64,000 bases of DNA. Origin: Pseudomonas cannabina. Its GTDB lineage: Bacteria; Pseudomonadota; Gammaproteobacteria; Pseudomonadales; Pseudomonadaceae. The notes below the pieces were generated by a model. The model was not told the DNA's origin, did not search any database, and was given only the letters and a program-made list of their open reading frames with translations. The stretch lies in NCBI RefSeq assembly GCF_900100365.1, contig NZ_FNKU01000001.1, positions 682,001-746,000 on the forward strand, given 5' to 3'. Shown here one piece after another: positions 1 through 64,000 of this stretch. Position numbers and translations under genes: made by a program. Within the stretch, counting starts at the first letter, position 1. Each line of letters starts with the position of its first letter.

Positions 1-708
1 ATGAGTATCGACCTGGGTCGCGAGTCTGCACCGGATGCCACCACCTTGCTGCGTTTTCGCCGCTTGCTGGAAGTCCATCAGCTAACCCGGCTGCTGTTTG
101 AAACGATTAACCAGCATCTGGCCAGCCGGGGGCTGCTGCTCAAGGAAGGCACTATCGTCGACGCTACTCTGATCGCCGCGCCGCCCTCGGTCAAGAACCG
201 AGAAGGCAAGCGTGATCCTGAGATGCATCAGGCCAGGAAAGGCAATCAATGGCACTTTGGGATGAAGGCCCACATTGGTGTAGACGCCACGTCGGGGCTG
301 GTGCACAGCGTAGTAGGGACGGCCGCTAACGTGGCGGATGTCACCCAGGTTGGCCAGTTGCTTCACGGTGACGAAACCTATGTTTCGGGTGACGCTGGAT
401 ACACCGGTGCGGCCAAGCGACCGGAGCATGCTGAACGGGACGTTATCTGGTCGATTGCAGAACGGCCAAGCAGTTACAAGCAGCACGGCGAAGGCAGCGT
501 GCTGTATCGGGTCAAGCGCAAAATTGAATATGCCAAGGCGCAACTGCGTGCCAAGGTCGAGCACCCCTTCCAGGTAATCAAGGTGCGCTTCAATCATCGC
601 AAGGTTCGCTACCGTGGGCTGGAAAAGAATACAGCGCAGTTGTTCAGTTTGTTTGGGTTGGCCAATCTGATGCTGGCCAAGCGGTATTTACAACAGACGG
701 CAGGATAA
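1..708 (+). CDS. IS5-family transposase, C-terminal part
   Basis: DDE transposase that would cut and rejoin the IS ends. The frame is open at base 1, so the ATG there is probably internal; members of this group are usually a little over 300 residues and only 235 are seen. Visible catalytic context: first Asp in EGTIVDATLIA, second Asp in VSGDAGYTG, and the Glu region in AKVEHPFQVIK near the C terminus, the YREK-like part of IS5 transposases. The C-terminal end looks complete and is followed by a hairpin terminator. Family assignment is firm; the exact IS name cannot be given from this fragment. Confidence 0.9.
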   Translation: MSIDLGRESAPDATTLLRFRRLLEVHQLTRLLFETINQHLASRGLLLKEGTIVDATLIAAPPSVKNREGKRDPEMHQARKGNQWHFGMKAHIGVDATSGLVHSVVGTAANVADVTQVGQLLHGDETYVSGDAGYTGAAKRPEHAERDVIWSIAERPSSYKQHGEGSVLYRVKRKIEYAKAQLRAKVEHPFQVIKVRFNHRKVRYRGLEKNTAQLFSLFGLANLMLAKRYLQQTAG

Positions 709-717
709 ATCCGTCTG

Positions 718-740
718 AAAGGCGGGACTGGCCCGCCTTT
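718..740 (+). terminator. Hairpin after the IS5 transposase
   Basis: AAAGGCGGG and CCCGCCTTT form a 9-bp stem with a 5-base loop, 10 bases after the transposase stop. There is no long T tract on the plus strand, so it may act as an RNA 3' end or block read-through only partly. Confidence 0.6.
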
Positions 741-972
741 CAGCAAAATGAGGGCAGAAATCTGCTCGAGAAACGTAAAATAAGGCCGGCAGGTTGAAAA
801 AAACCGGCTTGGAAATGGGGACGGTGCGAACGGGTTAATTGTTCAGCGTCTCCCTAAGCACCTCCAGCTTCATCAGATCGTCGATATGAACCACGCATTG
901 CATTGAGCATCAAGAATCTGAATTTTTGAAAGCATTTACTAGGCCTATCTGTTTGAATTTGGATCCATTCTA

Positions 973-1076
973 TTGTACTGCTTTCGAAAAAACTTGCCCA
1001 TACATCTACGATGTTGCCTATTAATGAATATTGTTTTTACTCAAAAAAACGACAGATTTTTTCGAAAACAGCACAC
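973..1076. mobile_element. 104-bp MITE with IS630-type ends, copy 1
   Basis: Bounded by TA on both sides (971-972 and 1077-1078), the usual IS630 target duplication. The ends are TTGTACTGCTTTCGAAAAAA and, at the right, TTTTTTCGAAAACAGCACAC, near-inverse of each other and similar to the ends of the complete IS630 element at 7728-8898. It has no coding capacity. It lies just downstream of the helicase pseudogene. The rest of 854-1146 shows no gene. Confidence 0.65.
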
Positions 1077-1124
1077 TATAAACCGTCGGTAGTTTCTACA
1101 ATGGCCAGCAGACCCCATAAACAA

Positions 1125-1142
1125 GGCCACCCGAAGGTGGCC
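1125..1142 (-). terminator. Terminator of the helicase gene
   Basis: GGCCACC-CGAA-GGTGGCC is a 7-bp GC-rich stem starting a few bases after the helicase stop. Read on the minus strand it has a TTCG loop and a modest T-rich tail (TTGTTT). Confidence 0.55.
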
Positions 1143-1146
1143 ATGG

Positions 1147-3508
1147 TCAAGCGTTGATGAGTTGTCTGGCGAGCGCCATTTCTACAGAATCGCCGTCCTG
1201 GTTTAACGAGTCCAGTCCAGACTCTGGAACATCCCCTGACGTGCTCTGTGATACGGCGATCTTCTTGGCCATCAGCTGCAGGCAGGTGATCTGAGAGCTG
1301 CCGATGTAGCCGAAAAAGATCACCCGGACGTCTTGCTTCTGTCCGATCCTCCATGAGCGCCTTGCCGCCTGTTGCACCGTGTAGACTTTCCAACCCGTCT
1401 GCATGAACGCAATGGTCGGAAAGTCGAGCAGATCCAGACCTGTTTTTACGAGCTCCGGGTTGGTGATCAGTACGTCGACGCCTCGATCAACCTGGTCAAG
1501 GATCCAGTCCTCGCGCCTGGCGGTGTCCACCGAAGCACGCAGCACTGCCACCTTCAGTCCCGATTGTTCAAGCACTCGCTTCATGCGACTTGTAGTGTCT
1601 CTGGTTCCCGTGTAAACCGAGTAGGCCAGAACCCTGCGGTTCAGGGCTTTTTCAGCAAGACATAGGTCCAGAAGTGCCTGTTCCTTAGGGAGACGCTGAT
1701 TTATTCTAAAACCCAGCTGTTGCCCCCAGATAAATCAAGGCCTCCAGAGCGTTGCAGGGACGAAAAATCGAATAAATCAGCGCCTCCTTAGGCATGAGCT
1801 CATCGTCACCGAAGATCAATGGCGCGAAAGCCAGTGTGTCTCTGGATCGAGGATGCTTCACCACCTCAGGTCGAAAGCAGCAGTCCGGCCATGCCAACAG
1901 CACGTTCAACACCACCCCTAACAGCGTGGTGTCTCTGCGGGCCAGTGCCTGACGAAGCTCGATGGTCAATGTCTGGGCAAGTTTAAGGTGAGCCGCCTCC
2001 TGGTCTGGAGACATCGGCACGTCAATGAACTCCTCCCGGTAACCAGGTAGTAAATTGCCGCCGATATCCTTGAGTTTCAGGAACACAGTGAAGGGTAAAA
2101 CGAAGCGGTGAATACCTTTCGGGCCGAAACCCGGAGCTTTGACCGTCCGCACCGAGAGTTTCTTACCATTGGCAGTCTTGTGAGAGCTGCCATCACGCTC
2201 GGTGTAGATGTCCTTCAATACCCCGTGATCCCGCATAAAAGACATCGCCGCCGGCGCCATGCTTCCTCGCGAGTTGGGCTGATAGCCGTCCTCGATCATA
2301 CGTCTGGTGAGGATCCGGAACAGGAGGTAGAACAGATCGTCTGCATAGCCGCCCATGAGAGTGCCGGTCAGCAGCACAGTCTTTCGTGCTTTGGCTGCGA
2401 GCACGCCCATAGCCTGACCTTGTGCCGATCCACTGTTTTTGTACTCGTGCCCCTCGTCCACGACCAGTAGGTCGAAGCACCCATCAGGTAGGTAGCGCTT
2501 GATGAACTCGGTGGGCTGGTAACCCCCCTCGCCGAACCCGAACTCGATGTTGGCCATCGCACGCTCCATGCGCTTGGCCTGGCGGTCGCTGAAGATGAAA
2601 TTGCCTTTGGCGTCCATCAGGTTGATGAACTCAGAGACATTGTCCAGAAGCATCGAGGCGAGAAAGTCTTCGCCGAAGTCAGACAAAAGCCGTTCTGCAC
2701 GAACAGGTCCGATTGTAGGGATGCGACACATCGACTTGAGGACCGTGTTGCGGCGGCTGCCGCCATCCGATTTGCCCGGACGCATCAGCGTCCATAAAGC
2801 GGCATTACAGTGATCGCAGCGTCGACGTCGCTCTTCACGCTGAAATTCCTCAGCGGTGATCAGATTGCCTTCCTGGTCCTGGAGCAGACGTCCACAATCT
2901 GGACACGCTGCCAGGCTCCTTCCACCGCCGGCACGCCGTTGCCAAAAGGCCAGACGCCAGTGGAACCCCATCCGCATCCGCACGCGGCCGAGAATAAAGA
3001 ACTCCTGACGTCCGTCGTAGGTATCACCCAGTTGATCGCGCAGCTTCAGCAGCTTGACCAGGGTATCCGGTCCGTTGAGCACCCAGACGCGAGCGTCAGG
3101 GATGGTTTCGAGGATCTCTCGCCGCCACTTGTAGACTAGGTGCGGAGGCGCGATGACCATCGTCCTGCGATAACCAGCTCCATGCATGACTGCAGCGAGC
3201 GCGATGGCCATCATCGTTTTGCCTGTCCCCATCTCGGCATTGATGATGCCAGCCTGCTCATTCTGATCGAGCAAAAGCGCGGCAATGGCCTGGACCACTT
3301 GGGCCTGCGCTGGGAAGGGCTGTCGTTTGAGGCCCTCCAGCACCCACTGGCGAGCCGGATTGTCGATGCCGGCATAGACCGGTGGATTGGAGCGGTTGAG
3401 TGACTCCAGAAGTTCGTCACCAAACTCCTCGATAAACTCAGTGAGCCCAATATTCAAAGCATCGGCTTTCAGGTGGCTCGAGGCCCTTGGCAATGTAATG
3501 TCGTTCAT
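1147..3508 (-). pseudogene. SNF2-type DEAD/DEAH helicase split by a MITE
   Basis: An SNF2-family ATPase typical of PFGI-type ICEs, next to a DNA methyltransferase gene. Seen: Walker A region NAEMGTGKT, the DEGH box in LLVVDEGHEYKN, GTLMGG, a Cys-rich zinc-binding insert (CPDCGRLL then CDHC), and in the distal part the helicase C-terminal motifs (ARRSWRIGQKQDVRV). A 99-bp MITE at 1689-1787 with TTAG duplication interrupts it, so the upstream reading frame ends inside the MITE at 1706. Removing the MITE and one TTAG joins ...LMPKEQALLD... in frame through to the stop at 1147, so no other lesion is needed to explain the break. The start at 3508 is chosen because GGAG precedes it at good spacing. 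The truncated product lacks the second RecA-like domain and is probably inactive. Confidence 0.85.
1689..1787. mobile_element. 99-bp MITE, IS5-type ends, copy 1 (inside helicase gene)
   Basis: Starts GGAGACGCTGATTTATTC and ends with its near-inverse GAATAAATCAGCGCCTCC. It is flanked by TTAG direct repeats at 1685-1688 and 1788-1791, so the insertion site is exact. The body is almost identical to the copies at 14431 and 16214. No coding capacity; the first 11 bases equal the end of the IS5-family element at 1-853. Confidence 0.9.
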
Positions 3509-3573
3509 GGTGTTTCTCCGCATGAGAATGAAACAGGGCACGCACGACACCACGGAGGGTATTGGGCATACCC
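3509..3573 (-). promoter_or_regulatory. Structured leader of the helicase gene
   Basis: On the minus strand a hairpin GGGTAT/ATACCC (3557-3573) precedes the gene, and TGGTGT next to the start codon can pair with ACACCA at 3547-3552. It follows the pattern of the leaders at 5.7-11.3 kb but the start-region pairing is weaker, so I place it in the set with caution. Confidence 0.4.
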
Positions 3574-3611
3574 TGCGGGTTGGTTGAGAGAATGTTTTGT
3601 TTAATGCGCTG

Positions 3612-5071
3612 TCAGTAGTCAGACGGCAACATGATGGTGGTCACGGAGCGATCGACCTCGGTGATGATCCAAAGTCTGGTTTCATCTCCAGCGTCAATGT
3701 CATACCCGGAAAACAATCGACCTTCAGCACTCAGTGCTTGCTGGTTGCTGTCCCAGTCGTCGTTCGAAATCTCGCCCCAATCGCCCGTCGCGTGACGCCG
3801 CAGGTACTGCATCACGTCGAGAGAGTTGTTTTCGAGCAGACTTTGAACGCTATGCGTGAGCACCACACGGCCCAGTTCAAATAAAGCGTCCTGACTACGT
3901 GCATCAGTGTTTGAGGTGGTTTCGTGTGCTGCTGGTGTTGTCGCATCTGAGCTGATGGTCAGTGCGCACCCGAGGTAGGATGAGCCTGGCGTCATATCCC
4001 ATGCCCGAATCCGGGGCACAAAACGATCAGTCAGTATCCGTGTCTCGAAAACGTTGCCGTCCTCGTCCTCGGTGAATTCGGTCTTGGGAACCTTATCCTT
4101 GTAAGTGTCGCCCTTGAGCACCAGGACACGCCCGGACCGAGAGGTCACTACACCGGTTATGGCTCCAGCAGCGAGTGCAAGTGCCAAGTGCCACCTTGAA
4201 AGTGCCTTCACAGGGGCCCGCGGTTGAGCGCCAGTCTGGCCAAAGTGCAGCGTGAAATCAGGCCATAGGCCTCTCAGACGAAGAACCTCTTCACTGAATT
4301 GCTCTGGTTCAAGCGTGATTCGGTAGAATTGTTCCAGATCATTGGCGATCGGCAGGACAGCGTATTGCTCCCATGGCCAAGTGGCCGGTAGCAGATCAGC
4401 AGCTTGCTCCCCGGATCCGATTGCCCGCAAATGCTCACGCATCGCCGCCACTTCCCGGGGTCTTGCCAGATCCTGACGCCGTACCCTGATTCCGAATATA
4501 ACGACCTGTTTGAACGTCCGGTCTACCGCAGCGCATATCCGCAGCCCGGTAAAGTGATTGGTGAGCCAGCCACACAGCTCGTCGTCCAGCACGTAGTGAG
4601 GAACGATGAATACCATCACCCCTCCGTACTGAAGCAACGGCAGTGACCGTTGGTAAAATGCCTTCTCCAGCCTTTTGCGGCCGCTACCCTGGTACTGTGA
4701 AGCGCCAGAGTGATCAGCGACCAGATCCCCGTAGGGAGGGTTGAGCCAGAGCAGTCCGAAGGACTGTCGAGAGATCATGGTGTCCATCAAGTCACCCTGC
4801 AGCACTCGGTCCAGCAACGTTTTCGAGTGATCAGCGCGCTCTTTGTCGTACTCAACCGCATACGCCTCGGTTCGGTCGCGCTCCAGACGGTGTGCGACTT
4901 CAGCCAAAGCCACGCCTTCTCCCGAGCACGGATCAAGAATCCGCATCCGTCCCGAGGTCGCCGGCAACAATGCCTGCAGAGTGCGTTCCAGCGTCAGTTC
5001 GTCAGTTCGTCAGTCGGGTAGTAGCCATTGCGTGCAAAATTACGGGCAAGCCGTGAAAACATCAAAGCCAT
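3612..5071 (-). pseudogene. DUF6094-type DNA methyltransferase, frameshifted by an 8-bp tandem repeat
   Basis: SAM-dependent adenine-type methyltransferase of the DUF6094 family found in PFGI-type ICEs. The SAM motif LDPCSGEGVAL and the catalytic NPPYG (LLWLNPPYGDL) are visible. The family N terminus is present as MALMFSRLARNFARNGYYPT from an ATG at 5071 behind a GGAG site. After about 22 codons the frame is lost within three partial copies of GTCAGTTC (4993-5013). Deleting one 8-base unit restores YYPTDELTLERTLQALL and joins the rest of the gene in frame to the stop at 3612. Internal initiation at 4970 would give 452 residues with the catalytic motifs but without the N terminus. Repeat-based frameshift suggests either decay or reversible slippage. 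Confidence 0.8.
4993..5013. repeat. 8-bp tandem repeat in the methyltransferase gene
   Basis: GTCAGTTC GTCAGTTC GTCAG, about 2.6 units. Removing one unit restores the reading frame; this is the kind of short repeat that changes length by polymerase slippage. Confidence 0.85.
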
Positions 5072-5101
5072 GATCGGCTCCTTGGTAGGTTCGGCGCAGC
5101 G

Positions 5102-5701
5102 CTACGCTGTCACTTCAGTGGTCAGTTTTCCTTCGCGAATGAGTTCGCCCAGGGCTATTTCGAGTACGTCCAGCTGCAGTGACAAACGCCAGGCAGTCAC
5201 CGAGCCAATAGCCCCTGGTAGCGGATGCAGCATGTTGTGCGCAGTAAGGACTTCCATCACCGGCTCACGCCAATGTGGAAGGAAGGGAAGCGGACAAGTG
5301 TCTATGATCAGCGGCCACAACCTGTCGAACGGGTCTTGGGCTTGATTGATGAGCGCGTACGCACAGTGGTTTGCTCGATCCGGCTGCGAGCAACGCTGAT
5401 CGAACAGCCATAAGTGCAACAGGCTGCCGAAGAGCGTTCCGCGAAGCTGGCGAGTGGTGCGTTTTTCCAACTGATCCGTCTCAGGGAACACGGGGATGCG
5501 TTGGTCATTCATGACGATGTGAAACTGGTCCAGGCCATTCTCAGCAGAGCCGAGTGTTAGCCTGGCCAGAAACTCCTGCATGGCCGTGTCGCGGCCCCAG
5601 GCTGAGAGGAATATCAGGTTTCGCTGCTCGTCACAGACGCACGCGTCGACGTACAGATCCGGGCATTCTTCTATGTGAAAGAGTTGAGTGCGGCTCGGCA
5701 T
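5102..5701 (-). CDS. ICE protein of unknown function (199 aa)
   Basis: I do not recognise a family with certainty. The start at 5701 has GGAGG seven bases upstream. The product begins MPSRTQLFHIEECPD, is rich in Leu and aromatic residues, has three scattered Cys, and shows no signal peptide or membrane segment. It lies just upstream of the methyltransferase gene, is probably co-transcribed with it and the helicase, and carries the structured leader described at 5702-5753. A role linked to DNA processing is only a guess from context. Confidence 0.7.
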   Translation of the reverse strand: MPSRTQLFHIEECPDLYVDACVCDEQRNLIFLSAWGRDTAMQEFLARLTLGSAENGLDQFHIVMNDQRIPVFPETDQLEKRTTRQLRGTLFGSLLHLWLFDQRCSQPDRANHCAYALINQAQDPFDRLWPLIIDTCPLPFLPHWREPVMEVLTAHNMLHPLPGAIGSVTAWRLSLQLDVLEIALGELIREGKLTTEVTA

Positions 5702-5753
5702 TAGGACCTCCAAAACAGGAGGGGAACCGCCCTGAGGGGCGGTGAGGCCCCTC
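5702..5753 (-). promoter_or_regulatory. Two-hairpin leader sequestering the RBS of the 199-aa gene
   Basis: First stem GAGGGGC/GCCCCTC at 5734-5753. The second pairs CCTCC (5707-5711 on the plus strand) with GGAGG (5718-5722); on the transcript this is the Shine-Dalgarno GGAGG against CCTCC. One of a family of eight such leaders. Confidence 0.6.
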
Positions 5754-5767
5754 GGGATTCAATGTGT

Positions 5768-6292
5768 TTAGCGGATAAATACGGGTTTATCGATTGCCGC
5801 CCGTGTTTGTTTTTCTGTCTCATACTGCCAGCGACCATCAACGAACGCATCGCGGTCGAAGTCGTAAACTTCAAACACGACGTTTTTGTCGCATGGGTTT
5901 AGATGGGTGCAATACAGCTCACCCTCTGAATTCAAACCGGCGGCCCAGTGATCCCCCAGCTTGAGTCGGTAACCCGGTCGACTCTTCAGCAGCATCGTGT
6001 ATATCTCTAAGATCTGATCGAAACTCAAAGGCTCAGCAGCCACGAGTTTTTTCTCAAGCGGATCGAAGGTTACGGTGTTTGTTTGATACAACGGGCTTTG
6101 CCCAGCAATGAATATCTCGCATCGGAAGCGCGGTCGCATTGCTATGGCCGCGTCTGCCTGTTCTATGGTCAGGTCGAGTTCGTCGACCAGAAAGTTCCAG
6201 ATTTCTGCGTCAGGTGCTTCTTCGTTGTTGGTGAGTTGATCCTCAATGATGTCCAGGATCGCTTTCTTGATATTCATGAAAAGTGGATGCAT
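5768..6292 (-). CDS. ICE protein of unknown function (174 aa)
   Basis: Acidic soluble protein with no motif I recognise. The N-terminal 60 residues look helical (KKAILDIIEDQLTNN, then IWNFLVDELDLTIEQADAAI); the C-terminal half has an aromatic-rich segment (LKLGDHWAAGLNSEG, VVFEVYDFDRDAF). No membrane segment. The start at 6292 has GGAGCATCAC upstream; that site is tied up in a leader hairpin. It is the next gene upstream of the 199-aa gene in a same-strand series. Confidence 0.7.
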   Translation of the reverse strand: MHPLFMNIKKAILDIIEDQLTNNEEAPDAEIWNFLVDELDLTIEQADAAIAMRPRFRCEIFIAGQSPLYQTNTVTFDPLEKKLVAAEPLSFDQILEIYTMLLKSRPGYRLKLGDHWAAGLNSEGELYCTHLNPCDKNVVFEVYDFDRDAFVDGRWQYETEKQTRAAIDKPVFIR

Positions 6293-6341
6293 GTGATGCT
6301 CCTTCAGTCAGTAATGAGGAGCACCCATGAGGGAGCCCTCA
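6293..6341 (-). promoter_or_regulatory. Two-hairpin leader sequestering the RBS of the 174-aa gene
   Basis: Stem TGAGGG/CCCTCA at 6328-6341, then a 7-bp stem TGCTCCT (6297-6303) with AGGAGCA (6317-6323). On the transcript the 3' strand of this second stem contains the Shine-Dalgarno AGGAG of the downstream gene. Confidence 0.65.
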
Positions 6342-6380
6342 GGGGATGTGAAAGTAGATAACGTTCAGTTTTGAACAAGG

Positions 6381-6992
6381 TCAATGAGTGCTGAGATTCC
6401 AAATCTGCAGCTTGAAGTCAAGCTCATACCCGAGCTCGCCAAGGCGAACACATTGTTGCCGCAGACGCTGACGGTCTACCGTTGTATCGAGCTTGACTGA
6501 ACTTCCAAGAGGCCAGATGGTGCCAAACAGCTCTGCATCAGCCTCAAGTGCGGTGACCTGTTTCTCAGGCTCGGATCTCGTCATCCCGAACGGTGCGTCA
6601 CTGTCAGCAGAAACTGATCTTCTGGGAGTTGTTTGAACAGCCGGACGAGGTTTGGTTGACGACGAGCCTCCCGAGGCTTCTTCGTCGAGTGGGTCCGTTT
6701 CGTTGTTGGACAGCCTCTCAGCCTCGTCTGCGCTCAGGTTAGCCACATCGTCCAAAGACATGCTGTCCAGCCTGGCGCGGACTTCGACCACTAATCTGCC
6801 GCCGTTTGTGTAGTAGGAGGGACGAATTTCAGTGATAACGAAATCACCTCGATATTTGCCCTCATGGTACTGGTCCAGCAGCGCATCCTTAATAACGAAC
6901 TCGCCGATGGATGTCGAAAGTCGCCCAACGTTGAAAGCGCCGTTGCGACCGCTGATGGTGCGTATGGCCAAATAGCCGGGCAGGTTGATCAT
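6381..6992 (-). CDS. DUF3275 family ICE protein
   Basis: Matches the DUF3275 family by its N-terminal signature (IRTISGRNGAFNVGRLSTSI, then GEFVIKDALLDQYHEGKY and GDFVITEIRPSYYTNGGR). The family is found on PFGI-type ICEs and has no assigned biochemical role. The N-terminal 75 residues look like a compact beta-rich domain; residues about 85-140 are a low-complexity Ser/Thr/Asp linker; a C-terminal segment of about 50 residues follows. The start at 6992 has GGAG upstream. It follows the 7088-7423 gene after a terminator. Confidence 0.85.
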   Translation of the reverse strand: MINLPGYLAIRTISGRNGAFNVGRLSTSIGEFVIKDALLDQYHEGKYRGDFVITEIRPSYYTNGGRLVVEVRARLDSMSLDDVANLSADEAERLSNNETDPLDEEASGGSSSTKPRPAVQTTPRRSVSADSDAPFGMTRSEPEKQVTALEADAELFGTIWPLGSSVKLDTTVDRQRLRQQCVRLGELGYELDFKLQIWNLSTH

Positions 6993-7040
6993 GACTACTC
7001 CGGATTATCGGGCAGGCCACTTATATGGGAGCCCGAAAAA

Positions 7041-7060
7041 AAGCCCGAAGATTCGGGCTT
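7041..7060 (-). terminator. Rho-independent terminator
   Basis: AAGCCCGAA-GA-TTCGGGCTT forms a 9-bp stem; on the minus strand it is followed by a run of T, 28 bases after the stop of the 111-aa gene. Strong factor-independent terminator between that gene and the DUF3275 gene. Confidence 0.85.
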
Positions 7061-7087
7061 GTTCGTGGTTTCAGGTTGACGACTGGG

Positions 7088-7423
7088 TCAGAAGAGGTTG
7101 AGAGGCTGTTCAGCTCTAAGCGAAATGCAAAGGTAGGAATTGCCGTTTATGGCATCCATCCGATGAAGTCTCAGTTCGAGCCAATGACGCCCCGAGCGGT
7201 CACCGTTGGGCAGAAAACGATAGATGCCGAAGTCGATCTGAACCTCATCTGGCTGCAGATGCAGCTCACGATAGGCTTCGAGTACGACTTCGCCAAGACG
7301 AGTGCCGACCTCCGCAATGTGTGATGGTTGTTCCAAATGAACCGATTCTTTCCAGGCGGAAGGAGTCAGCACAACAGGCAGTTTCAGCAAAGTGGATGGC
7401 AAGTGATTTATGGTGATGGACAT
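7088..7423 (-). CDS. Small ICE protein of unknown function (111 aa)
   Basis: Starts at 7423 (MSITINHLPSTLLKLPVVL) behind TGGAG, a better start than the upstream non-ATG codons. No recognised motif. The second half reads like a beta-sheet domain (EVQIDFGIYRFLPNG, HWLELRLHRMDA, SYLCISLRAEQP). It has its own terminator and a structured leader, so it is probably a single-gene transcription unit. Confidence 0.65.
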   Translation of the reverse strand: MSITINHLPSTLLKLPVVLTPSAWKESVHLEQPSHIAEVGTRLGEVVLEAYRELHLQPDEVQIDFGIYRFLPNGDRSGRHWLELRLHRMDAINGNSYLCISLRAEQPLNLF

Positions 7424-7481
7424 AGTAATTCTCCAGGTGCGGGCAACCACCTGGCCCGACCGGGAGGTGAATTACCCGGTC
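7424..7481 (-). promoter_or_regulatory. Two-hairpin leader sequestering the RBS of the 111-aa gene
   Basis: Stem GACCGGG/CCCGGTC at 7458-7481. A second perfect 7-bp stem CCAGGTG (7433-7439) with CACCTGG (7448-7454) holds the TGGAG Shine-Dalgarno on the transcript. Confidence 0.65.
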
Positions 7482-7557
7482 AGGTTGGTTTACGTTCTTG
7501 AGAACGGTTAGTTAGAATCTTTCTATAACGTGAAAGTCATCTGGCATACGTGTCGTA

Positions 7558-7713
7558 TCAGGACATCATTGCGGTAGCCATCAAGGAAAGGAAAGTGGCT
7601 ACCAATCCTCCAGCCCCTATCTGAGTCAATACTTGCGCGGACATTTGCTGTCCACATTCTAAAAAAAAGATGCTTAACACTGTAAGCACGAGCGTAGCGA
7701 TGGCGCTTTTCAT
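7558..7713 (-). CDS. Putative small membrane protein (51 aa)
   Basis: A 51-codon frame with two hydrophobic stretches: MKSAIATLVLTVLSIFFL and LTQIGAGGLVATFLSLMATA. AGGTG lies about 8 bases before the ATG. The right-hand border of the coding region is only 14 bases from the end of the IS630 element, so the insertion has probably separated the gene from its promoter. No family recognised; real expression is uncertain. Confidence 0.4.
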   Translation of the reverse strand: MKSAIATLVLTVLSIFFLECGQQMSAQVLTQIGAGGLVATFLSLMATAMMS

Positions 7714-7727
7714 GAAATCGACACCTA

Positions 7728-8898
7728 GTGTGATGTTTTCGAAATAAGTTACTTATTGCCTGCGGTTTCAAGTGCTTCACGCGCCCGTTGAATTTTGTTC
7801 AGAATCTCCTCTCCCTTTGCGTTCCAAACGTATCGGGTCGGCTGAGCATTACGTAACGCCATGAACGCTGTAATGGAGCTCTCCAGCTCGCGAACCGAGG
7901 CAAAACTGCCGTCGCGAAGATACACCGTGATGTCTCGAAAGAAGCGTTCAACCATGTTCATCCAAGAGCTGGAGGTCGGCGTGAAATGAATATGAAAACG
8001 CGGATGCTTCGCCAGCCAGGCCTTCACTGCGGCATGCTTGTGGGTCGCGTAGTTATCGACGATCAGATGAAGCTGGAGGTGTTTGGGCGTTTCTTTATTG
8101 ATCTTCTTGAGAAAGGCCAACCACTCTTGATGCCGGTGCTGACGCTCGATGCTGCTGATCAATTTTCCTTGGAGGTAATCCAGTGCGGCGAATAACGTGA
8201 CCGTGCCATGACGGGTGTAATCATGGGATTTAGTCTGGATATGACCGATGCCCAAAGGCAAACCCGGCTGTGTTCGCTCCAACGCCTGAACCTGGCTTTT
8301 CTCATCACAGCACAACACTAAAGCCTTATCCGGTGGGGCCAGATAAAGCCCGATCACATCCCAGAATTTCTCCTCAAACTGCGGATCGTTGGACAACTTG
8401 AATGTGCGCGTCAGGTGGGGCTTTAAATCATTGGCAGCCCACAGCTTATGGACGGTGGTCGAGGAAATACCCGCCGCCTTTGCCATGCTCCGACAGCTCC
8501 AGCGTGGTTCTCCGATGCGAGGACGGGTGACCTGTTCCAGGACACGGCGAACTGTCTCGGCAGGCAAAGATGACTTGCGTCCACGCCCAGGTTCGTCGAC
8601 CAGTCCGCCCAGTCGACGAGCCTGGAAACGCTGGCACCAGAGCGTGATCGTTGGGCAGGAAAAGCCCGTCAAACGTGCAATGTTGTCTCGGGTTTCACCT
8701 TCGGCAGCCAGCAGGATTATGCGTGCTCGACGACCCTCTCGCTGAGGTATGGTGGCAGAGCGAACGCGTCGTTTGAGTTCGATCGTTTCTTCAAGGCTAA
8801 GCGTGATGTCCAGAGCGCTCACGATAAGCTCTCCACGGCTGGGATGACATCTGAAGTGTAGCCGAAAATAACGAAAAGATATTTCGCGAACAGCACAC
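7728..8898 (-). mobile_element. Complete IS630-family insertion sequence (1171 bp)
   Basis: Flanked by TA at 7726-7727 and 8899-8900. The left end GTGTGATGTTTTCGAAATAA matches the inverted right end GTGTGCTGTTCGCGAAATAT. One transposase gene fills the interior. Both insertion junctions are visible, between the small membrane-protein gene and the DUF3577 terminator. It is the likely source of transposase for the three 104-bp MITEs with similar ends. Confidence 0.9.
7749..8822 (-). CDS. IS630-family transposase
   Basis: Transposase of 357 residues, full length for the family. The N-terminal helix-turn-helix domains (about residues 1-120, e.g. DNIARLTGFSCPTITLWCQR) bind the IS ends. The DDE domain shows VLCCDEKSQVQALER (first Asp), LHLIVDNYATHKH (second Asp) and TSSSWMNMVERFF (Glu). 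Nothing suggests inactivation. It inserts at TA dinucleotides. Confidence 0.95.
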   Translation of the reverse strand: MSALDITLSLEETIELKRRVRSATIPQREGRRARIILLAAEGETRDNIARLTGFSCPTITLWCQRFQARRLGGLVDEPGRGRKSSLPAETVRRVLEQVTRPRIGEPRWSCRSMAKAAGISSTTVHKLWAANDLKPHLTRTFKLSNDPQFEEKFWDVIGLYLAPPDKALVLCCDEKSQVQALERTQPGLPLGIGHIQTKSHDYTRHGTVTLFAALDYLQGKLISSIERQHRHQEWLAFLKKINKETPKHLQLHLIVDNYATHKHAAVKAWLAKHPRFHIHFTPTSSSWMNMVERFFRDITVYLRDGSFASVRELESSITAFMALRNAQPTRYVWNAKGEEILNKIQRAREALETAGNK

Positions 8899-8917
8899 TA
8901 GGTTGTGATGAAAAGAA

Positions 8918-8939
8918 AAGGCGCCTGCAGGGGCGCCTT
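8918..8939 (-). terminator. Terminator of the DUF3577 gene
   Basis: AAGGCGCC-TGCAGG-GGCGCCTT, an 8-bp stem; on the minus strand it continues TTTTCTTTTC. It sits 19 bases past the DUF3577 stop codon, and the IS630 element inserted just beyond it. Confidence 0.85.
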
Positions 8940-8957
8940 GAGGTTGTAAAATATCTA

Positions 8958-9527
8958 TCAAGCGGCTTGTTTCTCTCCTCGTCCTGCGCGAGCTGGTTTT
9001 GCTCGTGTTGGCTTAGAGGGAGTAGCAGTTGGAGCTACATCAGTTGGTTCGCTTGCGGCAGACGCCTCGGAATGAACGACTGGGGTAGTTTCCGACTCTG
9101 AACTTTCAGAAGAGGCAGGTGCTTCTTCTTTCTGCGGAGCCTGATAGACGTATTCACCTTCAACTTTGATCCAGGCAAGGTACAAGAGACGGCCTTTGAG
9201 GCTGACACCTGCTTGGCCCTGCTTAGCACCACTGCTGTAGGTAAAAACATCAGCCCAGATATCGCCAATCCGGAAAGAGACAAGAACCTTCTTCTCGGCA
9301 GCAACAGCTTCCTGGCAACGGCGAATCAGCTTGTCAGCTTCAGCACCAACCACGTTGCAGTCGATATAAGCGTACTCAGCCGAGTCAGTGCTGCCTTTGA
9401 GGGCGGCCACTGTGACAGCCATGAAAGGATTCCCTTTACGGGGTTTCACTTCACGAATGCGGTTGAGATAGCCAATACCAGTGGTATGCAGGTCGAAGTA
9501 TTTGCTTTCGTTAGTAGAGTTGCTCAT
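8958..9527 (-). CDS. DUF3577 / STY4534 family ICE protein
   Basis: The N-terminal domain (residues 1-125) has the family signature KYFDLHTTGIGYLNRIREVK and GVSLKGRLLYLAWIKVEGEY; relatives are annotated as STY4534-family ICE replication proteins. The C-terminal 60 residues are a low-complexity Ser/Glu/Ala/Pro tail ending in a basic stretch (PTRAKPARAGRGEK), which may bind nucleic acid. The start at 9527 has GGAG upstream, within a leader hairpin. Family assignment is firm; the replication role is inferred by annotation tradition only. Confidence 0.88.
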   Translation of the reverse strand: MSNSTNESKYFDLHTTGIGYLNRIREVKPRKGNPFMAVTVAALKGSTDSAEYAYIDCNVVGAEADKLIRRCQEAVAAEKKVLVSFRIGDIWADVFTYSSGAKQGQAGVSLKGRLLYLAWIKVEGEYVYQAPQKEEAPASSESSESETTPVVHSEASAASEPTDVAPTATPSKPTRAKPARAGRGEKQAA

Positions 9528-9592
9528 GGTGTGTCTCCAGTTTTGAATGATCAAAGCGGAGATACACTTCGCCCAGGGGGAAGGTATTCCCC
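9528..9592 (-). promoter_or_regulatory. Two-hairpin leader of the DUF3577 gene
   Basis: Stem GGGGAA/TTCCCC (9577-9592). The second hairpin pairs GTGTGTCTCC (9529-9538) with GGAGATACAC (9558-9567), 9 of 10 pairs, with an inner TTTGA/TCAAA helix. On the transcript this buries the GGAG Shine-Dalgarno. It is the clearest member of the family. A structured RNA has, as far as I recall, been reported upstream of DUF3577 genes, and this may be it. Confidence 0.7.
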
Positions 9593-9623
9593 GCATGGGT
9601 GGTAGAGCGAAATTTCACGACAA

Positions 9624-9854
9624 TCAATGCATGAATCTGAACGCAGTAAGCATAACGCCTACGGCAGCAGTCAGCATGACAGCCATACGAATGGTGAGTT
9701 TCAGTTCGAGTCTAGACTCGAGATTGTCGATGTCGGCTTTTGTCGCGAGTTGCGTTTGCATATCCGACTCCAAAGCATCGACTACTGCAGCGGCGCGTTT
9801 TTCCTCCACATCAATCGAAATCAATGCTTGGTACAGCGCAATACTGCTTTTCAT
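9624..9854 (-). CDS. Small coiled-coil membrane protein, DUF1640-like (76 aa)
   Basis: Residues 15-50 form a heptad-rich helix (EEKRAAAVVDALESDMQTQL, TKADIDNLESRLELKL) and residues 54-74 a membrane helix (IRMAVMLTAAVGVMLTAF). This resembles the small DUF1640/CCDC90-like proteins common on phages and ICEs, whose role is unknown. GGAG precedes the ATG and is sequestered by the leader hairpin. Confidence 0.7.
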   Translation of the reverse strand: MKSSIALYQALISIDVEEKRAAAVVDALESDMQTQLATKADIDNLESRLELKLTIRMAVMLTAAVGVMLTAFRFMH

Positions 9855-9901
9855 GAAGGTCTCCTGCTGAGCGCGAGACCTACCCTACGGGAAAGGTCCC
9901 G
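9855..9901 (-). promoter_or_regulatory. Two-hairpin leader of the 76-aa gene
   Basis: Stem CGGGA/TCCCG (9888-9901), then a perfect 7-bp stem AGGTCTC (9857-9863) with GAGACCT (9875-9881). On the transcript the second stem covers the GGAGACC ribosome-binding region. Confidence 0.65.
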
Positions 9902-9913
9902 ATGGGTGTGAGA

Positions 9914-10066
9914 ATCAATGTGCATTCATCAATCAAATAATCTGATCAACCGTTCGCGCTTCCGAATGCTTTGCGAACTAGGGGGTGGATTAATGCGTGG
10001 AACGCATCGTAGTCATGAAATCCAGACTACCTCGGGCATGTTGCTGACAACGTCAGCGGTACATGG
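9914..10066 (-). promoter_or_regulatory. Multi-hairpin element, copy 1
   Basis: Same order of stems as copies 2 and 3: a weak ATCA/TGAT stem, GTTCGC/GCGAAC (from 9952), TGCGT/ACGCA, GTAGTC/GACTAC (10009-10030) and GCTGAC-AAC-GTCAGC. It lies upstream of the leader of the 76-aa gene. The junction side carries a conserved GAATGCACATT that could serve as a -10 region on the minus strand. Confidence 0.6.
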
Positions 10067-10111
10067 CTTTAGAATCCTTTACGGGCGATTCGTTTGTCAA
10101 CCCTCCCAATG

Positions 10112-10140
10112 AAAAAAGCCCCTCAATGAATGAGGGGCTT
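10112..10140 (-). terminator. Rho-independent terminator
   Basis: AAGCCCCTCA/TGAGGGGCTT forms a 10-bp stem; on the minus strand it ends in a run of T. It lies 19 bases past the stop of the 122-aa gene. Confidence 0.9.
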
Positions 10141-10158
10141 GTCGGGGGAGGGGGAGTA

Positions 10159-10527
10159 TCAAGCAATGAGCGGGTCCAGAGAGCCCAGTACAGGGCCCTT
10201 AACGGCTGGTTCAGCATCCTGCTTTTTGGAGGTGGCGGGTGCCTTTGATGCGCGAGGTTTGCGGGGTTTCTTCACCGGCTTGGTCTGAGCTTCTTGCGTA
10301 TTAGCCTCATACCAATCATGAAGGTTGATCCCTTTGTGACGTACTATGGCTGGGACGCTGCAGTAGTTTTCGCACTCGTCGTGGGTCATTGCAGGTTCGG
10401 GCATTTTCCTGCACTGCGGTGCCGCCATATGGACGTTTGCAGGGCTGAGCTTCTGGTTGAACGCACGTGTGCATTCACGCAATGCCGTGCCGACCCTAAC
10501 GCCAAAACGAAAGCTTGCTGTACTCAT
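10159..10527 (-). CDS. ICE protein of unknown function (122 aa)
   Basis: N-terminal half with four Cys, some spaced (CRKMPEPAMTHDECENYC) so that metal binding is possible. The C-terminal 50 residues are Lys/Pro/Ala-rich (KPVKKPRKPRASKAPATSKK), a basic tail that may contact nucleic acid. No family recognised. It has its own terminator, leader and multi-hairpin element, the same architecture as the genes on both sides. Confidence 0.7.
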   Translation of the reverse strand: MSTASFRFGVRVGTALRECTRAFNQKLSPANVHMAAPQCRKMPEPAMTHDECENYCSVPAIVRHKGINLHDWYEANTQEAQTKPVKKPRKPRASKAPATSKKQDAEPAVKGPVLGSLDPLIA

Positions 10528-10583
10528 GGTGTTTCTCCAGGGAAAAATGCGGAGAACACCGCCCGAGTGGGGAGTGATTCCCC
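10528..10583 (-). promoter_or_regulatory. Two-hairpin leader of the 122-aa gene
   Basis: Stem GGGGA/TCCCC (10569-10583). Second stem GGTGTTTCTCC (10528-10538) with GGAGAACACC (10551-10560), ten pairs with one bulged base. On the transcript it pairs the GGAGA Shine-Dalgarno. Confidence 0.68.
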
Positions 10584-10603
10584 GCTGGGTGAGTGACGTG
10601 TTT

Positions 10604-10740
10604 AATGTGCATCCATCGGCGTTTACATCACCGATCGTTCGCGCCTCCGGAAGCTTTGCGAACTTTAGGTTGGATCAACGCGTAGAACGCATCGTAGTCA
10701 TGAGATCCAGACTACCTGGGGTGCTGCTGAGAACATCAAC
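10604..10740 (-). promoter_or_regulatory. Multi-hairpin element, copy 2
   Basis: Stems in the same order as copy 1: ATCGGCG/CACCGAT (one pair is G.U only when read on the minus strand), GTTCGC/GCGAAC, ACGCGT/ACGCAT and GTAGTC/GACTAC. Located upstream of the leader of the 122-aa gene. Confidence 0.6.
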
Positions 10741-11269
10741 GCCATAGGCGCAAGATATTGAGGACACTCCGGATACAGGCGTTCTTTGTGTTGAGGACAA
10801 TGGCTTTCATGCCGGTTCTACTTGCTTCTGCAATTTCCTCTTGACGCCAGCGCTCCTCTTTCTCGGCCCACTCTTTGCGGATGAGCTCCGAATCATCCTC
10901 GGGGTAATATCCATCTGTACTGAAGTCCCCATGGTCATCTGGCCCAGGGAGCTCAAAACACCCACAAGGACAAGTGTCTTCAGTCAGACCGTGGCTGCAG
11001 ATGCCGTGACTACGAATATCGTCCATGTGTGCCTCAATTTCCGACGGTGAAAGATAACCATAGGCATAGCGTGCATAGGCAAATGCCTCCGCCACTTCGG
11101 GTGACGTTTCGTCACCGCCAAAAGTCTCGATCATCCGCGAACAGAAATGTTTGAGGACCATGGTTTCGTATGTGGGAAACTTGCAACATGCGTCGCCGTA
11201 CAGCATGTTGACGCGTTCAGTAATCTCAACATTTTGGAGTGGTGAGCGTGAAGCCGCGTGGTTCGACAT
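10736..11269 (-). CDS. ICE protein of unknown function (177 aa)
   Basis: Acidic protein. Residues 30-70 look helical (ETMVLKHFCSRMIETFGGDE). A Cys/His cluster HGICSHGLTEDTCPCGCFEL near residue 88-107 looks like a zinc site. The C terminus is a charged helix (EWAEKEERWRQEEIAEASR) followed by a short basic tail. No family recognised. The start at 11269 has CGGAG upstream. The 3' end reaches into multi-hairpin copy 2. Confidence 0.7.
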   Translation of the reverse strand: MSNHAASRSPLQNVEITERVNMLYGDACCKFPTYETMVLKHFCSRMIETFGGDETSPEVAEAFAYARYAYGYLSPSEIEAHMDDIRSHGICSHGLTEDTCPCGCFELPGPDDHGDFSTDGYYPEDDSELIRKEWAEKEERWRQEEIAEASRTGMKAIVLNTKNACIRSVLNILRLWR

Positions 11270-11330
11270 GGTCTATCTCCGTTCAAACAGCAGAAAACGG
11301 AGACACTTGTCCCCGAGGGAAAGTATTCCC
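11270..11330 (-). promoter_or_regulatory. Two-hairpin leader of the 177-aa gene
   Basis: Stem GGGAA-AGTA-TTCCC (11317-11330). Second stem, 8 perfect pairs: TCTCCGTT (11276-11283) with AACGGAGA (11296-11303). On the transcript it covers the CGGAGA Shine-Dalgarno. Confidence 0.68.
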
Positions 11331-11397
11331 CGAGGGTAGGTGAGTTATATGATATGACTCGGCTAAGCCGAGTGCAGCACGGTGTGCGACGTGAATT

Positions 11398-11540
11398 ATG
11401 CATCCATCGGTACGGAATACCGATCGTTCGCGCCTCCGGAAGCTTTGCGAACTTAGGGATGGATCAATGCGTTGAACGCACCGTAGTCATGAGATCCAGA
11501 CTACCCGGGCATGTGGCTAACAACGTCAGCGGTACATGTC
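11398..11540 (-). promoter_or_regulatory. Multi-hairpin element, copy 3
   Basis: Stems ATCGGTA/TACCGAT (11406-11424), GTTCGC/GCGAAC (from 11426), TGCGT/ACGCA, GTAGTC/GACTAC and a degenerate last stem. On the minus strand the downstream side reads GATGCATAATTC, a plausible extended -10 just before the leader of the 177-aa gene. Confidence 0.62.
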
Positions 11541-12183
11541 TTGAGAATGAGAATTCGGGGAGGGCTTGTCAAGCAGTAGTAGCGCAGGAGTCGCTTATGA
11601 TCTTGGGTGAACGGCAATGACGTGATGAATCGCACACCATTTAGGCGAGAGCGCTCGCCAGATCGGGGATCACTTGAGCGCAGCGGCCAAGAGGATAACG
11701 ATGAGAATCGTGCTGAGAGTTATCATCGTCACAGACGATCACTCTCAGCCAATGTGGGCTTGGCTATAACTTGAAAAATGTGCCACCTGTGAGCGCAAGC
11801 TCAGCGAGGATCCCTGGGCATTGATCGCACGCATTGCTTCATCGACATCACCCGACCCGTTGTCGTGGCTTGGGCCAGTAATCAAAAGGCACGCATTCGC
11901 GCACAAAAGGAGCCCGTTTTTTCACCGGCGGGCACCGGCAGCGAAAAGTGGCTACCTCGGAAGGTAACCTGGTCATCCAGCGCGCTGCGAGATGACCAGG
12001 TTACCTTCCGAAAAAGCGGGGGAATTTGAAAAAAAGTGGGCCACAACACCAGTGTGACCCTGAGACGATTATGCATCGAACCTTCCATGAACCCTATGTG
12101 CCTATGAACCCGCTTTCACGAGTTAGACGGCTGCGTGTCTGCTATTGAACAGGGAGACACAGGGAGAATTCACAACAAGATCT
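11541..12183. other. Non-coding, hairpin-rich interval (candidate origin or oriT)
   Basis: No convincing gene; the only 68-codon frame reads through palindromes. Features seen: an imperfect hairpin GCTGAGAGT/ACTCTCAGC with inner ATCGTC/GACGAT (11712-11749), a GAGC-GCAA-GCTC hairpin near 11790, and a perfect 21-bp inverted repeat at 11957-12011 whose 13-base loop includes CAGCGCGCTG. The location beside topB and the single-strand fold-back potential suggest an origin of transfer or replication. That role is inferred. Confidence 0.5.
11957..12011. repeat. 21-bp perfect inverted repeat
   Basis: Arms contain GGAAGGTAACCTGGTCATC (11959-11977) and its exact inverse (11991-12009), extended by two more matched bases on each side. 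The loop itself holds the palindrome CAGCGCGCTG. No T tract follows on either strand, so it is not a simple terminator. Confidence 0.9.
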
Positions 12184-12280
12184 GTACGCCCCTCCCGATG
12201 CTTTGCGTACTTTGGGGTTGGAGAATGAAGGCAAGGCCGACTTCTCCAGGGTGTCACTGATGACCGTCAGTGACCAGCGG
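12184..12280 (-). promoter_or_regulatory. Multi-hairpin element, diverged copy 4
   Basis: Stem GTACGC (12184-12189) with GCGTAC (12205-12210). Relative to GTTCGC/GCGAAC in copies 1-3 this is a compensatory double change. Next come GGAGAA/TTCTCC and GTCACTGA/TCAGTGAC (12253-12274). The stem order is kept although the sequence has drifted. It lies 60 bases past the topB stop. Confidence 0.5.
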
Positions 12281-12341
12281 GGTGGAACAGTTAATGGATC
12301 TATTGTGGCACATCATTTGTCAGGCCGCCATATCCAGTGGT

Positions 12342-14363
12342 TCAAGCGGTTTTGGTCGTGGCGGTGCGCGTCTTGGCTGACTTGCCCGGCGATTTTTTCT
12401 TCCCTGTACCGATGTTCACCGTACCTTTGCATTCGGGGTACCTGGTACACGCCCAGAAAACACCTGAGGCTCCTTTGCGCTGCGAGGTTTTCGCGTTGCA
12501 CAACGGGCACTTGGGACCTTCGGGAACCTTGATCGACAAGGTAGTGCCCTTGTACTGATCGACGAGCCTGGTGATCCAGCTCGATTGCCTGGCGATAAAG
12601 TCATCGAGCGTCAGGGTGCCTTGCTCGATCATGGTGAGCGCCTGTTCCCAGATCGCAGTGGTGCCGGGGTCGGCCACTGCTGGAGGCACCGCATCGATCA
12701 GTGAAAACGCTGCTTCAGTTGCCCGCAGCGCGCGACCTTTCTTGATGAGCGAACCTCGGTCGATCAGGCCCTGGATTGTCCCGGCGCGAGTTGCTTCCGT
12801 CCCGATCCCCGTCGTTTCTTTTAGCTTCTGAGCCAGCCGTGGATCCTTGACCAGCTTGGCGATGGTCTTCATTGCCTTAACCAACGTGCCCTCGGTGTAG
12901 GGTTTGGGAGGTTCTGTCTTCAGCGCTTTCAGCTGCAGGTCCTGGATGTCACATCGAGAGCCAACCTGCAGCATTGGCAGGGTCTGTGACCGACCCCCGC
13001 TTTCGTCTCCCTCTTCCTCGGATGAGTTAGAAAATAGAATTTTCCAGCCCGGCACCACTATTCGCTTGCCCACTGCCTGGAGTGAAACTGCATTGGATTC
13101 GAAGGTCGCCACGGTACGATCGTATTCATGGTTAGGCAGGAACTGCGCAAGAAAGTGAGCGCGGATCAACTCATAGACCCTGCGCTCCTTCTCAGACATT
13201 GCTGAAAGGTTCGCGGGTTCCAGGGTCGGGATGATTCCATGGTGGGGCCCCGTGATTTTTTTGTCATTCCACGCCCGTGAGCGCTGCTCCGGGTCGATCA
13301 GCAGGAGTGCCTTACCAATAGTGGGATCAGTTCGGTTGATGGCATCTAGTACCATAGGCACCTCATCCAGCATGCTCTCTGGCAGGTAACCACAATCGGT
13401 TCTGGGGTAGGTTGTTGCTTTGTGGGTTTCGTAGAGGGCCTGGGCGACGTCGAGCGTCTCTTGAACCCCTAGCCCGAATTTCGCCGAGCATACCTCCTGC
13501 AGGGTGCTCAGATCGAAGGGGAGCGGCGCGACATCCCGACCACGCTCGATCTCCACAGAGATAGCCGTAGCCGTCTGGCTATTTTGCAGCGCATTGAGCG
13601 CGGCAGCCGCTGCACTCTGATCAAGGCAGCGTCCTTCTTCGTCGGTGACTGATTCATCGGCGACCCATTTAGCCAGGAACGAGTGCCCGGCAGTGCAGAG
13701 TTGAACGTCAAGACCCCAGAACGGCTTGGGGATGAAGTTTGAAATTTCGCGATCCCGATCGACCACCAGGCGAAGGGTCGGTGTTTGAACACGGCCGACG
13801 GACAGCACGCCGGTGTACCCGGCCTGTCGTCCGAGCAGAGTGAACAACCGAGAGAAGTTCATGCCGATCAGCCAGTCCGCCCTTGAGCGTGCGAGCGCTG
13901 ATAGGTATAGCGGATAGGTTTCCGCACCCTGTTTGACGCTGTTGAGCGCCTGGCGAATGGAGGCCTCATTCAGGGCCGAAAGCCACAGCCTCTGAATCGG
14001 CCCACGGTACCCACAATACTCGATCAGCTCGCGCGCGATCATCTCACCTTCGCGGTCGGCATCGGTCGCGATCACCAGTTCTGTTGCTTCTTTGAGCAAC
14101 TGCTTCACGACCTTGAACTGGCTGGCGGTCTTCGGTTTGACGATGACTTTCCACTGTGCAGGTAGAATGGGAAGCGTATCCAGGCTCCAGTTTTTCAGGT
14201 GATCGCCGTAGGCATCCGGCGCAGCAGTTTCCAGCAAGTGGCCAATGCCCCACGTGACGGCCACCCCCGGCCCTCTGAGGCAGCCGTCACCCCGGGTTTT
14301 TGCTCCGAGTACGGCGGCAATGTCTTTACCCTGGCTGGGCTTCTCGCACAGATACAAACGCAT
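12342..14363 (-). CDS. topB: DNA topoisomerase III
   Basis: Type IA topoisomerase of 673 residues, the usual length, which relaxes and decatenates DNA through a single-strand break. The TOPRIM domain begins EKPSQGKDIA and has the metal-binding IATDADREGEMIARE near residue 100. The catalytic Tyr is in TTYPRTDCGYLPE near residue 320. A C-terminal zinc ribbon CPLCN...CTRYPEC lies near residues 620-650, ending in a basic tail. The start at 14363 has GGAGTCCTT upstream. A topB gene is a standard member of PFGI-type ICEs, where it probably helps replication or transfer. A MITE lies 67 bases upstream of the start, in the promoter region. Confidence 0.95.
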   Translation of the reverse strand: MRLYLCEKPSQGKDIAAVLGAKTRGDGCLRGPGVAVTWGIGHLLETAAPDAYGDHLKNWSLDTLPILPAQWKVIVKPKTASQFKVVKQLLKEATELVIATDADREGEMIARELIEYCGYRGPIQRLWLSALNEASIRQALNSVKQGAETYPLYLSALARSRADWLIGMNFSRLFTLLGRQAGYTGVLSVGRVQTPTLRLVVDRDREISNFIPKPFWGLDVQLCTAGHSFLAKWVADESVTDEEGRCLDQSAAAAALNALQNSQTATAISVEIERGRDVAPLPFDLSTLQEVCSAKFGLGVQETLDVAQALYETHKATTYPRTDCGYLPESMLDEVPMVLDAINRTDPTIGKALLLIDPEQRSRAWNDKKITGPHHGIIPTLEPANLSAMSEKERRVYELIRAHFLAQFLPNHEYDRTVATFESNAVSLQAVGKRIVVPGWKILFSNSSEEEGDESGGRSQTLPMLQVGSRCDIQDLQLKALKTEPPKPYTEGTLVKAMKTIAKLVKDPRLAQKLKETTGIGTEATRAGTIQGLIDRGSLIKKGRALRATEAAFSLIDAVPPAVADPGTTAIWEQALTMIEQGTLTLDDFIARQSSWITRLVDQYKGTTLSIKVPEGPKCPLCNAKTSQRKGASGVFWACTRYPECKGTVNIGTGKKKSPGKSAKTRTATTKTA

Positions 14364-14430
14364 AAGGACTCCGATGAGATCGTGTAGCTCAAAGGGAAAC
14401 CTTGCCTGTCTGCTGAATGAAACGCTCTAG

Positions 14431-14529
14431 GGAGACGCTGATTTATTCTAAAACCCAGCTGTTGCCCCCAGATAAATCAAGGCCTCCAGAGCGTTGCAGG
14501 GACGAAAAATCGAATAAATCAGCGCCTCC
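14431..14529. mobile_element. 99-bp MITE, IS5-type ends, copy 2
   Basis: GGAGACGCTGATTTATTC to GAATAAATCAGCGCCTCC, flanked by CTAG at 14427-14430 and 14530-14533. Nearly identical to the copy in the helicase gene. It sits between topB and the cargo operon. Confidence 0.9.
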
Positions 14530-14676
14530 CTAGGAAACCGTAGATTAGTTCTGGGGGGTTGAAATTTCGCTTTGTGTGGTGCTCTTCTGATTCTTTTTGG
14601 CGGTTCTTAACATCGAAAAGCTGATATACAACGCCATACAGAATCCGGCCTCTTGCTCCGACCGAACTGGACCTAA

Positions 14677-14774
14677 GGAGCCGCTGATTTATTCGGTTTT
14701 CGTCCCAGCAACGCTCTGGAGGCCTTGATTTATCAGGGGGCAACAGCTGTGCTTTAGAATAAATCAGCGTCGCC
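14677..14774. mobile_element. 98-bp MITE, IS5-type ends, copy 3 (inverted)
   Basis: The same element in opposite orientation, with ends GGAGCCGCTGATTTATTC and GAATAAATCAGCGTCGCC and CTAA duplications at 14673-14676 and 14775-14778. The 143 bases between copies 2 and 3 show no gene. Confidence 0.88.
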
Positions 14775-14826
14775 CTAAACGCCGCAGAATGCGATAACGG
14801 TCTGATGAGTGTTCAAAAGTTATTTA

Positions 14827-14929
14827 GTATACTGTTTGCGTAATAACCTACTAATTATCGATAAGGTAACCCGTTGATAAAAGTTGACTCTACGGGAATC
14901 AGCAGCTATTTTTTTCGAAAACAGTGCGC
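14827..14929. mobile_element. 103-bp MITE with IS630-type ends, copy 2
   Basis: Bounded by TA at 14825-14826 and 14930-14931. Ends GTATACTGTTTGCGTAATAA and TTTTTTCGAAAACAGTGCGC. It abuts the next copy, sharing one TA, in inverse orientation; the internal sequences align when one is reversed. Confidence 0.65.
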
Positions 14930-14931
14930 TA

Positions 14932-15035
14932 GTGTACTGTTTTCGAAAAAGCCAGTTGTTGACTAACGGAAAATTCAAATTTTATCAATGACTTAGGTTG
15001 CAGGTCATGGGTGAATTATTTCGCAAACAGTACAC
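14932..15035. mobile_element. 104-bp MITE with IS630-type ends, copy 3
   Basis: Ends GTGTACTGTTTTCGAAAAAG and TATTTCGCAAACAGTACAC, TA at 14930-14931 and 15036-15037. It stops 14 bases before the stop codon of the membrane-protein gene, so it may have replaced that gene's natural downstream region. Confidence 0.7.
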
Positions 15036-15049
15036 TAGAAGTTTCGATT

Positions 15050-15838
15050 TTAAGATATTTGTTGTCGTTTTTTGAACTGGTTCCATATTTCTTCCTCGTA
15101 CGGGCTCATAGAAACAATGTTTTTTTGAGAGAGTACGATTGAGAAATCGATTTTTCGGCCTTTAAGTGTCATCTCTTTAGTTACAGCAGAGTAATCTGTG
15201 GTATAGGTAACCTTTAAAGAATCTTTATCCCTATAGCCACTCATGGTTGGAACAATCTCGAAATCTTCATCCATACCACCGGCTTCGTGCAAATCGCCGA
15301 TATGCGAGACTCGCCCGACGTAAACCTTACGATCTTCCATAGAGAACATGTACAGGCCGTTCTCATCCCGCATAGATCTCATAAGATGCCGCGTCAGTGG
15401 TCGGCTAGGTACCTTTGATGCTAGAATCAGACCTTTGATGGTCGGAGCCAATGCCCTATGCCTAATCATTAGCAGTAGCGTAAACAGGCGTGGTGATAGC
15501 CAAGCTATTACCAATGAGATTGCGGATGCTTGAACAAGAAACGCCCATATGGGCGCCTCTCTGGCTTCAGTTATTTGGTTATGGATAAGAAAGCCTTTGA
15601 AGTACTTGATATAATCAATATATTTGCTTGGTTCCGATGCAAAAAAACCATGTTTGCTCGCGTAAATTAACCCAAAGCTTGCAGCGCAACCAACAGCAAA
15701 AATGAAAATTCCAGTTTTGGCTATCAGCATGTACAAAAGCTGACCGTCGTAGCGGCTCATGGTCGCTTGCCGGTAAATGCTTCCACTGCAGAATAGGTAG
15801 CCGCTAACCAAAATAGGCAGAATGAGAAGCAGCCCCAT
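15050..15838 (-). CDS. Membrane protein of unknown function, cargo gene (262 aa)
   Basis: Three or four hydrophobic segments in the first 130 residues (LLLILPILVSGYLFC; AKTGIFIFAVGCAASFGLIY; WAFLVQASAISLVIAWLSP). They are followed by a soluble C-terminal domain of about 120 residues (DRKVYVGRVSHIGD, IVPTMSGYRDKDSLKVTY, IVLSQKNIVSMSPYEEEIW). I do not recognise a named family. The DNA is visibly more A+T-rich than its neighbours, which suggests separate acquisition. It starts in a TGATG overlap with the 60-aa gene, so the two are translationally coupled. Placement between MITEs on an ICE would suit an accessory or defence function, but nothing in the sequence proves one. Confidence 0.7.
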   Translation of the reverse strand: MGLLLILPILVSGYLFCSGSIYRQATMSRYDGQLLYMLIAKTGIFIFAVGCAASFGLIYASKHGFFASEPSKYIDYIKYFKGFLIHNQITEAREAPIWAFLVQASAISLVIAWLSPRLFTLLLMIRHRALAPTIKGLILASKVPSRPLTRHLMRSMRDENGLYMFSMEDRKVYVGRVSHIGDLHEAGGMDEDFEIVPTMSGYRDKDSLKVTYTTDYSAVTKEMTLKGRKIDFSIVLSQKNIVSMSPYEEEIWNQFKKRQQIS

Positions 15839-16020
15839 CAGCCATTAGCCACAATTTTTCTTGCTTTTTCGCTAGCTTCAATGAAGCGTTTGCTTGTCAG
15901 GATTTCTTGAGTGTCAATTGACATTCCACCGCGATCGCTGATGCGTAACGTTTTGAGTCCGCGCAGCGATTCAAGGATTTCTTTTTCATGCTTGCTAGTT
16001 TTAAAAAGTAACCCAAGCAT
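15838..16020 (-). CDS. Small protein of unknown function (60 aa), partner of the membrane protein
   Basis: First gene of the two-gene cargo operon. The start at 16020 is preferred over 16026 because GGAG is then seven bases upstream instead of one. The product (MLGLLFKTSKHEKEILESL...) is charged, probably helical and soluble, with no recognised domain. Its TGA overlaps the ATG of the membrane-protein gene, so a fixed stoichiometry is likely. Confidence 0.55.
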   Translation of the reverse strand: MLGLLFKTSKHEKEILESLRGLKTLRISDRGGMSIDTQEILTSKRFIEASEKARKIVANG

Positions 16021-16213
16021 TTTCATTCTCCAGGTCGGCTTTCGTGGAAACGCATGAACAATGTCCAATTCTGTTCATTCACCGCTTAATCTAGCACAGC
16101 GCACGCGAATTTTCTCATCTATCGTTCAGTTTAGGCAATTGAGAACAAAGGCTTTTAACCGCTTTGCCAAGCTGCGTGCAAGGCGCGAAGAACACGGCTA
16201 TCTGGTACCTTAT

Positions 16214-16311
16214 GGAGACGCTGATTTATTCTAAAACCCAGCTGTTGACCCTGATAAATCAAGGCCTCCAGAGCGTTGCAGGGACGAAAAATCGAATAAA
16301 TCAGCGGCTCC
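16214..16311. mobile_element. 98-bp MITE, IS5-type ends, copy 4
   Basis: GGAGACGCTGATTTATTC to GAATAAATCAGCGGCTCC. The flanks TTAT (16210-16213) and CTAA (16312-16315) do not match, unlike the other three copies. This may reflect recombination between MITE copies rather than a simple insertion. Confidence 0.85.
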
Positions 16312-16381
16312 CTAACGCATTGCTTGTCGCGGTGTCAGGTCATGAGAGTTTTCTTTATGCGTACAGGGCGTGTGGGCTTTG

Positions 16382-16486
16382 TCAGCTTTTTTCGTTCGAG
16401 CTCCGGCTGTCGCGTAACTCTGCATACTCGGCCAAGGCGTTCCTATAGATGAGAACCTTCCACTCATGTACCAGCCACCGCCCCAT
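16382..16486 (-). CDS. Possible short ORF after pilL (34 aa)
   Basis: An ATG directly after the pilL stop codon opens a 34-codon frame (MGRWLVHEWKVLIYRNALA...). It is helical and charged with no recognised family. It could be the truncated start of the next gene of the pil region, cut before the MITE at 16214-16311. Weakly supported. Confidence 0.3.
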   Translation of the reverse strand: MGRWLVHEWKVLIYRNALAEYAELRDSRSSNEKS

Positions 16487-17068
16487 TTACAGTTTCCCTT
16501 GGTATGCGGGCACGGGCGATGACTTTTGCTGTGTCGGGGAGTCTTCCGCAGGTTTTGGAGTTTCCGGCAATTGGTAACCAGGGCGCAGTACAAAACACAC
16601 GCCGCGCGTCACTTCGTTGACTTTGACCTGCCATGCGGGACCTGCGAGGACCTGCAGGGTGTTGCGCAGGCTCATGGGGCCGAGCTTGTACTGCGCCGAA
16701 GGAAGGGGGCGCGTGAACAGGATGTTTACATGATTCGTCGTCGGTGGGCACAAGGTGTAGCCCGAGCGACTGAGAACATACTGCATCGCATCCTGGACGG
16801 ACGGGTGCATGTTGGGAGGAATGCTGACATCGATTATCTGGGCCATCAGGTCGCGTTGTTCGGCTTGTGGAGCGGTATTCACCAGGGCGTATCGACCGTA
16901 GCGAACCATCGGCTCCTGACCTGACTTGGCGCCACTTGAATACAGGTCTGGCGAGAGCAGCTCAGGATTCTGGCTGGTGTCGAAAGCTGGTCCATCCGGC
17001 TTGTCCGGCACAGAGGTACATCCGGCGAAGATCGCGAGTATGGACAGTGTGGAAAGCTGCTTGATCAT
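16487..17068 (-). CDS. pilL: PilL-like lipoprotein of the ICE type IV pilus
   Basis: The signal peptide with lipobox (LAIFAGC, Cys at about residue 17) indicates an outer-membrane lipoprotein. The body fits the TIGR03748/PilL N-terminal family: VRYGRYALVNTAPQAEQRDL, AMQYVLSRSGYTLCPP and MSLRNTLQVLAGPAWQVKVN. In PAPI-1-type ICEs this is the first gene of a conjugative type IVb pilus operon. No pilN, pilO or pilQ gene follows here; instead a short ORF, a MITE and the cargo operon come next, so the pilus operon is interrupted or lies elsewhere. Confidence 0.85.
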   Translation of the reverse strand: MIKQLSTLSILAIFAGCTSVPDKPDGPAFDTSQNPELLSPDLYSSGAKSGQEPMVRYGRYALVNTAPQAEQRDLMAQIIDVSIPPNMHPSVQDAMQYVLSRSGYTLCPPTTNHVNILFTRPLPSAQYKLGPMSLRNTLQVLAGPAWQVKVNEVTRGVCFVLRPGYQLPETPKPAEDSPTQQKSSPVPAYQGKL

Positions 17069-17185
17069 GTGTGCCTTGACCCCATTTCTTGATGGTGACC
17101 AAGGTGCCAGCGCTTCAATTACAAAGCACTGCTAAACCCTTAACGGATCGATTCAGGTTATTGGGCAGAGGAGACAATACGCAAA

Positions 17186-17209
17186 GGAGGGCAGTAGCGG
17201 CTACCCTCC
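17186..17209 (-). terminator. Hairpin after the SNF2 helicase
   Basis: GGAGGG/CCCTCC stem with a 12-base interior, followed on the minus strand by a short TTTG. It lies about 85 bases past the helicase stop, so it is only a moderate candidate. Confidence 0.4.
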
Positions 17210-17293
17210 AGAAAAATTGATCAGTCGATCAACTCTTTGAGCTTTTCATCAATGTGATCAATAGCTCAAAAGCATGGCAACCTGCCACAGTGA

Positions 17294-19246
17294 TCAGAGG
17301 ATATCAGCAAGAGCCTTCTTGCTTGACTCCTCCGCTTCTGGATCGATCAGATCACTGGCTAGTGCGCGTTTGTCCATGAGCATCTGCCACAGCTGCTGAT
17401 CGATAGTGTCCTCAGCCAGTGGGATTTTGACTACCACCATGCGCAGTTGCCCATTGCGATACGCCCGGTCTTCAGCTTGGTCCTGTAGCCCCGGCGTCCA
17501 GGGCAGCCCCAGGAAAAAGACATAGTTTGCCGCAGTTAGGTTGTACCCTGTGCCGGCGGCCGACCGGGTCCCGATGAACACCCTGCAGTCCTGATCCTGC
17601 TGGAAAGCATCAATCGCCTTCTGTCGCTTCTTGGGCGAGTCGCTGCCCACCAACGTCACGCACCCGATTCCCATCTTGAGGCAGTGCTCACGCAACGTGG
17701 CCACCGATTCCTGATACTCGCAGAAGAGGATCACCTTGTCGTCGACGTCCAGCTCGGCCATCAGGTCCGCCACGATCCGTACTTTCACGCGCTCGAGCAG
17801 TTGACGCAGTGCGCCCAGCCTTGCGAATCGGTGCTGGTCGCTGCGCATGATCTGATTGTACTCGTCACGCTCAACCTGGCTCAGGATCACGGGCACAGTC
17901 TGGCGCTGCTTGCCCTTCAGGTTGGGTAGCACATCCTTACGGCGGCGAAGCATCCAATCAGATATCTCATCTCGAAGCGTCTTGCGAAACTCAGGACTGC
18001 CGGCGAATCGCTCGCAGAATTCGTTGAGTGGTAGTTGGCCAATCGGATGACCTGAAAGCCTGAGCAGTGTGTGCAGCTCCGCTTCGCGATTGAGCACAGG
18101 CGTGCCCGTCAACAGATAGCGGTTTTGCACCTGAGCCGCGATGTCGAAGCCGTGGCGTGTCCACGCAGCAGTGGGTTCCTTGAGTCGATGAGCCTCATCG
18201 ATGACCATCACTGCGAAGCAGCCAGCGTGCCTCACAAAATCGCCCAGACGTTCGTAGTTGACGATGATCCAGCCTGCCTGCGCATCGAAGGTTTGCAGGG
18301 CAATCTGAGCCTCTGGAAACACCATCAGGATTTCGCGCTGCCAGTTGATGATCAAGCTATTGAGCACAATCACCAGAACCGGTTTTCCTTGGGCACGTAT
18401 ACCAGCGGCAATCACCGCCTGGCGTGTTTTGCCCAGCCCCATGTCATCGGCCAGCAGTGCGCTGGTGCGCTGTAGCAAATGACGAATACCAGCAGGCTGG
18501 TGACCCATGAGCGAGAATTTCTCCACCGCCTTGTCGATCTCTGCATTCGTGAGTTCGGTGTTTTTGATCGAGGGCACCGACGCCAAATAGATGCCCGAGT
18601 CAGAAACCTCCTCCTCGGACTTCGTCGACTCCGGGGAGTACCCGCCCAAGCTGATGCTGGTGACTTCACGCACGGGAGAAACAGACCCGTCGGCAAGCAG
18701 TTCTTGCAAGGTATCCAGAATCTCGAACTGATCCTCAGCCAGGCCCAGCTCCAGGATCAGGTTGCTTCGGACCAACTCCGCGGTTCCTTGGACCCGCCAG
18801 GCTTTGCCCGCCGAGAGGTATACTCCGCGCATGCGCTTGGCGATGGCGACAGCACCTGGATGAAAGTCTCCCGACAGAATCACGCCCCCTTCCGCCAACG
18901 GCGCGAGCCGGAACTTCATCCCCCAGGTGAATGCGTCACGGTGTGTATCGGACTGGGCAGAGGTGATCCTGTCCCGAAAGGCTTGCCAGCTTTCGATGTG
19001 TTTCCCATTCGCGAGCTCCGCCAGTTCCCGATACAGCACATCGAGGTCATCGAGCAGCTTGGCTTTGGGCACGCGCCAGAACTGATTTAGCGGGTGATCA
19101 GATCGGCGTATGAAAAAACCACCCCGGCGCAACAACAGCTTGTTGGCACCTTCGAGGTAGCTAAGGGAAAGTCCGAAGTCGTATCCATCGTAGATGGCTT
19201 TGCGCAGCAGCACTGGACGCTTGTTCATCAATCGCGGTGCGGCCAT
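17294..19246 (-). CDS. SNF2-family DEAD/DEAH-box helicase
   Basis: A 650-residue ATPase. The N-terminal 230 residues are ICE-specific. The RecA-like core shows Walker A LLADDMGLGKTRQAV, DEAH in VMVIDEAHRLKE, GTPVLN, and the C-terminal motifs RVFIGTRSAAGTGYNL and QAEDRAYRNGQ. The layout resembles SMARCAL1-like translocases. It starts two bases after the stop of the PcfJ-like gene, so the pair is one operon. The role is probably remodelling protein-DNA complexes during ICE replication or transfer; the substrate is unknown. Confidence 0.9.
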   Translation of the reverse strand: MAAPRLMNKRPVLLRKAIYDGYDFGLSLSYLEGANKLLLRRGGFFIRRSDHPLNQFWRVPKAKLLDDLDVLYRELAELANGKHIESWQAFRDRITSAQSDTHRDAFTWGMKFRLAPLAEGGVILSGDFHPGAVAIAKRMRGVYLSAGKAWRVQGTAELVRSNLILELGLAEDQFEILDTLQELLADGSVSPVREVTSISLGGYSPESTKSEEEVSDSGIYLASVPSIKNTELTNAEIDKAVEKFSLMGHQPAGIRHLLQRTSALLADDMGLGKTRQAVIAAGIRAQGKPVLVIVLNSLIINWQREILMVFPEAQIALQTFDAQAGWIIVNYERLGDFVRHAGCFAVMVIDEAHRLKEPTAAWTRHGFDIAAQVQNRYLLTGTPVLNREAELHTLLRLSGHPIGQLPLNEFCERFAGSPEFRKTLRDEISDWMLRRRKDVLPNLKGKQRQTVPVILSQVERDEYNQIMRSDQHRFARLGALRQLLERVKVRIVADLMAELDVDDKVILFCEYQESVATLREHCLKMGIGCVTLVGSDSPKKRQKAIDAFQQDQDCRVFIGTRSAAGTGYNLTAANYVFFLGLPWTPGLQDQAEDRAYRNGQLRMVVVKIPLAEDTIDQQLWQMLMDKRALASDLIDPEAEESSKKALADIL

Positions 19247-19248
19247 GT

Positions 19249-21147
19249 TCAGAGTCCCCTGTCCATGAGCCGCTCAACCCACCCGATAACCTCTTCTGCG
19301 AACCGGATGTTGTAGATGGAAGTCTTGTCGGCATAGCGATCCATTTTCGCGACCAGGTTGGGCCAGTCCAGGTTCACTGGAGTTCGACCGTTCCTGACTT
19401 CTGCGAAGAACCTCTCGAACGCTTTCATCACCGGCGAGAGGGTGTCCGGGGTTTCGTTGTGGTGGCCTCTGATTTGAACGATATGCAGATGTTTGGGAGT
19501 CCATTTGCCCGATTGCCCCATCTTGTGCTCATGACCATGGGCCCTGAGTGCGAGCTCGACCGATGCCAGCGGGGTTGCTCCAGAGCGGATCGACAGAAGT
19601 CGGCAGCTACCTGAAAAGGCGTGGTAGTCGTAGGTGTCGATGCAGTGACCCAGAGCACGATGCTCCAGGTCCAAGTCATCAGCGCAGCGTAATTCGACGA
19701 TGTGTAGGCCTGTTTCACAGCAGGTGATGGTGTCGGTGTTGAGCATCAGCCCCGGCCAGCGGGTGAAGGCATCTGATGGCTCAGGGGGGATAGCCTTCTC
19801 CAGCCTGGCCCTGATCGCTTCGAGTTCGCCGTGGAACGCATCGATCAGATTTGATATCTGACGAAAGCTCAAGCCGCCCACAAACGCGCTCAGACGGTTC
19901 TTGGTGTTTAACGCCGCGCGACTGCCAGCCCTGTCGAGGCTGCGGAACATCTCTCTAAGGTCGACCAATTTGGCTGCCATGTTCGACCAGGTCGGATCCG
20001 CCCAGTCAGTTGGGCAGCCCGCCAAAAGAGCGTTCATGTCAGGCAATGCTCGAAGCAATGACCACGGGATTGCCGACCTAAATGTATAAAACGAACGCCA
20101 TTGAGCTTTGGTGCTAGGGCGACGGTTACCGAGACGGGCACCCGCAATCAAATCGCCCCATCCGGCCTCGAGCCCCTCAGCATTCAAGCGGCTCAACGCA
20201 CTGCCGGTGTCGTACACCCGCTGCTGACCCAGATAGCGGATCGCGGAGATGGGAGTGGAAAAAAGCCACGCCAGCACCTTGTTCAAAGGCAGGCCGGTAT
20301 CGGCTGCGTGCCCCACCAAGCCTGCTCCATCTCTGGTGCAATCATCATCCCACGAGCCGCAGTACTCCTGCAGGGCTTTCCATGGGCACTGTTCAAGAAT
20401 GCCGCTGTCTGCAAGCCGTGGCCAAGGCATTGCATGGCCAATGATCAGCACTGGAATGAGGACGGGTTGCGCTTTCAAGGCCTGCAGCCGACGCGTGCGA
20501 TCCCCCTGAGCCAGCCAGTTATACAGTTGAGCAGACGGGCACTGTACTGAACGTACGGCGTGTAAAAGCTCTTGATCCAGGCTCTGACAAAATTTCTTCA
20601 GCGTGGCACCGATGCTGGTGAGGTAAAACCGGTTACGTGGACCGTAAAAGCGCTTGTTTCGGCCTTCTTCGCGGGCCGCCAAGAAATCCAGTTTCATGAG
20701 CGGTTTGATACTGAGCTGCGACTCATGCAGTGCCAGGTCCCGTGCGTGCTTGCTGAACGACGTCAGAAGTGCTTGCGCCCCGCCGTGAGTAATCAACTGA
20801 TGAACCAGCTTCAACGCTCGACTCGTCGTGGGTGCGTGGATTGGGACTTTTCGCGTCTCATCAAACTGCACAGCGGAAATCAGCTGGCCATCGAAGTATT
20901 GAAGCTGCCTGCCGAATCGCGCCACAGTTGGCCGTGCGACCCGGTCGTCGTTATGAAGTGAAACGCACCAGCACCGTGTCGACGAAGTGTGAGTCAGGTA
21001 GTGCAGAATGAACTCGTCACGTCGCTCCGGCGGTACGCCGAAATGATCAGCCCACGTGTTGGCAACAGCACGATGACGCTCTGGGAATTTCGCAATATCG
21101 AGAAGAGTCTGGACGAAATTTGGTTTGCAAATAGGCTCGGCGGTCAT
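19249..21147 (-). CDS. PcfJ-like protein
   Basis: A 632-residue protein whose C-terminal part carries the PcfJ signature around residues 500-570 (ALGHCIDTYDYHAFSGSCRL, LSIRSGATPLASVEL, LHIVQIRGHHNETP). PcfJ-like proteins are common on conjugative plasmids and ICEs; their activity is unsettled. The N-terminal 450 residues are helical with no recognised domain. No strong Shine-Dalgarno precedes the ATG at 21147. Confidence 0.82.
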   Translation of the reverse strand: MTAEPICKPNFVQTLLDIAKFPERHRAVANTWADHFGVPPERRDEFILHYLTHTSSTRCWCVSLHNDDRVARPTVARFGRQLQYFDGQLISAVQFDETRKVPIHAPTTSRALKLVHQLITHGGAQALLTSFSKHARDLALHESQLSIKPLMKLDFLAAREEGRNKRFYGPRNRFYLTSIGATLKKFCQSLDQELLHAVRSVQCPSAQLYNWLAQGDRTRRLQALKAQPVLIPVLIIGHAMPWPRLADSGILEQCPWKALQEYCGSWDDDCTRDGAGLVGHAADTGLPLNKVLAWLFSTPISAIRYLGQQRVYDTGSALSRLNAEGLEAGWGDLIAGARLGNRRPSTKAQWRSFYTFRSAIPWSLLRALPDMNALLAGCPTDWADPTWSNMAAKLVDLREMFRSLDRAGSRAALNTKNRLSAFVGGLSFRQISNLIDAFHGELEAIRARLEKAIPPEPSDAFTRWPGLMLNTDTITCCETGLHIVELRCADDLDLEHRALGHCIDTYDYHAFSGSCRLLSIRSGATPLASVELALRAHGHEHKMGQSGKWTPKHLHIVQIRGHHNETPDTLSPVMKAFERFFAEVRNGRTPVNLDWPNLVAKMDRYADKTSIYNIRFAEEVIGWVERLMDRGL

Positions 21148-21251
21148 GAATCAATGAGCTCAAAGTGACTTGAGCCAGCACTGTCCTAGACCTGATCTGC
21201 GCTCGCCATACGTAACCGTAAACGTGGGGGGAGTGGTTTAATCGCTCTGAG

Positions 21252-21452
21252 TCAAAACTTGAAGCTTTGTTGTTGCGCCTGGGCAAAGCCCTGTAGCCAC
21301 GATGCGCGCATGGCGGGATGCCGGTAGGGGCATGCGTGGAGAGGGATGCCGCTGCGCGCCGCGTCAGCACCCGCGCGCATCACGGCATGGTGAGGGTTGT
21401 TGAAACGACGCCGATCCGGAGTGTCACGCATCGCGTCAGGAACTGCTCTCAT
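21252..21452 (-). CDS. CrpP-family ICE-associated small protein (66 aa)
   Basis: Recognised by RRAGA-type and CPYRHPAMRASWLQGFAQAQ segments, the core of the CrpP/ribosome-modulation-factor-like small proteins found on pseudomonad ICEs. The name comes from a plasmid protein once reported to modify ciprofloxacin; that activity has been disputed in the literature and should not be assumed here. An alternative start at 21431 (MRDTPDRRR) is equally plausible. Confidence 0.7.
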   Translation of the reverse strand: MRAVPDAMRDTPDRRRFNNPHHAVMRAGADAARSGIPLHACPYRHPAMRASWLQGFAQAQQQSFKF

Positions 21453-21527
21453 AACTGAGGATTCCCGTGGTGGAGATCGAAGACATCCAGGGCGTCACGA
21501 ACGAGGCGATTTTTTGGATATCCAGAT

Positions 21528-21815
21528 TTAGCTGTGGGCAACCACAGAAGCGCAAATCGGGTGCCTTTCCAAAATGGGCGCAATCTGCATCAAGACTTTC
21601 TTGGCGTCGGAAAGTGCTTTCTCCCAACGCTCCAGATCGCGCACCGTCACAGCAGTAGACCCGCTACATAGCTTGCGGCCAATGCTGTCCCGCCGTGCCT
21701 GCGCTCCCTCGCAATCGAAAAGCGCGGCCCTGACGTCAGGCGCTTGTAGGGCAACCTCGTACTGCAGTTCGACGATGATTGGCAACGTTTCAGTTTTCAC
21801 GATTTCATTTGTCAT
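21528..21815 (-). CDS. ICE protein of unknown function (95 aa)
   Basis: GGAG precedes the ATG at 21815 with good spacing. The product is helical (ALQAPDVRAALFDCEGAQAR; LERWEKALSDAKKVLMQIAP) and soluble. No family recognised. Unlike the small genes at 5-11 kb it has no SD-sequestering leader. Confidence 0.65.
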   Translation of the reverse strand: MTNEIVKTETLPIIVELQYEVALQAPDVRAALFDCEGAQARRDSIGRKLCSGSTAVTVRDLERWEKALSDAKKVLMQIAPILERHPICASVVAHS

Positions 21816-22144
21816 TGTTCATTTCTCCAGAAAACGGATTTAGTTTGTGGGCATCATTCAATTTGGCAGTCAGGGCGGTTCTTGATGCGGTGTTGTCTGG
21901 CATGCGGATGACATAGGTTACAAAGTTTCTGAGACCCATGAGATTCGACCCGTAAGAGATTCATCGTGGCGTGGGTTCGCCGATGTGCAGATTTCTTTCA
22001 CCAACTGATCCACGTAAAGGGCGTTTTTTTGCTCTGGCGAATAAACAGTGCAGAAAGAGCTGCCTGCTGGTGAAGAACGACGCTGAGCAGCTTCATTTCC
22101 ACCAGCAGCCTCACGCAGAAGGCGCGGTTTTTCACACCGGTCAT
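21816..22144. other. Intergenic interval downstream of ssb
   Basis: No gene found. It holds a long hairpin CTGCTGG/CCAGCAG (22064-22108) downstream of ssb, with further pairing TGAAG/CTTCA inside; it may end the ssb transcript, although no clear T tract follows. The promoter of the 95-aa gene is presumably near 21850-21950. Confidence 0.4.
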
Positions 22145-22606
22145 CTACACGGGAATATCGTCGTCGAAATCCGGTGGTGCGTCGTCGTTGTTGTTCTGCG
22201 CCCGCTGGGGCTGCTGCGTCCGGGCCGCTTGCTGAGGGTGAGACTGTGCAATTTGTACCGCTTCGATCCGGGCAGGCAGGATGCCCACACGAGAGGCCTG
22301 TACCTTCAACGCCGAAAAGTCTTCTCCATCTTTGGTCCAGGTATCCATGACCGCCCGGCCTTGTATCAGCACCCGCATACCTTTCTGATAAACGTTGGCA
22401 TAGTGCTCTGCGTCTTTATGCCAAAACTCGACATTGGCCCAGAACCCTCCACGGTCCTCAAAGCCTGTGCCATCGCTTTTCGGGATTGAGTTGTCGAAGT
22501 AGACGTTCAGCCGTAGCAAGCGGCGCGGATCCTTGTTGCCGTTGGCAAACTCCTTGAATTCTGGAGCAGAGCCGATGTTGCCTTCCCAATCTATTGATGT
22601 GCCCAT
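22145..22606 (-). CDS. ssb: Single-stranded DNA-binding protein of the ICE
   Basis: OB-fold SSB of 153 residues. Visible: LRLNVYFDNSIP, RGGFWANVEFW and MRVLIQGRAVMDTW. A Gln/Ala/Pro linker leads to the acidic tail DDAPPDFDDDIPV, the equivalent of the DDDIPF protein-interaction tip. ICE-borne SSBs protect the incoming single strand. Preceded 12 bases upstream by the Rha-like gene, so co-transcribed. Confidence 0.92.
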   Translation of the reverse strand: MGTSIDWEGNIGSAPEFKEFANGNKDPRRLLRLNVYFDNSIPKSDGTGFEDRGGFWANVEFWHKDAEHYANVYQKGMRVLIQGRAVMDTWTKDGEDFSALKVQASRVGILPARIEAVQIAQSHPQQAARTQQPQRAQNNNDDAPPDFDDDIPV

Positions 22607-22617
22607 GGTGCGTCCCC

Positions 22618-23451
22618 TCAGTGAGTGAATTTGGTAGCGTATGGCGTGCGCGCAGCGTGGCTGGCGACGTAGCCGAGCAACTCGCGGGCCTGGCGTGAGG
22701 TGTCGGCGAGCTTGCCGGTCATGTGGTTTTTGAAGGCGTCGCTGGCCAGTGCCTCGACCCCCTTGTCGTACAACGCGTTGAACATCAGTTCGGCATCGTG
22801 TGCCGAGCGCAGCAGGCCATAGAGCAAATCCTTGGCGATGGAGGAGCCCGCGACATTGGGCAGGTTCACGGCGGCAGACCCCTCGCCGATGATTTGACCC
22901 TGGACGAAGATCAACGCCAGCTTGATCTGTTCAGCGGTGGCCTGATCCAGCGACTGGATATCGAGGTAGGTCTGGACCACCTGCTCGCTATTGGGCCGAG
23001 GAGGACGACCTTGCGATTGGCCGCGCATGAGTTCGAGTGTCTTGAGGGCGAAAGCGAGCACCGCTTTGTTGTCGACTTCCACGGGCTGGGCTTTGAGGGC
23101 CAGCTCCATCTGATTGAACGCGTTGATGTAGGCCTCCTTCCAGCGTGCGGCTTCCTTGCCAGTGAAACCCATGCAGAGAAACGTGAAGCCATCGCGCGTC
23201 ATCCGGAAGGCCGGTTCTTCACGGTTTGCTCCTTTTGGGCCAGGGATCATCTGGATCGTCGGCTCAAAATTGAGCCGACGAAACTCATCTGAACATTCAA
23301 GCTTTTCGATGGCACGTAGAACGTTCTTATGCAATTTGCCAAAGTGCAGCCCAACATCAACGCTAGTCGTCATGGGCTGGCCCTTGACCAGTTCGATGCT
23401 GACCTCGGAAGTCGCGTTAGCGTTGGAAGAAGTGACGATTGATTCAGTCAT
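22618..23451 (-). CDS. Rha-family regulatory protein
   Basis: The N-terminal 120 residues match the phage Rha domain: TTSVDVGLHFGKLHKNVLRA, RMTRDGFTFLCMGFTGKEAA and WKEAYINAFNQME. Rha proteins are thought to regulate phage or element genes. The C-terminal 150 residues are ICE-specific and helical. Its position upstream of ssb suggests involvement in regulating the replication genes, but targets are unknown. Confidence 0.88.
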   Translation of the reverse strand: MTESIVTSSNANATSEVSIELVKGQPMTTSVDVGLHFGKLHKNVLRAIEKLECSDEFRRLNFEPTIQMIPGPKGANREEPAFRMTRDGFTFLCMGFTGKEAARWKEAYINAFNQMELALKAQPVEVDNKAVLAFALKTLELMRGQSQGRPPRPNSEQVVQTYLDIQSLDQATAEQIKLALIFVQGQIIGEGSAAVNLPNVAGSSIAKDLLYGLLRSAHDAELMFNALYDKGVEALASDAFKNHMTGKLADTSRQARELLGYVASHAARTPYATKFTH

Positions 23452-23456
23452 TGCAA

Positions 23457-24020
23457 TTACTCCTGAGCGACATTGGCGACGCGGGATTGGTTGATCTGTT
23501 GCAGCCGTTCTGCGTAAACGGCATCAGCCTGGGCCATCTTCTCGGCGCATTCGGCAGCCTGGCGACCGATGCTATGAATCAGACTGATCTGCATGTTCAA
23601 AGCGACGCGTTGCTGTTCCATGGCGTGCAGATCCTGGAGCAGTGATTCGGGTGTTCTGGGATCGGCCAGCAAACTGGACCAGACATTGACGCCCATCTGC
23701 CGAGTGCCCATCTCCTGCCAGCGGAGAAAAACGGTGCCGGCGCTTGTGCGTTGCCGAACCATCCGAACCGGTAGAAGGGTGTAGGGATGTCTGTTCGCCT
23801 GGGCCAGCACTTGATCTTCGGCCAGCGCGTTCAAATCTTCTTCAAGGGAACGGCACAGCTCGGTCAACTGGAGCATCCCCCCCTTACCTTTAAAAGGTTT
23901 TAAAAGGCCTTTTAGGAAGGGCGCGTGTTGCAGGGTGCTGAAGGCATCCTGTTGCAGAGACTGGAAGGCACCCTGTTGCAGTTTTTTCCCACTAGCCGTC
24001 TGCTGCTTCACGCCGATCAC
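23457..24020 (-). CDS. DUF3158 family ICE protein
   Basis: Matches DUF3158 by LPVRMVRQRTSAGTVFLRWQ and ALNMQISLIHSIGRQAAECA. The N terminus is Gln/Leu-rich with repeats (LQQGAFQSLQQDAFSTLQ). The start overlaps the TIGR03761 stop by four bases. The Rha-like gene follows after six bases. The function is unknown; the family is restricted to ICEs of this type. Confidence 0.85.
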   Translation of the reverse strand: MIGVKQQTASGKKLQQGAFQSLQQDAFSTLQHAPFLKGLLKPFKGKGGMLQLTELCRSLEEDLNALAEDQVLAQANRHPYTLLPVRMVRQRTSAGTVFLRWQEMGTRQMGVNVWSSLLADPRTPESLLQDLHAMEQQRVALNMQISLIHSIGRQAAECAEKMAQADAVYAERLQQINQSRVANVAQE

Positions 24021-24796
24021 TCTTCGGACTCTGAGCCAGGCTGTTCGTGGTCAGACTGGCCCAGTGTCATTGCCTCGTCGAAACTGTCTTCATGGTCGTC
24101 TACGTCCGCTGGGCTGTTTGATGCGGTGGCCAGAGCTGGCGCAAACTTGGAACGTCGGACGCCCTCCAGGATGTCCTGGGGGATTTCGCCAAACGGTGCA
24201 TACATTTCGCGCGCTTGCTCGGCGCGTGCGTTCTTGGCTGCAAAGTCTCCCCGGCTAGCGCCCGAGAATTTGTAACGCTGACTCAGGCCGAAGAGGCGTC
24301 TCAGGATCGCAGCACCTTCATCCAGCCACTGGCCCTTGGCATTGTTGTCGATCAGGCCGACGTGGCTGGCCAGCAGGATGCGGCGCACCAGTTCGTCGTA
24401 GGCGGTCAGCAGATACACCGCTTTGAATGCCAAAGGCGTCGACAGATACAACGGGAGTGTCACGGGCTGCACGGACAGGTTCTCGCCAATGGACAGCATG
24501 GCGGGCAGTGCAGCCATGACTTCATCCAGCCTGTTATCGATCTCCTTCATTTCCTGTTCGGCGGTGTCGATCTTTTCTTCTATAAGAAGGAGGAACCAGT
24601 CTGAATAAGGATCATCCTGTTCGCAGCCACGTTTGATGCGATTGAGGATGTTGGCAAAGCCACTCAGGCCGATCATCCCGGGCTTGCCTTCGGTGCGTTG
24701 ACGACCAAACCAGAGCCTTGAGGCGTGGTGGGTGTGCAGGGTCAGATTGACGCTGCTTCGCAGTGAACCGAGGTTGAGCTGAAAGTTGTCAGCCAT
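24017..24796 (-). CDS. TIGR03761 family integrating conjugative element protein
   Basis: Family signature: LRSSVNLTLHTHHASRLWFG, GLSGFANILNRIKRGCEQDD and LVRRILLASHVGLIDN. About 259 residues, normal length. The family lies next to the replication gene in PFGI-1-type ICEs and has no known activity. GGAAG precedes the ATG. Confidence 0.88.
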   Translation of the reverse strand: MADNFQLNLGSLRSSVNLTLHTHHASRLWFGRQRTEGKPGMIGLSGFANILNRIKRGCEQDDPYSDWFLLLIEEKIDTAEQEMKEIDNRLDEVMAALPAMLSIGENLSVQPVTLPLYLSTPLAFKAVYLLTAYDELVRRILLASHVGLIDNNAKGQWLDEGAAILRRLFGLSQRYKFSGASRGDFAAKNARAEQAREMYAPFGEIPQDILEGVRRSKFAPALATASNSPADVDDHEDSFDEAMTLGQSDHEQPGSESEE

Positions 24797-24810
24797 GCTG
24801 AGCGCTTCCT

Positions 24811-25635
24811 TTATATGAGCGGATTGATGGAGAGAGGCAAGATTGCCCGCGCGTGCTGGCTCTGGTCAGTAACAAACCGTTTCTTGATCGATTGGGGTTT
24901 CTCAATATCCGTGTTTGAAGTGATTCCCGGGGCATCACCCTGATAGGGGCTTGAAGTGATGCCCGGGGCAACACCCAGATCGATGGCCGGAGTGTTGCCA
25001 GTGGCAACAGCCAGCTCGGCGTCCGGAGTGTTGCCCGGGGCAACACCTGGATCGGCGTTCGCAGTGTTGCCCGGTGCAACACCCAGGTCGGAGTTCGGAG
25101 TGTTGCCCGGTGCAACACCCAGGTCGGCGTCCGGAGTGTTGCCCGGGGCAACACCCGGGTCGGAGTTCGAAGTGTTGCCCGGGGCAACAGCCAGATTGGT
25201 GTCCGGAGTGTTGCCCGGGGCAACACCCGGGTCGGAGTTCGAAGTGTTGCCCGGGGCAACAGCCAGCTCGGCGTCCGGAGTGTTGCCCGGGGCAACACTT
25301 GGATCGGTGTTCGCAGTGTTGCCCGGTGCAACACCCAGGTCGGAGTTCGGAGTGTTGCCCGGTGCAACACCCAGGTCGGAGTTCGGAGTGTTGCCCGGTG
25401 CAACACCCAGGTCGGAGTTCGGAGTGTTGCCCGGGGCAACACCCGGGTCGGAGTTCGAAGTGTTGCCCGGGGCAACAGCCAGATCGGTGTCCGGAGTGTT
25501 GCCCGGAGCAACACCTGGATCGGTGTTCGCAGTGTTGCCCGGTGCAACACCCAGGTCGGAGTTCGGAGTGTTGCCCGGGGCAACACCCAGCTCCAGATGT
25601 GGCGGGGCGTCCCCAACGGAGCAATCATCAAGCAT
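24811..25635 (-). CDS. Protein made of 12-residue repeats, encoded by a palindromic 36-bp array
   Basis: Opens five bases after the STY4528-family stop (MLDDCSVGDAPPHLEL). It then runs through nineteen 12-residue units of the type GVAPGNTPNSDL, AVAPGNTPDTDL or GVAPGNTANTDP, and ends in a basic tail (KPQSIKKRFVTDQSQHARAI) 15 bases before the next gene. Because a stop-free 36-bp repeat is open in several frames, an open frame is weak evidence. I favour this frame because its start and end fit the operon. Variation is concentrated in the last four residues of each unit. The DNA array may be the functional object. Confidence 0.45.
   Translation of the reverse strand: MLDDCSVGDAPPHLELGVAPGNTPNSDLGVAPGNTANTDPGVAPGNTPDTDLAVAPGNTSNSDPGVAPGNTPNSDLGVAPGNTPNSDLGVAPGNTPNSDLGVAPGNTANTDPSVAPGNTPDAELAVAPGNTSNSDPGVAPGNTPDTNLAVAPGNTSNSDPGVAPGNTPDADLGVAPGNTPNSDLGVAPGNTANADPGVAPGNTPDAELAVATGNTPAIDLGVAPGITSSPYQGDAPGITSNTDIEKPQSIKKRFVTDQSQHARAILPLSINPLI
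24920..25603. repeat. Array of nineteen 36-bp palindromic direct repeats
   Basis: Units start at 24920 and every 36 bases to 25568. The core is GTGTTGCCCGGGGCAACAC, an inverted repeat of GTGTTGCC; 17 units are well conserved and the first two are degenerate. Between cores is a 17-bp segment with two or three variants (e.g. CCGGGTCGGAGTTCGAA). The period is exactly constant. It lies between the replication-protein gene and TIGR03761. pKLC102 is described as having long direct repeats at its replication origin, so an iteron-type origin or partition site is plausible. Confidence 0.9.
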
Positions 25636-25637
25636 TT

Positions 25638-26999
25638 TCAACCCTGAGTCCTCGGCCGAACCATCTGCTTGATGCTCAACATGGCATCGCGTCCGGTTGC
25701 CAGTGACGACGCATCTCGTTCTCGAGGCGAAGCCCTCGTGACAGGGGGATGGGGAACCTGAGTGGGAGCGGGTGGCTGGGCGGTCGGTGATCTTGAGTGA
25801 CTGGCGGCCACCTGTGGCTGCTGGGTGGCCGCTGAGGGGGCCTGCCACTGGGCATTGAATTCACCACTCAGGGCTTTCTGCGTGCAGCTCAACAGGTAGC
25901 CGAACGGGTTCTTCACGGATCCGCTCTTGCACCGATGTTGCCACTGATCGAGCAGCGGTGTTCGCAACCCGGGTTCTACCCGCTGCAAGGCGATCATCGC
26001 CTTGTCACGTTGATCCTGTGTAAACCGCTCAAACCCGGAGGGCAGATCCGGCGCACTTTCCTGAGCTTCGCGCGGTACAAAGCTTTTACATACAGATGTA
26101 TTTGTATTGGTATACGTACTATATGAGTTCGGAATCCGAACCAAGCCGAAAGAGGCCGAATCCAGACTGAGTTCGGAATCCGAACCCGGTGTTTTTAAAT
26201 TCGCTCCGGCGCTTTTTTCACTGAGTTCGGATTCCGAACTCAGTGAATCTGACTCGTCTGAGCCCTTGGTTCGGATTCCGAACTCAGGGCCATCCTGTGC
26301 GTGTTCGATGGCTTGCGGTGCGTCATGCCATCCCTGCTGCTGCCATCTCTGCTCGATGACTTCGAGTCGTGAAGGCATCGTGCTTGTCGCGGCTGCAAAC
26401 TCTTTGAATGCATGGTTTGCGACGAGCCTGACGGCTTTGTTGGCATGTTCAAGCGCCTGGCCGACGAGTTGCATATAGTTGTGATCGATTTCCATCGCCT
26501 CGGCACACCCTACCGGTTCATCGTGCAGGATGTAGACGTTGCCTTGCACCCGACCGCTGATCGAGTCACGTACCCGTTGTCCAAGGCTGAGCCAGCGCGT
26601 CAGTCTCAAGACGGTCAGCGCCTTGGCCACGGTTTCTTTGGAGGCCGATTTACCCGGTGACGAACCTAGGTAGGGACGTAGCTTTTCATAGCTCGGAAAA
26701 GCCGTGACGCCATCACCGTTGATCAGCAGCCTGAAGACTTGCCAGACATTGCGCTCGAGCGGTGAGAGACGATCATCGAGCAGCAGGCCACGGGGCACCG
26801 TTTCGTGTGGATTGCCACTGAAGACGACGCCTGCATACGGCTCGTCGCGGACGGATTCAGTGTCACTGGGTGTGGAACCTGAGCCAGCATTCTGCTGTTG
26901 AGCCAATTTCATCTGCTGGAGCAGCAAGTGGTTTTGCAGTGTTCCAGCCGCAGCATTGATGGCGACTGCCAGGGGAGGGCGCCGGTTCATCTTCGTCAC
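25638..26999 (-). CDS. STY4528-family pathogenicity-island replication protein
   Basis: A 453-residue protein of the family annotated as STY4528-type replication protein. Residues 60-150 look like a winged-helix region (DDRLSPLERNVWQVFRLLIN, ASKETVAKALTVLRLTRWLS). Residues 230-290 are a low-complexity Ser/Glu segment encoded by DNA with four palindromes. The C-terminal domain is GFERFTQDQRDKAMIALQRV and LLDQWQHRCKSG, then a Pro/Ala-rich tail. It overlaps the DUF2857 gene by four bases. A replication role is by family annotation; DNA binding to the nearby repeats is my inference. Confidence 0.85.
   Translation of the reverse strand: MTKMNRRPPLAVAINAAAGTLQNHLLLQQMKLAQQQNAGSGSTPSDTESVRDEPYAGVVFSGNPHETVPRGLLLDDRLSPLERNVWQVFRLLINGDGVTAFPSYEKLRPYLGSSPGKSASKETVAKALTVLRLTRWLSLGQRVRDSISGRVQGNVYILHDEPVGCAEAMEIDHNYMQLVGQALEHANKAVRLVANHAFKEFAAATSTMPSRLEVIEQRWQQQGWHDAPQAIEHAQDGPEFGIRTKGSDESDSLSSESELSEKSAGANLKTPGSDSELSLDSASFGLVRIPNSYSTYTNTNTSVCKSFVPREAQESAPDLPSGFERFTQDQRDKAMIALQRVEPGLRTPLLDQWQHRCKSGSVKNPFGYLLSCTQKALSGEFNAQWQAPSAATQQPQVAASHSRSPTAQPPAPTQVPHPPVTRASPRERDASSLATGRDAMLSIKQMVRPRTQG
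26127..26283. repeat. Four symmetrically spaced palindromes inside the replication gene
   Basis: GTTCGGAATCCGAAC at 26127 and 26171, GTTCGGATTCCGAAC at 26225 and 26269. Spacing is 44, 54 and 44 bases, symmetrical about the centre, and the two pairs are inverse forms of each other. Copy 3 is part of a 23-bp perfect palindrome (26221-26243). They look like protein-binding sites. Confidence 0.85.
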
Positions 27000-27733
27000 A
27001 TCCGTTCGCCTTCTACCTTGCCAGCGGCGCTTTCTTCTAGGCCACGTTCGGGAGCCCTGCCTTTCGGGTTGGCTTTGGTCAGTCGTCGGGATTCGCTCAT
27101 CAGAACGAGGCTGGCGGATTTACGGTTTTTCCCCGGTGGGTAGAGGTCCTGAGCCAGCCATTGCTGAATCTTGTTCCACACCAGGCCCAGCGTAATCGGT
27201 TCGGGCGAGTGACGATCCTGCTCTTCAGCCGGAATGTTGATTTCTTCTGTCAGCAACATGGCAACGTCGAGCAAGGCGACGCCGTCGGTATGATCGACGT
27301 TGAGATCAGCCATCAACTGGACGAACCGGTGCCATAACGGCGTGTCATCGGGCAGATCGCGAAAGCGACCGGGCTTGCCAGGTACGCCGACCAGAACTCG
27401 CTGCAGAGAGACTTCTTGCGGCGACATGCCGAAGAACTGCTGAAGCATCGGTGTGGTGGCACCCAGACGAAGCGCGCGCTGCACGATGCGGATCTCTTCG
27501 TCGGTCCGTTCTTTGTTGGAGAGCAGGCGCTTGACCATGTCTGGGTCAATCGCCACCTGGCACCAGATGACGTTGGAGTTCAACAGCACGCTCTGAGAGG
27601 AAGGCTGCTGGAGCAGTACCAGAATTTCCGGGTCCAGGCCCATGTCGATGCAGCGCTTCACCTCACCGTTGCGCAGGTGATGCAGAATCTGGGCGACCAT
27701 GGCTTCATTCAGTGGATTATGTCGTTTTGACAT
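26996..27733 (-). CDS. DUF2857 family ICE protein
   Basis: Matches DUF2857 by the N-terminal LNEAMVAQILHHLRNGEVKR and the central RIVQRALRLGATTPMLQQFF with GMSPQEVSLQRVL, a helix-turn-helix-like stretch. The C-terminal third is acidic then basic. The start at 27733 has AGGAG seven bases upstream. Located between parB and the replication gene, as usual in these ICEs. Function unknown. Confidence 0.85.
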   Translation of the reverse strand: MSKRHNPLNEAMVAQILHHLRNGEVKRCIDMGLDPEILVLLQQPSSQSVLLNSNVIWCQVAIDPDMVKRLLSNKERTDEEIRIVQRALRLGATTPMLQQFFGMSPQEVSLQRVLVGVPGKPGRFRDLPDDTPLWHRFVQLMADLNVDHTDGVALLDVAMLLTEEINIPAEEQDRHSPEPITLGLVWNKIQQWLAQDLYPPGKNRKSASLVLMSESRRLTKANPKGRAPERGLEESAAGKVEGERM

Positions 27734-27769
27734 GTTCAAACTCCTGTCGCAGAACGCCGCGATAAAACC

Positions 27770-29530
27770 TCACGAGGTGTATTGCCCATCAACGTTCATC
27801 GCTTCCAGCTCGACCAGCCGGCGGCCTAACCGGATCAGCCGGAAAAGCTTGACGATGCAGGCATCATCCAGACGGCCCGCCAACACGGCCTCCCGGTCTT
27901 CATACCTGGGGCTGCCAAGCAGCAACTGGCCCAGCGCTGCAGTGAATTGAAACTCCGCCACGTCCAGGGGAGCCTCGGGTGTCTGCCGGTTCAGGGCGAT
28001 GGCGTAGACCCCGCTGATGGCCTGGAGCAGGGTCAGGGTGTTGTTGGCCAGTTCTGTGAGTTCCAGGTCCACCGGCGGCTCGTGACATATAAAGCCCAGA
28101 CCTCCAGGTACTCGCGCCACGGTGTCGCGGTTCAGCCCGGCGGTCGTGGCGATTTCGTGAGCAAGCTGAGCGATGACCTGACGCAGTTCATCGGGCTGGT
28201 CCATGATGCGTTCGATGTACCAGACATCCGATATGGGGTGCAGGCCCCCGGCTTGCACGGGAATCGACACCAAGGCGTTGGCTTTGAAGTCCGGCAGTTC
28301 CTCGCCATCCAGCGCCGCAACCTGACGCTTGATCTCAAAGACGCGGTCGGTGGTTGAGACCGGTGTGACGACATGGGCTTCCAGCCGCGCGATACGCTCT
28401 TCTTCAGAGAGTGGCGGCGGCAAAGGCTTGTCGGTTTTCAGGGCAGACTCTGGCGGTGCAGGCAGCGTGCTTTTTTCAGTCACCTGCGTGCCAGGTGACT
28501 GGGGCAGTGATTCCGATTGCAGCGTTTTTTGTTCCGAGTCATCTTGGAGCAGGTACGCATCAGATTCGGACTCGGCTTCGGGCTGCACCTGCGGTGTTGG
28601 TGGTAATCGCAGCGGCGTTTCAATGACTGATGAACGACGCGCCATCGTCAGGTTTTCGTTGACGTTCAGCAGGACCTGCTCATACGTCCTGCCCGTACCT
28701 TCCTTCATATGGCTGATCAGTTCATCCTGAACACGTTCACAGACGAATTCGCTGGCATCGCCATCGAACATTGACAGCACGTCCTGGAACAAGACCTCGA
28801 AGTCGGTGACGTTCGGTTTCCCTTCGGTGTGCGTATGCCACGTCTGAGCGGCGGCTTTACGAAGGGCCAGCAGCCGTTCGACCTGATGCTTGCCCAGACC
28901 GGAGTAGAGCGCGGCAGGGATCACCGGCAGCAGGCAACGGATGGTCTCCTGCATACGACTGATATGAGAGTGGGATACCGGGTAACCGTCTGCTTTCAGT
29001 CTTCTTGCCAATTCCCGTTGAGATATGGGCTCGCCGGTTTCTTGCTCATAGATGGCTCGGGCATTTTCAATGCCCACGGCGCGCTCGATGAACATCAGGT
29101 TACCGCGCAGGTCGTTTTCGGCCAGGTGACCGGTGAGGGCAATGATTTCCCCACGCTCGCCATCCCAGGGGCGGAACAGCACGCTGATCCTGTAAAAGCG
29201 CTCGTCCCCCGTTTCTTTGTACAGCTCTCGTAGAATCGACAACCGCGTATTGCCGCCGTTACGGATGATGAACTTCTTCTCACCCGGGCGACGTGTGACC
29301 TGGGGGGGCTGATCCAGCCCCCTGACCCGAATGGAGTCCTTGATCTCCTGGTACTTGATGTTGGTCACCGTGCGAGGGTTATGCTCATACGCTGACAGCT
29401 CATCCAGGGTCAAAACCATAGGCGTGTCTGCAATGGGGTCAGGCAGGCGATCAACCGAGGGGCCAGAGCGACTGAATGAACCCTGGAGTAACTTGCCCGT
29501 TATTTCATCGGCAGTGAGTTTGCTCGCCAT
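27770..29530 (-). CDS. parB: ICE ParB-family partition protein (PFGI-1 class)
   Basis: A 586-residue ParB-type protein. The N-terminal ParB/sulfiredoxin-like fold (residues 40-130) includes IRVRGLDQPPQVTRRPGEKK and FIIRNGGNTRLSILRELY. A helix-turn-helix follows at residues 170-215 (GEPISQRELARRLKADGYPV, then SHSHISRM). The remaining 330 residues are an ICE-specific extension with a low-complexity linker around 300-370. Together with ParA it should stabilise the excised circular ICE. It is separated from parA here by the dnaB and unknown-gene block. Confidence 0.9.
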   Translation of the reverse strand: MASKLTADEITGKLLQGSFSRSGPSVDRLPDPIADTPMVLTLDELSAYEHNPRTVTNIKYQEIKDSIRVRGLDQPPQVTRRPGEKKFIIRNGGNTRLSILRELYKETGDERFYRISVLFRPWDGERGEIIALTGHLAENDLRGNLMFIERAVGIENARAIYEQETGEPISQRELARRLKADGYPVSHSHISRMQETIRCLLPVIPAALYSGLGKHQVERLLALRKAAAQTWHTHTEGKPNVTDFEVLFQDVLSMFDGDASEFVCERVQDELISHMKEGTGRTYEQVLLNVNENLTMARRSSVIETPLRLPPTPQVQPEAESESDAYLLQDDSEQKTLQSESLPQSPGTQVTEKSTLPAPPESALKTDKPLPPPLSEEERIARLEAHVVTPVSTTDRVFEIKRQVAALDGEELPDFKANALVSIPVQAGGLHPISDVWYIERIMDQPDELRQVIAQLAHEIATTAGLNRDTVARVPGGLGFICHEPPVDLELTELANNTLTLLQAISGVYAIALNRQTPEAPLDVAEFQFTAALGQLLLGSPRYEDREAVLAGRLDDACIVKLFRLIRLGRRLVELEAMNVDGQYTS

Positions 29531-29532
29531 GA

Positions 29533-29796
29533 TTATTGACCCGCCTCAGAAAGTTGAACGACATTGCTCGCTGGCGTCCCGCCGTTGAGCAACACATCGA
29601 TCACGGCCTTGAGCCTTGCGATCTCCTGCTCTTGCTTCAGGCTGCAGTCGATGCGGTGTACGCATTCGCTATTCATGGAGCGATGACTGGCTTTGGCTGC
29701 CATCGATAGCCGAGCTCTCATTCCCATCGGGAAACGAACAACAAACTTCTCGTCTTTGTCGTCGTCACGGATATTCACGGTTTCGTTATTCAACAT
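29533..29796 (-). CDS. Arc-like ribbon-helix-helix protein
   Basis: 87 residues. An Arc-type DNA-binding motif is clear (DEKFVVRFPMGMRARLSMAA, then KASHRSMNSECVHRID). It is followed by a coiled helix (LKQEQEIARLKAVIDVLLN). The start at 29796 has GGAG upstream. It begins inside the last codons of the HicA-like gene (11-base overlap) and ends two bases before parB. It could be an antitoxin for that gene or a regulator of parB. Confidence 0.8.
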   Translation of the reverse strand: MLNNETVNIRDDDKDEKFVVRFPMGMRARLSMAAKASHRSMNSECVHRIDCSLKQEQEIARLKAVIDVLLNGGTPASNVVQLSEAGQ

Positions 29797-30031
29797 GGCG
29801 TTCTCCATGATGGCTGAGGGGGTGTGCGCGGCGCAGTTGAGCGCGAGCATTTAGGCCGGCCCTGTGGTCGCTGGGTGTGAACGAGGTGAAAATGGGCGAA
29901 CATCCACCTTTGGTGAACTTGACGTGGCCACCGTGAGTGCGATGGACCGCCCATCCCTGCGAAATGGCGAAGTCAGCCAACGCCTGCAGAGATTTTTTTG
30001 CGCCTCGAATAGATGCAGGCATATTGCTCAT
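29786..30031 (-). CDS. HicA-like mRNA interferase-fold protein (81 aa)
   Basis: Shows the HicA pattern: a helix (KKSLQALADFAISQGW) followed by AVHRTHGGHVKFTKGG with the conserved His in a GGHxxF context, then SPIFTSFTPSDHRAG. HicA toxins are dsRBD-like RNases controlled by an antitoxin encoded immediately downstream. Here the downstream gene encodes an Arc-like protein in place of a HicB. The ATG overlaps the upstream stop (ATGA), and GAGG lies upstream. Confidence 0.65.
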   Translation of the reverse strand: MSNMPASIRGAKKSLQALADFAISQGWAVHRTHGGHVKFTKGGCSPIFTSFTPSDHRAGLNARAQLRRAHPLSHHGERHVE

Positions 30032-30432
30032 GATCGTGCCCTCGCATTGCCGAAAGCAGCCGAGCGAAAGGGGATCTGGTAGCGGCGAGCTATGGCCTCA
30101 CAACGCTTACGCGTTTGATTGAGCGACGCAGCTGCTGAAAAGAGTGATGAACCGGCAGTGCAGTGAGCTCTAAGCAAGCGTGCCAGCTCGGTATCGCTGA
30201 GCGCATTTGTTTTTTTCTGCTTCTGAGACTCAGTACCAGCCTTCAACAGGGCCGTTTTTTCAGCATTGATGATGAACGAAGGGGCATTCACACGCTGATC
30301 GGCTTCCACTCGTTGGATGGACCCTCCGCGATTGAAGTATTCCGTAATGGCCTTCTCGATCCGCAACCTGTCTCTCTCTCGATCTGACTGACTGGGTAGA
30401 TCCTCTTCAAGAATGTTGTAGTGGCGCGCCAT
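30028..30432 (-). CDS. ICE protein of unknown function (134 aa)
   Basis: The start at 30432 (MARHYNILEEDLPSQSDRER) has GGAGG upstream, which is better than the longer upstream frame. Charged helical N terminus, then a region SDTELARLLRAHCTAGSSLF and RKRCEAIARRYQIPF that resembles a DNA-binding helix pair. It overlaps the HicA-like gene by four bases and starts one base beyond the stop of the zinc-ribbon gene, so all four belong to one operon. Confidence 0.65.
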   Translation of the reverse strand: MARHYNILEEDLPSQSDRERDRLRIEKAITEYFNRGGSIQRVEADQRVNAPSFIINAEKTALLKAGTESQKQKKTNALSDTELARLLRAHCTAGSSLFSAAASLNQTRKRCEAIARRYQIPFRSAAFGNARARS

Positions 30433-30433
30433 G

Positions 30434-30763
30434 TCACTGTTCCTCCGATCCGCTGAGCTTGTCACCCGCCTGGATCTCCAGGATTTCAACCTCCTGGTCG
30501 GCGAAAGTCTCGGTGAGCTTCTCCATGAACGAGCGACGCGAACAGCCATCTTCCATACGAAACACAACGGTGTACTCCATGCAGCGGGGCATCTGATTGA
30601 GCGCTGCATCAAGTGCCTTGGTCTCGACCGTGAGGACCTCGACCAAGTCGCCGCTATGGCATACCGGGCACTCCGCTGCCGTCATCGCCACATGAGCTGG
30701 AAGATGTTGGCCGCAGTTGCGGCATTCATCTGTAATCAAAAGGGCCTTAGCACACGTATTCAT
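30434..30763 (-). CDS. Small zinc-ribbon protein of unknown function (109 aa)
   Basis: Two CxxC pairs near residues 14-42 (DECRNCGQHL and ECPVCHSGDL) form a likely zinc ribbon; the rest is an alpha/beta segment (YTVVFRMEDGCSRRSFMEKL). The start region ATGAATAC and upstream bases are the same as those before the two paralogous genes at 31593 and 32728, so the promoter-proximal sequence has been duplicated or exchanged. Confidence 0.65.
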   Translation of the reverse strand: MNTCAKALLITDECRNCGQHLPAHVAMTAAECPVCHSGDLVEVLTVETKALDAALNQMPRCMEYTVVFRMEDGCSRRSFMEKLTETFADQEVEILEIQAGDKLSGSEEQ

Positions 30764-31593
30764 AGCGATTCCTTGGCTGCTTGGGACAGTTCGGGCCATG
30801 CCAATTCGGGATAAGTGGCTAGTACTCCATGAAACCCTGGCAGGCCTTGAGCTGAATGCACCTGAGAAGGACGCGTGGCTTGATCTGGCAGGAGAGCCAT
30901 TAGGAGAGGCAGGGAGCCGCGACGCCCCTTGGTGTTGCGATTCGCCCGGCTTTCAACTACCCGCAAACCCATGCAATCGAATGGTTTTGTGAGCCATGAC
31001 ATAGGACGTGGTTCGCTTTCCCCCCAAATAATCTCGGGATTTATGCGAATGACTTCCGAGAACTGAAAATTACCTTCGTGCTGATTCATTACGGCAGCAC
31101 AGCGTTCGCTGATCAGTTGTTCCTCTCTGAGCCTGTCCATCATGGTTTTGCTGTTAAAGGCTCGACCGTCAACCAACAGGTCGGTGTTGTCTTCGAAGTA
31201 AGTTCGAATTTCGGCAAATAGCCACTGTTGAGCGGTCAGGAGCACATCATTGACGAGCCAGGCGTTGGTCCTGACGCCTTCGTAGGTGAGTTGATGACGG
31301 CAAACTTCAATGAGCGCGGTACAGAGTATTTCGCTGGAAATACCTGGCATATCCGGCGACGATAAAAGCGTGGCGGTGGCGGGCAGCGGTGTCTCTACCG
31401 ATACTGAGTTTGGTTTTTTGGGCGTGAGCATGTCTGCCCACCAACCTGCAGGCGCTTGTCGTAAGTCGACTATTTGAAATGGAGTAGGGGCATTACCCTC
31501 TTTTCCATCCCAGTACCAATAGTAGCCGGGTTGGGTTGGCGTTGACTGCGACCAGACAAGTGTTGCAGTGCTGAAGTCGGTTGTCGTATTCAT
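30760..31593 (-). CDS. Unknown protein, paralogue A of the tandem family (277 aa)
   Basis: The N-terminal 60 residues are nearly the same as in paralogue B (DFSTATLVWSQSTPTQPGYY, RQAPAGWWADM). The middle and C terminus (AWLVNDVLLTAQQWLFAEIR; GVLATYPELAW) align loosely with B and with the 196-aa gene at 33069. The pattern AWL-hydrophobic-LL reminded me of the C-terminal domain of TraI-type relaxases, but that is only a hint. Its 3' end overlaps the remnant plus-strand gene at 30798. No known function. Confidence 0.7.
   Translation of the reverse strand: MNTTTDFSTATLVWSQSTPTQPGYYWYWDGKEGNAPTPFQIVDLRQAPAGWWADMLTPKKPNSVSVETPLPATATLLSSPDMPGISSEILCTALIEVCRHQLTYEGVRTNAWLVNDVLLTAQQWLFAEIRTYFEDNTDLLVDGRAFNSKTMMDRLREEQLISERCAAVMNQHEGNFQFSEVIRINPEIIWGESEPRPMSWLTKPFDCMGLRVVESRANRNTKGRRGSLPLLMALLPDQATRPSQVHSAQGLPGFHGVLATYPELAWPELSQAAKESL
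30798..30992 (+). pseudogene. Remnant of the convergent small gene family, copy A
   Basis: Plus-strand frame starting MPIRDKWLVLHETLAGLELN. It matches the second half of the intact proteins at 31738 (SKWLALHEDLLSL) and 32873 (RDKWLSLHEELAGLEM). The first 90 residues are missing, because the minus-strand zinc-ribbon gene occupies that place. Confidence 0.5.
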
Positions 31594-31737
31594 AGCGAGT
31601 GGGCCTCAGACGGCTGACCAGCAGACCGTTGAACCTGAGCGGGCAGGACCGCGCGCACTCGTGGGGAAAGGGTGCCGGACTCAGCCAGTGGTAGAGTTCG
31701 GTTTCCAAACGAAAACCCAAACCACCGGAGGTCCGGC
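31594..31737. repeat. 144-bp divergent promoter region, copy 1
   Basis: Separates the divergent starts of the paralogue A gene and the plus-strand gene B. The region at 32729-32872 is the same length and about 90 percent identical, exactly 1135 bases away. It contains a near-palindrome GTTCGGTTTCCAAAC and the GGAGG of the plus-strand gene. Both promoters should lie here. Confidence 0.8.
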
Positions 31738-32139
31738 ATGGACACAGTTGAAAAAAGTTGGTACGACCAACTCCTGTTGGCGTTGGAAGACCGATATCCC
31801 GCTGAAAACAGTTCCCCGATGGCTAAAGTCAGGGCGAGAAACCAGCGATTGCCGATATATGCACTGTCGGCACTGGGTAATGCCTTAGCGCAAGCGCGTG
31901 GATGGCCGCTCAAGGGCATGGATGCCGTAGATTTTGCGATCATCAGAAAATACTCCTGGTTTCTTCCTCAGGTGCAAGCTCTGCCGCCTGCCAGTAAATG
32001 GCTAGCACTACACGAGGATTTACTGAGCCTGCCCATTGATCAGGCTGCGATTGAGGCTTGGGGAGTAAAGAACCCAGAGCCAGTCGAGGTTGATCTTCTG
32101 GGATGGGTGGTAAACCCATCAGGTCTGCCACCTGCTTGA
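31738..32139 (+). CDS. Small unknown protein, convergent family copy B (133 aa)
   Basis: Helical soluble protein with Trp-rich conserved blocks shared with copy C: ALGNALAQARGWPLKGMDAV, then SWF..Q and KWLALHEDLLSL. GGAGG lies just before the ATG. The last 197 bases overlap the 3' end of the minus-strand paralogue B gene, tail to tail. Unlike the rest of the ICE it reads on the plus strand. No known family. Confidence 0.65.
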   Translation: MDTVEKSWYDQLLLALEDRYPAENSSPMAKVRARNQRLPIYALSALGNALAQARGWPLKGMDAVDFAIIRKYSWFLPQVQALPPASKWLALHEDLLSLPIDQAAIEAWGVKNPEPVEVDLLGWVVNPSGLPPA

Positions 32140-32728
32140 GTGCAGGACCGTCGGCAAACGTCTCGTACCAGAGTGGTGGGCGTTGTTCGCCGTCACCCCA
32201 AACGTGCTCAGGGGCGATCTCTACAGCCAGGTTAAGGTGTGAGAAACTGGTGCTGCCCGTTTCGCGTACCGCGACGGCTCTGGGGCGAGCGATCAGATGG
32301 GACTGCGCAAGCTGTCTGATAAGATCGTTCTGATTGGGCACCTGTAACGATGGATCGAGGTCGATCAGTGCGCGGGCGAGATCCCGATACAGTGCTGGGT
32401 ACAGAGCCCAAACGTGGTGTTCGGTGAGCCAGGCTTTGCGGGCTTCGGGCGGGTCGTTTTCAATCGTGTGGCGCACGGCCAAGGCCAGCGCCTCACGTAG
32501 AAGCTCTATCGAGAGCGAGCCCTGTACCTGTTTTGGCGCTGACAGGGGAGCCGGTGGTGTTGTCATTTCCAACCACCAACCGCTGGGTGCTTGACGGACG
32601 TCGGTCAGCGCAAAAGGCTGAGGGGACATGCCTTCTGTTCCATTCCAGAACCAATAGTAGCCGAGTTGGGTTGGCGTTGACTGCGACCAGACAAGTGTTG
32701 CTGTGCTGAAGTCAGTTGGCGTATTCAT
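31943..32728 (-). CDS. Unknown protein, paralogue B of the tandem family (261 aa)
   Basis: The N terminus is nearly identical to paralogue A (DFSTATLVWSQSTPTQLGYY, RQAPSGWWLEM), then diverged. The C-terminal part has AWLTEHHVWALYPALYRDLA, LIRQLAQSHLIAR and RVVLAIYWQAAEL, aligning with A and the 196-aa gene. Soluble, no motif recognised. The high identity at the 5' end with divergence after it suggests recent gene conversion or unequal exchange across the promoter and N-terminal region. Confidence 0.7.
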   Translation of the reverse strand: MNTPTDFSTATLVWSQSTPTQLGYYWFWNGTEGMSPQPFALTDVRQAPSGWWLEMTTPPAPLSAPKQVQGSLSIELLREALALAVRHTIENDPPEARKAWLTEHHVWALYPALYRDLARALIDLDPSLQVPNQNDLIRQLAQSHLIARPRAVAVRETGSTSFSHLNLAVEIAPEHVWGDGEQRPPLWYETFADGPALKQVADLMGLPPIPEDQPRLALGSLLPKPQSQPDQWAGSVNPRVVLAIYWQAAELAPEEETRSIF

Positions 32729-32872
32729 AGCGAGTGGGCCTCATACGGCTGGACAGCAGACCGTTGAACATGAGCGGGCAGGACCGCACGGACTCGTGGG
32801 GAAAGGGTGCCGGACGCAACCGGTGGTAGAGTTTGGTTTCCAAACAAAAACCCAAACCACCGGAGGTCCGGC
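32729..32872. repeat. 144-bp divergent promoter region, copy 2
   Basis: Second copy of the region at 31594-31737. Here the palindrome is perfect: GTTTGG-TTT-CCAAAC. It drives paralogue B to the left and small gene C to the right. Confidence 0.8.
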
Positions 32873-33277
32873 ATGAAACCTAGAGAAGTACAGTCGTACG
32901 ATGCGCTTGCGGAAGAAATTTGGAAGTCCGCGCAGGCGCTGCTAGGGTTTAACTTCGTTGCACAGCGACAGTGGTATGAACAGACCTTTTGTCTGGCTGC
33001 GTTGGGTGATTCACTGGCTGTCGCAAGAAACTGGGATCTGTCAGGCTTGGAGGCGATTGAATATGCACTCATTCTCCGGCACTCCTGGTTTCCTGATCAG
33101 ATCCGACAAATGACTCCTCGCGATAAGTGGCTATCACTGCATGAGGAGCTGGCAGGACTGGAGATGGCCTATGGTGCGAAGCAAGCGTGGAGGGATCGGG
33201 AAGCAACAGAGCTAGACGCCAACGATTCGCCTGAGGACGTGTGGCGTATATATCCCCGGGGATACCCAGTGCCATGA
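32873..33277 (+). CDS. Small unknown protein, convergent family copy C (134 aa)
   Basis: Homologue of the 31738 gene: ALGDSLAVARNWDLSGLEAI, RHSWFPDQI and RDKWLSLHEELAGLEM are shared. Between the copies several codon differences are silent in this frame but would change residues in the opposing minus-strand frame, which supports this frame being the one under selection in the overlap. It overlaps the 196-aa gene by 209 bases, tail to tail. Confidence 0.65.
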   Translation: MKPREVQSYDALAEEIWKSAQALLGFNFVAQRQWYEQTFCLAALGDSLAVARNWDLSGLEAIEYALILRHSWFPDQIRQMTPRDKWLSLHEELAGLEMAYGAKQAWRDREATELDANDSPEDVWRIYPRGYPVP

Positions 33278-33659
33278 AGGGGTGATCTTCAACCTCATGG
33301 CAGAACCAGGGAAATGCATCCAGAAGTGCGTTGTCAGGTAGCTCGCCTTTGGCGAGCTGCAACAATGGACGCCAACGCGCTCGACCGCCGAATTTCGAGT
33401 CATACCTCAGAACGTAGCGTTGCGGACGTGATACCAATTCGAGTTGCAGCAGAAGGTCAGCCAAATCGCTCGGAATTTGCCGACGTGGTAGAGGGTTCAA
33501 TGCAATGCTGATAAGCGTGCTCAGGGCGGCTGCATCTATCAGCATGATGTCATCCACCAGCCAAGCAGACGGATGAGGCTTTTCTGTCAGGCATTGACTT
33601 ATTGCTTCGTGCAGATGAGGGGCAAGAGATTCCTTTGTCAGTTCAATGAAGGACGTCAT
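33069..33659 (-). CDS. Unknown protein, short paralogue C (196 aa)
   Basis: Lacks the N-terminal domain of paralogues A and B, and aligns with their C-terminal parts (SAWLVDDIMLIDAAALSTLI; DLADLLLQLELVSRP; HAVIATYREE). It begins in a four-base ATGA overlap with dnaB, so it is translationally coupled to the helicase. This may be the ancestral, dnaB-linked copy from which the tandem units arose. Confidence 0.68.
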   Translation of the reverse strand: MTSFIELTKESLAPHLHEAISQCLTEKPHPSAWLVDDIMLIDAAALSTLISIALNPLPRRQIPSDLADLLLQLELVSRPQRYVLRYDSKFGGRARWRPLLQLAKGELPDNALLDAFPWFCHEVEDHPFMALGIPGDIYATRPQANRWRLALLLPDPSTLASHHRPSPVLPAPHAVIATYREESFVGSDQETRSAGE

Positions 33660-35002
33660 GCCCTTGCTCCTTGCCAGGTGCTGGCCGAAAGATTTTCAAA
33701 ACGGGTGTGCTGGGGGATGAAAGCCGTTCTGACGGTGCCGAGCGAGCCATTGCGATGCTTGCCAAGGATCAGCTCGGCGATGCCTTTGTGCTCGGTGTCG
33801 GCGTTGTAAACCTCATCCCGATACACGAAGAGAATTAGGTCCGCATCCTGCTCAAGCGCGCCCGAGTCACGTAGGTCCGCATTGATAGGCCGCTTGTTCG
33901 GACGTCTCTCCAGCTCTCTGTTTAGTTGAGAGAGCGCGACGACAGGGCAGTCGAACTCCTTGGCCAGCGCTTTGAGCGAGCGAGATATCTCGCTGATTTC
34001 GTTGGCCCGATTTTCCGTGCCAGGGCACTTCATCATTTGCAGATAGTCGATCATGATCAGGGCTGGCTTTCCGAAACGCCGTGCCCCTCTGCGTGCCCGG
34101 GCACGAATTGCCGAAGGCGTCAGGTCTGCTTGGTCATCAATGACAAGGCGGTCCCTGTAGGAATTGACCTTGGCCACTGCCATTGAGAGCCTCGACCAAT
34201 CCTCATCTTCGAGCTGTCCGCGTATCAGCTTCTCAAGATTCAGATGCCCTAATATGGATAGAAGCCGGTAAATGATCGCTTCGGCTGGCATCTCCAAGCT
34301 GTAGATATGAACAGTGGAGTGGTCATCTTTCTGAAGCGCAGCGTCCACGAAATTCAGCGCCAGACTGGTTTTTCCCATCGATGGCCTTGCAGCGAGGATG
34401 ATCAGATCCGCTGGCTGTAAGCCACCCGTCAACTCATCCAGATCGGACAGTCCAGTGGGCACTCCAACCACCGACTCTCCTGCGTTGAAGCGATGATCGA
34501 TCTTGTCGACCACCTGCAGGAGCATCTGGTTGACGTCAACAAAGTCAGACGTCTGCCGTCCTTGTCCCAGAGCAAACAGCTGCTGCTCGATGACGTCCTG
34601 CACGACAGCCGCATCCGCCTGAGGATCCGAAGCCTCCCGGGTGCATGCATAGCCGTGTGAAATCAGCCGACGCAGATGAGCTCGGTTGCTCACTGTGTCG
34701 GCATACGCCTTGATGTTAGCCACGGAGGGCGTGTTCTTGGCGAGCTCACTGAGGTAAGCCAAGCCACCAGCAGCATCTATGGCCGCAATGGAGTCGGACA
34801 CCGTGACCACGTCAAATGGCCTGTTCGATTCAGCCAGCGCCGCAATGCTCTGGAAGATCAGACGGTGCTCGGCCCGGAAAAAGTCATCGGCTTTGATGCG
34901 GTCTGCGATCAAATCCCATGACTCGTTGTCGAGCATCAGCCCGCCAAGCACCGCTTGTTCGGCTTCGACGGAGTGAGGGGGTGACATATTGGATATATCC
35001 AT
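33656..35002 (-). CDS. dnaB: Replicative DNA helicase DnaB of the ICE
   Basis: A 448-residue hexameric helicase of normal length. The N-terminal domain SVEAEQAVLGGLMLDNESWD recruits primase. The RecA-like domain shows Walker A ARPSMGKTSLALN, Walker B LIMIDYLQMM, and LRDSGALEQDADLI with the conserved Arg finger region beyond. A dnaB next to parA is a hallmark of the att-proximal end of PFGI-1/pKLC102 ICEs. The ATG at 35002 is preferred over the GTG three bases upstream. Confidence 0.95.
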   Translation of the reverse strand: MDISNMSPPHSVEAEQAVLGGLMLDNESWDLIADRIKADDFFRAEHRLIFQSIAALAESNRPFDVVTVSDSIAAIDAAGGLAYLSELAKNTPSVANIKAYADTVSNRAHLRRLISHGYACTREASDPQADAAVVQDVIEQQLFALGQGRQTSDFVDVNQMLLQVVDKIDHRFNAGESVVGVPTGLSDLDELTGGLQPADLIILAARPSMGKTSLALNFVDAALQKDDHSTVHIYSLEMPAEAIIYRLLSILGHLNLEKLIRGQLEDEDWSRLSMAVAKVNSYRDRLVIDDQADLTPSAIRARARRGARRFGKPALIMIDYLQMMKCPGTENRANEISEISRSLKALAKEFDCPVVALSQLNRELERRPNKRPINADLRDSGALEQDADLILFVYRDEVYNADTEHKGIAELILGKHRNGSLGTVRTAFIPQHTRFENLSASTWQGARA

Positions 35003-35059
35003 CACGCCCTCCCGATGCTTGCCAGGGACGACGAGTCCTGATCGTCGACGCAGGCCATC

Positions 35060-35920
35060 TCAATGGCCCCCTTTGACAAGGGTTTCAACGGCGTTTTCGG
35101 TCATTGACTCAAAGCGGTCCGCCCATTGCGGAAAAAGCTCGATGGCCAGATCTCGGATGATCTTCAGGGCGCTGGGCGCGCGGCGATTGCTAGGTTGCTT
35201 GTACTCTATCCGATGAGCCGACATGCCTGCGGTTGAACCTTGGCGGAAAATAACTGAAGCGGGAACTGTATTTCTGAGGACGTCGATCTCAGTGTTGTCA
35301 GCAAAAGTCCTTCTGATCGCGTCATGGATCTCGCGGGCATCAACAGTCTGGTCGAGACAGTTCACCACGACCTTGATGGGGGGAACGAGCAGTCCCAGCC
35401 TTGAGTAAGGACGCAGGCCTTCAAGCATCTGCAATGTGCCACGGTTAAATTCCCGGGCGCTCAGCATGTTCGGTGGTAAGGGTGAAACGGCCAGATCTGA
35501 CGCTAACACCACCATTTCCAGCATGACGCTGCGTGCGCCTTGAGTATCTATGAGGATCAGATCGAATTGGTTCGCAAACGCTTTCAGGAGATGAGCCAGT
35601 CGAAGCCGTCCGTCAGGTGCCTGGAGCAGCAGGTTGATCAACTGGTTGTTCGGATCGTTTGACAGGATCAGAGACAGGTTTGGGATGCTGGTCCGGGAGA
35701 TGATTCTTTCTGGATCAGTGAGGTTGTGTGCGATCAGGTCGAAGATGCCGCCGCTGACTTCCTCTGTCATGGGGTAGTAAGAGGACAGTGAAGGCTGGAC
35801 CGGGTCCATGTCTATGAGCAGGACCTTCAAGCCGGCGTCGGCGCAGAAGCCGCCCAGGTTGGCAGCCAGCGTGGTTTTTCCGACACCACCTTTGGTGGAC
35901 AAAAGCGAGGTTACGAACAT
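35060..35920 (-). CDS. parA: ParA/Soj partition ATPase of the ICE
   Basis: Walker-type ParA with the deviant motif STKGGVGKTTLAANLGGF at residues 8-25. The Asp-containing switch region is LLIDMDPVQPS, then LILIDTQGAR. 286 residues. In PAPI-1 and pKLC102 the homologue (soj) is next to att and is needed to keep the excised form. It is the first gene inside the ICE here, 90 bases from att, with a strong inverted repeat over its leader. Confidence 0.93.
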   Translation of the reverse strand: MFVTSLLSTKGGVGKTTLAANLGGFCADAGLKVLLIDMDPVQPSLSSYYPMTEEVSGGIFDLIAHNLTDPERIISRTSIPNLSLILSNDPNNQLINLLLQAPDGRLRLAHLLKAFANQFDLILIDTQGARSVMLEMVVLASDLAVSPLPPNMLSAREFNRGTLQMLEGLRPYSRLGLLVPPIKVVVNCLDQTVDAREIHDAIRRTFADNTEIDVLRNTVPASVIFRQGSTAGMSAHRIEYKQPSNRRAPSALKIIRDLAIELFPQWADRFESMTENAVETLVKGGH

Positions 35921-35952
35921 GATATAAAGCCTCTAATGGGGACATTAGAGGC
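35921..35952 (-). promoter_or_regulatory. Leader inverted repeat of parA
   Basis: GCCTCTAATG-GGGA-CATTAGAGGC, a perfect 10-bp inverted repeat (35929-35952). On the transcript the 3' arm holds the likely Shine-Dalgarno AGAGG, 10 bases before ATG. It may be a translational switch like the other leaders or a DNA operator for autorepression. Confidence 0.6.
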
Positions 35953-36011
35953 TGCGTGAACCGATCAACACACCATCCGAGTGTGCCGCTTTTTTATGTC
36001 AGCAAAAGCCA

Positions 36012-36061
36012 ATTGGCTTTTAACCAATTGGTCGTAGGTTCGAATCCCACACGACCCACCA
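36012..36061 (+). other. att site: displaced 3' end of tRNA-Lys (ICE boundary)
   Basis: Holds the anticodon arm (TTGGCTTTTAACCAA, anticodon TTT), T arm (GTAGGTTCGAATCCCAC) and acceptor end (ACGACCCACCA) of tRNA-Lys, without the 5' half. Left of it is ICE sequence, right of it chromosome. In this ICE family the tRNA is rebuilt at the opposite end, so the intact gene should lie left of the window. Confidence 0.88.
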
Positions 36062-36071
36062 TTTCGAAAAT

Positions 36072-36112
36072 CTGGAAGGCCCATGAAAATGCGGATTTCC
36101 AGGTTTTTTTTT
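36072..36112 (+). terminator. Terminator of the original tRNA-Lys unit
   Basis: CTGGAA (36072-36077) and TTCCAG (36097-36102) form a stem followed by nine T. It would have ended the tRNA-Lys transcript before ICE insertion and is now separated from its promoter. Confidence 0.55.
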
Positions 36113-36379
36113 GCGTTCGATTTCTTGAGCGTCTGACTGCTCTCCGGCAGCAAATCCATTGCCATTTCCTACAGTCGCTGTCTGTTTTCAGTTTGGGGTT
36201 GGTTAAGGTGCTGGCTGCGGTCGTAGTGTAGAATTGCCGACTCGAATGAAGCGACGAAGCATGCGACACGCAAGCATCAAAAGGCGCTGTGCTCACGAGC
36301 GCGATACCGCAGGTTCTGATGAATTGCACCACCGACTGCTGGCTTGGGCCAGTTGAGCGAAAGTTTTCAAAGGGTCTCT
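36113..36379. other. Intergenic interval at the chromosome side of att
   Basis: About 270 bases with no gene; it should hold the promoter of the O-antigen-ligase-like gene. I see no clear -35/-10 pair. AAAGGG precedes the chosen start at 36380. Confidence 0.4.
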
Positions 36380-37591
36380 ATGACAACCACGGTATCGCGT
36401 TATTTGTTCTGTTTGCTGGTGGCAGGATTCACGATTCACGTAAGCGGGATGCTTTTCATCACAGACGGCAGTCGAGGTACGACCATCTCGAACCTGACGC
36501 TGTTTCTCCCGGCGCTGATCCTGCTGCTGATCGGGCGTGAATGGCGAGACCCGCTGCTCAGTCGGCAATACATCCCTTTGCTGGCGCTGCTTGTATTTAC
36601 CGTGCTGGTGGCGTTGCTGAACAAAGGCTCGATCATCAAGGGCTCTGAGCAGTTCAAAACTGCGCTCTACATCATGTTGTACCTGGGCGCGATTCACTGG
36701 ATGGTGAGTCGCGACGTCATGGAAAAAGTCCTGAATTTGCTGTTTGTGATCGCATCTGTCGCGGCCTTCGCGAGCATCGCTTATCACCTGATAATGGTTG
36801 ACTCACATTACCTGCTCAGCGGCGATCGCCTGTTCAAGCTGGGTTACGAGAATTACGCCGACTTTCAGAACCCCATCGTCGCTGCCCTGTTTTACGGAGT
36901 CTTCGGTGTCTATGGCGTTCATCAACTGCTCATCAGACGCTATAGCTGCGCAGTGACGCTGGTCTTTTGCCTAAGCGTGTTGTCGCTCTCGCTCTACATG
37001 TATTGCACGCTGTCGCGAGGCGTGTGGCTGGGGTACGGCGCGGCGATCGGAGCGTCGGTGTTGCTGCACAATGATTCGCGCTCCAGGAAGTGGCTCGCAG
37101 TCAGTGCGGGTGTTTTGCTTCTTGCTGTCATATTGCTTTCGCCGGTACTGCTCGAGCAAAAAGTCCGAGGGTTAAGCCTTCGAGACGTTATCTGGAGCGA
37201 GTGGCTGGTGCGTCTGGGCGATTTCTGGCTGATCGGGGCGGGTGCCGGCAAAAGCTTCGATATCTGTATTGCAAACGCGCAGTGTTTTAAGCAGGCGCAC
37301 AATCTGTATCTGCAGTTCTTCTACGAGTACGGGATCGTCGGTGCAATTCTTCTACTGGGAATGATCGGTGCGGTGTTCGTCCGTTCGCTCAATCGGGGTT
37401 TACGTGCATCACCTCTCGGCACTGTGGGCTTCCCGTTATTCCTGTTTGCGCTGCTGACGGCCCTGTTTGACTATCACACCGTGATGAACCGCCCCGGGGT
37501 CTACTGGCTGGTGTTCTGGCTGCCGATCGGCCTGATACTGTCGAACGGCTCGCGTGCGCATGTAAAAAGCCAGCAGGCGACCAGCGCATGA
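36380..37591 (+). CDS. O-antigen ligase family membrane protein
   Basis: 403 residues with about ten to twelve hydrophobic segments and a large periplasmic loop, the layout of the Wzy/WaaL (RfaL) family that joins or polymerises surface glycans. Family-like elements: LYMYCTLSRGVWLGYGAAIG and the His-containing QAHNLYLQFFYEYGIVGAIL near residue 315. The start at 36380 (MTTTVSRYLFCLLV) has AAAGGG upstream. The next gene, a hexapeptide acetyltransferase, overlaps by four bases, so the two act together in surface polysaccharide synthesis. Confidence 0.85.
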   Translation: MTTTVSRYLFCLLVAGFTIHVSGMLFITDGSRGTTISNLTLFLPALILLLIGREWRDPLLSRQYIPLLALLVFTVLVALLNKGSIIKGSEQFKTALYIMLYLGAIHWMVSRDVMEKVLNLLFVIASVAAFASIAYHLIMVDSHYLLSGDRLFKLGYENYADFQNPIVAALFYGVFGVYGVHQLLIRRYSCAVTLVFCLSVLSLSLYMYCTLSRGVWLGYGAAIGASVLLHNDSRSRKWLAVSAGVLLLAVILLSPVLLEQKVRGLSLRDVIWSEWLVRLGDFWLIGAGAGKSFDICIANAQCFKQAHNLYLQFFYEYGIVGAILLLGMIGAVFVRSLNRGLRASPLGTVGFPLFLFALLTALFDYHTVMNRPGVYWLVFWLPIGLILSNGSRAHVKSQQATSA

Positions 37592-38163
37592 TCGGGCTCC
37601 TCAAGCAGGCCATGCGCTTTTGGCATATCGAGATCCTGGGCGGGCTGGACAAGCCTTTCAGCTGGAAACGCCTGTACCTGAAGTGCAGGCGCAGCAATCG
37701 ATCCAGTTACCTGTTCTGGTTTCGAATGGCTTATGTGTTCCACACGTCCAAAAGTAAATTCTGGCGGCGACGAGCCAAGCTGTTGAATGAAAAAATCAGC
37801 CGCACGTACAACGTCGAGATCATGCTGGGTGCCGAAATCGGTGAAGGGCTGTGGATCGCTCACCTGAGCGGCATCGTCATCACCTGTTATGCGGTCATCG
37901 GCAAGGACTTCAGGATCTGGCAAGGGTGCACCATCGGTGTAAAGGGCAATGCTGATACAGTGCGCCTGATCATCGGTGACGGCGTAAGAGTTCAAGCCCA
38001 TGCCTGCATCATCTCCGACGATATCCAGTTGGGCGATAACGTGGTGGTCGGGGCGTGCAGCTTCGTCAATAAAAGCATCCCTTCCAATACGGTCTTTTAT
38101 AACCGACGTGTCAGTGAGTCGATCCCCTATGACGAAAATCAATTGGGGCGTTTGCAGAAGTAG
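37588..38163 (+). CDS. Hexapeptide-repeat acyltransferase (serine acetyltransferase-like)
   Basis: 191 residues. The C-terminal half is a left-handed beta-helix with hexapeptide repeats (IGEGLWIAHLSGIVITCYAV; IGDGVRVQAHACIISDDIQL; GDNVVVGACSFVNKSIP), as in CysE-like enzymes of polysaccharide clusters. The N-terminal 80 residues are basic and helical, perhaps membrane-associated. Probably O-acetylates or otherwise acylates a glycan precursor made with the upstream ligase-like protein. Confidence 0.82.
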   Translation: MIGLLKQAMRFWHIEILGGLDKPFSWKRLYLKCRRSNRSSYLFWFRMAYVFHTSKSKFWRRRAKLLNEKISRTYNVEIMLGAEIGEGLWIAHLSGIVITCYAVIGKDFRIWQGCTIGVKGNADTVRLIIGDGVRVQAHACIISDDIQLGDNVVVGACSFVNKSIPSNTVFYNRRVSESIPYDENQLGRLQK

Positions 38164-38311
38164 GCTGTCGATCTCTTTTTCAGGGCAGTTGGCGAAAGTG
38201 GTATGAGTCATCCTGGCGGATTAAAGCTTCTTTTTTTCAGCTTTTTTATTGCCTGTCTTTCGGGTGTAAACTTGTTCCTCGCGCTCAGGCGCCTTCAGGT
38301 CCCGTGAAAAT

Positions 38312-39370
38312 ATGACACAGATTTCCGAACGCTTTCTGGTGCAGGCGCACCTCGATGCCAAGCAGCCCAAAGTGTTGAGCGCCGAAGAACAGGCGCATTT
38401 TCGTGCCGAGATTGCGACCGAGCTGAAGAAGCAGGACGCTGTCATGGTCGCTCACTACTACTGCGACCCAGAGATTCAGGCGCTGGCCGAGGAAACCGGC
38501 GGCTGCGTAGCAGACTCTCTGGAAATGGCACGCTTCAGCAACAGTCACTCGGCCAGCACCGTATTGGTGGCCGGTGTGCGCTTCATGGGTGAGACCGCCA
38601 AGATTCTCAACCCGGAGAAGCGCGTGTTCATGCCAACCCTGGAAGCTACATGCTCGCTCGATGTCGGCTGCCCGGTTGATGAATTTTCCGCGTTTTGCGA
38701 TCAGCACCCGGAACGAACCGTTGTGGTCTACGCCAATACGTCGGCGGCGGTCAAAGCACGTGCAGACTGGGTAGTGACCTCGGGTTGTGCGCTGGAGATC
38801 GTCGAAAGCCTGATGGACAACGGCGAGAAAATCATCTGGGCACCTGACAAGCATCTGGGGCGTTACATCCAGCGTGAAACCGGCGCAGACATGTTGCTCT
38901 GGGACGGTGCCTGCATCGTTCACGAGGAATTCAAATCCAAGCAGTTGGCGGACATGAAGGCGCTGTATCCCGAGGCGGCGATTCTGGTTCACCCGGAGTC
39001 GCCCGAAGCGGTCATTGAACTGGCTGATGTGGTCGGTTCTACCAGTCAGATGATTGCCGCTGCCCAGCGCTTGCCCAACAAGACGTTTATCGTCGCGACG
39101 GATCGGGGCATCTTCTACAAGATGCAGCAGCTGTGCCCGGACAAGATCTTCATCGAAGCGCCTACTGCGGGCAATGGTGCTGCATGTCGCAGTTGCGCGC
39201 ATTGCCCGTGGATGGCGATGAACACGCTAGAGCGCACCCTGCAATGCCTGCGCGAGGGCAGCAACGAGATCTTCGTTGATCCTGCGCTTATCCCCAATGC
39301 TGTGCGCCCGTTGCAACGCATGCTCGATTTCACTCAGGCAGCACGCTTGCGTCAGGCTGGCAACGCTTGA
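38312..39370 (+). CDS. nadA: Quinolinate synthase A
   Basis: Condenses iminoaspartate with dihydroxyacetone phosphate to quinolinate in NAD synthesis, using a [4Fe-4S] cluster. 352 residues. Ligand Cys regions are visible: [26 protein letters not shown] and [13 protein letters not shown]. Substrate-binding signatures [18 protein letters not shown] and VHPESP are present. It is convergent with bepA with only ten bases between. Confidence 0.97.
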
Positions 39371-39380
39371 AGGTGGATGA

Positions 39381-40814
39381 TCAGTTCATCATCTCCTTGA
39401 CCATGCGTTCTTGCTCCATCAAGTCCTTTTGCCGGGCATCGATGCGCGACGCCAACTGAAAATTGTTGGCGGCGCGACGTTTAGCGAAGTCCAATTGCTG
39501 GATCGCCTGACGAAAATCGCCAACCAGTGCGAAATACTCGGCGCGTGCCTGATGCAGGCCTACGGTGTTGCCATTCAAACCACGGGTTTCGGCCACGACG
39601 TACCAGATGTCCGGATCGTCCGGGCGCGTCTTCAGTAGGGCTTCCAGGCTTTTCTCGGCTTCGGCAGTGCGGTTCTGCTTGAGCAGCACGTCGATACGCA
39701 CATCGTTGAGCGGATAATTGCCCGGATACAGCATCAGCATGCGATCGACCCGCTGCTGCGCGTCTGCCAACCGGTTGTTGGTGATGTCCAGATCGATCTG
39801 CGTCAGGTTGTAGGTGATGTCATTGGGGGCTTTTTCGAGCAGCGGCTTGAGGCCTTCCCTTGCTTCGTTGAGCTGTCCGCCCTTGATCTGTGCAATGGCC
39901 AGCCCGTAGCGCGCAGCGTCCGAGTTCGGGTTTTCAACCAGTTGAGCGCGAAAGCGTTTGGCGGCAATGCCTGGTGTTTCCTCGTAAATCAGTGCGACGC
40001 GGGCGCGCATCAGCTGATAAAGCAGGCTGTCTTCCTTGCCGCCGGGTTTGGCTTGCTCGGCACGGTTGCGGGTGTCGGCGATACGCGATTCGCTGACCGG
40101 GTGAGTCAGCAAAAACTCCGGCGGCCTGGCGTCAAAGCGGTACTGGCGCATGAGGCGCTCGAACATGGTCGGCATGTTGCGTGGGTCATAGCCTGCCTTT
40201 TCCAGATTGAGGATGCCGATACGGTCTGCTTCCTGCTCGTTCTGGCGCGAAAAGCGGCGCTGTTCCTGAATGGCGGCAGCCTGCGAGCCGGCGATGGCAG
40301 CGATCCCGGCATCACCGGCGCCTGCTGCGGCCATGACGATGCCTGCCAGCATTGCCGCCATTACCGGCACCTGCATGCGTTGTTGAGCTTCTATGCCCCT
40401 GGCGAAGTGTCGTTGTGACAAGTGCGCCAGTTCGTGGGCCAGTACCGAGGCGTATTCACCTTCGGTCTGGGCGTTCAGAAACAGGCCGCCGTTGACGCCG
40501 ATGATGCCGCCGGGTGCGGCGAAGGCGTTGAGCTGCGGGCTGTTGATCAGAATGAATTCAAGTCGGCGGTCCTGCACCTGACTGGTTTCGGCCAGTCGAT
40601 AGACCGTCGTTTCGACATAGTCCTTGAGTTGCGGGTCCGACAATTGGCCCACCTGGCCACGTAGCAGGCCCAGCCACGCGCGGCCGAGACGATGCTCCTG
40701 TTCGGGGGAGACAATCGAGGAGCTGGCGTCGCCAAGTGATGGCAGGTCATCCGCCATGCCATGCGTTGCAAACAGGCAGGCGAGGGTGAGCAGTGTGGGA
40801 CGCAAAAAATTCAT
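39381..40814 (-). CDS. bepA: Periplasmic M48 metalloprotease with TPR domain, BepA-like
   Basis: The signal peptide MNFLRPTLLTLACLFATHGM cleaves near MADDLP. The zinc site is LAHELAHLSQRHFARG, with the downstream Glu in RQNEQEADRIGI. The C-terminal half holds TPR-like repeats (AAKRFRAQLVENPNSDAARY; LADAQQRVDRMLMLYPGNYP). BepA controls outer-membrane protein assembly and quality. The start at 40814 is chosen because it begins a proper signal peptide; a longer frame extends upstream but would spoil it. Confidence 0.93.
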   Translation of the reverse strand: MNFLRPTLLTLACLFATHGMADDLPSLGDASSSIVSPEQEHRLGRAWLGLLRGQVGQLSDPQLKDYVETTVYRLAETSQVQDRRLEFILINSPQLNAFAAPGGIIGVNGGLFLNAQTEGEYASVLAHELAHLSQRHFARGIEAQQRMQVPVMAAMLAGIVMAAAGAGDAGIAAIAGSQAAAIQEQRRFSRQNEQEADRIGILNLEKAGYDPRNMPTMFERLMRQYRFDARPPEFLLTHPVSESRIADTRNRAEQAKPGGKEDSLLYQLMRARVALIYEETPGIAAKRFRAQLVENPNSDAARYGLAIAQIKGGQLNEAREGLKPLLEKAPNDITYNLTQIDLDITNNRLADAQQRVDRMLMLYPGNYPLNDVRIDVLLKQNRTAEAEKSLEALLKTRPDDPDIWYVVAETRGLNGNTVGLHQARAEYFALVGDFRQAIQQLDFAKRRAANNFQLASRIDARQKDLMEQERMVKEMMN

Positions 40815-40967
40815 GCACGAAGCTCTGGTCAGAAGAACCTGTACTGTAGCTGGCTCAATGGCGTGCTGACCAGAGTGAGGTATTCTTGCCAGCCTGTTCG
40901 GCATGCCTTTTCGGACCTGATTGCCGAGGCTGCTTTGTAATTTGATGTGTCTGCCTGGAGAGAATCG

Positions 40968-41219
40968 ATGTCTGACGCTGTAGCACGCCCTGCGGCTTGT
41001 GATGCCGAGCTGGATGCCAGCGGGCTTAATTGTCCGCTGCCACTGCTGAAAGCCAAGATGGAGCTCAATCGTCTGGCCAGCGGTGCGGTGTTGAAAGTGA
41101 TCGCAACCGATGCAGGCTCACAGCGTGATTTTCGAACGTTTGCCAGGCTCGCCGGGCATGAGCTTTTACACGAAGAAGCCGATGCGGGCGTTTATCGCTA
41201 TTGGCTTCGCAAGACCTGA
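40968..41219 (+). CDS. TusA-family sulfur-carrier protein
   Basis: 83 residues. The TusA signature is ELDASGLNCPLPLLKAKMEL with the CPxP active Cys near residue 23. The homologue in P. aeruginosa (the gene between bepA and perM) affects molybdenum cofactor-dependent growth. GGAG lies seven bases before the ATG at 40968. Confidence 0.92.
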   Translation: MSDAVARPAACDAELDASGLNCPLPLLKAKMELNRLASGAVLKVIATDAGSQRDFRTFARLAGHELLHEEADAGVYRYWLRKT

Positions 41220-41253
41220 TTCGCCGCCGCTATTTTTCCGAAAAGGAAGTTTG

Positions 41254-42324
41254 ATGTTCAACGTGCTTCGCAACTGGATGCAACGCTATTTCTCTGACGA
41301 AGAGGCAGTGGTGCTGGCGGTCTTGCTGGTCCTGGCGTTCACCCTGGTCCTGACCTTGGGCGGAATGCTGGCCCCGGTACTGGCCGGGTTGGTCCTGGCC
41401 TTTCTGATGCACGGCCTGGTCAGCCTGCTGGAACGCCTGAAAATGCCTGAGATGGCCGCCGTCGGTCTGGTGTTTACGTTATTCATCGGCGTATTGCTGG
41501 TGTTTCTGCTGGTACTGGTGCCGCTGCTCTGGCATCAGATGATCACGCTGTTCAACGAATTGCCGGGCATGTTTGCCAAATGGCAGTCAGTGCTGCTGTT
41601 GCTGCCGGAACGCTATCCGCATCTGGTTTCCGATGAGCAGGTTCTGCTGGCGATCGAAGTGGCGCGGGGCGAAGTCGGAAAAGTCGGCCAGTTGGCGCTG
41701 ACGTTTTCGCTGTCCAGCCTGCCGGTGCTGGTCAACCTGATGATCTATCTGGTGCTGGTGCCTATCCTGGTGTTCTTCTTCCTCAAGGATCGGCACATGA
41801 TTGGTCGCTGGGCGCGGGGCTACTTGCCACGTGAGCGTGCGTTGCTCAATCGTGTGGCTGACGAGATGAAACGCCAGATCGCCAATTACATCCGCGGCAA
41901 AGTCATTGAAATCTTTATCTGCGGTGGCGTGACCTACATCGCCTTCGTCGCGCTCGGGCTTAATTACGCTGCGTTGCTGGCAATGCTGGTGGGCATATCG
42001 GTGGTCGTGCCGTATGTCGGTGCGGTGGTGGTGACCGTGCCCGTGGCGCTGATCGGATTGTTTCAGTGGGGGTGGGGGGATCAATTCATCTATCTGATGA
42101 TCGCTCACGCAATCATCCAGGCACTGGACGGCAACGTTCTGGTGCCGCTGCTGTTTTCCGAGGCGGTCAATCTGCACCCGGTCGCGATCATCTGCGCCGT
42201 TCTGTTGTTCGGCGGCCTGTGGGGTTTCTGGGGGATTTTCTTTGCGATTCCGCTGGCCACCTTGTTCAAGGCCGTGCTCGACGCCTGGCCGCGCAATGAG
42301 CCGCCCGTGGCGCCGTTGCTTTGA
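41254..42324 (+). CDS. AI-2E family transporter (PerM-like)
   Basis: 356 residues, about eight membrane segments, with the family pattern YLVLVPILVFFFLKDRHMIG, IRGKVIEIFICGGVTYIAFV and ALDGNVLVPLLFSEAVNLHP. GGAAG precedes the ATG at 41254. Exporter of unknown physiological substrate; not necessarily autoinducer-2. Confidence 0.92.
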   Translation: MFNVLRNWMQRYFSDEEAVVLAVLLVLAFTLVLTLGGMLAPVLAGLVLAFLMHGLVSLLERLKMPEMAAVGLVFTLFIGVLLVFLLVLVPLLWHQMITLFNELPGMFAKWQSVLLLLPERYPHLVSDEQVLLAIEVARGEVGKVGQLALTFSLSSLPVLVNLMIYLVLVPILVFFFLKDRHMIGRWARGYLPRERALLNRVADEMKRQIANYIRGKVIEIFICGGVTYIAFVALGLNYAALLAMLVGISVVVPYVGAVVVTVPVALIGLFQWGWGDQFIYLMIAHAIIQALDGNVLVPLLFSEAVNLHPVAIICAVLLFGGLWGFWGIFFAIPLATLFKAVLDAWPRNEPPVAPLL

Positions 42325-42328
42325 TAAC

Positions 42329-42353
42329 GCTGCGGCACCGTGCACGCCGCAGC
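42329..42353. terminator. Shared hairpin between convergent perM-like gene and bcp
   Basis: GCTGCGGC/GCCGCAGC, an 8-bp stem between two convergent stop codons, without a strong T tract on either strand. Confidence 0.45.
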
Positions 42354-42366
42354 AGTTATCGACTGA

Positions 42367-42846
42367 TCAGCTTGACTTGGCGTTCAGTGCTTCTGCCTGA
42401 GCCAGCACTTCGGCGACATGGCCTGGCACCTTCACGCCGCGCCATTCCTGACGCAGTACGCCTTCCTTGTCGATCAGAAAGGTGCTGCGATCAACGCCGA
42501 GGTATTCCTTGCCGTACAGCTTCTTGAGCTTGATGACGTCGAACAGTTGGCAGAGGGCTTCGTCCTTGTCCGAGATCAGCTCGAACGGGAAGGACTGCTT
42601 GGCCTTGAAATTCTCGTGGGTCTTCAGGCTGTCGCGGGACACGCCCAGCACAACGGTGTTGGCGGCCTGAAAACTGGCGATGTGATCGCGAAAGTCCTGG
42701 CCTTGCGTGGTGCAGCCGGGCGTGTTGTCTTTCGGATAAAAATAAATCACCACCTGCTGACCTTTGAGTGCAGACAGATCGATTGTCTGCCCGCTGGTAG
42801 CAGGAGCCTGAAAATCGGGAACCGGTTGATCTACTGTAATGGTCAT
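42367..42846 (-). CDS. bcp: Thiol peroxidase Bcp
   Basis: Reduces peroxides with thioredoxin. 159 residues. The peroxidatic Cys is in TPGCTTQGQDFRD. E. coli Bcp has a second Cys five residues later; here that position is Gln-Asp, so this enzyme should work by a 1-Cys or different resolving mechanism. Other signatures: VVIYFYPKDNTPG and DRSTFLIDKEGVLRQEWRGV. Followed upstream by gcvR with nine bases between; probably co-transcribed. Confidence 0.95.
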   Translation of the reverse strand: MTITVDQPVPDFQAPATSGQTIDLSALKGQQVVIYFYPKDNTPGCTTQGQDFRDHIASFQAANTVVLGVSRDSLKTHENFKAKQSFPFELISDKDEALCQLFDVIKLKKLYGKEYLGVDRSTFLIDKEGVLRQEWRGVKVPGHVAEVLAQAEALNAKSS

Positions 42847-42855
42847 GGGGACTCC

Positions 42856-43419
42856 TTACATTGGGGCTTGTGGGCGCCAGGGTTCGATCAGTGCGTCCAG
42901 ATTGAGCGCGTCGGCGAAATCGAGAAACTGATCGCGCAGCCAGCTGATTTGCGTGCCGGCCGGCAGCGTGACGGTGAACGTGGCGTTAAGCATCGTGCCG
43001 CCTGTCTGTGGCGCCTGGTACGTATCGCAGATCAGGTTTTCCAGCTCGACGTTATGGTCGATGAAGAACTGGCACAGCTCATTGATGATGTCCGGGCGGT
43101 AGGCCGAGCTCACGTAAGCCACGTAGGGCAGGGCTTCCGGGCGGCTTTCCAGGGTGGCGCTGCGCACGACGCTGGTGGTGAACGCATGCTTCTTGGAAAG
43201 CCCTGGCAAACCGGTTTCAAGGCGCGCCAGAGCGTCCCAGCTGCCGGAGACCTGAAGAACCAGTGCGCTGCACTCGCCATGGCGGGTCAGGCGCGAGGTC
43301 ACGACCGAGCAACGGTTTTCATGGCTGGCACGGCACAGGACGTTGGTCAGCTCCATGGGGTTGGCGCCAAGGGCACTGATGACAAGGAATTGTTCGCGAA
43401 CTGTGGGGGTGGACGACAT
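42856..43419 (-). CDS. gcvR: Glycine cleavage system repressor GcvR-like
   Basis: 187 residues with two ACT-like domains: residues 8-80 (EQFLVISALGANPMELTNVL, VVTSRLTRHGECSALVLQVS) and 95-170 (ALPYVAYVSSAYRPDIINEL). The family controls glycine cleavage genes by protein contact with GcvA in enterics; in Pseudomonas the role is inferred. Confidence 0.88.
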   Translation of the reverse strand: MSSTPTVREQFLVISALGANPMELTNVLCRASHENRCSVVTSRLTRHGECSALVLQVSGSWDALARLETGLPGLSKKHAFTTSVVRSATLESRPEALPYVAYVSSAYRPDIINELCQFFIDHNVELENLICDTYQAPQTGGTMLNATFTVTLPAGTQISWLRDQFLDFADALNLDALIEPWRPQAPM

Positions 43420-43744
43420 GCAGCATTCCTAGACGATGAGCGGTCGGTACTTTTTCCGACCTGCGGGGCTGTTTCGACAATCGGTGTCGCGAGATGTCGA
43501 TCCGGGTCCCGGGGCGCCTGACCTGCATGGACATGCCATGACCAGGCTGGAATGCACTGGGACGGGGCTTCTGGCGACAAATTCGACCGATTGAGCGAGG
43601 TGCGCAGATGACCAGTACCGATCAAAGGACGAAGGGTAGCGAAAACCATCGCTCAGGGGAATGCTCAGAGCGTGGTACTTCGCTTGTACAAGGCTGATAG
43701 CGCCAGTACCATTACCGCTCTCTTTTTCCGGCAGGAGCGGTTGC
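43420..43744. other. Divergent intergenic region gcvR-dapA with possible dapA promoter
   Basis: No gene. TTGTAC (43684-43689) and TACCAT (43707-43712) with a 17-base spacer could be the -35 and -10 of dapA; CAGGAG is its ribosome-binding site. A gcvR promoter must lie on the other strand but is not evident. Confidence 0.35.
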
Positions 43745-44623
43745 ATGATTGCGGGCAGTATGGTGGCACTGGTCACACCAATGGATGCACAAGGTCGTCT
43801 GGACTGGGACAGCCTGAGCAAACTGGTTGACTTCCACTTGCAAGAGGGCACCAACGCCATTGTTGCCGTCGGCACCACCGGTGAATCGGCGACGCTGGAT
43901 GTGAATGAACACATCGAAGTCATCCGCCGTGTGGTCGCTCAGGTTGCAGGTCGTATTCCGGTCATCGCCGGTACGGGCGCCAATTCGACGCGCGAAGCGG
44001 TCGAGCTGACCACCAACGCCAAGACCGCTGGCGCCGATGCGTGCCTGCTGGTAACGCCTTATTACAACAAGCCGACTCAGGAAGGCCTGTTCCAGCATTT
44101 CAGCCACATCGCCAATGCTGTCGACATCCCGCAGATTCTCTACAACGTGCCGGGCCGTACAGCCTGCGACATGCTGCCGGAAACCGTTGCGCGCCTGTCG
44201 GCCGTCAAAAACATCATCGGTATCAAGGAAGCCACTGGTAACCTGCAACGCGCCAAGGACATCCTGGCCAGCGTCAGCAGCGATTTTCTGGTGTACTCCG
44301 GTGACGACGCCACGGCGGTCGAGTTGATGCTGCTGGGCGGCAAGGGCAATATTTCCGTGACCGCCAACGTTGCACCTCGCGCCATGAGCGAGCTGTGTGC
44401 GGCCGCCATGCGTGGCGATGCCGAGGCTGCACGGGCGATTCACGAGACGCTCAGCCCGCTTAACAACACCCTGTTCATCGAATCCAACCCTATCCCCGTG
44501 AAATGGGCTTTGCATGAAATGGGTCTGATGCCGGACGGTATCCGTCTGCCACTGACCTGGCTCAGCGAAGCCTGTCACGAACCGCTGCGTCAGGCCATGC
44601 GCCAGTCCGGCGTCCTGGTTTAA
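43745..44623 (+). CDS. dapA: 4-hydroxy-tetrahydrodipicolinate synthase
   Basis: First committed step of lysine/diaminopimelate synthesis: pyruvate plus aspartate semialdehyde. 292 residues, standard length. Schiff-base Lys in [12 protein letters not shown], Tyr in [14 protein letters not shown], and [10 protein letters not shown] are visible. The ATG at 43745 ([13 protein letters not shown]) is chosen over the upstream frame because GGAG precedes it. It forms an operon with bamC, the MBL gene and purC, as in other pseudomonads. Confidence 0.97.
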
Positions 44624-44641
44624 TTGAGGAAGTATCACGCA

Positions 44642-45760
44642 ATGAAGCGATTGGCCGGACTTTCCGCACTTGCTCTTATCATTTCCAGCACCAGCGGTTG
44701 CGGTTGGCTCTGGGGCGAAGATGGTTACTTCCGTGATCGCGGGAGCGATTACCTTCAAGCCACTCAGACCGCACCGATGCAGTTGCCTGCCGACGTCACC
44801 GGCGTGAAGCGTCTCGACCCGTTGCTGCCGATCCCGCGCAACGTGGCTGACAGCGCTCAGAAAGAGGGCGAATACACTGTTCCTCGTCCGCAGCCGCTGG
44901 CCGCGACTTCCGAGTCGAGCGATTTCAGCCTGCAGAAGAGTGGCGATGCACACTGGATTCTGGCGCAGCGTCAACCTGCCGAAGTCTGGCCGGTGGCTCA
45001 CCAGTATTTCGAAGACAACGGTTTCCGTATTGCTGAAGAGCGTCCGCAGACTGGCGAATTCAGCTCTTCGTGGCAGCTTCTGGACGAGCTGTCCGCGTCA
45101 GTGGCCAAGCGCCTGAGTGCGGCCGGTGTGGCTGCCGATGCAGAAACCCGCGTGCGGGTTCGTATCGAGCCGGGCGTGCAGCGCAACACCAGTGAAGTCT
45201 ACGTGGTCAGCGTCGAGCGTCCTGCTGGCAGCACCGCTGATGTGCCGTTCCCGAACCGCACCACCAACCTGGGCCTTGACGCTGCACTGACTGACGATCT
45301 GCTCGCCAGCATGGGCCGTAACGCTGAAAAAGGCGGGTCGATCTCCCTGCTGGCTGCGCGTGACTACGACACCCCGAGCCGCGTAGCACTCAGCGAAGAC
45401 GGCAGCGGCAACCCGGTATTGAACGTGGGTGCCGATCTGGACCGCGCATGGTCGAGTGTCGGCCGTGCGCTGGATCAGGGCGACTGGCGTGTAGAAGATA
45501 TCAACCGCAGTCTTGGCCTGTACTACATCAACCTGGCCGAGAAAGCAAAAACGCCTGACAACGAGCCCGGTTTCTTCGGTCGTATGTTCGGCAGCAAGTC
45601 CAGCAAGGAAGAAATCGATGCCCGCGCCGAGCGTTATCAGGTTCGCCTGAGCAAGGTGGGTGACAACGTTCAAGTGACCGTCGAGAAGAACATCAACACT
45701 GTGGCGCCAGCGGATGTCGCTCGCCGGGTGTTGAGTGTCATTCAAGACAACCTGGGTTAA
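44642..45760 (+). CDS. bamC: Outer-membrane assembly lipoprotein BamC
   Basis: 372 residues. Lipoprotein signal with ISSTSGCG (Cys about residue 18). The unstructured N-terminal part ([26 protein letters not shown]) is the segment that binds BamD. Two helix-grip domains follow (residues 110-210 and 250-372). It acts in the BAM complex that inserts beta-barrel proteins. Confidence 0.94.
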
Positions 45761-46519
45761 GTGCGTTTCGCAGTTCTCGGCAGCGGCAGTCGTGGCAACG
45801 GCACGCTGGTCGCAAGCAACGATACGTACGTTCTGGTCGATTGCGGTTTCTCCCTGCGGGAAACCGAGCGACGCCTGGCTCGTCTGGGTGTCGCGGCCAG
45901 CCAGCTGAGTGCGATTCTGGTGACCCACGAACATGCTGATCACGTGCATGGCGTGGGTTTGCTGTCGCGGCGTTACGATGTGCCGGTCTATCTCAGCAGC
46001 GGCACCTTGCGCGGGATGCGCAAGCCGGTGGAAGTTGCCGGATTTTTCGCGGGCGGGGAGAGCGTGCAGATCGGCTCACTGGATATCGAGGTGGTGTCTG
46101 TTGCTCATGATGCTCTCGAGCCGACGCAGTTTGTCTTCAATGATGGCGAACGCCGCTTCGGCCTGCTGACCGACCTTGGCTCTTACTGTTCCAACGTGCT
46201 GCAGCGGTATCACGGCCTGGATGCCTTGATGATCGAGGCCAATCACTGTCGCGACATGCTTGCCCGAGGCCAGTACCCGGTGTTCCTCAAGCAGCGTGTC
46301 GGTTGTGAAACAGGGCATTTGAATAATCATCAGGCCGCCAGCCTGGTGAGCGAACTGGGATGGCAGGACCTTCAGCACCTTGTGCTGGCGCATCTCAGCA
46401 GCAAGAACAACCTGCCGCACCTGGCCCGGCAATGTTTTGTCGACACTCTCGGGTGCGATCCGGACTGGCTGCAACTGGCCGATCAAGATTCAGGGCTCGA
46501 CTGGCGACACATCGCCTAG
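45761..46519 (+). CDS. MBL-fold metallo-hydrolase
   Basis: 252 residues. The metal site is ILVTHEHADHVHG, with further His in MIEANHCRD and HLSSKNN. The start is a GTG directly after the bamC stop (RFAVLGSGSRGNGTLVASN), which is tight translational coupling. Related to WalJ/YycJ-type exonuclease-like hydrolases; substrate unknown. Confidence 0.9.
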   Translation: MRFAVLGSGSRGNGTLVASNDTYVLVDCGFSLRETERRLARLGVAASQLSAILVTHEHADHVHGVGLLSRRYDVPVYLSSGTLRGMRKPVEVAGFFAGGESVQIGSLDIEVVSVAHDALEPTQFVFNDGERRFGLLTDLGSYCSNVLQRYHGLDALMIEANHCRDMLARGQYPVFLKQRVGCETGHLNNHQAASLVSELGWQDLQHLVLAHLSSKNNLPHLARQCFVDTLGCDPDWLQLADQDSGLDWRHIA

Positions 46520-46547
46520 CCCAACTACTTAGCAAGCGGAGCCCATC

Positions 46548-47258
46548 ATGGAAAAACGTGAAGAACTCTACCGCGGCAAAGCCAAATCGGTTTACAAGAC
46601 CGACGACGCTGACCGCTTGATCCTGCTGTTCCGCAACGACACCTCGGCGTTCGACGGCAAGCGCATCGAACAGCTCGACCGCAAAGGCATGGTGAACAAC
46701 AAGTTCAACGCCTTCATCATGCAGAAGCTCGAAGAAGCGGGTATTCCAACCCAATTCGACAAGCTGCTGGGCGATAACGAGTGCCTGGTCAAGAAACTGG
46801 ACATGATTCCGGTCGAATGCGTCGTGCGTAACTACGCCGCTGGCAGCCTGGTCAAGCGTCTGGGCATTGAAGAAGGCACCAGGCTCAACCCTTACACCTT
46901 CGAGCTGTTCCTCAAGGACGACGCCAAAGGCGACCCGTTCATCAACGAATCCCACGTAGTGGCATTCGGCTGGGGCACCGCCGAGCAACTGGTTCGCATG
47001 AAAGAACTGTCGATCAAGGTCAACGAAGTGCTGACCAAGCTGTTCGACGACGCTGGCCTGTTGCTGGTCGACTTCAAACTCGAGTTCGGCGTATTCCACG
47101 GTGAAATCGTCCTCGGCGACGAATTCAGCCCGGACGGCTGCCGCCTCTGGGACAAGGACACCCGCAAGAAAATGGACAAAGACCGCTTCCGCCAAGGCCT
47201 GGGCGACGTTATCGAAGCCTACGAAGAAGTCGCAAACCGTCTGGGCGTGCCGCTGTAA
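46548..47258 (+). CDS. purC: SAICAR synthetase
   Basis: Phosphoribosylaminoimidazole-succinocarboxamide synthase of purine synthesis, 236 residues. Signatures: [36 protein letters not shown] and [20 protein letters not shown]. Good GGAG site before the ATG. Last gene of the dapA operon. Confidence 0.97.
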
Positions 47259-47349
47259 GAAAAAAAAACACGCAAGCGCTTGATGGCACGAAAAAAATCA
47301 GCGGAAGGGCTTCGCTTTCCGCACCAATGCTGGTATGATTCGCGCCGTT

Positions 47350-47439
47350 GGAGAGATGCCAGAGTGGCCGAATGGGACGGATTCGAAATCCGTTGTACCT
47401 TCACCGGTACCTAGGGTTCGAATCCCTATCTCTCCGCCA
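47350..47439 (+). tRNA. tRNA-Ser (anticodon CGA)
   Basis: 90 bases with a class II long variable arm. Acceptor GGAGAGA pairs with TCTCTCC before GCCA. Anticodon stem ACGGA/TCCGT with loop TTCGAAA gives anticodon CGA, reading UCG. T arm GGGTTCGAATCCC. The CCA end is encoded. Confidence 0.95.
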
Positions 47440-47452
47440 TTACATGTCCTTG

Positions 47453-47476
47453 AAGCCCCGCATTGCGGGGCTTTTT
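47453..47476 (+). terminator. Terminator of tRNA-Ser
   Basis: AAGCCCCGC-ATT-GCGGGGCTTTTT: a stem of about nine pairs followed by five T, 14 bases past the tRNA. Confidence 0.93.
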
Positions 47477-47620
47477 GGTTTCTGCGATCTGTGTTCTGCA
47501 TCTTTCTCTCACTTTCCTTCGCATAATTTTTTGTAAAAGAAAAAAACAGCGTAATGCGTGGGTATTGCCACACTCACAGGTATGAGGCTTCAAGGGGGGG
47601 CGGGAAGCGCTCATCCCGAT

Positions 47621-47638
47621 GTGCAGCACGTGCTGCAC
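47621..47638. promoter_or_regulatory. 18-bp perfect palindrome upstream of mntA
   Basis: GTGCAGCACGTGCTGCAC, 122 bases before the mntA start. A possible operator for the toxin-antitoxin operon, or unrelated. Confidence 0.35.
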
Positions 47639-47760
47639 ACTTGGCAGATCAAGTCGTGTGTATCGCGTGCTCACCTGTGGACCCGTTTCCGAAGAGTGCG
47701 GGCAGAGAATATGATCTCCGCTTCTGTTACGGTCTGCCTCTGCAACCCTGAGACCTTTGG

Positions 47761-48156
47761 ATGGACACCCAAAATTTACTGAAACACCTGCAATCCCGAT
47801 TGCCCGACATGCTGGCCGTCTACCTGTTCGGTAGTCAGGCGACCGGTCATGCCGGCGCTGATAGCGATCTGGATCTGGCTGTGCTCGTGCCTGGCACTCT
47901 CGATCCCATAGAAGCATGGCGTCTGGCGGGGGAAATTGCCGATATTGTTCATCTGCCGGTAGATCTGATCGATCTACGTACGGCGTCGACTGTCATGCAA
48001 TATCAGATCATCACCAAGGGCCGCCGCCTCTGGGGCAAAAATGAGGAGGCGGGAATCTTCGAAGCTTTCGTGCTTAGCGAAAAGACTTCACTTGATTCAT
48101 CAAGGGCAGGGTTGCTTGAAGACATACAGACGCGAGGGGTGATTCATGGCCGATGA
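47761..48156 (+). CDS. mntA: MntA-type antitoxin (nucleotidyltransferase)
   Basis: 131 residues. The minimal nucleotidyltransferase motif is YLFGSQATGHAGADSDLDLA, with GS and DxD. In HepT-MntA pairs the antitoxin inactivates HepT by adding AMP to a Tyr in its active site. It overlaps hepT by 11 bases. No strong Shine-Dalgarno before the ATG. Confidence 0.88.
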   Translation: MDTQNLLKHLQSRLPDMLAVYLFGSQATGHAGADSDLDLAVLVPGTLDPIEAWRLAGEIADIVHLPVDLIDLRTASTVMQYQIITKGRRLWGKNEEAGIFEAFVLSEKTSLDSSRAGLLEDIQTRGVIHGR

Positions 48157-48574
48157 TGTGCTGATCAACAAAGCAGCGTCCATTGAGCGCTGTGTAGCAA
48201 GGGTACGAGAGGAATATGAAAAAGGTCCGGCGACGTTTGAATTCGATTTCACTCGTCAGGACGCCGCGATCCTGAATATCCAGCGCGCCTGTGAGGCTGC
48301 TCTTGATATGGGGCAGCATCTGATCAGGCGTGAGGGGCTGGGAGTGCCGCAAAGCGCTCGTGATGTTTTTGAGTTGCTGCATCGCGGGGGGTGGCTTGCC
48401 TCGGCACTGCTGCCGGTCATGAAAAATATGGTCGGGTTCAGGAATATTGCAGTTCACGAGTACCAGACGCTGCAATTGCCGATCACTGTGTCGATCATCA
48501 CGCAGCACCTTGGCGATTTTATTCTGTTCAGCTCAGGGATTTTGCGCCGCGATGCAGCTACCCTAGGCGAATGA
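48146..48574 (+). CDS. hepT: HepT-type HEPN ribonuclease toxin
   Basis: 142 residues, HEPN (DUF86) fold. The RNase motif RxxxxHxY is present as RNIAVHEY near residue 100; the terminal Tyr is the residue that MntA modifies. The reading frame starts inside the end of mntA, which is the typical order in this pair. Probably functional. Confidence 0.88.
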   Translation: MADDVLINKAASIERCVARVREEYEKGPATFEFDFTRQDAAILNIQRACEAALDMGQHLIRREGLGVPQSARDVFELLHRGGWLASALLPVMKNMVGFRNIAVHEYQTLQLPITVSIITQHLGDFILFSSGILRRDAATLGE

Positions 48575-48700
48575 GCGAAATCATGACGCTTTGAGCCTAC
48601 CTTCCACCCAATTCCAAACTATTCACCCCTCCCGGTTTCGCTTTCACCCGATCTGATCTATACCTTGGGTTCAACGTTTTTTGAGGCGAGGAGCTTTCTG

Positions 48701-49183
48701 ATGTCGGACGTAGATCAAGAGCAAAAGGCGCAACCTTCTCCAAGTCAGAGCCATGATGACGTGATTGCCCAGCTCAAGTGGCAGGGCAAGCAGATTGACT
48801 GGCTGCTTCAATGGCTGGTCAAGTTTGTCGCCAACACCAAGGTCGAGATGGGCGTTACGCTGTCTGTTGGCGGGAATCTGGTCTCCGGGCACCTGATTTC
48901 CCATGACGATTATTTCGACCAGATGGCCGAGGACATTTCTGCCCCCTTCAGCCAGTTCAATAACGGCACCGATGCGTCCATGAAGGAGATGATCCTTTCT
49001 TTCAAGCCCGGGGAATCGTCGCAAGACACACCCGCTTTCCACTTCATTCATTTGAAGGACTGCCGAACCTATTCCACAGATGGTCACCCGATCTGTGATT
49101 CGCGTGTGCTGTGGCGTGGCAGGATCGCTGCGGTCGATGGTTTCACCATTGGCCTCATTGCCGAAAAACCAGGCGCCTCCTGA
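48701..49183 (+). CDS. GvpU-like protein of unknown function
   Basis: 160 residues. KVEMGVTLSVGGNLVSGHLI with SHDDYFDQ resembles the GvpU family of gas-vesicle accessory proteins, although no gas-vesicle genes are seen. AGGAG lies seven bases before the ATG at 48701. Soluble; role unknown in Pseudomonas. Confidence 0.55.
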   Translation: MSDVDQEQKAQPSPSQSHDDVIAQLKWQGKQIDWLLQWLVKFVANTKVEMGVTLSVGGNLVSGHLISHDDYFDQMAEDISAPFSQFNNGTDASMKEMILSFKPGESSQDTPAFHFIHLKDCRTYSTDGHPICDSRVLWRGRIAAVDGFTIGLIAEKPGAS

Positions 49184-49489
49184 CGGCCAGCGGCCCTTGG
49201 CGATTGCCGGGGGCTTTCTCACTCAATCTTGCGGGCCTCCGTTCCGGCGATGACTGGTCGCTGGTGGCGGAGGTGTGTCTGCAAAAGCGTTATGAGCCTC
49301 CCGTTGCGTGACAAATTGTCGCAACCGCCCCTCAGACGAGTAATATGTGCTCCCTGACCCGCCGAAAAAGGTTTCGGCGTGGCCTGATTGAGCGCTGGCG
49401 ACAAGAAAAAACAGTAAGAAATGAGCCAGGCTGCCCGCCTCGGTCGACGTACAGAATTAATGAGTAGACGAAAAAGGCGATTAGAGAAA
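49184..49489. other. Intergenic interval upstream of maeA
   Basis: About 305 bases, no gene supported. TTGTCG and TAATAT near 49310-49345 could be a promoter but the spacer of 19 is long. Confidence 0.3.
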
Positions 49490-51181
49490 ATGACCAAGAC
49501 TTCGCGACCTTTATACATTTCCTACGCAGGACCCTCGCTGCTGGAAATGCCCCTGCTGAACAAGGGCAGTGCTTTTACCCCGCAAGAGCGGGTCGAATTC
49601 AATCTGATCGGGCTGTTGCCGCAGAACGTCGAAACCATCGAAGAGCAAGTCACCCGGGTCTACAGTCAGTACAAGCAGTGCGCGAGCGACCTGGACAAGC
49701 ATATTTACCTGCGTTCGATTCAGGACAATAACGAGACGCTGTTTTTCCGTCTGCTGGATTCGCATCTGGACGAGATGTTGCCGATCATCTACACCCCGAC
49801 AGTGGGGCAGGCGTGTCAGGAGTTCTCCAAGATCTACCGCACCCATCGCGGCCTGTTCATTTCCTACCCTGAGCGTGACCGCATCGATGACATCCTGCGC
49901 AGCGCCACCAAAGACCGGATCAAGATCATTGTCGTGACCGACAGCGAGCGAATTCTCGGTCTGGGTGATCAGGGCATAGGCGGCATGGGCATCCCGATCG
50001 GCAAGCTGTCGCTGTACACCGCATGCGGCGGGATCAGCCCGGCCTACACCTTGCCAATCGTGCTCGACGTCGGCACCAATAACCGCGAACTGCTCGATGA
50101 CCCGATGTACATGGGCTGGCGCCATGAGCGGGTAACCGGCGAGGAATACGAAGACTTCATCGCGCTTTTCATCGATGCGGTACAGCGTCGCTGGCCGGAT
50201 GTGCTGTTGCAGTTCGAAGATTTCGCCCAGTTCAACGCCATGCCGTTGCTTGAAAAGTATCGCGACGAACTGTGCTGCTTCAACGACGACATTCAGGGCA
50301 CCGCGTCGGTTGCCGTGGGCACGTTGCTGGCGGCTTGCAAGGCCAAGAACGAAACCCTCGGCCAGCAGAAAGTGGTGTTTGTCGGCGCAGGTTCGGCAGG
50401 TTGCGGGATTGCCGAGCACATCATTGCGGCGATGCGTATCGAAGGGCTGAGCGAAAGCGAGGCACGCCGGCGTATCTTCATGGTTGATCGTTTTGGTTTG
50501 TTGACCGAAGGCATGGACAACCTGCTCGACTTCCAGCAGCGACTGGCGCAGAAGCCGGATGATGTAGCCGGCTGGATCGCGGGTGACGAGGCATACCCGC
50601 AACTGCTCGATGTGGTGACTCATGCCGGTGCCACTGTGTTGATCGGCGTGTCCGGCCAGCGCGGCCTGTTCACCGAGCAGGTTATCCGCGAGATGCACAA
50701 GCATTGCGCCAAACCGCTGGTAATGCCGTTGTCGAACCCGACCTCCAAGGTCGAGGCCACGCCGGAAGAAATCCTGCGCTGGACTGACGGCAATGCTCTG
50801 GTTGCTACCGGAAGCCCGTTTGCGCCGGTCGAGATCAACGGTCGGACCGTGCACATTGCCCAGTGCAACAACTCTTATATTTTCCCCGGTATCGGCCTGG
50901 GTGTGGTGGCCTGTAAGGCATCGCGCATCACGGACCGCATGCTGATGGCGGCGTCCAACGCGCTGGCCGATTGTTCGCCGATGGTCACGGGGCAGGGCGA
51001 TGCGGTATTGCCGCCGCTCAAGGAGATCCAGCAAGTCAGCCGCAAGATTGCCCTGGCGGTGGCCAAGGAAGCCCAGCTGGAAGGGTTGGCGCTGGAAACC
51101 TCGGAGGAGGCGTTACTGTCTGCCATCGAGCGTAATTTCTGGTTGCCGCACTATCGTGCCTACCGTCGTCGTTCGGTCTGA
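49490..51181 (+). CDS. maeA: NAD-dependent malic enzyme
   Basis: Oxidative decarboxylation of malate to pyruvate. 563 residues, near the E. coli length. Signatures: [59 protein letters not shown] and the NAD-binding [18 protein letters not shown]. The start at 49490 ([15 protein letters not shown]) is preferred over the longer upstream frame because it matches the family N terminus. Confidence 0.95.
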
Positions 51182-51413
51182 TCGATACGGCCGTCATAAC
51201 CATGCCTTCGCACGCTTCGGCGAAGGCATTGCCTGTCGCAAGGTTCCCGGTTTTGCAATTGCTTTCTCACCCCTATGAAATAAGCTTCATTCAACCCTAT
51301 GGTCATCTGTTTTTCACATAAAATTGATGGCGCGCTGCTTAGAGTGCGCGCCATTGGGGAGTTGCCTGGCTCTGGTTACGCCCGATGAATAACAACTCGA
51401 CAAGCAGATCACA

Positions 51414-53057
51414 ATGCCGACACCCAGAACAGTACGTCCAGAAGTTGTAACCCTGTTTGCCAGTGGCTTTCTGTTACTGGGTTTCAATATCAATATGTGG
51501 CAGCACCTTTTTGCGATTACCAGCTTTGATGCCAAAGGCGTCTCCATGCGCGTGGCCTTCGGGGTGATGGTGTTTTGTGTGTTCAATATCGTCCTGACGC
51601 TGTTGGCGTTTCGACGTGTGTTTAAACCGGTGATGATCTTTCTGTTTATGGTCAGCGCCGGGGTTGTTTATTTCATGGCCGAATACGGTGTCATGATTGA
51701 CGCGGGCATGTTCCGTAACTTTGCCGAAACCAACGTCACTGAAGTTCAGGGGTTGCTGTCCCTGAAACTGGTGTTGTACATTGCGTTGTTGGGCGTGCTG
51801 CCATCGCTGATACTGTGGAAGACGCCGATCGCTTATCGTCCCTGGCCCCGCGAGCTGTTCAGCAAGCTGGTGGTAGGCGTGGTCTGTTGCGTCGCGATCG
51901 GCGCTGCAGCGATGGCTAACTATCAGGGCCTGTCCTCGTTGTTTCGCAATCACCACGAATTGCGGCTGATGGTCGTTCCGAGCAATTACATCGGTGCATC
52001 AGTGGCTTACCTGCGCGAGCAGGTGGTCTCCGCCCAGCGTCCCTTCGTCAAGATCGGCGAGGATGCCAAGCGCTCGCCGGACTGGGCCACGCATGCTCGC
52101 AAATCGCTGACCGTGCTGGTGGTCGGTGAGAGTGCCCGCGCCGAGAACTTCGGAATACTCGGCTATGGCCGTGACACCACGCCCAACCTGAACAAGGAAA
52201 GCGGGTTAGTGGCGTTTACCGATGTTTATTCATGCGGCACCGAAACCGCAGTGTCGGTGCCCTGCATGTTTTCCAATATGGGCCGCAAGGATTACAACGG
52301 GACCGTCGCGCATAATCAGGAAGGCTTGCTGGATGTATTGAAACGCGCAGGCATAGACGTCATCTGGCGCGATAATCAGTCAGGCTGCAAGGGGACCTGT
52401 GACCGGGTAACGTTTCAGGATGTCAGCGATCTAAAAGACCCGCTGTTGTGCAACAGTCACGAGTGCCGGGACGAGATTCTGTTGCAGGGGTTGCAGAACT
52501 TCATCGACAGCCTGGACAAAGACACCGTTCTGGTGTTGCACCAGATGGGCAGCCATGGTCCGGAATACTTCAAGCGTTATCCCAAGGAGTTTGAAAAGTT
52601 CACCCCCGTGTGTGAAAGCAATGCGCTGAATAACTGCAGCCGCGACACTATTGTCAACGCCTATGACAACACGCTGCTGTATACCGATCATGTACTGTCC
52701 AGCTTGATTGATCTGTTGCGCAAGAACCAGAGCAAGGTCGATACTGCAATGGTGTATCTGTCGGACCACGGCGAATCACTGGGCGAATACAACTTGTTCC
52801 TGCACGGCACGCCGTATGTGCTGGCCCCTGATCAGCAAAAACATGTGCCCATGCTGATCTGGCTGTCAGATACGTATCAGAAGTCCTTTGCGGTCAGCCC
52901 GGAGTGCCTGGCCAGACAGCGCAATGACCCGTTGAGCCAGGACAACCTGTTTCACTCGATGCTGGGTTTGTTGAAAGTCGACACCAAGGTATACGACCCG
53001 AGTCTGGACATGTTTGCGAAGTGCCGTAGCCCGGTTGCTTCGCCTGCCGGGCAGTGA
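51414..53057 (+). CDS. eptA: Lipid A phosphoethanolamine transferase EptA
   Basis: 547 residues: five N-terminal membrane helices (residues 10-180) then a periplasmic sulfatase-like domain. Metal and nucleophile sites: VVGESARAENFGILGYGRDT, SCGTETAVSVPCMFSN (nucleophilic Thr), HQMGSHGPEYFKRY and YLSDHGESLGE. The enzyme moves phosphoethanolamine from phosphatidylethanolamine to lipid A, which lowers surface charge. Chromosomal copies are common in Pseudomonas. No two-component genes are beside it. Confidence 0.93.
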   Translation: MPTPRTVRPEVVTLFASGFLLLGFNINMWQHLFAITSFDAKGVSMRVAFGVMVFCVFNIVLTLLAFRRVFKPVMIFLFMVSAGVVYFMAEYGVMIDAGMFRNFAETNVTEVQGLLSLKLVLYIALLGVLPSLILWKTPIAYRPWPRELFSKLVVGVVCCVAIGAAAMANYQGLSSLFRNHHELRLMVVPSNYIGASVAYLREQVVSAQRPFVKIGEDAKRSPDWATHARKSLTVLVVGESARAENFGILGYGRDTTPNLNKESGLVAFTDVYSCGTETAVSVPCMFSNMGRKDYNGTVAHNQEGLLDVLKRAGIDVIWRDNQSGCKGTCDRVTFQDVSDLKDPLLCNSHECRDEILLQGLQNFIDSLDKDTVLVLHQMGSHGPEYFKRYPKEFEKFTPVCESNALNNCSRDTIVNAYDNTLLYTDHVLSSLIDLLRKNQSKVDTAMVYLSDHGESLGEYNLFLHGTPYVLAPDQQKHVPMLIWLSDTYQKSFAVSPECLARQRNDPLSQDNLFHSMLGLLKVDTKVYDPSLDMFAKCRSPVASPAGQ

Positions 53058-53230
53058 GGTGCGCGCCGCGTTCAGGGGCAGGTAGAGCTCGCGGCGCCTC
53101 TACACAGAGGGCAGGCATCACTCACTTCCTGCCTGTCATTTGCATGAAGATCCGCCAGACGTGGACGACAGACGCGCGATAACCTTCAATGACGATATAT
53201 ACTGCGCGCCATTGTTCAAGGGAGAGCCGT

Positions 53231-54364
53231 GTGGCCATCGATATACACTGGATTCGCGACGACGACAGCCTCGCCCTGCATTGCGCACAATGGCAGTCAC
53301 TGCCTTTTGTGGCGCTCGACACCGAGTTCATGCGGGTCGACACCTTCTACCCGATAGCCGCGTTGCTGCAGATTGGCGACGGTAAAAGCGCCTGGCTGAT
53401 TGATCCATTGCTGATCAACGACTGGCGACCCCTGTCTGCGTTGCTTGAAAACCCCGACGTCATCAAAGTGGTGCATGCGTGCAGCGAAGACCTCGAAGTC
53501 CTGCTGCGCCTGACCGGCAGCTTGCCGGTCCCGCTGTTTGACACGCAATTGGCAGCCGCTTACCTGAATCTCGGTTTTTCCATGGGCTATTCGCGTCTCG
53601 TGCAGGAGGTCCTCAATATCGACCTGCCCAAGGGCGAAACCCGTTCCGACTGGTTGCAACGCCCGCTGTCGGAGACGCAGATCAGCTACGCCGCCGAAGA
53701 CGCTGTGCACCTTGCCGAGCTGTTTGCCATCCTGCGTCCGCGCCTGTCCAATGACAAATACGCCTGGTTGCTGGACGACGGCGCGGAACTGGTCGCCAAT
53801 CTGCGCCGCGAAGTCGATCCGTATGAGATCTATCGCGACGCCAAACTGGCCTGGAAGCTGTCCCGCGCCCAGTTGGCGGTGCTGCGCGAACTGTGCGCCT
53901 GGCGTGAACGCGAGGCCCGTGCCCGTAATCTGCCGCGTAACCGCATCGTGCGTGAACACTCGCTCTGGCCGTTGGCCAAAACGCAACCGGACAACCTCGG
54001 CGCGCTGGCCCGCATCGAAGACATGCACCCGCGCACCGTGCGTCATGACGGCGAGTTCCTGTTGGAGCTGATCAAGACCGCCAGCAGCCTGCCGCCAGAA
54101 GAATGGCCGCCAGCGCTGCCCGAGCCGCTGCCGGTCGACGCTGCGGGCTCGATCAAGCGCCTGCGTGCGATCGGCCAGCAGTACGCCGAAAAAATGGACA
54201 TGGCGCCGGAGCTGATGCTGCGCAAGAAGACCCTTGAAGCGCTGCTCAAGAGCGGCTACCCCGACGGTCCTTACCAATTACCCGATTCGCTGCGTGGCTG
54301 GCGTCGCGAATTGATGGGTCAGGCACTGCTCGACAGCCTGGCCACCCCCGGAGAACAGTCTTGA
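53231..54364 (+). CDS. rnd: Ribonuclease D
   Basis: 3'-5' exonuclease for tRNA maturation, 377 residues. DEDD motifs: [28 protein letters not shown] and [14 protein letters not shown]. An HRDC domain covers residues 210-290. GTG start at 53231 with GGGAGAG upstream. It overlaps the ycgL gene by four bases. Confidence 0.95.
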
Positions 54365-54654
54365 AGCGTATCTGCTCGATTTATCGCAGCCCGAAAAAAA
54401 GCGAAATGTACCTTTACGTGTTGAAGAGCGACATCCTCAAGCGCGTGCCGCCAGAATTGCTGATGGCGTTCGGCAAGCCGGTGCATGCCTTCGATCTGGT
54501 GCTGAGCCCGGAACGGTCGCTGGCGCGCGAAGACATCAATCTGGTGCTGGAGAACCTCGACAGCCAGGGCTATCACTTGCAGATGCCTCCGGCCGAAGAT
54601 GAGTACATCGAGCATTTACCCGAAGAGCTGCTGCGCCGCAACGATCCCATGTGA
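54361..54654 (+). CDS. YcgL domain protein
   Basis: 97 residues: [20 protein letters not shown] and [20 protein letters not shown] are typical of the YcgL family. It starts at a TTG whose TGA overlap with rnd indicates coupling. Function unknown; rnd-ycgL linkage is conserved in gamma-proteobacteria. Confidence 0.9.
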
Positions 54655-54749
54655 TTGTGGTTGCTCTTGTACATCGAGCTGTAAATCGAGTTGTAAAGCG
54701 GCCCGCATCGGTTGTGGGTTGCCTGTCCCGTTTTTAAGGTTTTTGAAAC

Positions 54750-55682
54750 ATGCGCGTTCTGATTGCCGAGCACGATTACCCCGTTTATACCCGATTGTTG
54801 CGCAAGGCTGCGCCCGAGCTGGAAGTGTTCAGCAGCGGTGATTCTGCCGAGTTGTCGCGGATGGCCAGCGACTGCCCGGTGTGGCTGGGACAGCCGGATC
54901 TGATGGCCAATCTGTTGCGCCAGGGGCACAAGCCGCAGTGGTTGCAGTCCACTTGGGCGGGCATCAACCCGCTATTGATGGGCGGCCTGTCGCGGAATTA
55001 TCGCCTGACCCGTGCCGTGGGTATTTTCGGTCAGGTGATGGCCGAATTCGTGTTGACTTACATGCTCGGTCACGAGCGTGAAGTGTTGGCGCGGCTGATG
55101 AGCCAGGTCGAGCGCAAGTGGGACAACCGCACCGGCCAGAGCCTGGCGGGGCGCAAAGCATTGATCGTGGGGGCCGGTGACATCGGCCAGCGCGTTGCCG
55201 AGTTCCTGGTGCCGTTTGGCGTTCAGGTCTATGGCGTGGCGTCTACGGCGCGTGCCCAGCAGCCGTTCATCGAAGTGGCGGCGCTGTCGGACATGGAGCG
55301 TTTGCTCGGCGAGATGGATTACGTTATCAACCTGCTGCCTAATACTCCGGACACTCACGACCTGTACGACGCGAAGCTGTTTGCCAGCTTCAAGCCCACT
55401 GCGCTGTTTATCAACGTCGGGCGCGGGGTGGCGGTGGTCGATGCGGATCTGGTCGAAGCCTTGCGAGTGGGGCATCTGGCGGGCGCGGTGATTGACGTCT
55501 GTCGCCAGGAGCCGTTGCCGCAGCGTCACCCGTTCTGGACCGCGTATGGTCTGTTGCTGACCGGTCACAGTTCGGCACCCACGTCGCCGGTCGCCATGAC
55601 TGAGCTGTTCGTGCATAACCTGAAAGCGTTTCAGGTCGGCGAGGCGTTGCGTGGGGAAGTGGATTTCTCGCGGGGCTATTGA
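54750..55682 (+). CDS. D-2-hydroxyacid dehydrogenase (glyoxylate/hydroxypyruvate reductase-like)
   Basis: 310 residues, GhrA-like. NAD(P)-binding GRKALIVGAGDIGQRVAEFL near residue 135; catalytic region FINVGRGVAVVDADLVEALR; the terminal His lies in TGHSSAPTSP. Reduces 2-oxoacids such as glyoxylate. Substrate preference cannot be read here. Confidence 0.9.
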   Translation: MRVLIAEHDYPVYTRLLRKAAPELEVFSSGDSAELSRMASDCPVWLGQPDLMANLLRQGHKPQWLQSTWAGINPLLMGGLSRNYRLTRAVGIFGQVMAEFVLTYMLGHEREVLARLMSQVERKWDNRTGQSLAGRKALIVGAGDIGQRVAEFLVPFGVQVYGVASTARAQQPFIEVAALSDMERLLGEMDYVINLLPNTPDTHDLYDAKLFASFKPTALFINVGRGVAVVDADLVEALRVGHLAGAVIDVCRQEPLPQRHPFWTAYGLLLTGHSSAPTSPVAMTELFVHNLKAFQVGEALRGEVDFSRGY

Positions 55683-55694
55683 GCCGGTTGTGAG

Positions 55695-55721
55695 CGAGCC
55701 GACGCATCAAGCGTCGGCTCG
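55695..55721 (+). terminator. Rho-independent terminator between convergent genes
   Basis: CGAGCCGACGC-ATCAA-GCGTCGGCTCG, an 11-bp stem followed on the plus strand by CCGTTTT. It ends the ghrA-like transcript. Confidence 0.8.
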
Positions 55722-55747
55722 CCGTTTTCCATCGCAGAAAAAATCAG

Positions 55748-56341
55748 TTACAGCGAAAAATCACCCTCAGCCACCAGCTCTGCCAGCGGTTTGCGCGGGC
55801 TAGGGACTTCGCGACCCTGCAGGTAGTCCGGCAGCGTCGACTTGTCGCCCAGCTTGCCGATGGCCACAGCGGCATGCAGTGCGTAACCCTCTGGGATGTT
55901 CAGCTCCTTGCGCGTCAGGTCTTGATCGAAACCGGCCATACCGTGGGTGTGCCAGCCGCTCAGGCTGGCTTGCAACGCCAGATAACCCCACGCTGAACCG
56001 GTGTCGAACGTGTGCCACAGCGCCGGGCCTTCTTCGGTTGCCCCGGGCGCGGTGAAGGTGGTCTTGGAAATGACGATCACCAGCGCCGCCGCGTGTTGCG
56101 CCCAGCTACGGTTGAACTCGTTCAGCAGGCCCAGATAGCGTTCCCAGTTCGGGGTGTCGCGACGCGCATACAGAAACCGCCAGGGTTGCGAGTTATAGGC
56201 CGATGGCGCCCAGCGTGCGGCTTCGAAGAAGCTCAGCAGCGTTTCCTGATCGATGCTCTCGCCGCTGAAGGCGCGTGGCGACCAGCGTTCGGTGAATTGC
56301 GGGTCGATAGGATGATCGGCGATGCGAGGGTTTGTGCTCAT
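55748..56341 (-). CDS. Nitroreductase family protein
   Basis: 197 residues. FMN-binding RWSPRAFSGE and FEAARWAPSAYNSQPWRF at the N terminus, GSAWGYLALQASLSGWHTHG in the middle. The start at 56341 gives the family N terminus; the longer upstream frame does not. Substrate unknown. Confidence 0.9.
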   Translation of the reverse strand: MSTNPRIADHPIDPQFTERWSPRAFSGESIDQETLLSFFEAARWAPSAYNSQPWRFLYARRDTPNWERYLGLLNEFNRSWAQHAAALVIVISKTTFTAPGATEEGPALWHTFDTGSAWGYLALQASLSGWHTHGMAGFDQDLTRKELNIPEGYALHAAVAIGKLGDKSTLPDYLQGREVPSPRKPLAELVAEGDFSL

Positions 56342-56550
56342 GGGAATCCTTATAGCGAAGGTGGAAAACGAGCGTGGCTGGATGGGCCGTGGTCGGCAGG
56401 CATCGACCAACGCCTTGGAAAACGCATTAACGCTACTGTTTTGCCTTCTGGCTGACAAGTCCCGGCTACCGACAGTCGCAAGTACTTGGCCCACACTCTT
56501 TGTGCCTCTAGACTGGCGGCCTTTTCATTCTCGATACCGTTGTCCGAACC

Positions 56551-57000
56551 ATGGCCGCTAACGTTGAACCCTTCTGGATTCGCAAGACCCTCGACCAGCT
56601 CAGCACCGAAGAGTGGGAGTCGTTGTGCGATGGCTGTGGTTTGTGTTGCCTGCAAAAGCTCGAGGACGAAGAAGACAACAGCGTCTATTACACGCGGATT
56701 GCCTGCAAACTGCTGGATCTGAAGACCTGTCAGTGTTCCGATTATCCGAACCGTCGGGCGTCGGTGCCGGATTGTATTCAGTTAACGCCTGGACAGGCGG
56801 AGCAATTCAAATGGCTGCCACCGACCTGCGGCTATCGGTTGATCAGCGAGGGCAAGGACTTGCCGTTCTGGCACCATCTAGTGTGTGGTGATCGCACGGC
56901 GGTGCATCACGAACGTATCTCCCAGTCCGGTCGCATGCTCAGCGAGAAGAATGTGGCCGAAGACGACTGGGAGGATTACCTGATATTTCGCGCAGGTTAA
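56551..57000 (+). CDS. YcgN family cysteine-cluster protein
   Basis: 149 residues. Cys cluster [14 protein letters not shown], then [20 protein letters not shown] and a further Cys in PPTCGYRLI and LVCGD. Likely binds zinc or an iron-sulfur cluster. Convergent with the DUF2892 gene four bases away. Confidence 0.9.
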
Positions 57001-57004
57001 ACGC

Positions 57005-57385
57005 TTAGACGACCGGTTTTGGCTCGGTCAGCGCTTCTACGCTTTTGGCAGCGGCATCCTTGACCGCGTTTTCTGCGTCGTCCTTGAGGTTGCTCAACTC
57101 TGCGCCGGCCCGTTCGATGCTCGAACGGGCGCTTTGCAGGTCGCTACGGCCTTTTTCCATCAGGCTTTTCGCCGAGCAATGGCCACTGATGCCGCGAGCC
57201 AGCGCTGCGCCGCCAATAGCCAGCTGGATCAGCCCCAGAAAGCCGCCACGACGGACGCCTTTGCCCATCAGCAGTACGCCGCCTGCCAGCGAGCCGATAC
57301 GCTCCCAGCCTTGAACGTTCTGACGAGGATCTTGCTTGAGCAGTTCAGGTGTGTCGATGCGTTCGATGATGGGTGTGTCGCGCAT
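57005..57385 (-). CDS. DUF2892 membrane protein
   Basis: 126 residues. NVQGWERIGSLAGGVLLMGK followed by LGLIQLAIGGAALARGISGH is the two-helix DUF2892 (YgaP-type) membrane module. The C-terminal half is a charged helix. Function unknown. Confidence 0.82.
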   Translation of the reverse strand: MRDTPIIERIDTPELLKQDPRQNVQGWERIGSLAGGVLLMGKGVRRGGFLGLIQLAIGGAALARGISGHCSAKSLMEKGRSDLQSARSSIERAGAELSNLKDDAENAVKDAAAKSVEALTEPKPVV

Positions 57386-57477
57386 GATGGCTCTCCATGA
57401 GGTAGCAGGTCGAAGGTAGTCGTTTCGGTTCAGAGAAACTGACTCCCCACCGCCAACACAGGTTCAATGCTTTTCTG

Positions 57478-57978
57478 TCAGCGGTCGTTCAACGGATCGA
57501 TTTTTTCGCGACCGAACTGCGGGCCTGACCGGGTATTGATCCCTTTTGCCATGCGGTCGTAAAGCACGACGTTGACGGTGGCGGCCAGATTCATGCAGCC
57601 CTCGGTGGGGACGTAGACCACGTCTTCGCACCAGTCACGAATCTCCTGATCCAGCGTACCGTCTTCCGGGCCAAAGATGTACAAGGCCCGGTCCGGGTGG
57701 GTGTATTCGGGCAGGGCGCGGGCCCCTTCCACCAGTTCGACGGCAACCGGGATGCAGCCCAGCGGCAAAATGCTCTTCAGGTCTTCGATGCCAATCAGCG
57801 GAATGTCCTGATGGATTTTCTTGGTATCGGTGATGAAGTCCCGGGCGCGTTCGTAGCGTTTACCGGTATAGAACACCGACGCCACGCCGTAACAGCCGGC
57901 CGCGCGCATGACGGAGCCGACGTTTTCCGGGGACTTGGGGTTGTAAAGACCGATGCAGGCATACCGTTTATTGGCCAC
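57478..57978 (-). CDS. SPOUT-class RNA methyltransferase (TrmH family)
   Basis: 166 residues with a SAM-binding trefoil knot. ACIGLYNPKSPENVGSVMRA at the N terminus, ALYIFGPEDGTLDQEI and the knot region CMNLAATVNVVLYDRMAK. A 2'-O-methyltransferase acting on RNA, probably tRNA; the exact target is uncertain. Confidence 0.87.
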   Translation of the reverse strand: MANKRYACIGLYNPKSPENVGSVMRAAGCYGVASVFYTGKRYERARDFITDTKKIHQDIPLIGIEDLKSILPLGCIPVAVELVEGARALPEYTHPDRALYIFGPEDGTLDQEIRDWCEDVVYVPTEGCMNLAATVNVVLYDRMAKGINTRSGPQFGREKIDPLNDR

Positions 57979-58044
57979 GGGGAGGGTGCTCTGAAGAAAA
58001 CCGGGGATTATACGGGAGCGTCACGCCAATGCCATTTCCATTGG

Positions 58045-58935
58045 CTAAAACCACATGCGTACGCCAACCACCAGCCGGGCTTCGGCCACATCGTCACCTT
58101 CTTCGCGTGCGTAGTCGGCGGTTTTGCCGTATGACCGGTCCCAGGTCACGCCCACATAGGGGGCAAATTGCGGGGTGACTTCATAGCGCAGCCGCAGGCC
58201 GAACTCGCTGGTCGACAGGCCCGAGCCGTTGCCGAGCTGCGGATCGTTCATGCCATAGAAATTCAGTTCAGCGGTGGGCTGTAAAACCAGATTGTTGGTC
58301 AGCAACAGATCGTAATCGGCTTCCAGGCGCGCGGCGGTCTGCCCGGCTTCGCCGATGAATGCGGTTGCTTCGATATCCAGATCAGAGATCGCCTGCCCCT
58401 GCAGGCCGAAGGCCGCCCAGGTTTGCGGCGCGCCCGGTTTGAAATCCTGGCGTGCGCCAGCGACCACATCCCACGACGAGCTGACGGCGTGACCCCACAA
58501 CGCCTGGATTTCTGCCTCTTCAGTCTTGCCGTTGGTCCGCTCGCCTTCGGAGCGTAGCAACAGGCGGTCGATATCGCCGCCAATCCAGCCGGAAAGGTCC
58601 CAGGACAGCGCGCTGCCATCGTTGGCGTCTTGCCATTCCAGCTTGTCGGCCAGGAAGTAGCTGTTGATGGCGCTGTCGTGAACCTGATGCCCGGTGTGGC
58701 TGGTGTACAGCGCCGCCCGGTCTGCATCGGTGACGGGCGGGATCGGCGTTCGGCTCTGCGCCGGGGCGTCGTTGCTGCCAGTTGCGTCCATCGGCATCGA
58801 ATGGCTGCCGTGGTCCATGCCCTCCATGCCAGCAGCTTGCGCAACTGCCCAAGGCGTCATGACCAGACCTGCGGTCAACAGCAGGCTTGGCAGGCGCAAC
58901 GAGTTGCGTGATCCATTCAACGGTACAGTCCTCAT
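58045..58935 (-). CDS. copB: Copper resistance outer-membrane protein CopB
   Basis: 296 residues. Signal peptide ends near AQAAG; a short Met/His-rich segment [17 protein letters not shown] binds copper; residues 90-296 form the CopB beta-barrel (AIWGH-like [40 protein letters not shown]). The start overlaps the copA stop by four bases. Works with CopA to handle periplasmic copper. Confidence 0.93.
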
Positions 58936-60653
58936 TCTTCCACCCGCACTTCGCGAAACATGCCCATTTCCATGTGATATAGCATATGACAGTGATACGC
59001 CCAACGGCCGAGCGCATCGGCGGTCACGCGGTAGCTGCGGCGTGACCCCGGCGGCATGTCGATGGTGTGTTTGCGCACCATGAACTGGCCATGCTCATCT
59101 TCGAGATCGCTCCACATGCCGTGCAAATGAATCGGGTGCGTCATCATTGTGTCGTTGACCAGCACGATGCGCACCCGTTCGCCGTATTTGAGCGTGATGG
59201 GCTCGGCGTCGGAAAACTTCACGCCATTGAACGACCAGGCGAATTTTTCCATGTGCCCGGTCAGGTGCAGCTCCAGCGTGCGGCCGGGCTCGCGGCCATC
59301 CGGATCTGCAAACGGACTGCGCAGGTCCGCATAGGTCAGCACTTTGCGACCGTTATCCCTGAGACCAATGCCCGGATCATCGAGCTTCGGCGAGGTGCTC
59401 ATGGCCTGCATGTCGACCAGCGGATTATCGCTTTCACTGTGCGGATGCGACTGCATAACGGGTGTGTTCTGCATCGGCATCTTGCTGTGGTCCATGCCTG
59501 GCATCGCGTCATGGCTCATGTTGCCGTGATCCATGCCTGCCATACCGATATCTTCCATGCTCAATAGCGGGCGCGGATCGAGAGGCGGGACGACGGCCTG
59601 CAAACCGGGTTTGCTGGTCAGCGTGCCTCGGGCGTAGCCGGTACGGTCCATTGCCTGGGCGAACAGCGTGTACGCGCCGTCAGCCGGTTCGACGATGACG
59701 TCGTAAGTCTCGGCAACTGCGATGCGCAGCTCATCGACGACGACGGGATTGACGTGCAGGCCGTCACTGGCGACCACGGTCATTTTCAGGCCGGGGATGC
59801 GCACATCGAAATAGGTCATCGACGAGCCGTTGATGAGGCGCAGGCGGATGCGCTCGCCGGGCTTGAACAGCCCGGTCCAGTTCATGTTCGGCGCCTGGCC
59901 GTTCATCAGGTAGGTGTAAGTCGCGCCACTGACGTCTGCCAGGTCGGTCGGGTCCATGCCCATTCGGGCCCACACCGTGCGTTCGGTGGTGGTCGCGCTC
60001 CAGCCTTTCTCGCTGACGTCGTTGATGAAGTCGCCGACGGTGCGCTGGTTATTGTTGTAGTAGTCCGACTGCTTCTTGAGCTTTTTCATCACTCGCGCTG
60101 GGTCTTCGTCGGTCCAGTCGCTGAGCATGACCACGTGTTCGCGCTCGTAGCTGAACGGCTCCGGCGCTTTGGCGTCGATCACCAGCGGCCCGTAGACCCC
60201 GCTTTGCTCCTGAAAGCCCGAGTGACTGTGATACCAGTATGTGCCGTTCTGTTTGACCTTGAAGCGGTAAACGTACAGGCCGTCGGGCGCGATGCCGTCA
60301 AAGCTCAGCCCTGGAACGCCGTCCATGTTGGCCGGCAGGATGATGCCGTGCCAATGGATGGACGTGGTTTCGTCGAGACGGTTTTTTACCCGCAGGGTGA
60401 CGGTATCGCCTTCGCGCCAGCGCAACAGCGGACCGGGGACACCGCCGTTGATGGTCGTCGCGGTTCTGACGCTGCCAGTGATATTGACCTGAGTTTCGCC
60501 GATGGTCAGGTCGAATTCTGTACCGGCCAGTGCGTCAGGCTGACCCGGATTCGGGATCGCCCAGGCCGGACTGCGCCAAAGACCCAGCCCGCCGAGAACG
60601 CCGCTGGCGGCAAGCCCTTTTACAAAGGTTCGTCTTGATGTTCGGGTGGGCAT
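58932..60653 (-). CDS. copA: Multicopper oxidase CopA
   Basis: 573 residues. The twin-arginine signal [16 protein letters not shown] indicates Tat export. Copper ligands: [37 protein letters not shown] and [16 protein letters not shown] Met-rich insert [20 protein letters not shown] is shorter than in plasmid CopA. The start at 60653 is chosen to match P. syringae CopA, whose N terminus is MxSRTSRRTF. In an operon with copB; no copRS regulator genes are in the window. Confidence 0.94.
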
Positions 60654-60933
60654 GGCGAGGTATCCGGTCAGGCTGTTCATTGCAGGCCCGCAAGCGGACT
60701 GCTTGGGCGGGGAGATCCCGATAAGGGAGGGCGCAGCGGGTGGTCGGGTCAGGCTGGGTGTTTTGCGTGGAGAGACTGGGCCTGGGCAATCGCACAATAT
60801 CGGCGTCTGGGCCATTGCTTTCGCTGACAAGTCAGCTCCCACTTCGGAGTGCGTTCAGCCATTGCTCCTCACCACGAGGTGAGCTCCGCCTTGCCTCAGT
60901 CATTCTTCATCACAAGGCGTATTCAGCCTTGCG

Positions 60934-61308
60934 TCACTCGTCTTTCTTCATCAATCCCGCCAGTGCGGCGAACGGGTTATGGGTGGCCTTGGCGATTTTC
61001 GGGGTGTTCAGCGAACCGTCAGCGAAGTATTGCTGGTCGGTGTAACGCGAATGCTCGTTATCGTGGCAATACAGACACAGCAGCTCCCAGTTGGAGCCAT
61101 CCTGCGGGTTGTTGTCGTGATTGTGGTCACGGTGATGCACGGTCAGTTCGCTGAGGCGCTTGCCAGCGAACTCGCGCGCGCAACGACCGCAGACGTGCGG
61201 GTACATGCGCAGCGCCTTGTCGCGGTAACCCATTTCGCGGTCACGCTGGGCGTCGGCCAGAATGCGGTCCAGCTTGGCAGTATGGGAAGGAGGATTGGCC
61301 GTGCTCAT
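60934..61308 (-). CDS. YajD family HNH nuclease
   Basis: 124 residues. CGRCAREFAGKRLSELTVHH, RDHNHDNNPQDGSNWELLCL and YCHDNEH make a complete HNH/His-Me finger with four Cys for zinc. The start at 61308 is chosen by family alignment. Biological role unknown. Confidence 0.9.
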   Translation of the reverse strand: MSTANPPSHTAKLDRILADAQRDREMGYRDKALRMYPHVCGRCAREFAGKRLSELTVHHRDHNHDNNPQDGSNWELLCLYCHDNEHSRYTDQQYFADGSLNTPKIAKATHNPFAALAGLMKKDE

Positions 61309-61374
61309 GGTGTCACCTGTGCGTGTGCGCATGGAAAGCAGAATGTCGGCAAGTTTAGCGCCTGATGGGCAAAC

Positions 61375-61851
61375 TCACACCTGCTGCGAAAGTAATTGGC
61401 CGTCGACCATGCGCAAGCGCTTGGACAATGAGATAGCCAGGGCCCGAATGATCTTGGCAGCGATCTTTGGTGCATCGTCGAGCATCTTGTCCAGCGAGTC
61501 GCGCCCCAGGTTCAATAACTGGCAACTGGTCGACGCGATGCAACTGGCCGAGCGGCGCTCGCCATCCAGCACGGCCATTTCGCCAAATGCCCGGCCGCGG
61601 CGCAAGACTGCGATTTCCACCTGTTGACCGTCGCCCGCGAGCTTCTGCACGGACACGGTGCCTTGATGGATGATGCACATGAACGTCCCGGCATCGCCTT
61701 CGGCAAAAATGGTTTCGCCTTTTTCGATATCGGTAATGCTGAAATACCCGGCCACGGTAAAAAAATCACCAGGCAGCAGCGTGTCGAACAGGCCGCAGTC
61801 CAGCAGCATGTCGCGAATGGCGTTGTTCAGGTTGGACAGTGGTTCTGACAT
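61375..61851 (-). CDS. Cyclic nucleotide-binding domain protein
   Basis: 158 residues, a lone CNB domain: DIEKGETIFAEGDAGTFMCI, and the phosphate-binding cassette GRAFGEMAVLDGERRSASC. No helix-turn-helix follows, unlike Crp. It may sense cyclic nucleotide or only keep the fold. Confidence 0.9.
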   Translation of the reverse strand: MSEPLSNLNNAIRDMLLDCGLFDTLLPGDFFTVAGYFSITDIEKGETIFAEGDAGTFMCIIHQGTVSVQKLAGDGQQVEIAVLRRGRAFGEMAVLDGERRSASCIASTSCQLLNLGRDSLDKMLDDAPKIAAKIIRALAISLSKRLRMVDGQLLSQQV

Positions 61852-61875
61852 GTTCGGTCTTGTAATCCTGACGAA

Positions 61876-61894
61876 GGGGCAACTCCGCTGCCCC
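61876..61894. terminator. Hairpin between ptrB and the CNB gene
   Basis: GGGGCA/TGCCCC stem with a 7-base loop, downstream of ptrB; no good T tract. Confidence 0.35.
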
Positions 61895-61927
61895 CGATCC
61901 TAGTAAGACAGGTGATTGACACCAAGT

Positions 61928-63988
61928 TCATTCGGGAATCTGCAATACCTTGAAGATAAACGCGTACTCCAGCGCCACGTCACGCAAGCCCTGATAACGA
62001 CCGCTCATGCCGCCATGACCTGCGCCCAGTTCGGTCTTGAGCAGCAGCAGGTTGTCATCGGTCTTGCGGTCGCGCAGGCGGGCGACCCATTTGGCTGCTT
62101 CCCAGTACTGCACCCGGCTATCGTTGTAGCCGCCGATGACCAGCATCGCCGGGTAGGCCTGAGCGCTGACATTTTCATAAGGTGCATAGGCCTTGATGCG
62201 CTGGTAAACGTCCGGTTCCTGCGGGTTGCCCCATTCGTCATATTCGGTGACGGTCAATGGCAGGTCCGGGTCGAGCATGGTGTTCAACACATCCACGAAC
62301 GGCACTTCGGCAATCGCCGCCTTGAACAGTTCGGGACGCTGATTGAGCACCGCACCGATCAGCAAGCCACCGGCGCTGCCGCCGCTGATCACCAGTTGGT
62401 CGGCGCTGGTCAGACCCTGTGCAATGAGGTGTTCAGCACAGGCAATGAAATCGCCGAAGGTGTTCTGCTTGTGTTCCTGCTTGCCGTCACGATACCAGGC
62501 CTCGCCCAGTTCGCCGCCGCCACGCACATGGGCGATGGCAAACGCCACACCACGGTCCAGCAGGCTCAGACGAGCATGGGAAAACCACGGGTCGAGGCTT
62601 TCGCCGTAGGCACCGTAGCCGTACAGATACAGCGGGGTCGCTTTGCCAGCCAGTTCGCGTTTGACCACCAGGCTGATCGGCACCTGCGTGCCATCACTGG
62701 CGGTGGCCCACAGGCGCTGGCTGACATAGGCATCGGCGCCGAAGGTGCCCAGCACCGGAGTTTCCTTGAGCACCACTTGCTCGCCGGTCGCCAGCGTCAG
62801 TTGGCGCACCTGCGCCGGACGGTTCAGCGACTGGTAGCGCAGGCGAATCCTGTCACTGTCGAATTCAAGCGTGTCCTGCACATAGAGGCTGTAGGCCGCG
62901 TCCGGCAATTGCACGCGATAAGTCGGCAGATCTTGTGGGCGTACTTCGATCACTGGCAGGCCACCTTCGCGCAGGCTCAGGCTGATGCCTTTGGCGTTCA
63001 AACTGACACCTTCGAGCATCACCTGCTCATCGTGTGCAACCAGTGTCTGCCAGTCGTTACGCAGCGGCACGCCGTCGGCTTTTTCTGCCGCGTGATACAG
63101 CGCGAAGTTGATGCCGCTCTGATTGCTGCGGATTAACCAGCTCCAGACGCCATCGAGCAGGCCGTGATCAGGGTAATACTCATGACCTTCGACGCGTGGC
63201 GCGAGGCAGGTGAAGTCCTGCTCGGGATGATCGGCATCCAGTACCCAGGCCTCGCTGGTGGTCTTGCTGTTGAGCAGGATGACCAGTTGGCGCTCGGAGC
63301 TGGTACGGAAGCAATGCAGAAAGAAACGGCCGTCCGGCTCGTCGAACACCAGGTCTGCAGAGGCGTCGCCCAGTTTATAGCGATGCAGCTTGCCCGGACG
63401 GTGAGTGTCGTCCAGCTCACCGAAAAACAGCGTCTGGCTGTCGTTGGCCCAGGTCATGCTGCCGTCACAGTCTTCAAACGGCAGGCTGATGATCTGACCG
63501 CTGCTCAGTTCCTTGACGAAAAGCTGATAGACCTCATCGCCACTGGTGTCCAGGCTGTAGGCTAGGCGCTGGTGGTCCGGGCTGATGCTGAACGCGCCCA
63601 GCGAGAAGAAGCCGCCGTTGGCCATCGCGTTGGGGTCCAGCAGCAGTTCTTCGCGGCTTTGGTCCACGGTGTTGGAATCGTCGGCCGGACGCGGGCAGCG
63701 ATAGTGCCGCGCGTACTCGTCGCCTTCGGTGGTGCGGGTGTAATACAGGTACGGACCCCAAGGGGAGGGCAGTGACAGGTCGGTTTCCAGAATACGACCC
63801 TTGATCTCCTGAAACAGGCGTTCGCGCAGGTCGGTCTGATCCGCCAGTTGCTGCTCTTGCCAGGCGTTTTCGGCCTTGAGGTAGTCGAGCACCTCGTCGG
63901 TGTCGCGATTCTGCAGCCAGGCATAGGGATCGGAACCGTCGGCCTTGCGAGCCATCGGGGCGCTGGAGGTTGCATTCGAAAAGGACAT
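61928..63988 (-). CDS. ptrB: Oligopeptidase B
   Basis: S9A serine peptidase cutting after Lys/Arg in peptides, 686 residues. The N-terminal beta-propeller spans about 70-400. The catalytic domain has ISGGSAGGLLIGAVLNQRPE (nucleophilic Ser), the Asp region VIGGYNDSRVQYWEAAKWVA and the terminal His in GAGHGGMSGR. The start lies 12 bases from the window end and fits the family, so the gene is complete. Confidence 0.94.
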   Translation of the reverse strand: MSFSNATSSAPMARKADGSDPYAWLQNRDTDEVLDYLKAENAWQEQQLADQTDLRERLFQEIKGRILETDLSLPSPWGPYLYYTRTTEGDEYARHYRCPRPADDSNTVDQSREELLLDPNAMANGGFFSLGAFSISPDHQRLAYSLDTSGDEVYQLFVKELSSGQIISLPFEDCDGSMTWANDSQTLFFGELDDTHRPGKLHRYKLGDASADLVFDEPDGRFFLHCFRTSSERQLVILLNSKTTSEAWVLDADHPEQDFTCLAPRVEGHEYYPDHGLLDGVWSWLIRSNQSGINFALYHAAEKADGVPLRNDWQTLVAHDEQVMLEGVSLNAKGISLSLREGGLPVIEVRPQDLPTYRVQLPDAAYSLYVQDTLEFDSDRIRLRYQSLNRPAQVRQLTLATGEQVVLKETPVLGTFGADAYVSQRLWATASDGTQVPISLVVKRELAGKATPLYLYGYGAYGESLDPWFSHARLSLLDRGVAFAIAHVRGGGELGEAWYRDGKQEHKQNTFGDFIACAEHLIAQGLTSADQLVISGGSAGGLLIGAVLNQRPELFKAAIAEVPFVDVLNTMLDPDLPLTVTEYDEWGNPQEPDVYQRIKAYAPYENVSAQAYPAMLVIGGYNDSRVQYWEAAKWVARLRDRKTDDNLLLLKTELGAGHGGMSGRYQGLRDVALEYAFIFKVLQIPE

Positions 63989-64000
63989 GCTGGGCTCTCT

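What the first reader, a model, noticed from the sequence alone, without database searches (positions are those of the whole stretch)
5702..11330. A family of two-hairpin leaders that sequester the ribosome-binding sites of ICE genes
Eight minus-strand genes (starts 3508, 5701, 6292, 7423, 9527, 9854, 10527, 11269) have a GC-rich hairpin followed by another pairing close to the start codon. In seven the second stem pairs the gene's own Shine-Dalgarno. The paired sequences differ between loci but stay complementary: CCTCC/GGAGG, TGCTCCT/AGGAGCA, CCAGGTG/CACCTGG, GTGTGTCTCC/GGAGATACAC, AGGTCTC/GAGACCT, GGTGTTTCTCC/GGAGAACACC and TCTCCGTT/AACGGAGA. Different sequences with the same pairing look like covariation, so a common regulator could switch translation of a whole ICE gene set. 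The DUF3577 leader may overlap an already reported RNA motif; whether the whole family is known I cannot tell.
Basis: partly seen in the sequence, partly recalled or inferred. Interest (0 to 1): 0.8.

Follow-up and report, generated by a model that had tools for sequence, protein, structure and literature searches.

The report
Bistable RNA switches before ICE genes
Many genes of a widespread family of mobile DNA elements are preceded by a short RNA that can fold in two competing ways, one hiding and one exposing the ribosome-binding site, which looks like a shared but still undemonstrated way of holding back protein production from these elements.

Summary
Eight minus-strand genes of a PFGI-1/SPI-7-type ICE have a GC-rich hairpin (a:a') followed by a stem (b:c) that masks the Shine-Dalgarno (SD) or its neighbourhood. 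The 5' arm and loop of hairpin 1 (a) are also complementary to the anti-SD strand (b). That makes one long hairpin, mutually exclusive with a:a' and b:c, which would free the SD.

Single-sequence folding cannot prove this; the obvious metric fails against control genes. Comparison does: in 74 non-redundant leaders own a:b pairs beat swapped ones by z=-16; a:a' and b:c are also leader-specific, the control a:c is not. A 23-leader follow-up agrees. Just outside the SD helix one a:b position uses all four Watson-Crick pairs (65 of 94 paired, permuted 37).

A covariance model finds such leaders before 29 protein clusters, in 46 of 199 genomes of the genus, 20 of 273 other genomes of the class and ICEHin1056; the best hit in 400 kb of control DNA has E=0.098. 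No Rfam 15 family covers them. SD-hidden is the predicted ground state. The trigger is unknown; a common factor is inference.

The parts
11267..11336 (-). Leader of gene 11269: hairpin 1 11311-11336; a 11321-11332; b 11298-11308; SD stem TCTCCGTT 11296-11303 with AACGGAGA 11276-11283
   Evidence: R1 5e-12 (used to build R1); coordinates; own a:b duplex -11.0, rank 4 of 8
10525..10589 (-). Leader of gene 10527: hairpin 1 10562-10589; a 10573-10585; b 10549-10560; c 10528-10538
   Evidence: R1 3.8e-13 (used to build R1); MFE is the long hairpin before the SD is transcribed and two hairpins after
9852..9907 (-). Leader of gene 9854: hairpin 1 9882-9907; a CGGGACCT 9894-9901; b AGGTCTCG 9874-9881; c GAGACCT 9857-9863
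   Evidence: State A in 21 orthologues: 23 both-side cells vs 9.3 shuffled, 0/500; MFE switch; not listed by R1 at E<=1
9525..9599 (-). Leader of the DUF3577/STY4534 gene 9527: hairpin 1 9572-9599; a 9580-9594; b 9556-9570; c 9529-9538
   Evidence: R1 5.7e-18 (used to build R1); state A in 43 orthologues, 17 both-side cells vs 6.5, 0/500
7421..7484 (-). Leader of gene 7423: hairpin 1 7455-7484; a CGGGTAATTCACCT 7465-7478; b AGGTGGTTGCCCG 7440-7452; short stem 7448-7454 with 7433-7439
   Evidence: R1 0.00027, not used to build R1; RNAalifold of 19 orthologues cut before the SD gives the a:b hairpin
6290..6345 (-). Leader of gene 6292: hairpin 1 6324-6345; a 6332-6341; b 6315-6326; c 6297-6303
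   Evidence: R1 only 0.35; MFE switch
5699..5756 (-). Leader of gene 5701: hairpin 1 5730-5756; a 5737-5753; b 5719-5732; c 5707-5711
   Evidence: R1 0.027, not used to build R1; MFE switch
3506..3579 (-). Leader of SNF2-type helicase gene 3508: hairpin 1 3556-3574; a 3566-3576; b 3533-3545; short stem 3547-3551 with 3509-3513
   Evidence: R1 0.0001, not used to build R1; a:b in 34 orthologues, 15 both-side cells vs 3.9, 0/500; a:a' also
11400..11548 (-). radC RNA (RF01754) upstream of leader 11269
   Evidence: 101.3 bits
10609..10756 (-). radC RNA (RF01754) upstream of leader 10527
   Evidence: 76.8 bits
9922..10075 (-). radC RNA (RF01754) upstream of leader 9854
   Evidence: 96.3 bits

Best explanation
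These are bistable translational control leaders. Order: a - a' - linker - b - U/A-rich loop - c (SD) - AUG. In state A, a pairs a' (hairpin 1) and b pairs c, so the SD is masked: OFF, and the predicted ground state of most leaders. In state B, a with its loop pairs b in one long hairpin and c is free: ON. Shown by comparison: all three helices are under pairing constraint although they exclude each other. Inferred: that masking blocks translation, that B is the ON state, and that something tips the balance. The likeliest trigger is a factor, encoded by the ICE or the host, that acts on hairpin 1 or on the long hairpin. Stem sequences differ between leaders of one ICE, so it would have to read shape or the recurring outer CCC...GGG, not the stems. 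A plausible alternative trigger is co-transcriptional folding: the long hairpin is the MFE just before the SD is made in five of the eight window leaders and, at some lengths, in a sixth.
For: a:b own -17.95 vs swapped -12.62 kcal/mol, z -16.3, 0 of 20,000 in 74 non-redundant leaders; b:c z -11.4; a:a' z -8.2; control a:c z -1.2. Follow-up, 23 further leaders: a:b z -9.1, b:c -6.0, a:a' -6.1, a:c 0.1. GC-binned permutation of 100 leaders: a:b z -16.1, a:c 0.0. Position +2 beyond the anti-SD: 65 of 94 standard pairs, GC 23, CG 22, AU 11, UA 5 (permuted 37.3, max 53). Same-element swaps: p=0.0008 in the window (0.0074 without snf2), 0.0004-0.07 over nine elements. snf2 state B 15 both-side cells vs 3.9, 0/500. 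State A better than SD-open by median 4.4 kcal/mol; SD core >50% paired in 96% of 74. Long hairpin before the SD is out in five of eight, four of which then change to two hairpins. 29 protein clusters follow the leaders.
Against: No expression or probing data. A generic MFE partner-switch score does not separate ICE genes (162/582) from control genes (71/258). Fixed-column counts for state B are not significant in A4 (40/500) and A6 (291/500) and weak in A3 (23/500), partly register shifts and invariant columns. Where both-side cells beat all shuffles, the number of pairs with such a change does not (230, 450, 282, 441 of 500), and related sequences inflate cell counts. RNAalifold on alignments cut before the SD gave a:b for g7423, g10527, snf2 and g6292, but hairpin 1 only for g9854 and g5701 and nothing for DUF3577. 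g5701 and g6292 give weak a:b z (-1.2). Own a:b ranks only third or fourth of eight for 9527, 10527 and 11269. A DUF3577 clade (34 leaders picked by motif) largely lacks b:c by eye (one member -5.8 vs mean -11.8). 3508 and 7423 mask the SD core poorly; a few leaders (3508, L202, L179:2033) have the long hairpin as MFE. No effector found.
Confidence: 0.72

Rival explanations
1. Plain SD-masking stems plus an independent stabilising hairpin; a:b complementarity is a by-product because the 5' arm (GGGG) resembles an SD.
For: a and c are both purine-rich; generic MFE switching is common in control genes; some families give weak a:b scores.
Against: a:b pairs extend beyond the SD helix with all four Watson-Crick types; the gain outside the SD helix is leader-specific (z -9.7; 0 of 20,000).
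Confidence: 0.1
2. Transcription attenuators: the long hairpin followed by U-rich sequence is an intrinsic terminator and hairpin 1 is the antiterminator.
For: U fraction 0.47-0.70 in the six bases after the helix, falling later; 15 of 74 tail scores >3.0.
Against: Only 25 of 74 have a run of four U within nine bases; by reading the sequence, leaders 7423, 9854 and 6292 have none; and b:c would still mask the SD of read-through RNA. The U bias may serve the b:c loop.
Confidence: 0.12
3. RNA thermometers: warming opens the SD.
For: Masked SD next to AUG.
Against: Predicted mean P(SD open) is 0.13, 0.13, 0.14 at 20, 28, 37 C.
Confidence: 0.03
4. DNA-level inverted repeats (protein operators).
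For: The leaders are imperfect inverted repeats.
Against: A G-U pair is invariant in the a:b helix of three alignments (43/43, 29/29, 33/33; not in all distant leaders, e.g. L199), which makes sense if b's U must pair A of the SD in one RNA fold and G in the other. 86 of 89 hits are followed by an open frame of 40 aa or more (the model itself contains the AUG).
Confidence: 0.03

Closest known systems
radC RNA (Rfam RF01754; Weinberg et al. 2010, PMC2864571, passages seen)
   Same: Same elements and genes; 12 of 16 radC RNAs in seven loci lie 14-43 nt upstream of an R1 leader
   Different: Separate, ~150 nt sequence-conserved RNA; its model does not cover the switch
Translational riboswitches / attenuators with anti-SD and anti-anti-SD strands (general class, from own knowledge)
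   Same: Mutually exclusive helices deciding SD access
   Different: No conserved aptamer seen; stems differ in sequence between leaders of one element
Metastable type I toxin mRNAs such as hok (recalled) and a Helicobacter pylori type I toxin mRNA (PMC6733600, search listing only)
   Same: Alternative folds and order of folding may matter
   Different: Those are single toxin genes; here many different element genes
DUF3577 RNA motif (recalled, Weinberg et al. 2017; paper not held)
   Same: Would sit before DUF3577 and other genes (recalled)
   Different: Not comparable here; no Rfam 15 family matched the leaders
STAXI motif RF01728 (PMC2864571, passage seen)
   Same: Near topoisomerase, SSB and integrase genes
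   Different: Tandem pseudoknots; no Rfam match to it here

Membership tests
Translational bistable leader (riboswitch-like expression platform) | Mutually exclusive helices, each conserved | tested here: met
Translational bistable leader (riboswitch-like expression platform) | One fold masks the SD | tested here: met
   by prediction only; SD core >50% paired in 96% of 74; partial for 3508 and 7423
Riboswitch | Conserved ligand-binding domain | tested here: inconclusive
   hairpin 1 is short and its stem sequences vary; outer CCC/GGG recurs
Riboswitch | Ligand changes the fold | not testable with these tools
   needs probing
radC RNA RF01754 | Match to its covariance model | tested here: not met
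   the model matches only the region upstream of three leaders
Intrinsic terminator | Hairpin followed by a U run | tested here: not met
   25 of 74 with four U in nine bases; met for that minority
RNA thermometer | SD opens on warming | tested here: not met
   0.13 to 0.14 from 20 to 37 C, predicted
CsrA/Rsm target | Regulator available; GGA in a hairpin loop | tested here: inconclusive
   three csrA genes in the genome, none in the window; in state A the SD GGA is in a stem, not a loop
DUF3577 RNA motif | Match to the published alignment | not tested
   paper not held

The most novel reading that the evidence does not exclude
A regulon of three-strand RNA switches: dozens of different genes of PFGI-1/SPI-7/ICEHin1056-type elements each carry a privately evolving but isostructural switch, all toggled by one factor that reads shape, so that the element releases its replication and maintenance proteins together at the translational level.
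Probability: 0.35. Interest if true: 0.88.

Novelty: new variant of a known kind. Interest (0 to 1): 0.76.

Why it matters
From own knowledge, control of these ICEs has been studied mostly at transcription. A switch repeated before many genes of one element, kept by covariation from Pseudomonas to Haemophilus, would add a translational layer and give a defined, testable RNA. It also puts the unexplained radC RNA into a composite leader. As evolution, each b strand stays complementary to two partners at once while all three drift, a clean natural case of triple covariation.

Tried and rejected
Generic MFE switch score over all genes: no enrichment, rejected as a test. Chimeric-MFE swap test: mixed over nine elements, p 0.0001-0.09 for the 5' half with b, window 0.053, because hairpin 1 competition hides a:b; replaced by duplex energies. 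RNAalifold on all 89 DUF3577 leaders gave no structure. Fixed-column state B counts suffer from register shifts. Leader-peptide idea: reading frames through the leaders are not conserved by eye. Common sRNA: unlikely because b differs between leaders of one ICE. CsrA: no csrA in the window. RNA-binding domains among ten more ICE proteins: none above a Pfam cut-off (one sub-threshold Sof1-like match). Literature searches showed no report of these leaders in their listings; three were swamped by unrelated papers, two ICE papers naming DUF3577 were not opened, and most subscription papers are not held, so absence from print is not claimed.

Rows dropped: one search excluded g6292 rows L120, L053, L039, L107 and g5701 row L121 and kept 19 g7423 leaders by motif; one search kept 17 g7423 leaders by motif and picked 43 and 34 of 89 DUF3577 leaders by motif; one search skipped DUF3275 in four of nine elements and mis-parsed the L034 DUF3577 leader (kept); one search parsed 262 of 264; searches dropped near-duplicates; one search used 94 of 100.
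Full report
WHAT IS THERE. The window lies in a 6.39 Mb genome whose nearest named relatives in genome contigs are Pseudomonas; the genus name is inferred. The minus-strand genes belong to an ICE of the PFGI-1/SPI-7 type: NCBIfam finds PFL_4669 (TIGR03761), PFGI-1 ParB (TIGR03764), STY4528 and STY4534 replication proteins, the last being the DUF3577 gene at 9527. A second, similar ICE copy sits at 5.64 Mb. Six of the eight genes have no Pfam match.

THE MISSING THIRD HELIX. But a is also complementary to b: CGGGACCT with AGGTCTCG at 9854; CGGGTAATTCACCT with AGGTGGTTGCCCG at 7423 with one bulge and several G-U pairs; GAGGGG...ACCGCCC with GGGCGGT.CCCCTC at 5701. When folding is followed as the RNA lengthens, the MFE is this single long hairpin just before the SD is made in 3508, 5701, 6292, 9854 and 10527, and at two of the printed lengths in 9527. 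With the SD present all of these but 3508 change to two hairpins. In 7423 and 11269 the MFE did not pass through the long hairpin.

WHY FOLDING ALONE IS NOT ENOUGH. A score for MFE partner switching found 162 of 582 ICE-locus genes and 71 of 258 core-genome genes, no difference. SD pairing in single sequences also overlaps with controls. So the case rests on comparison.

COMPARISON, SAME ELEMENT. Own a:b duplexes are stronger than duplexes of one leader's a with another leader's b: -14.5 vs -10.0 kcal/mol in the window (p=0.0008; without the helicase leader 0.0074). Across nine elements p is 0.0004 to 0.07; these elements are related and not independent. b:c behaves likewise (p=0.0004 to 0.007). 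Against shuffled b, mean z for a:b is -1.2 to -3.0 in the eight gene families, 262 leaders of 264.

COMPARISON, ORTHOLOGUES. 34 helicase leaders: a:b has 15 both-side-changed cells against 3.9 shuffled (0/500), and a:a' is 95% paired with a compensatory pair type in the same set. State A has 23 vs 9.3 such cells in 21 g9854 leaders and 17 vs 6.5 in 43 DUF3577 leaders, 0/500 each. The number of pairs with such a change is not above shuffles in these sets (230, 450, 282 of 500), and inherited changes are counted once per sequence, so this is moderate evidence. Fixed-column a:b counts in A3, A4 and A6 are weak or not significant; in the mixed alignment A8 they are 11 vs 4.0, 0/500, with state A 8 vs 3.8, 5/500.

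COMPARISON, DISTANT TAXA. Model R1 (state A structure only) was built from 33 leaders, three of them from the window. In the window it also finds 3508 (E 0.0001), 7423 (0.00027), 5701 (0.027) and, weakly, 6292 (0.35); 9854 is not listed at E<=1. In 60 ICE loci (1.115 Mb), which include most loci that gave R1 its sequences, it gives 189 hits at E<=0.1; in 400 kb of the same genome's other DNA the best is 0.098. All seven hits in the own genome (E<=0.01) lie in the two ICE copies. At E<=0.0001 it hits 46 of 199 genomes of the genus, and all 32 genomes positive for DUF3577 are among the 46, as expected of a model rich in DUF3577 leaders; 21 of 274 genomes of the class at E<=0.001, own included; 15 of 398 of the phylum at E<=0.0001, own included. 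Leaders also lie before four consecutive genes of ICEHin1056 (E 3e-11, 6e-6, and two weak at 0.12 and 0.19), and others on plasmids of Pseudomonas veronii, Enterobacter ludwigii and Shewanella baltica.

THE KEY TEST. For 74 leaders under 80% identity, own versus swapped: a:b -17.95 vs -12.62 (z -16.3), b:c z -11.4, a:a' z -8.2, all 0 of 20,000; a:c, which should not pair, z -1.2. Bases 3' of the anti-SD, which take no part in SD masking, add -5.6 own vs -3.5 swapped (z -9.7). A follow-up set of 23 leaders, from loci of the later phylum scan and unlike the first set by 6-mers, repeats this: a:b z -9.1, b:c -6.0, a:a' -6.1, a:c 0.1. Permuting only within GC bins leaves a:b at z -16.1 and a:c at 0.0. 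At the second base beyond the anti-SD, 65 of 94 leaders pair with a, using GC 23, CG 22, AU 11, UA 5, GU 2, UG 2, against 37.3 permuted (maximum 53 of 5,000). At the first base it is 72 of 94 (permuted 59.9, maximum 71; 59 of them CG), at the third 38 of 92 (32.7, maximum 47, not significant). R1 does not contain a:b, so these counts are not built in; a:a' and b:c are partly selected by R1.

HOW IT MOST LIKELY WORKS. State A is predicted to be the ground state of most leaders, median 4.4 kcal/mol better than an open SD (interquartile range 6.1 to 0.5), with little temperature effect; a few, such as 3508, have the long hairpin as MFE. Hence: silent by default, with a second fold within reach. 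A G-U pair in a:b, invariant in three alignments, where b's U must also pair the A of the SD, fits tuning towards OFF. Of 109 non-redundant leaders, 95 keep CCC before and GGG after hairpin 1 (shuffled 7.9, maximum 15), also in AT-rich hosts, though R1 partly selects for this. That is the best candidate for recognition by a factor. No such factor is identified.

CONTEXT. 86 of 89 R1 hits (redundant loci included) are followed by an open frame of 40 aa or more, in 29 protein clusters. The DUF3275 gene at 6992 has no such leader here, while some relatives of it do, so leaders seem to come and go with genes. radC RNA ends 64, 21 and 15 bases (coordinate difference) before leader 11269 (hairpin 1), 10527 (R1 match) and 9854 (hairpin 1), and 14-43 before R1 leaders for 12 of 16 radC RNAs in seven loci; four of 16 have none.

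KNOWN OR NOT. At gathering scores Rfam 15 finds in the window only radC and a tRNA, and in seven other loci only radC; at E<=1 or 0.5 the other matches are far below their gathering scores. A DUF3577 motif is recalled from the literature but could not be compared. I file the family as a new variant of bistable translational leaders: known principle, unusual in being repeated over many genes of one element with freely drifting stems.

Noticed in passing
window 11955-12013: A long, nearly perfect inverted repeat between the topoisomerase gene and the first radC RNA; Rfam's weak microRNA match there is far below its gathering score.
   Followed up: no
window 7749-8822: An ORF that looks like an IS630-type transposase (name from own reading, not a search) lies between the DUF3577 gene and the 7423 leader.
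   Followed up: no
window 4970-5073: The DUF6094 methyltransferase gene appears frame-disrupted at its 5' end beside a short tandem repeat; relatives align from codon 23 on.
   Followed up: no
G000:C1:5632500-5652400 (L031): Second ICE copy in the same genome, DUF3577 97% identical, with its own set of leaders.
   Followed up: partly
window 47350-47436: A tRNA gene (54.2 bits), a possible attachment site of the element (guess).
   Followed up: no
L224 7930-9889: ICEHin1056: four consecutive genes after topoisomerase III, including radC, carry such leaders with AU-rich stems.
   Followed up: partly
the 34 DUF3577 leaders listed as duf3577b, e.g. L040:10301-10375; also L158:9921-9991: A clade with a very strong hairpin 1 and a:b with two mismatches, but largely without SD masking, by eye.
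   Followed up: partly
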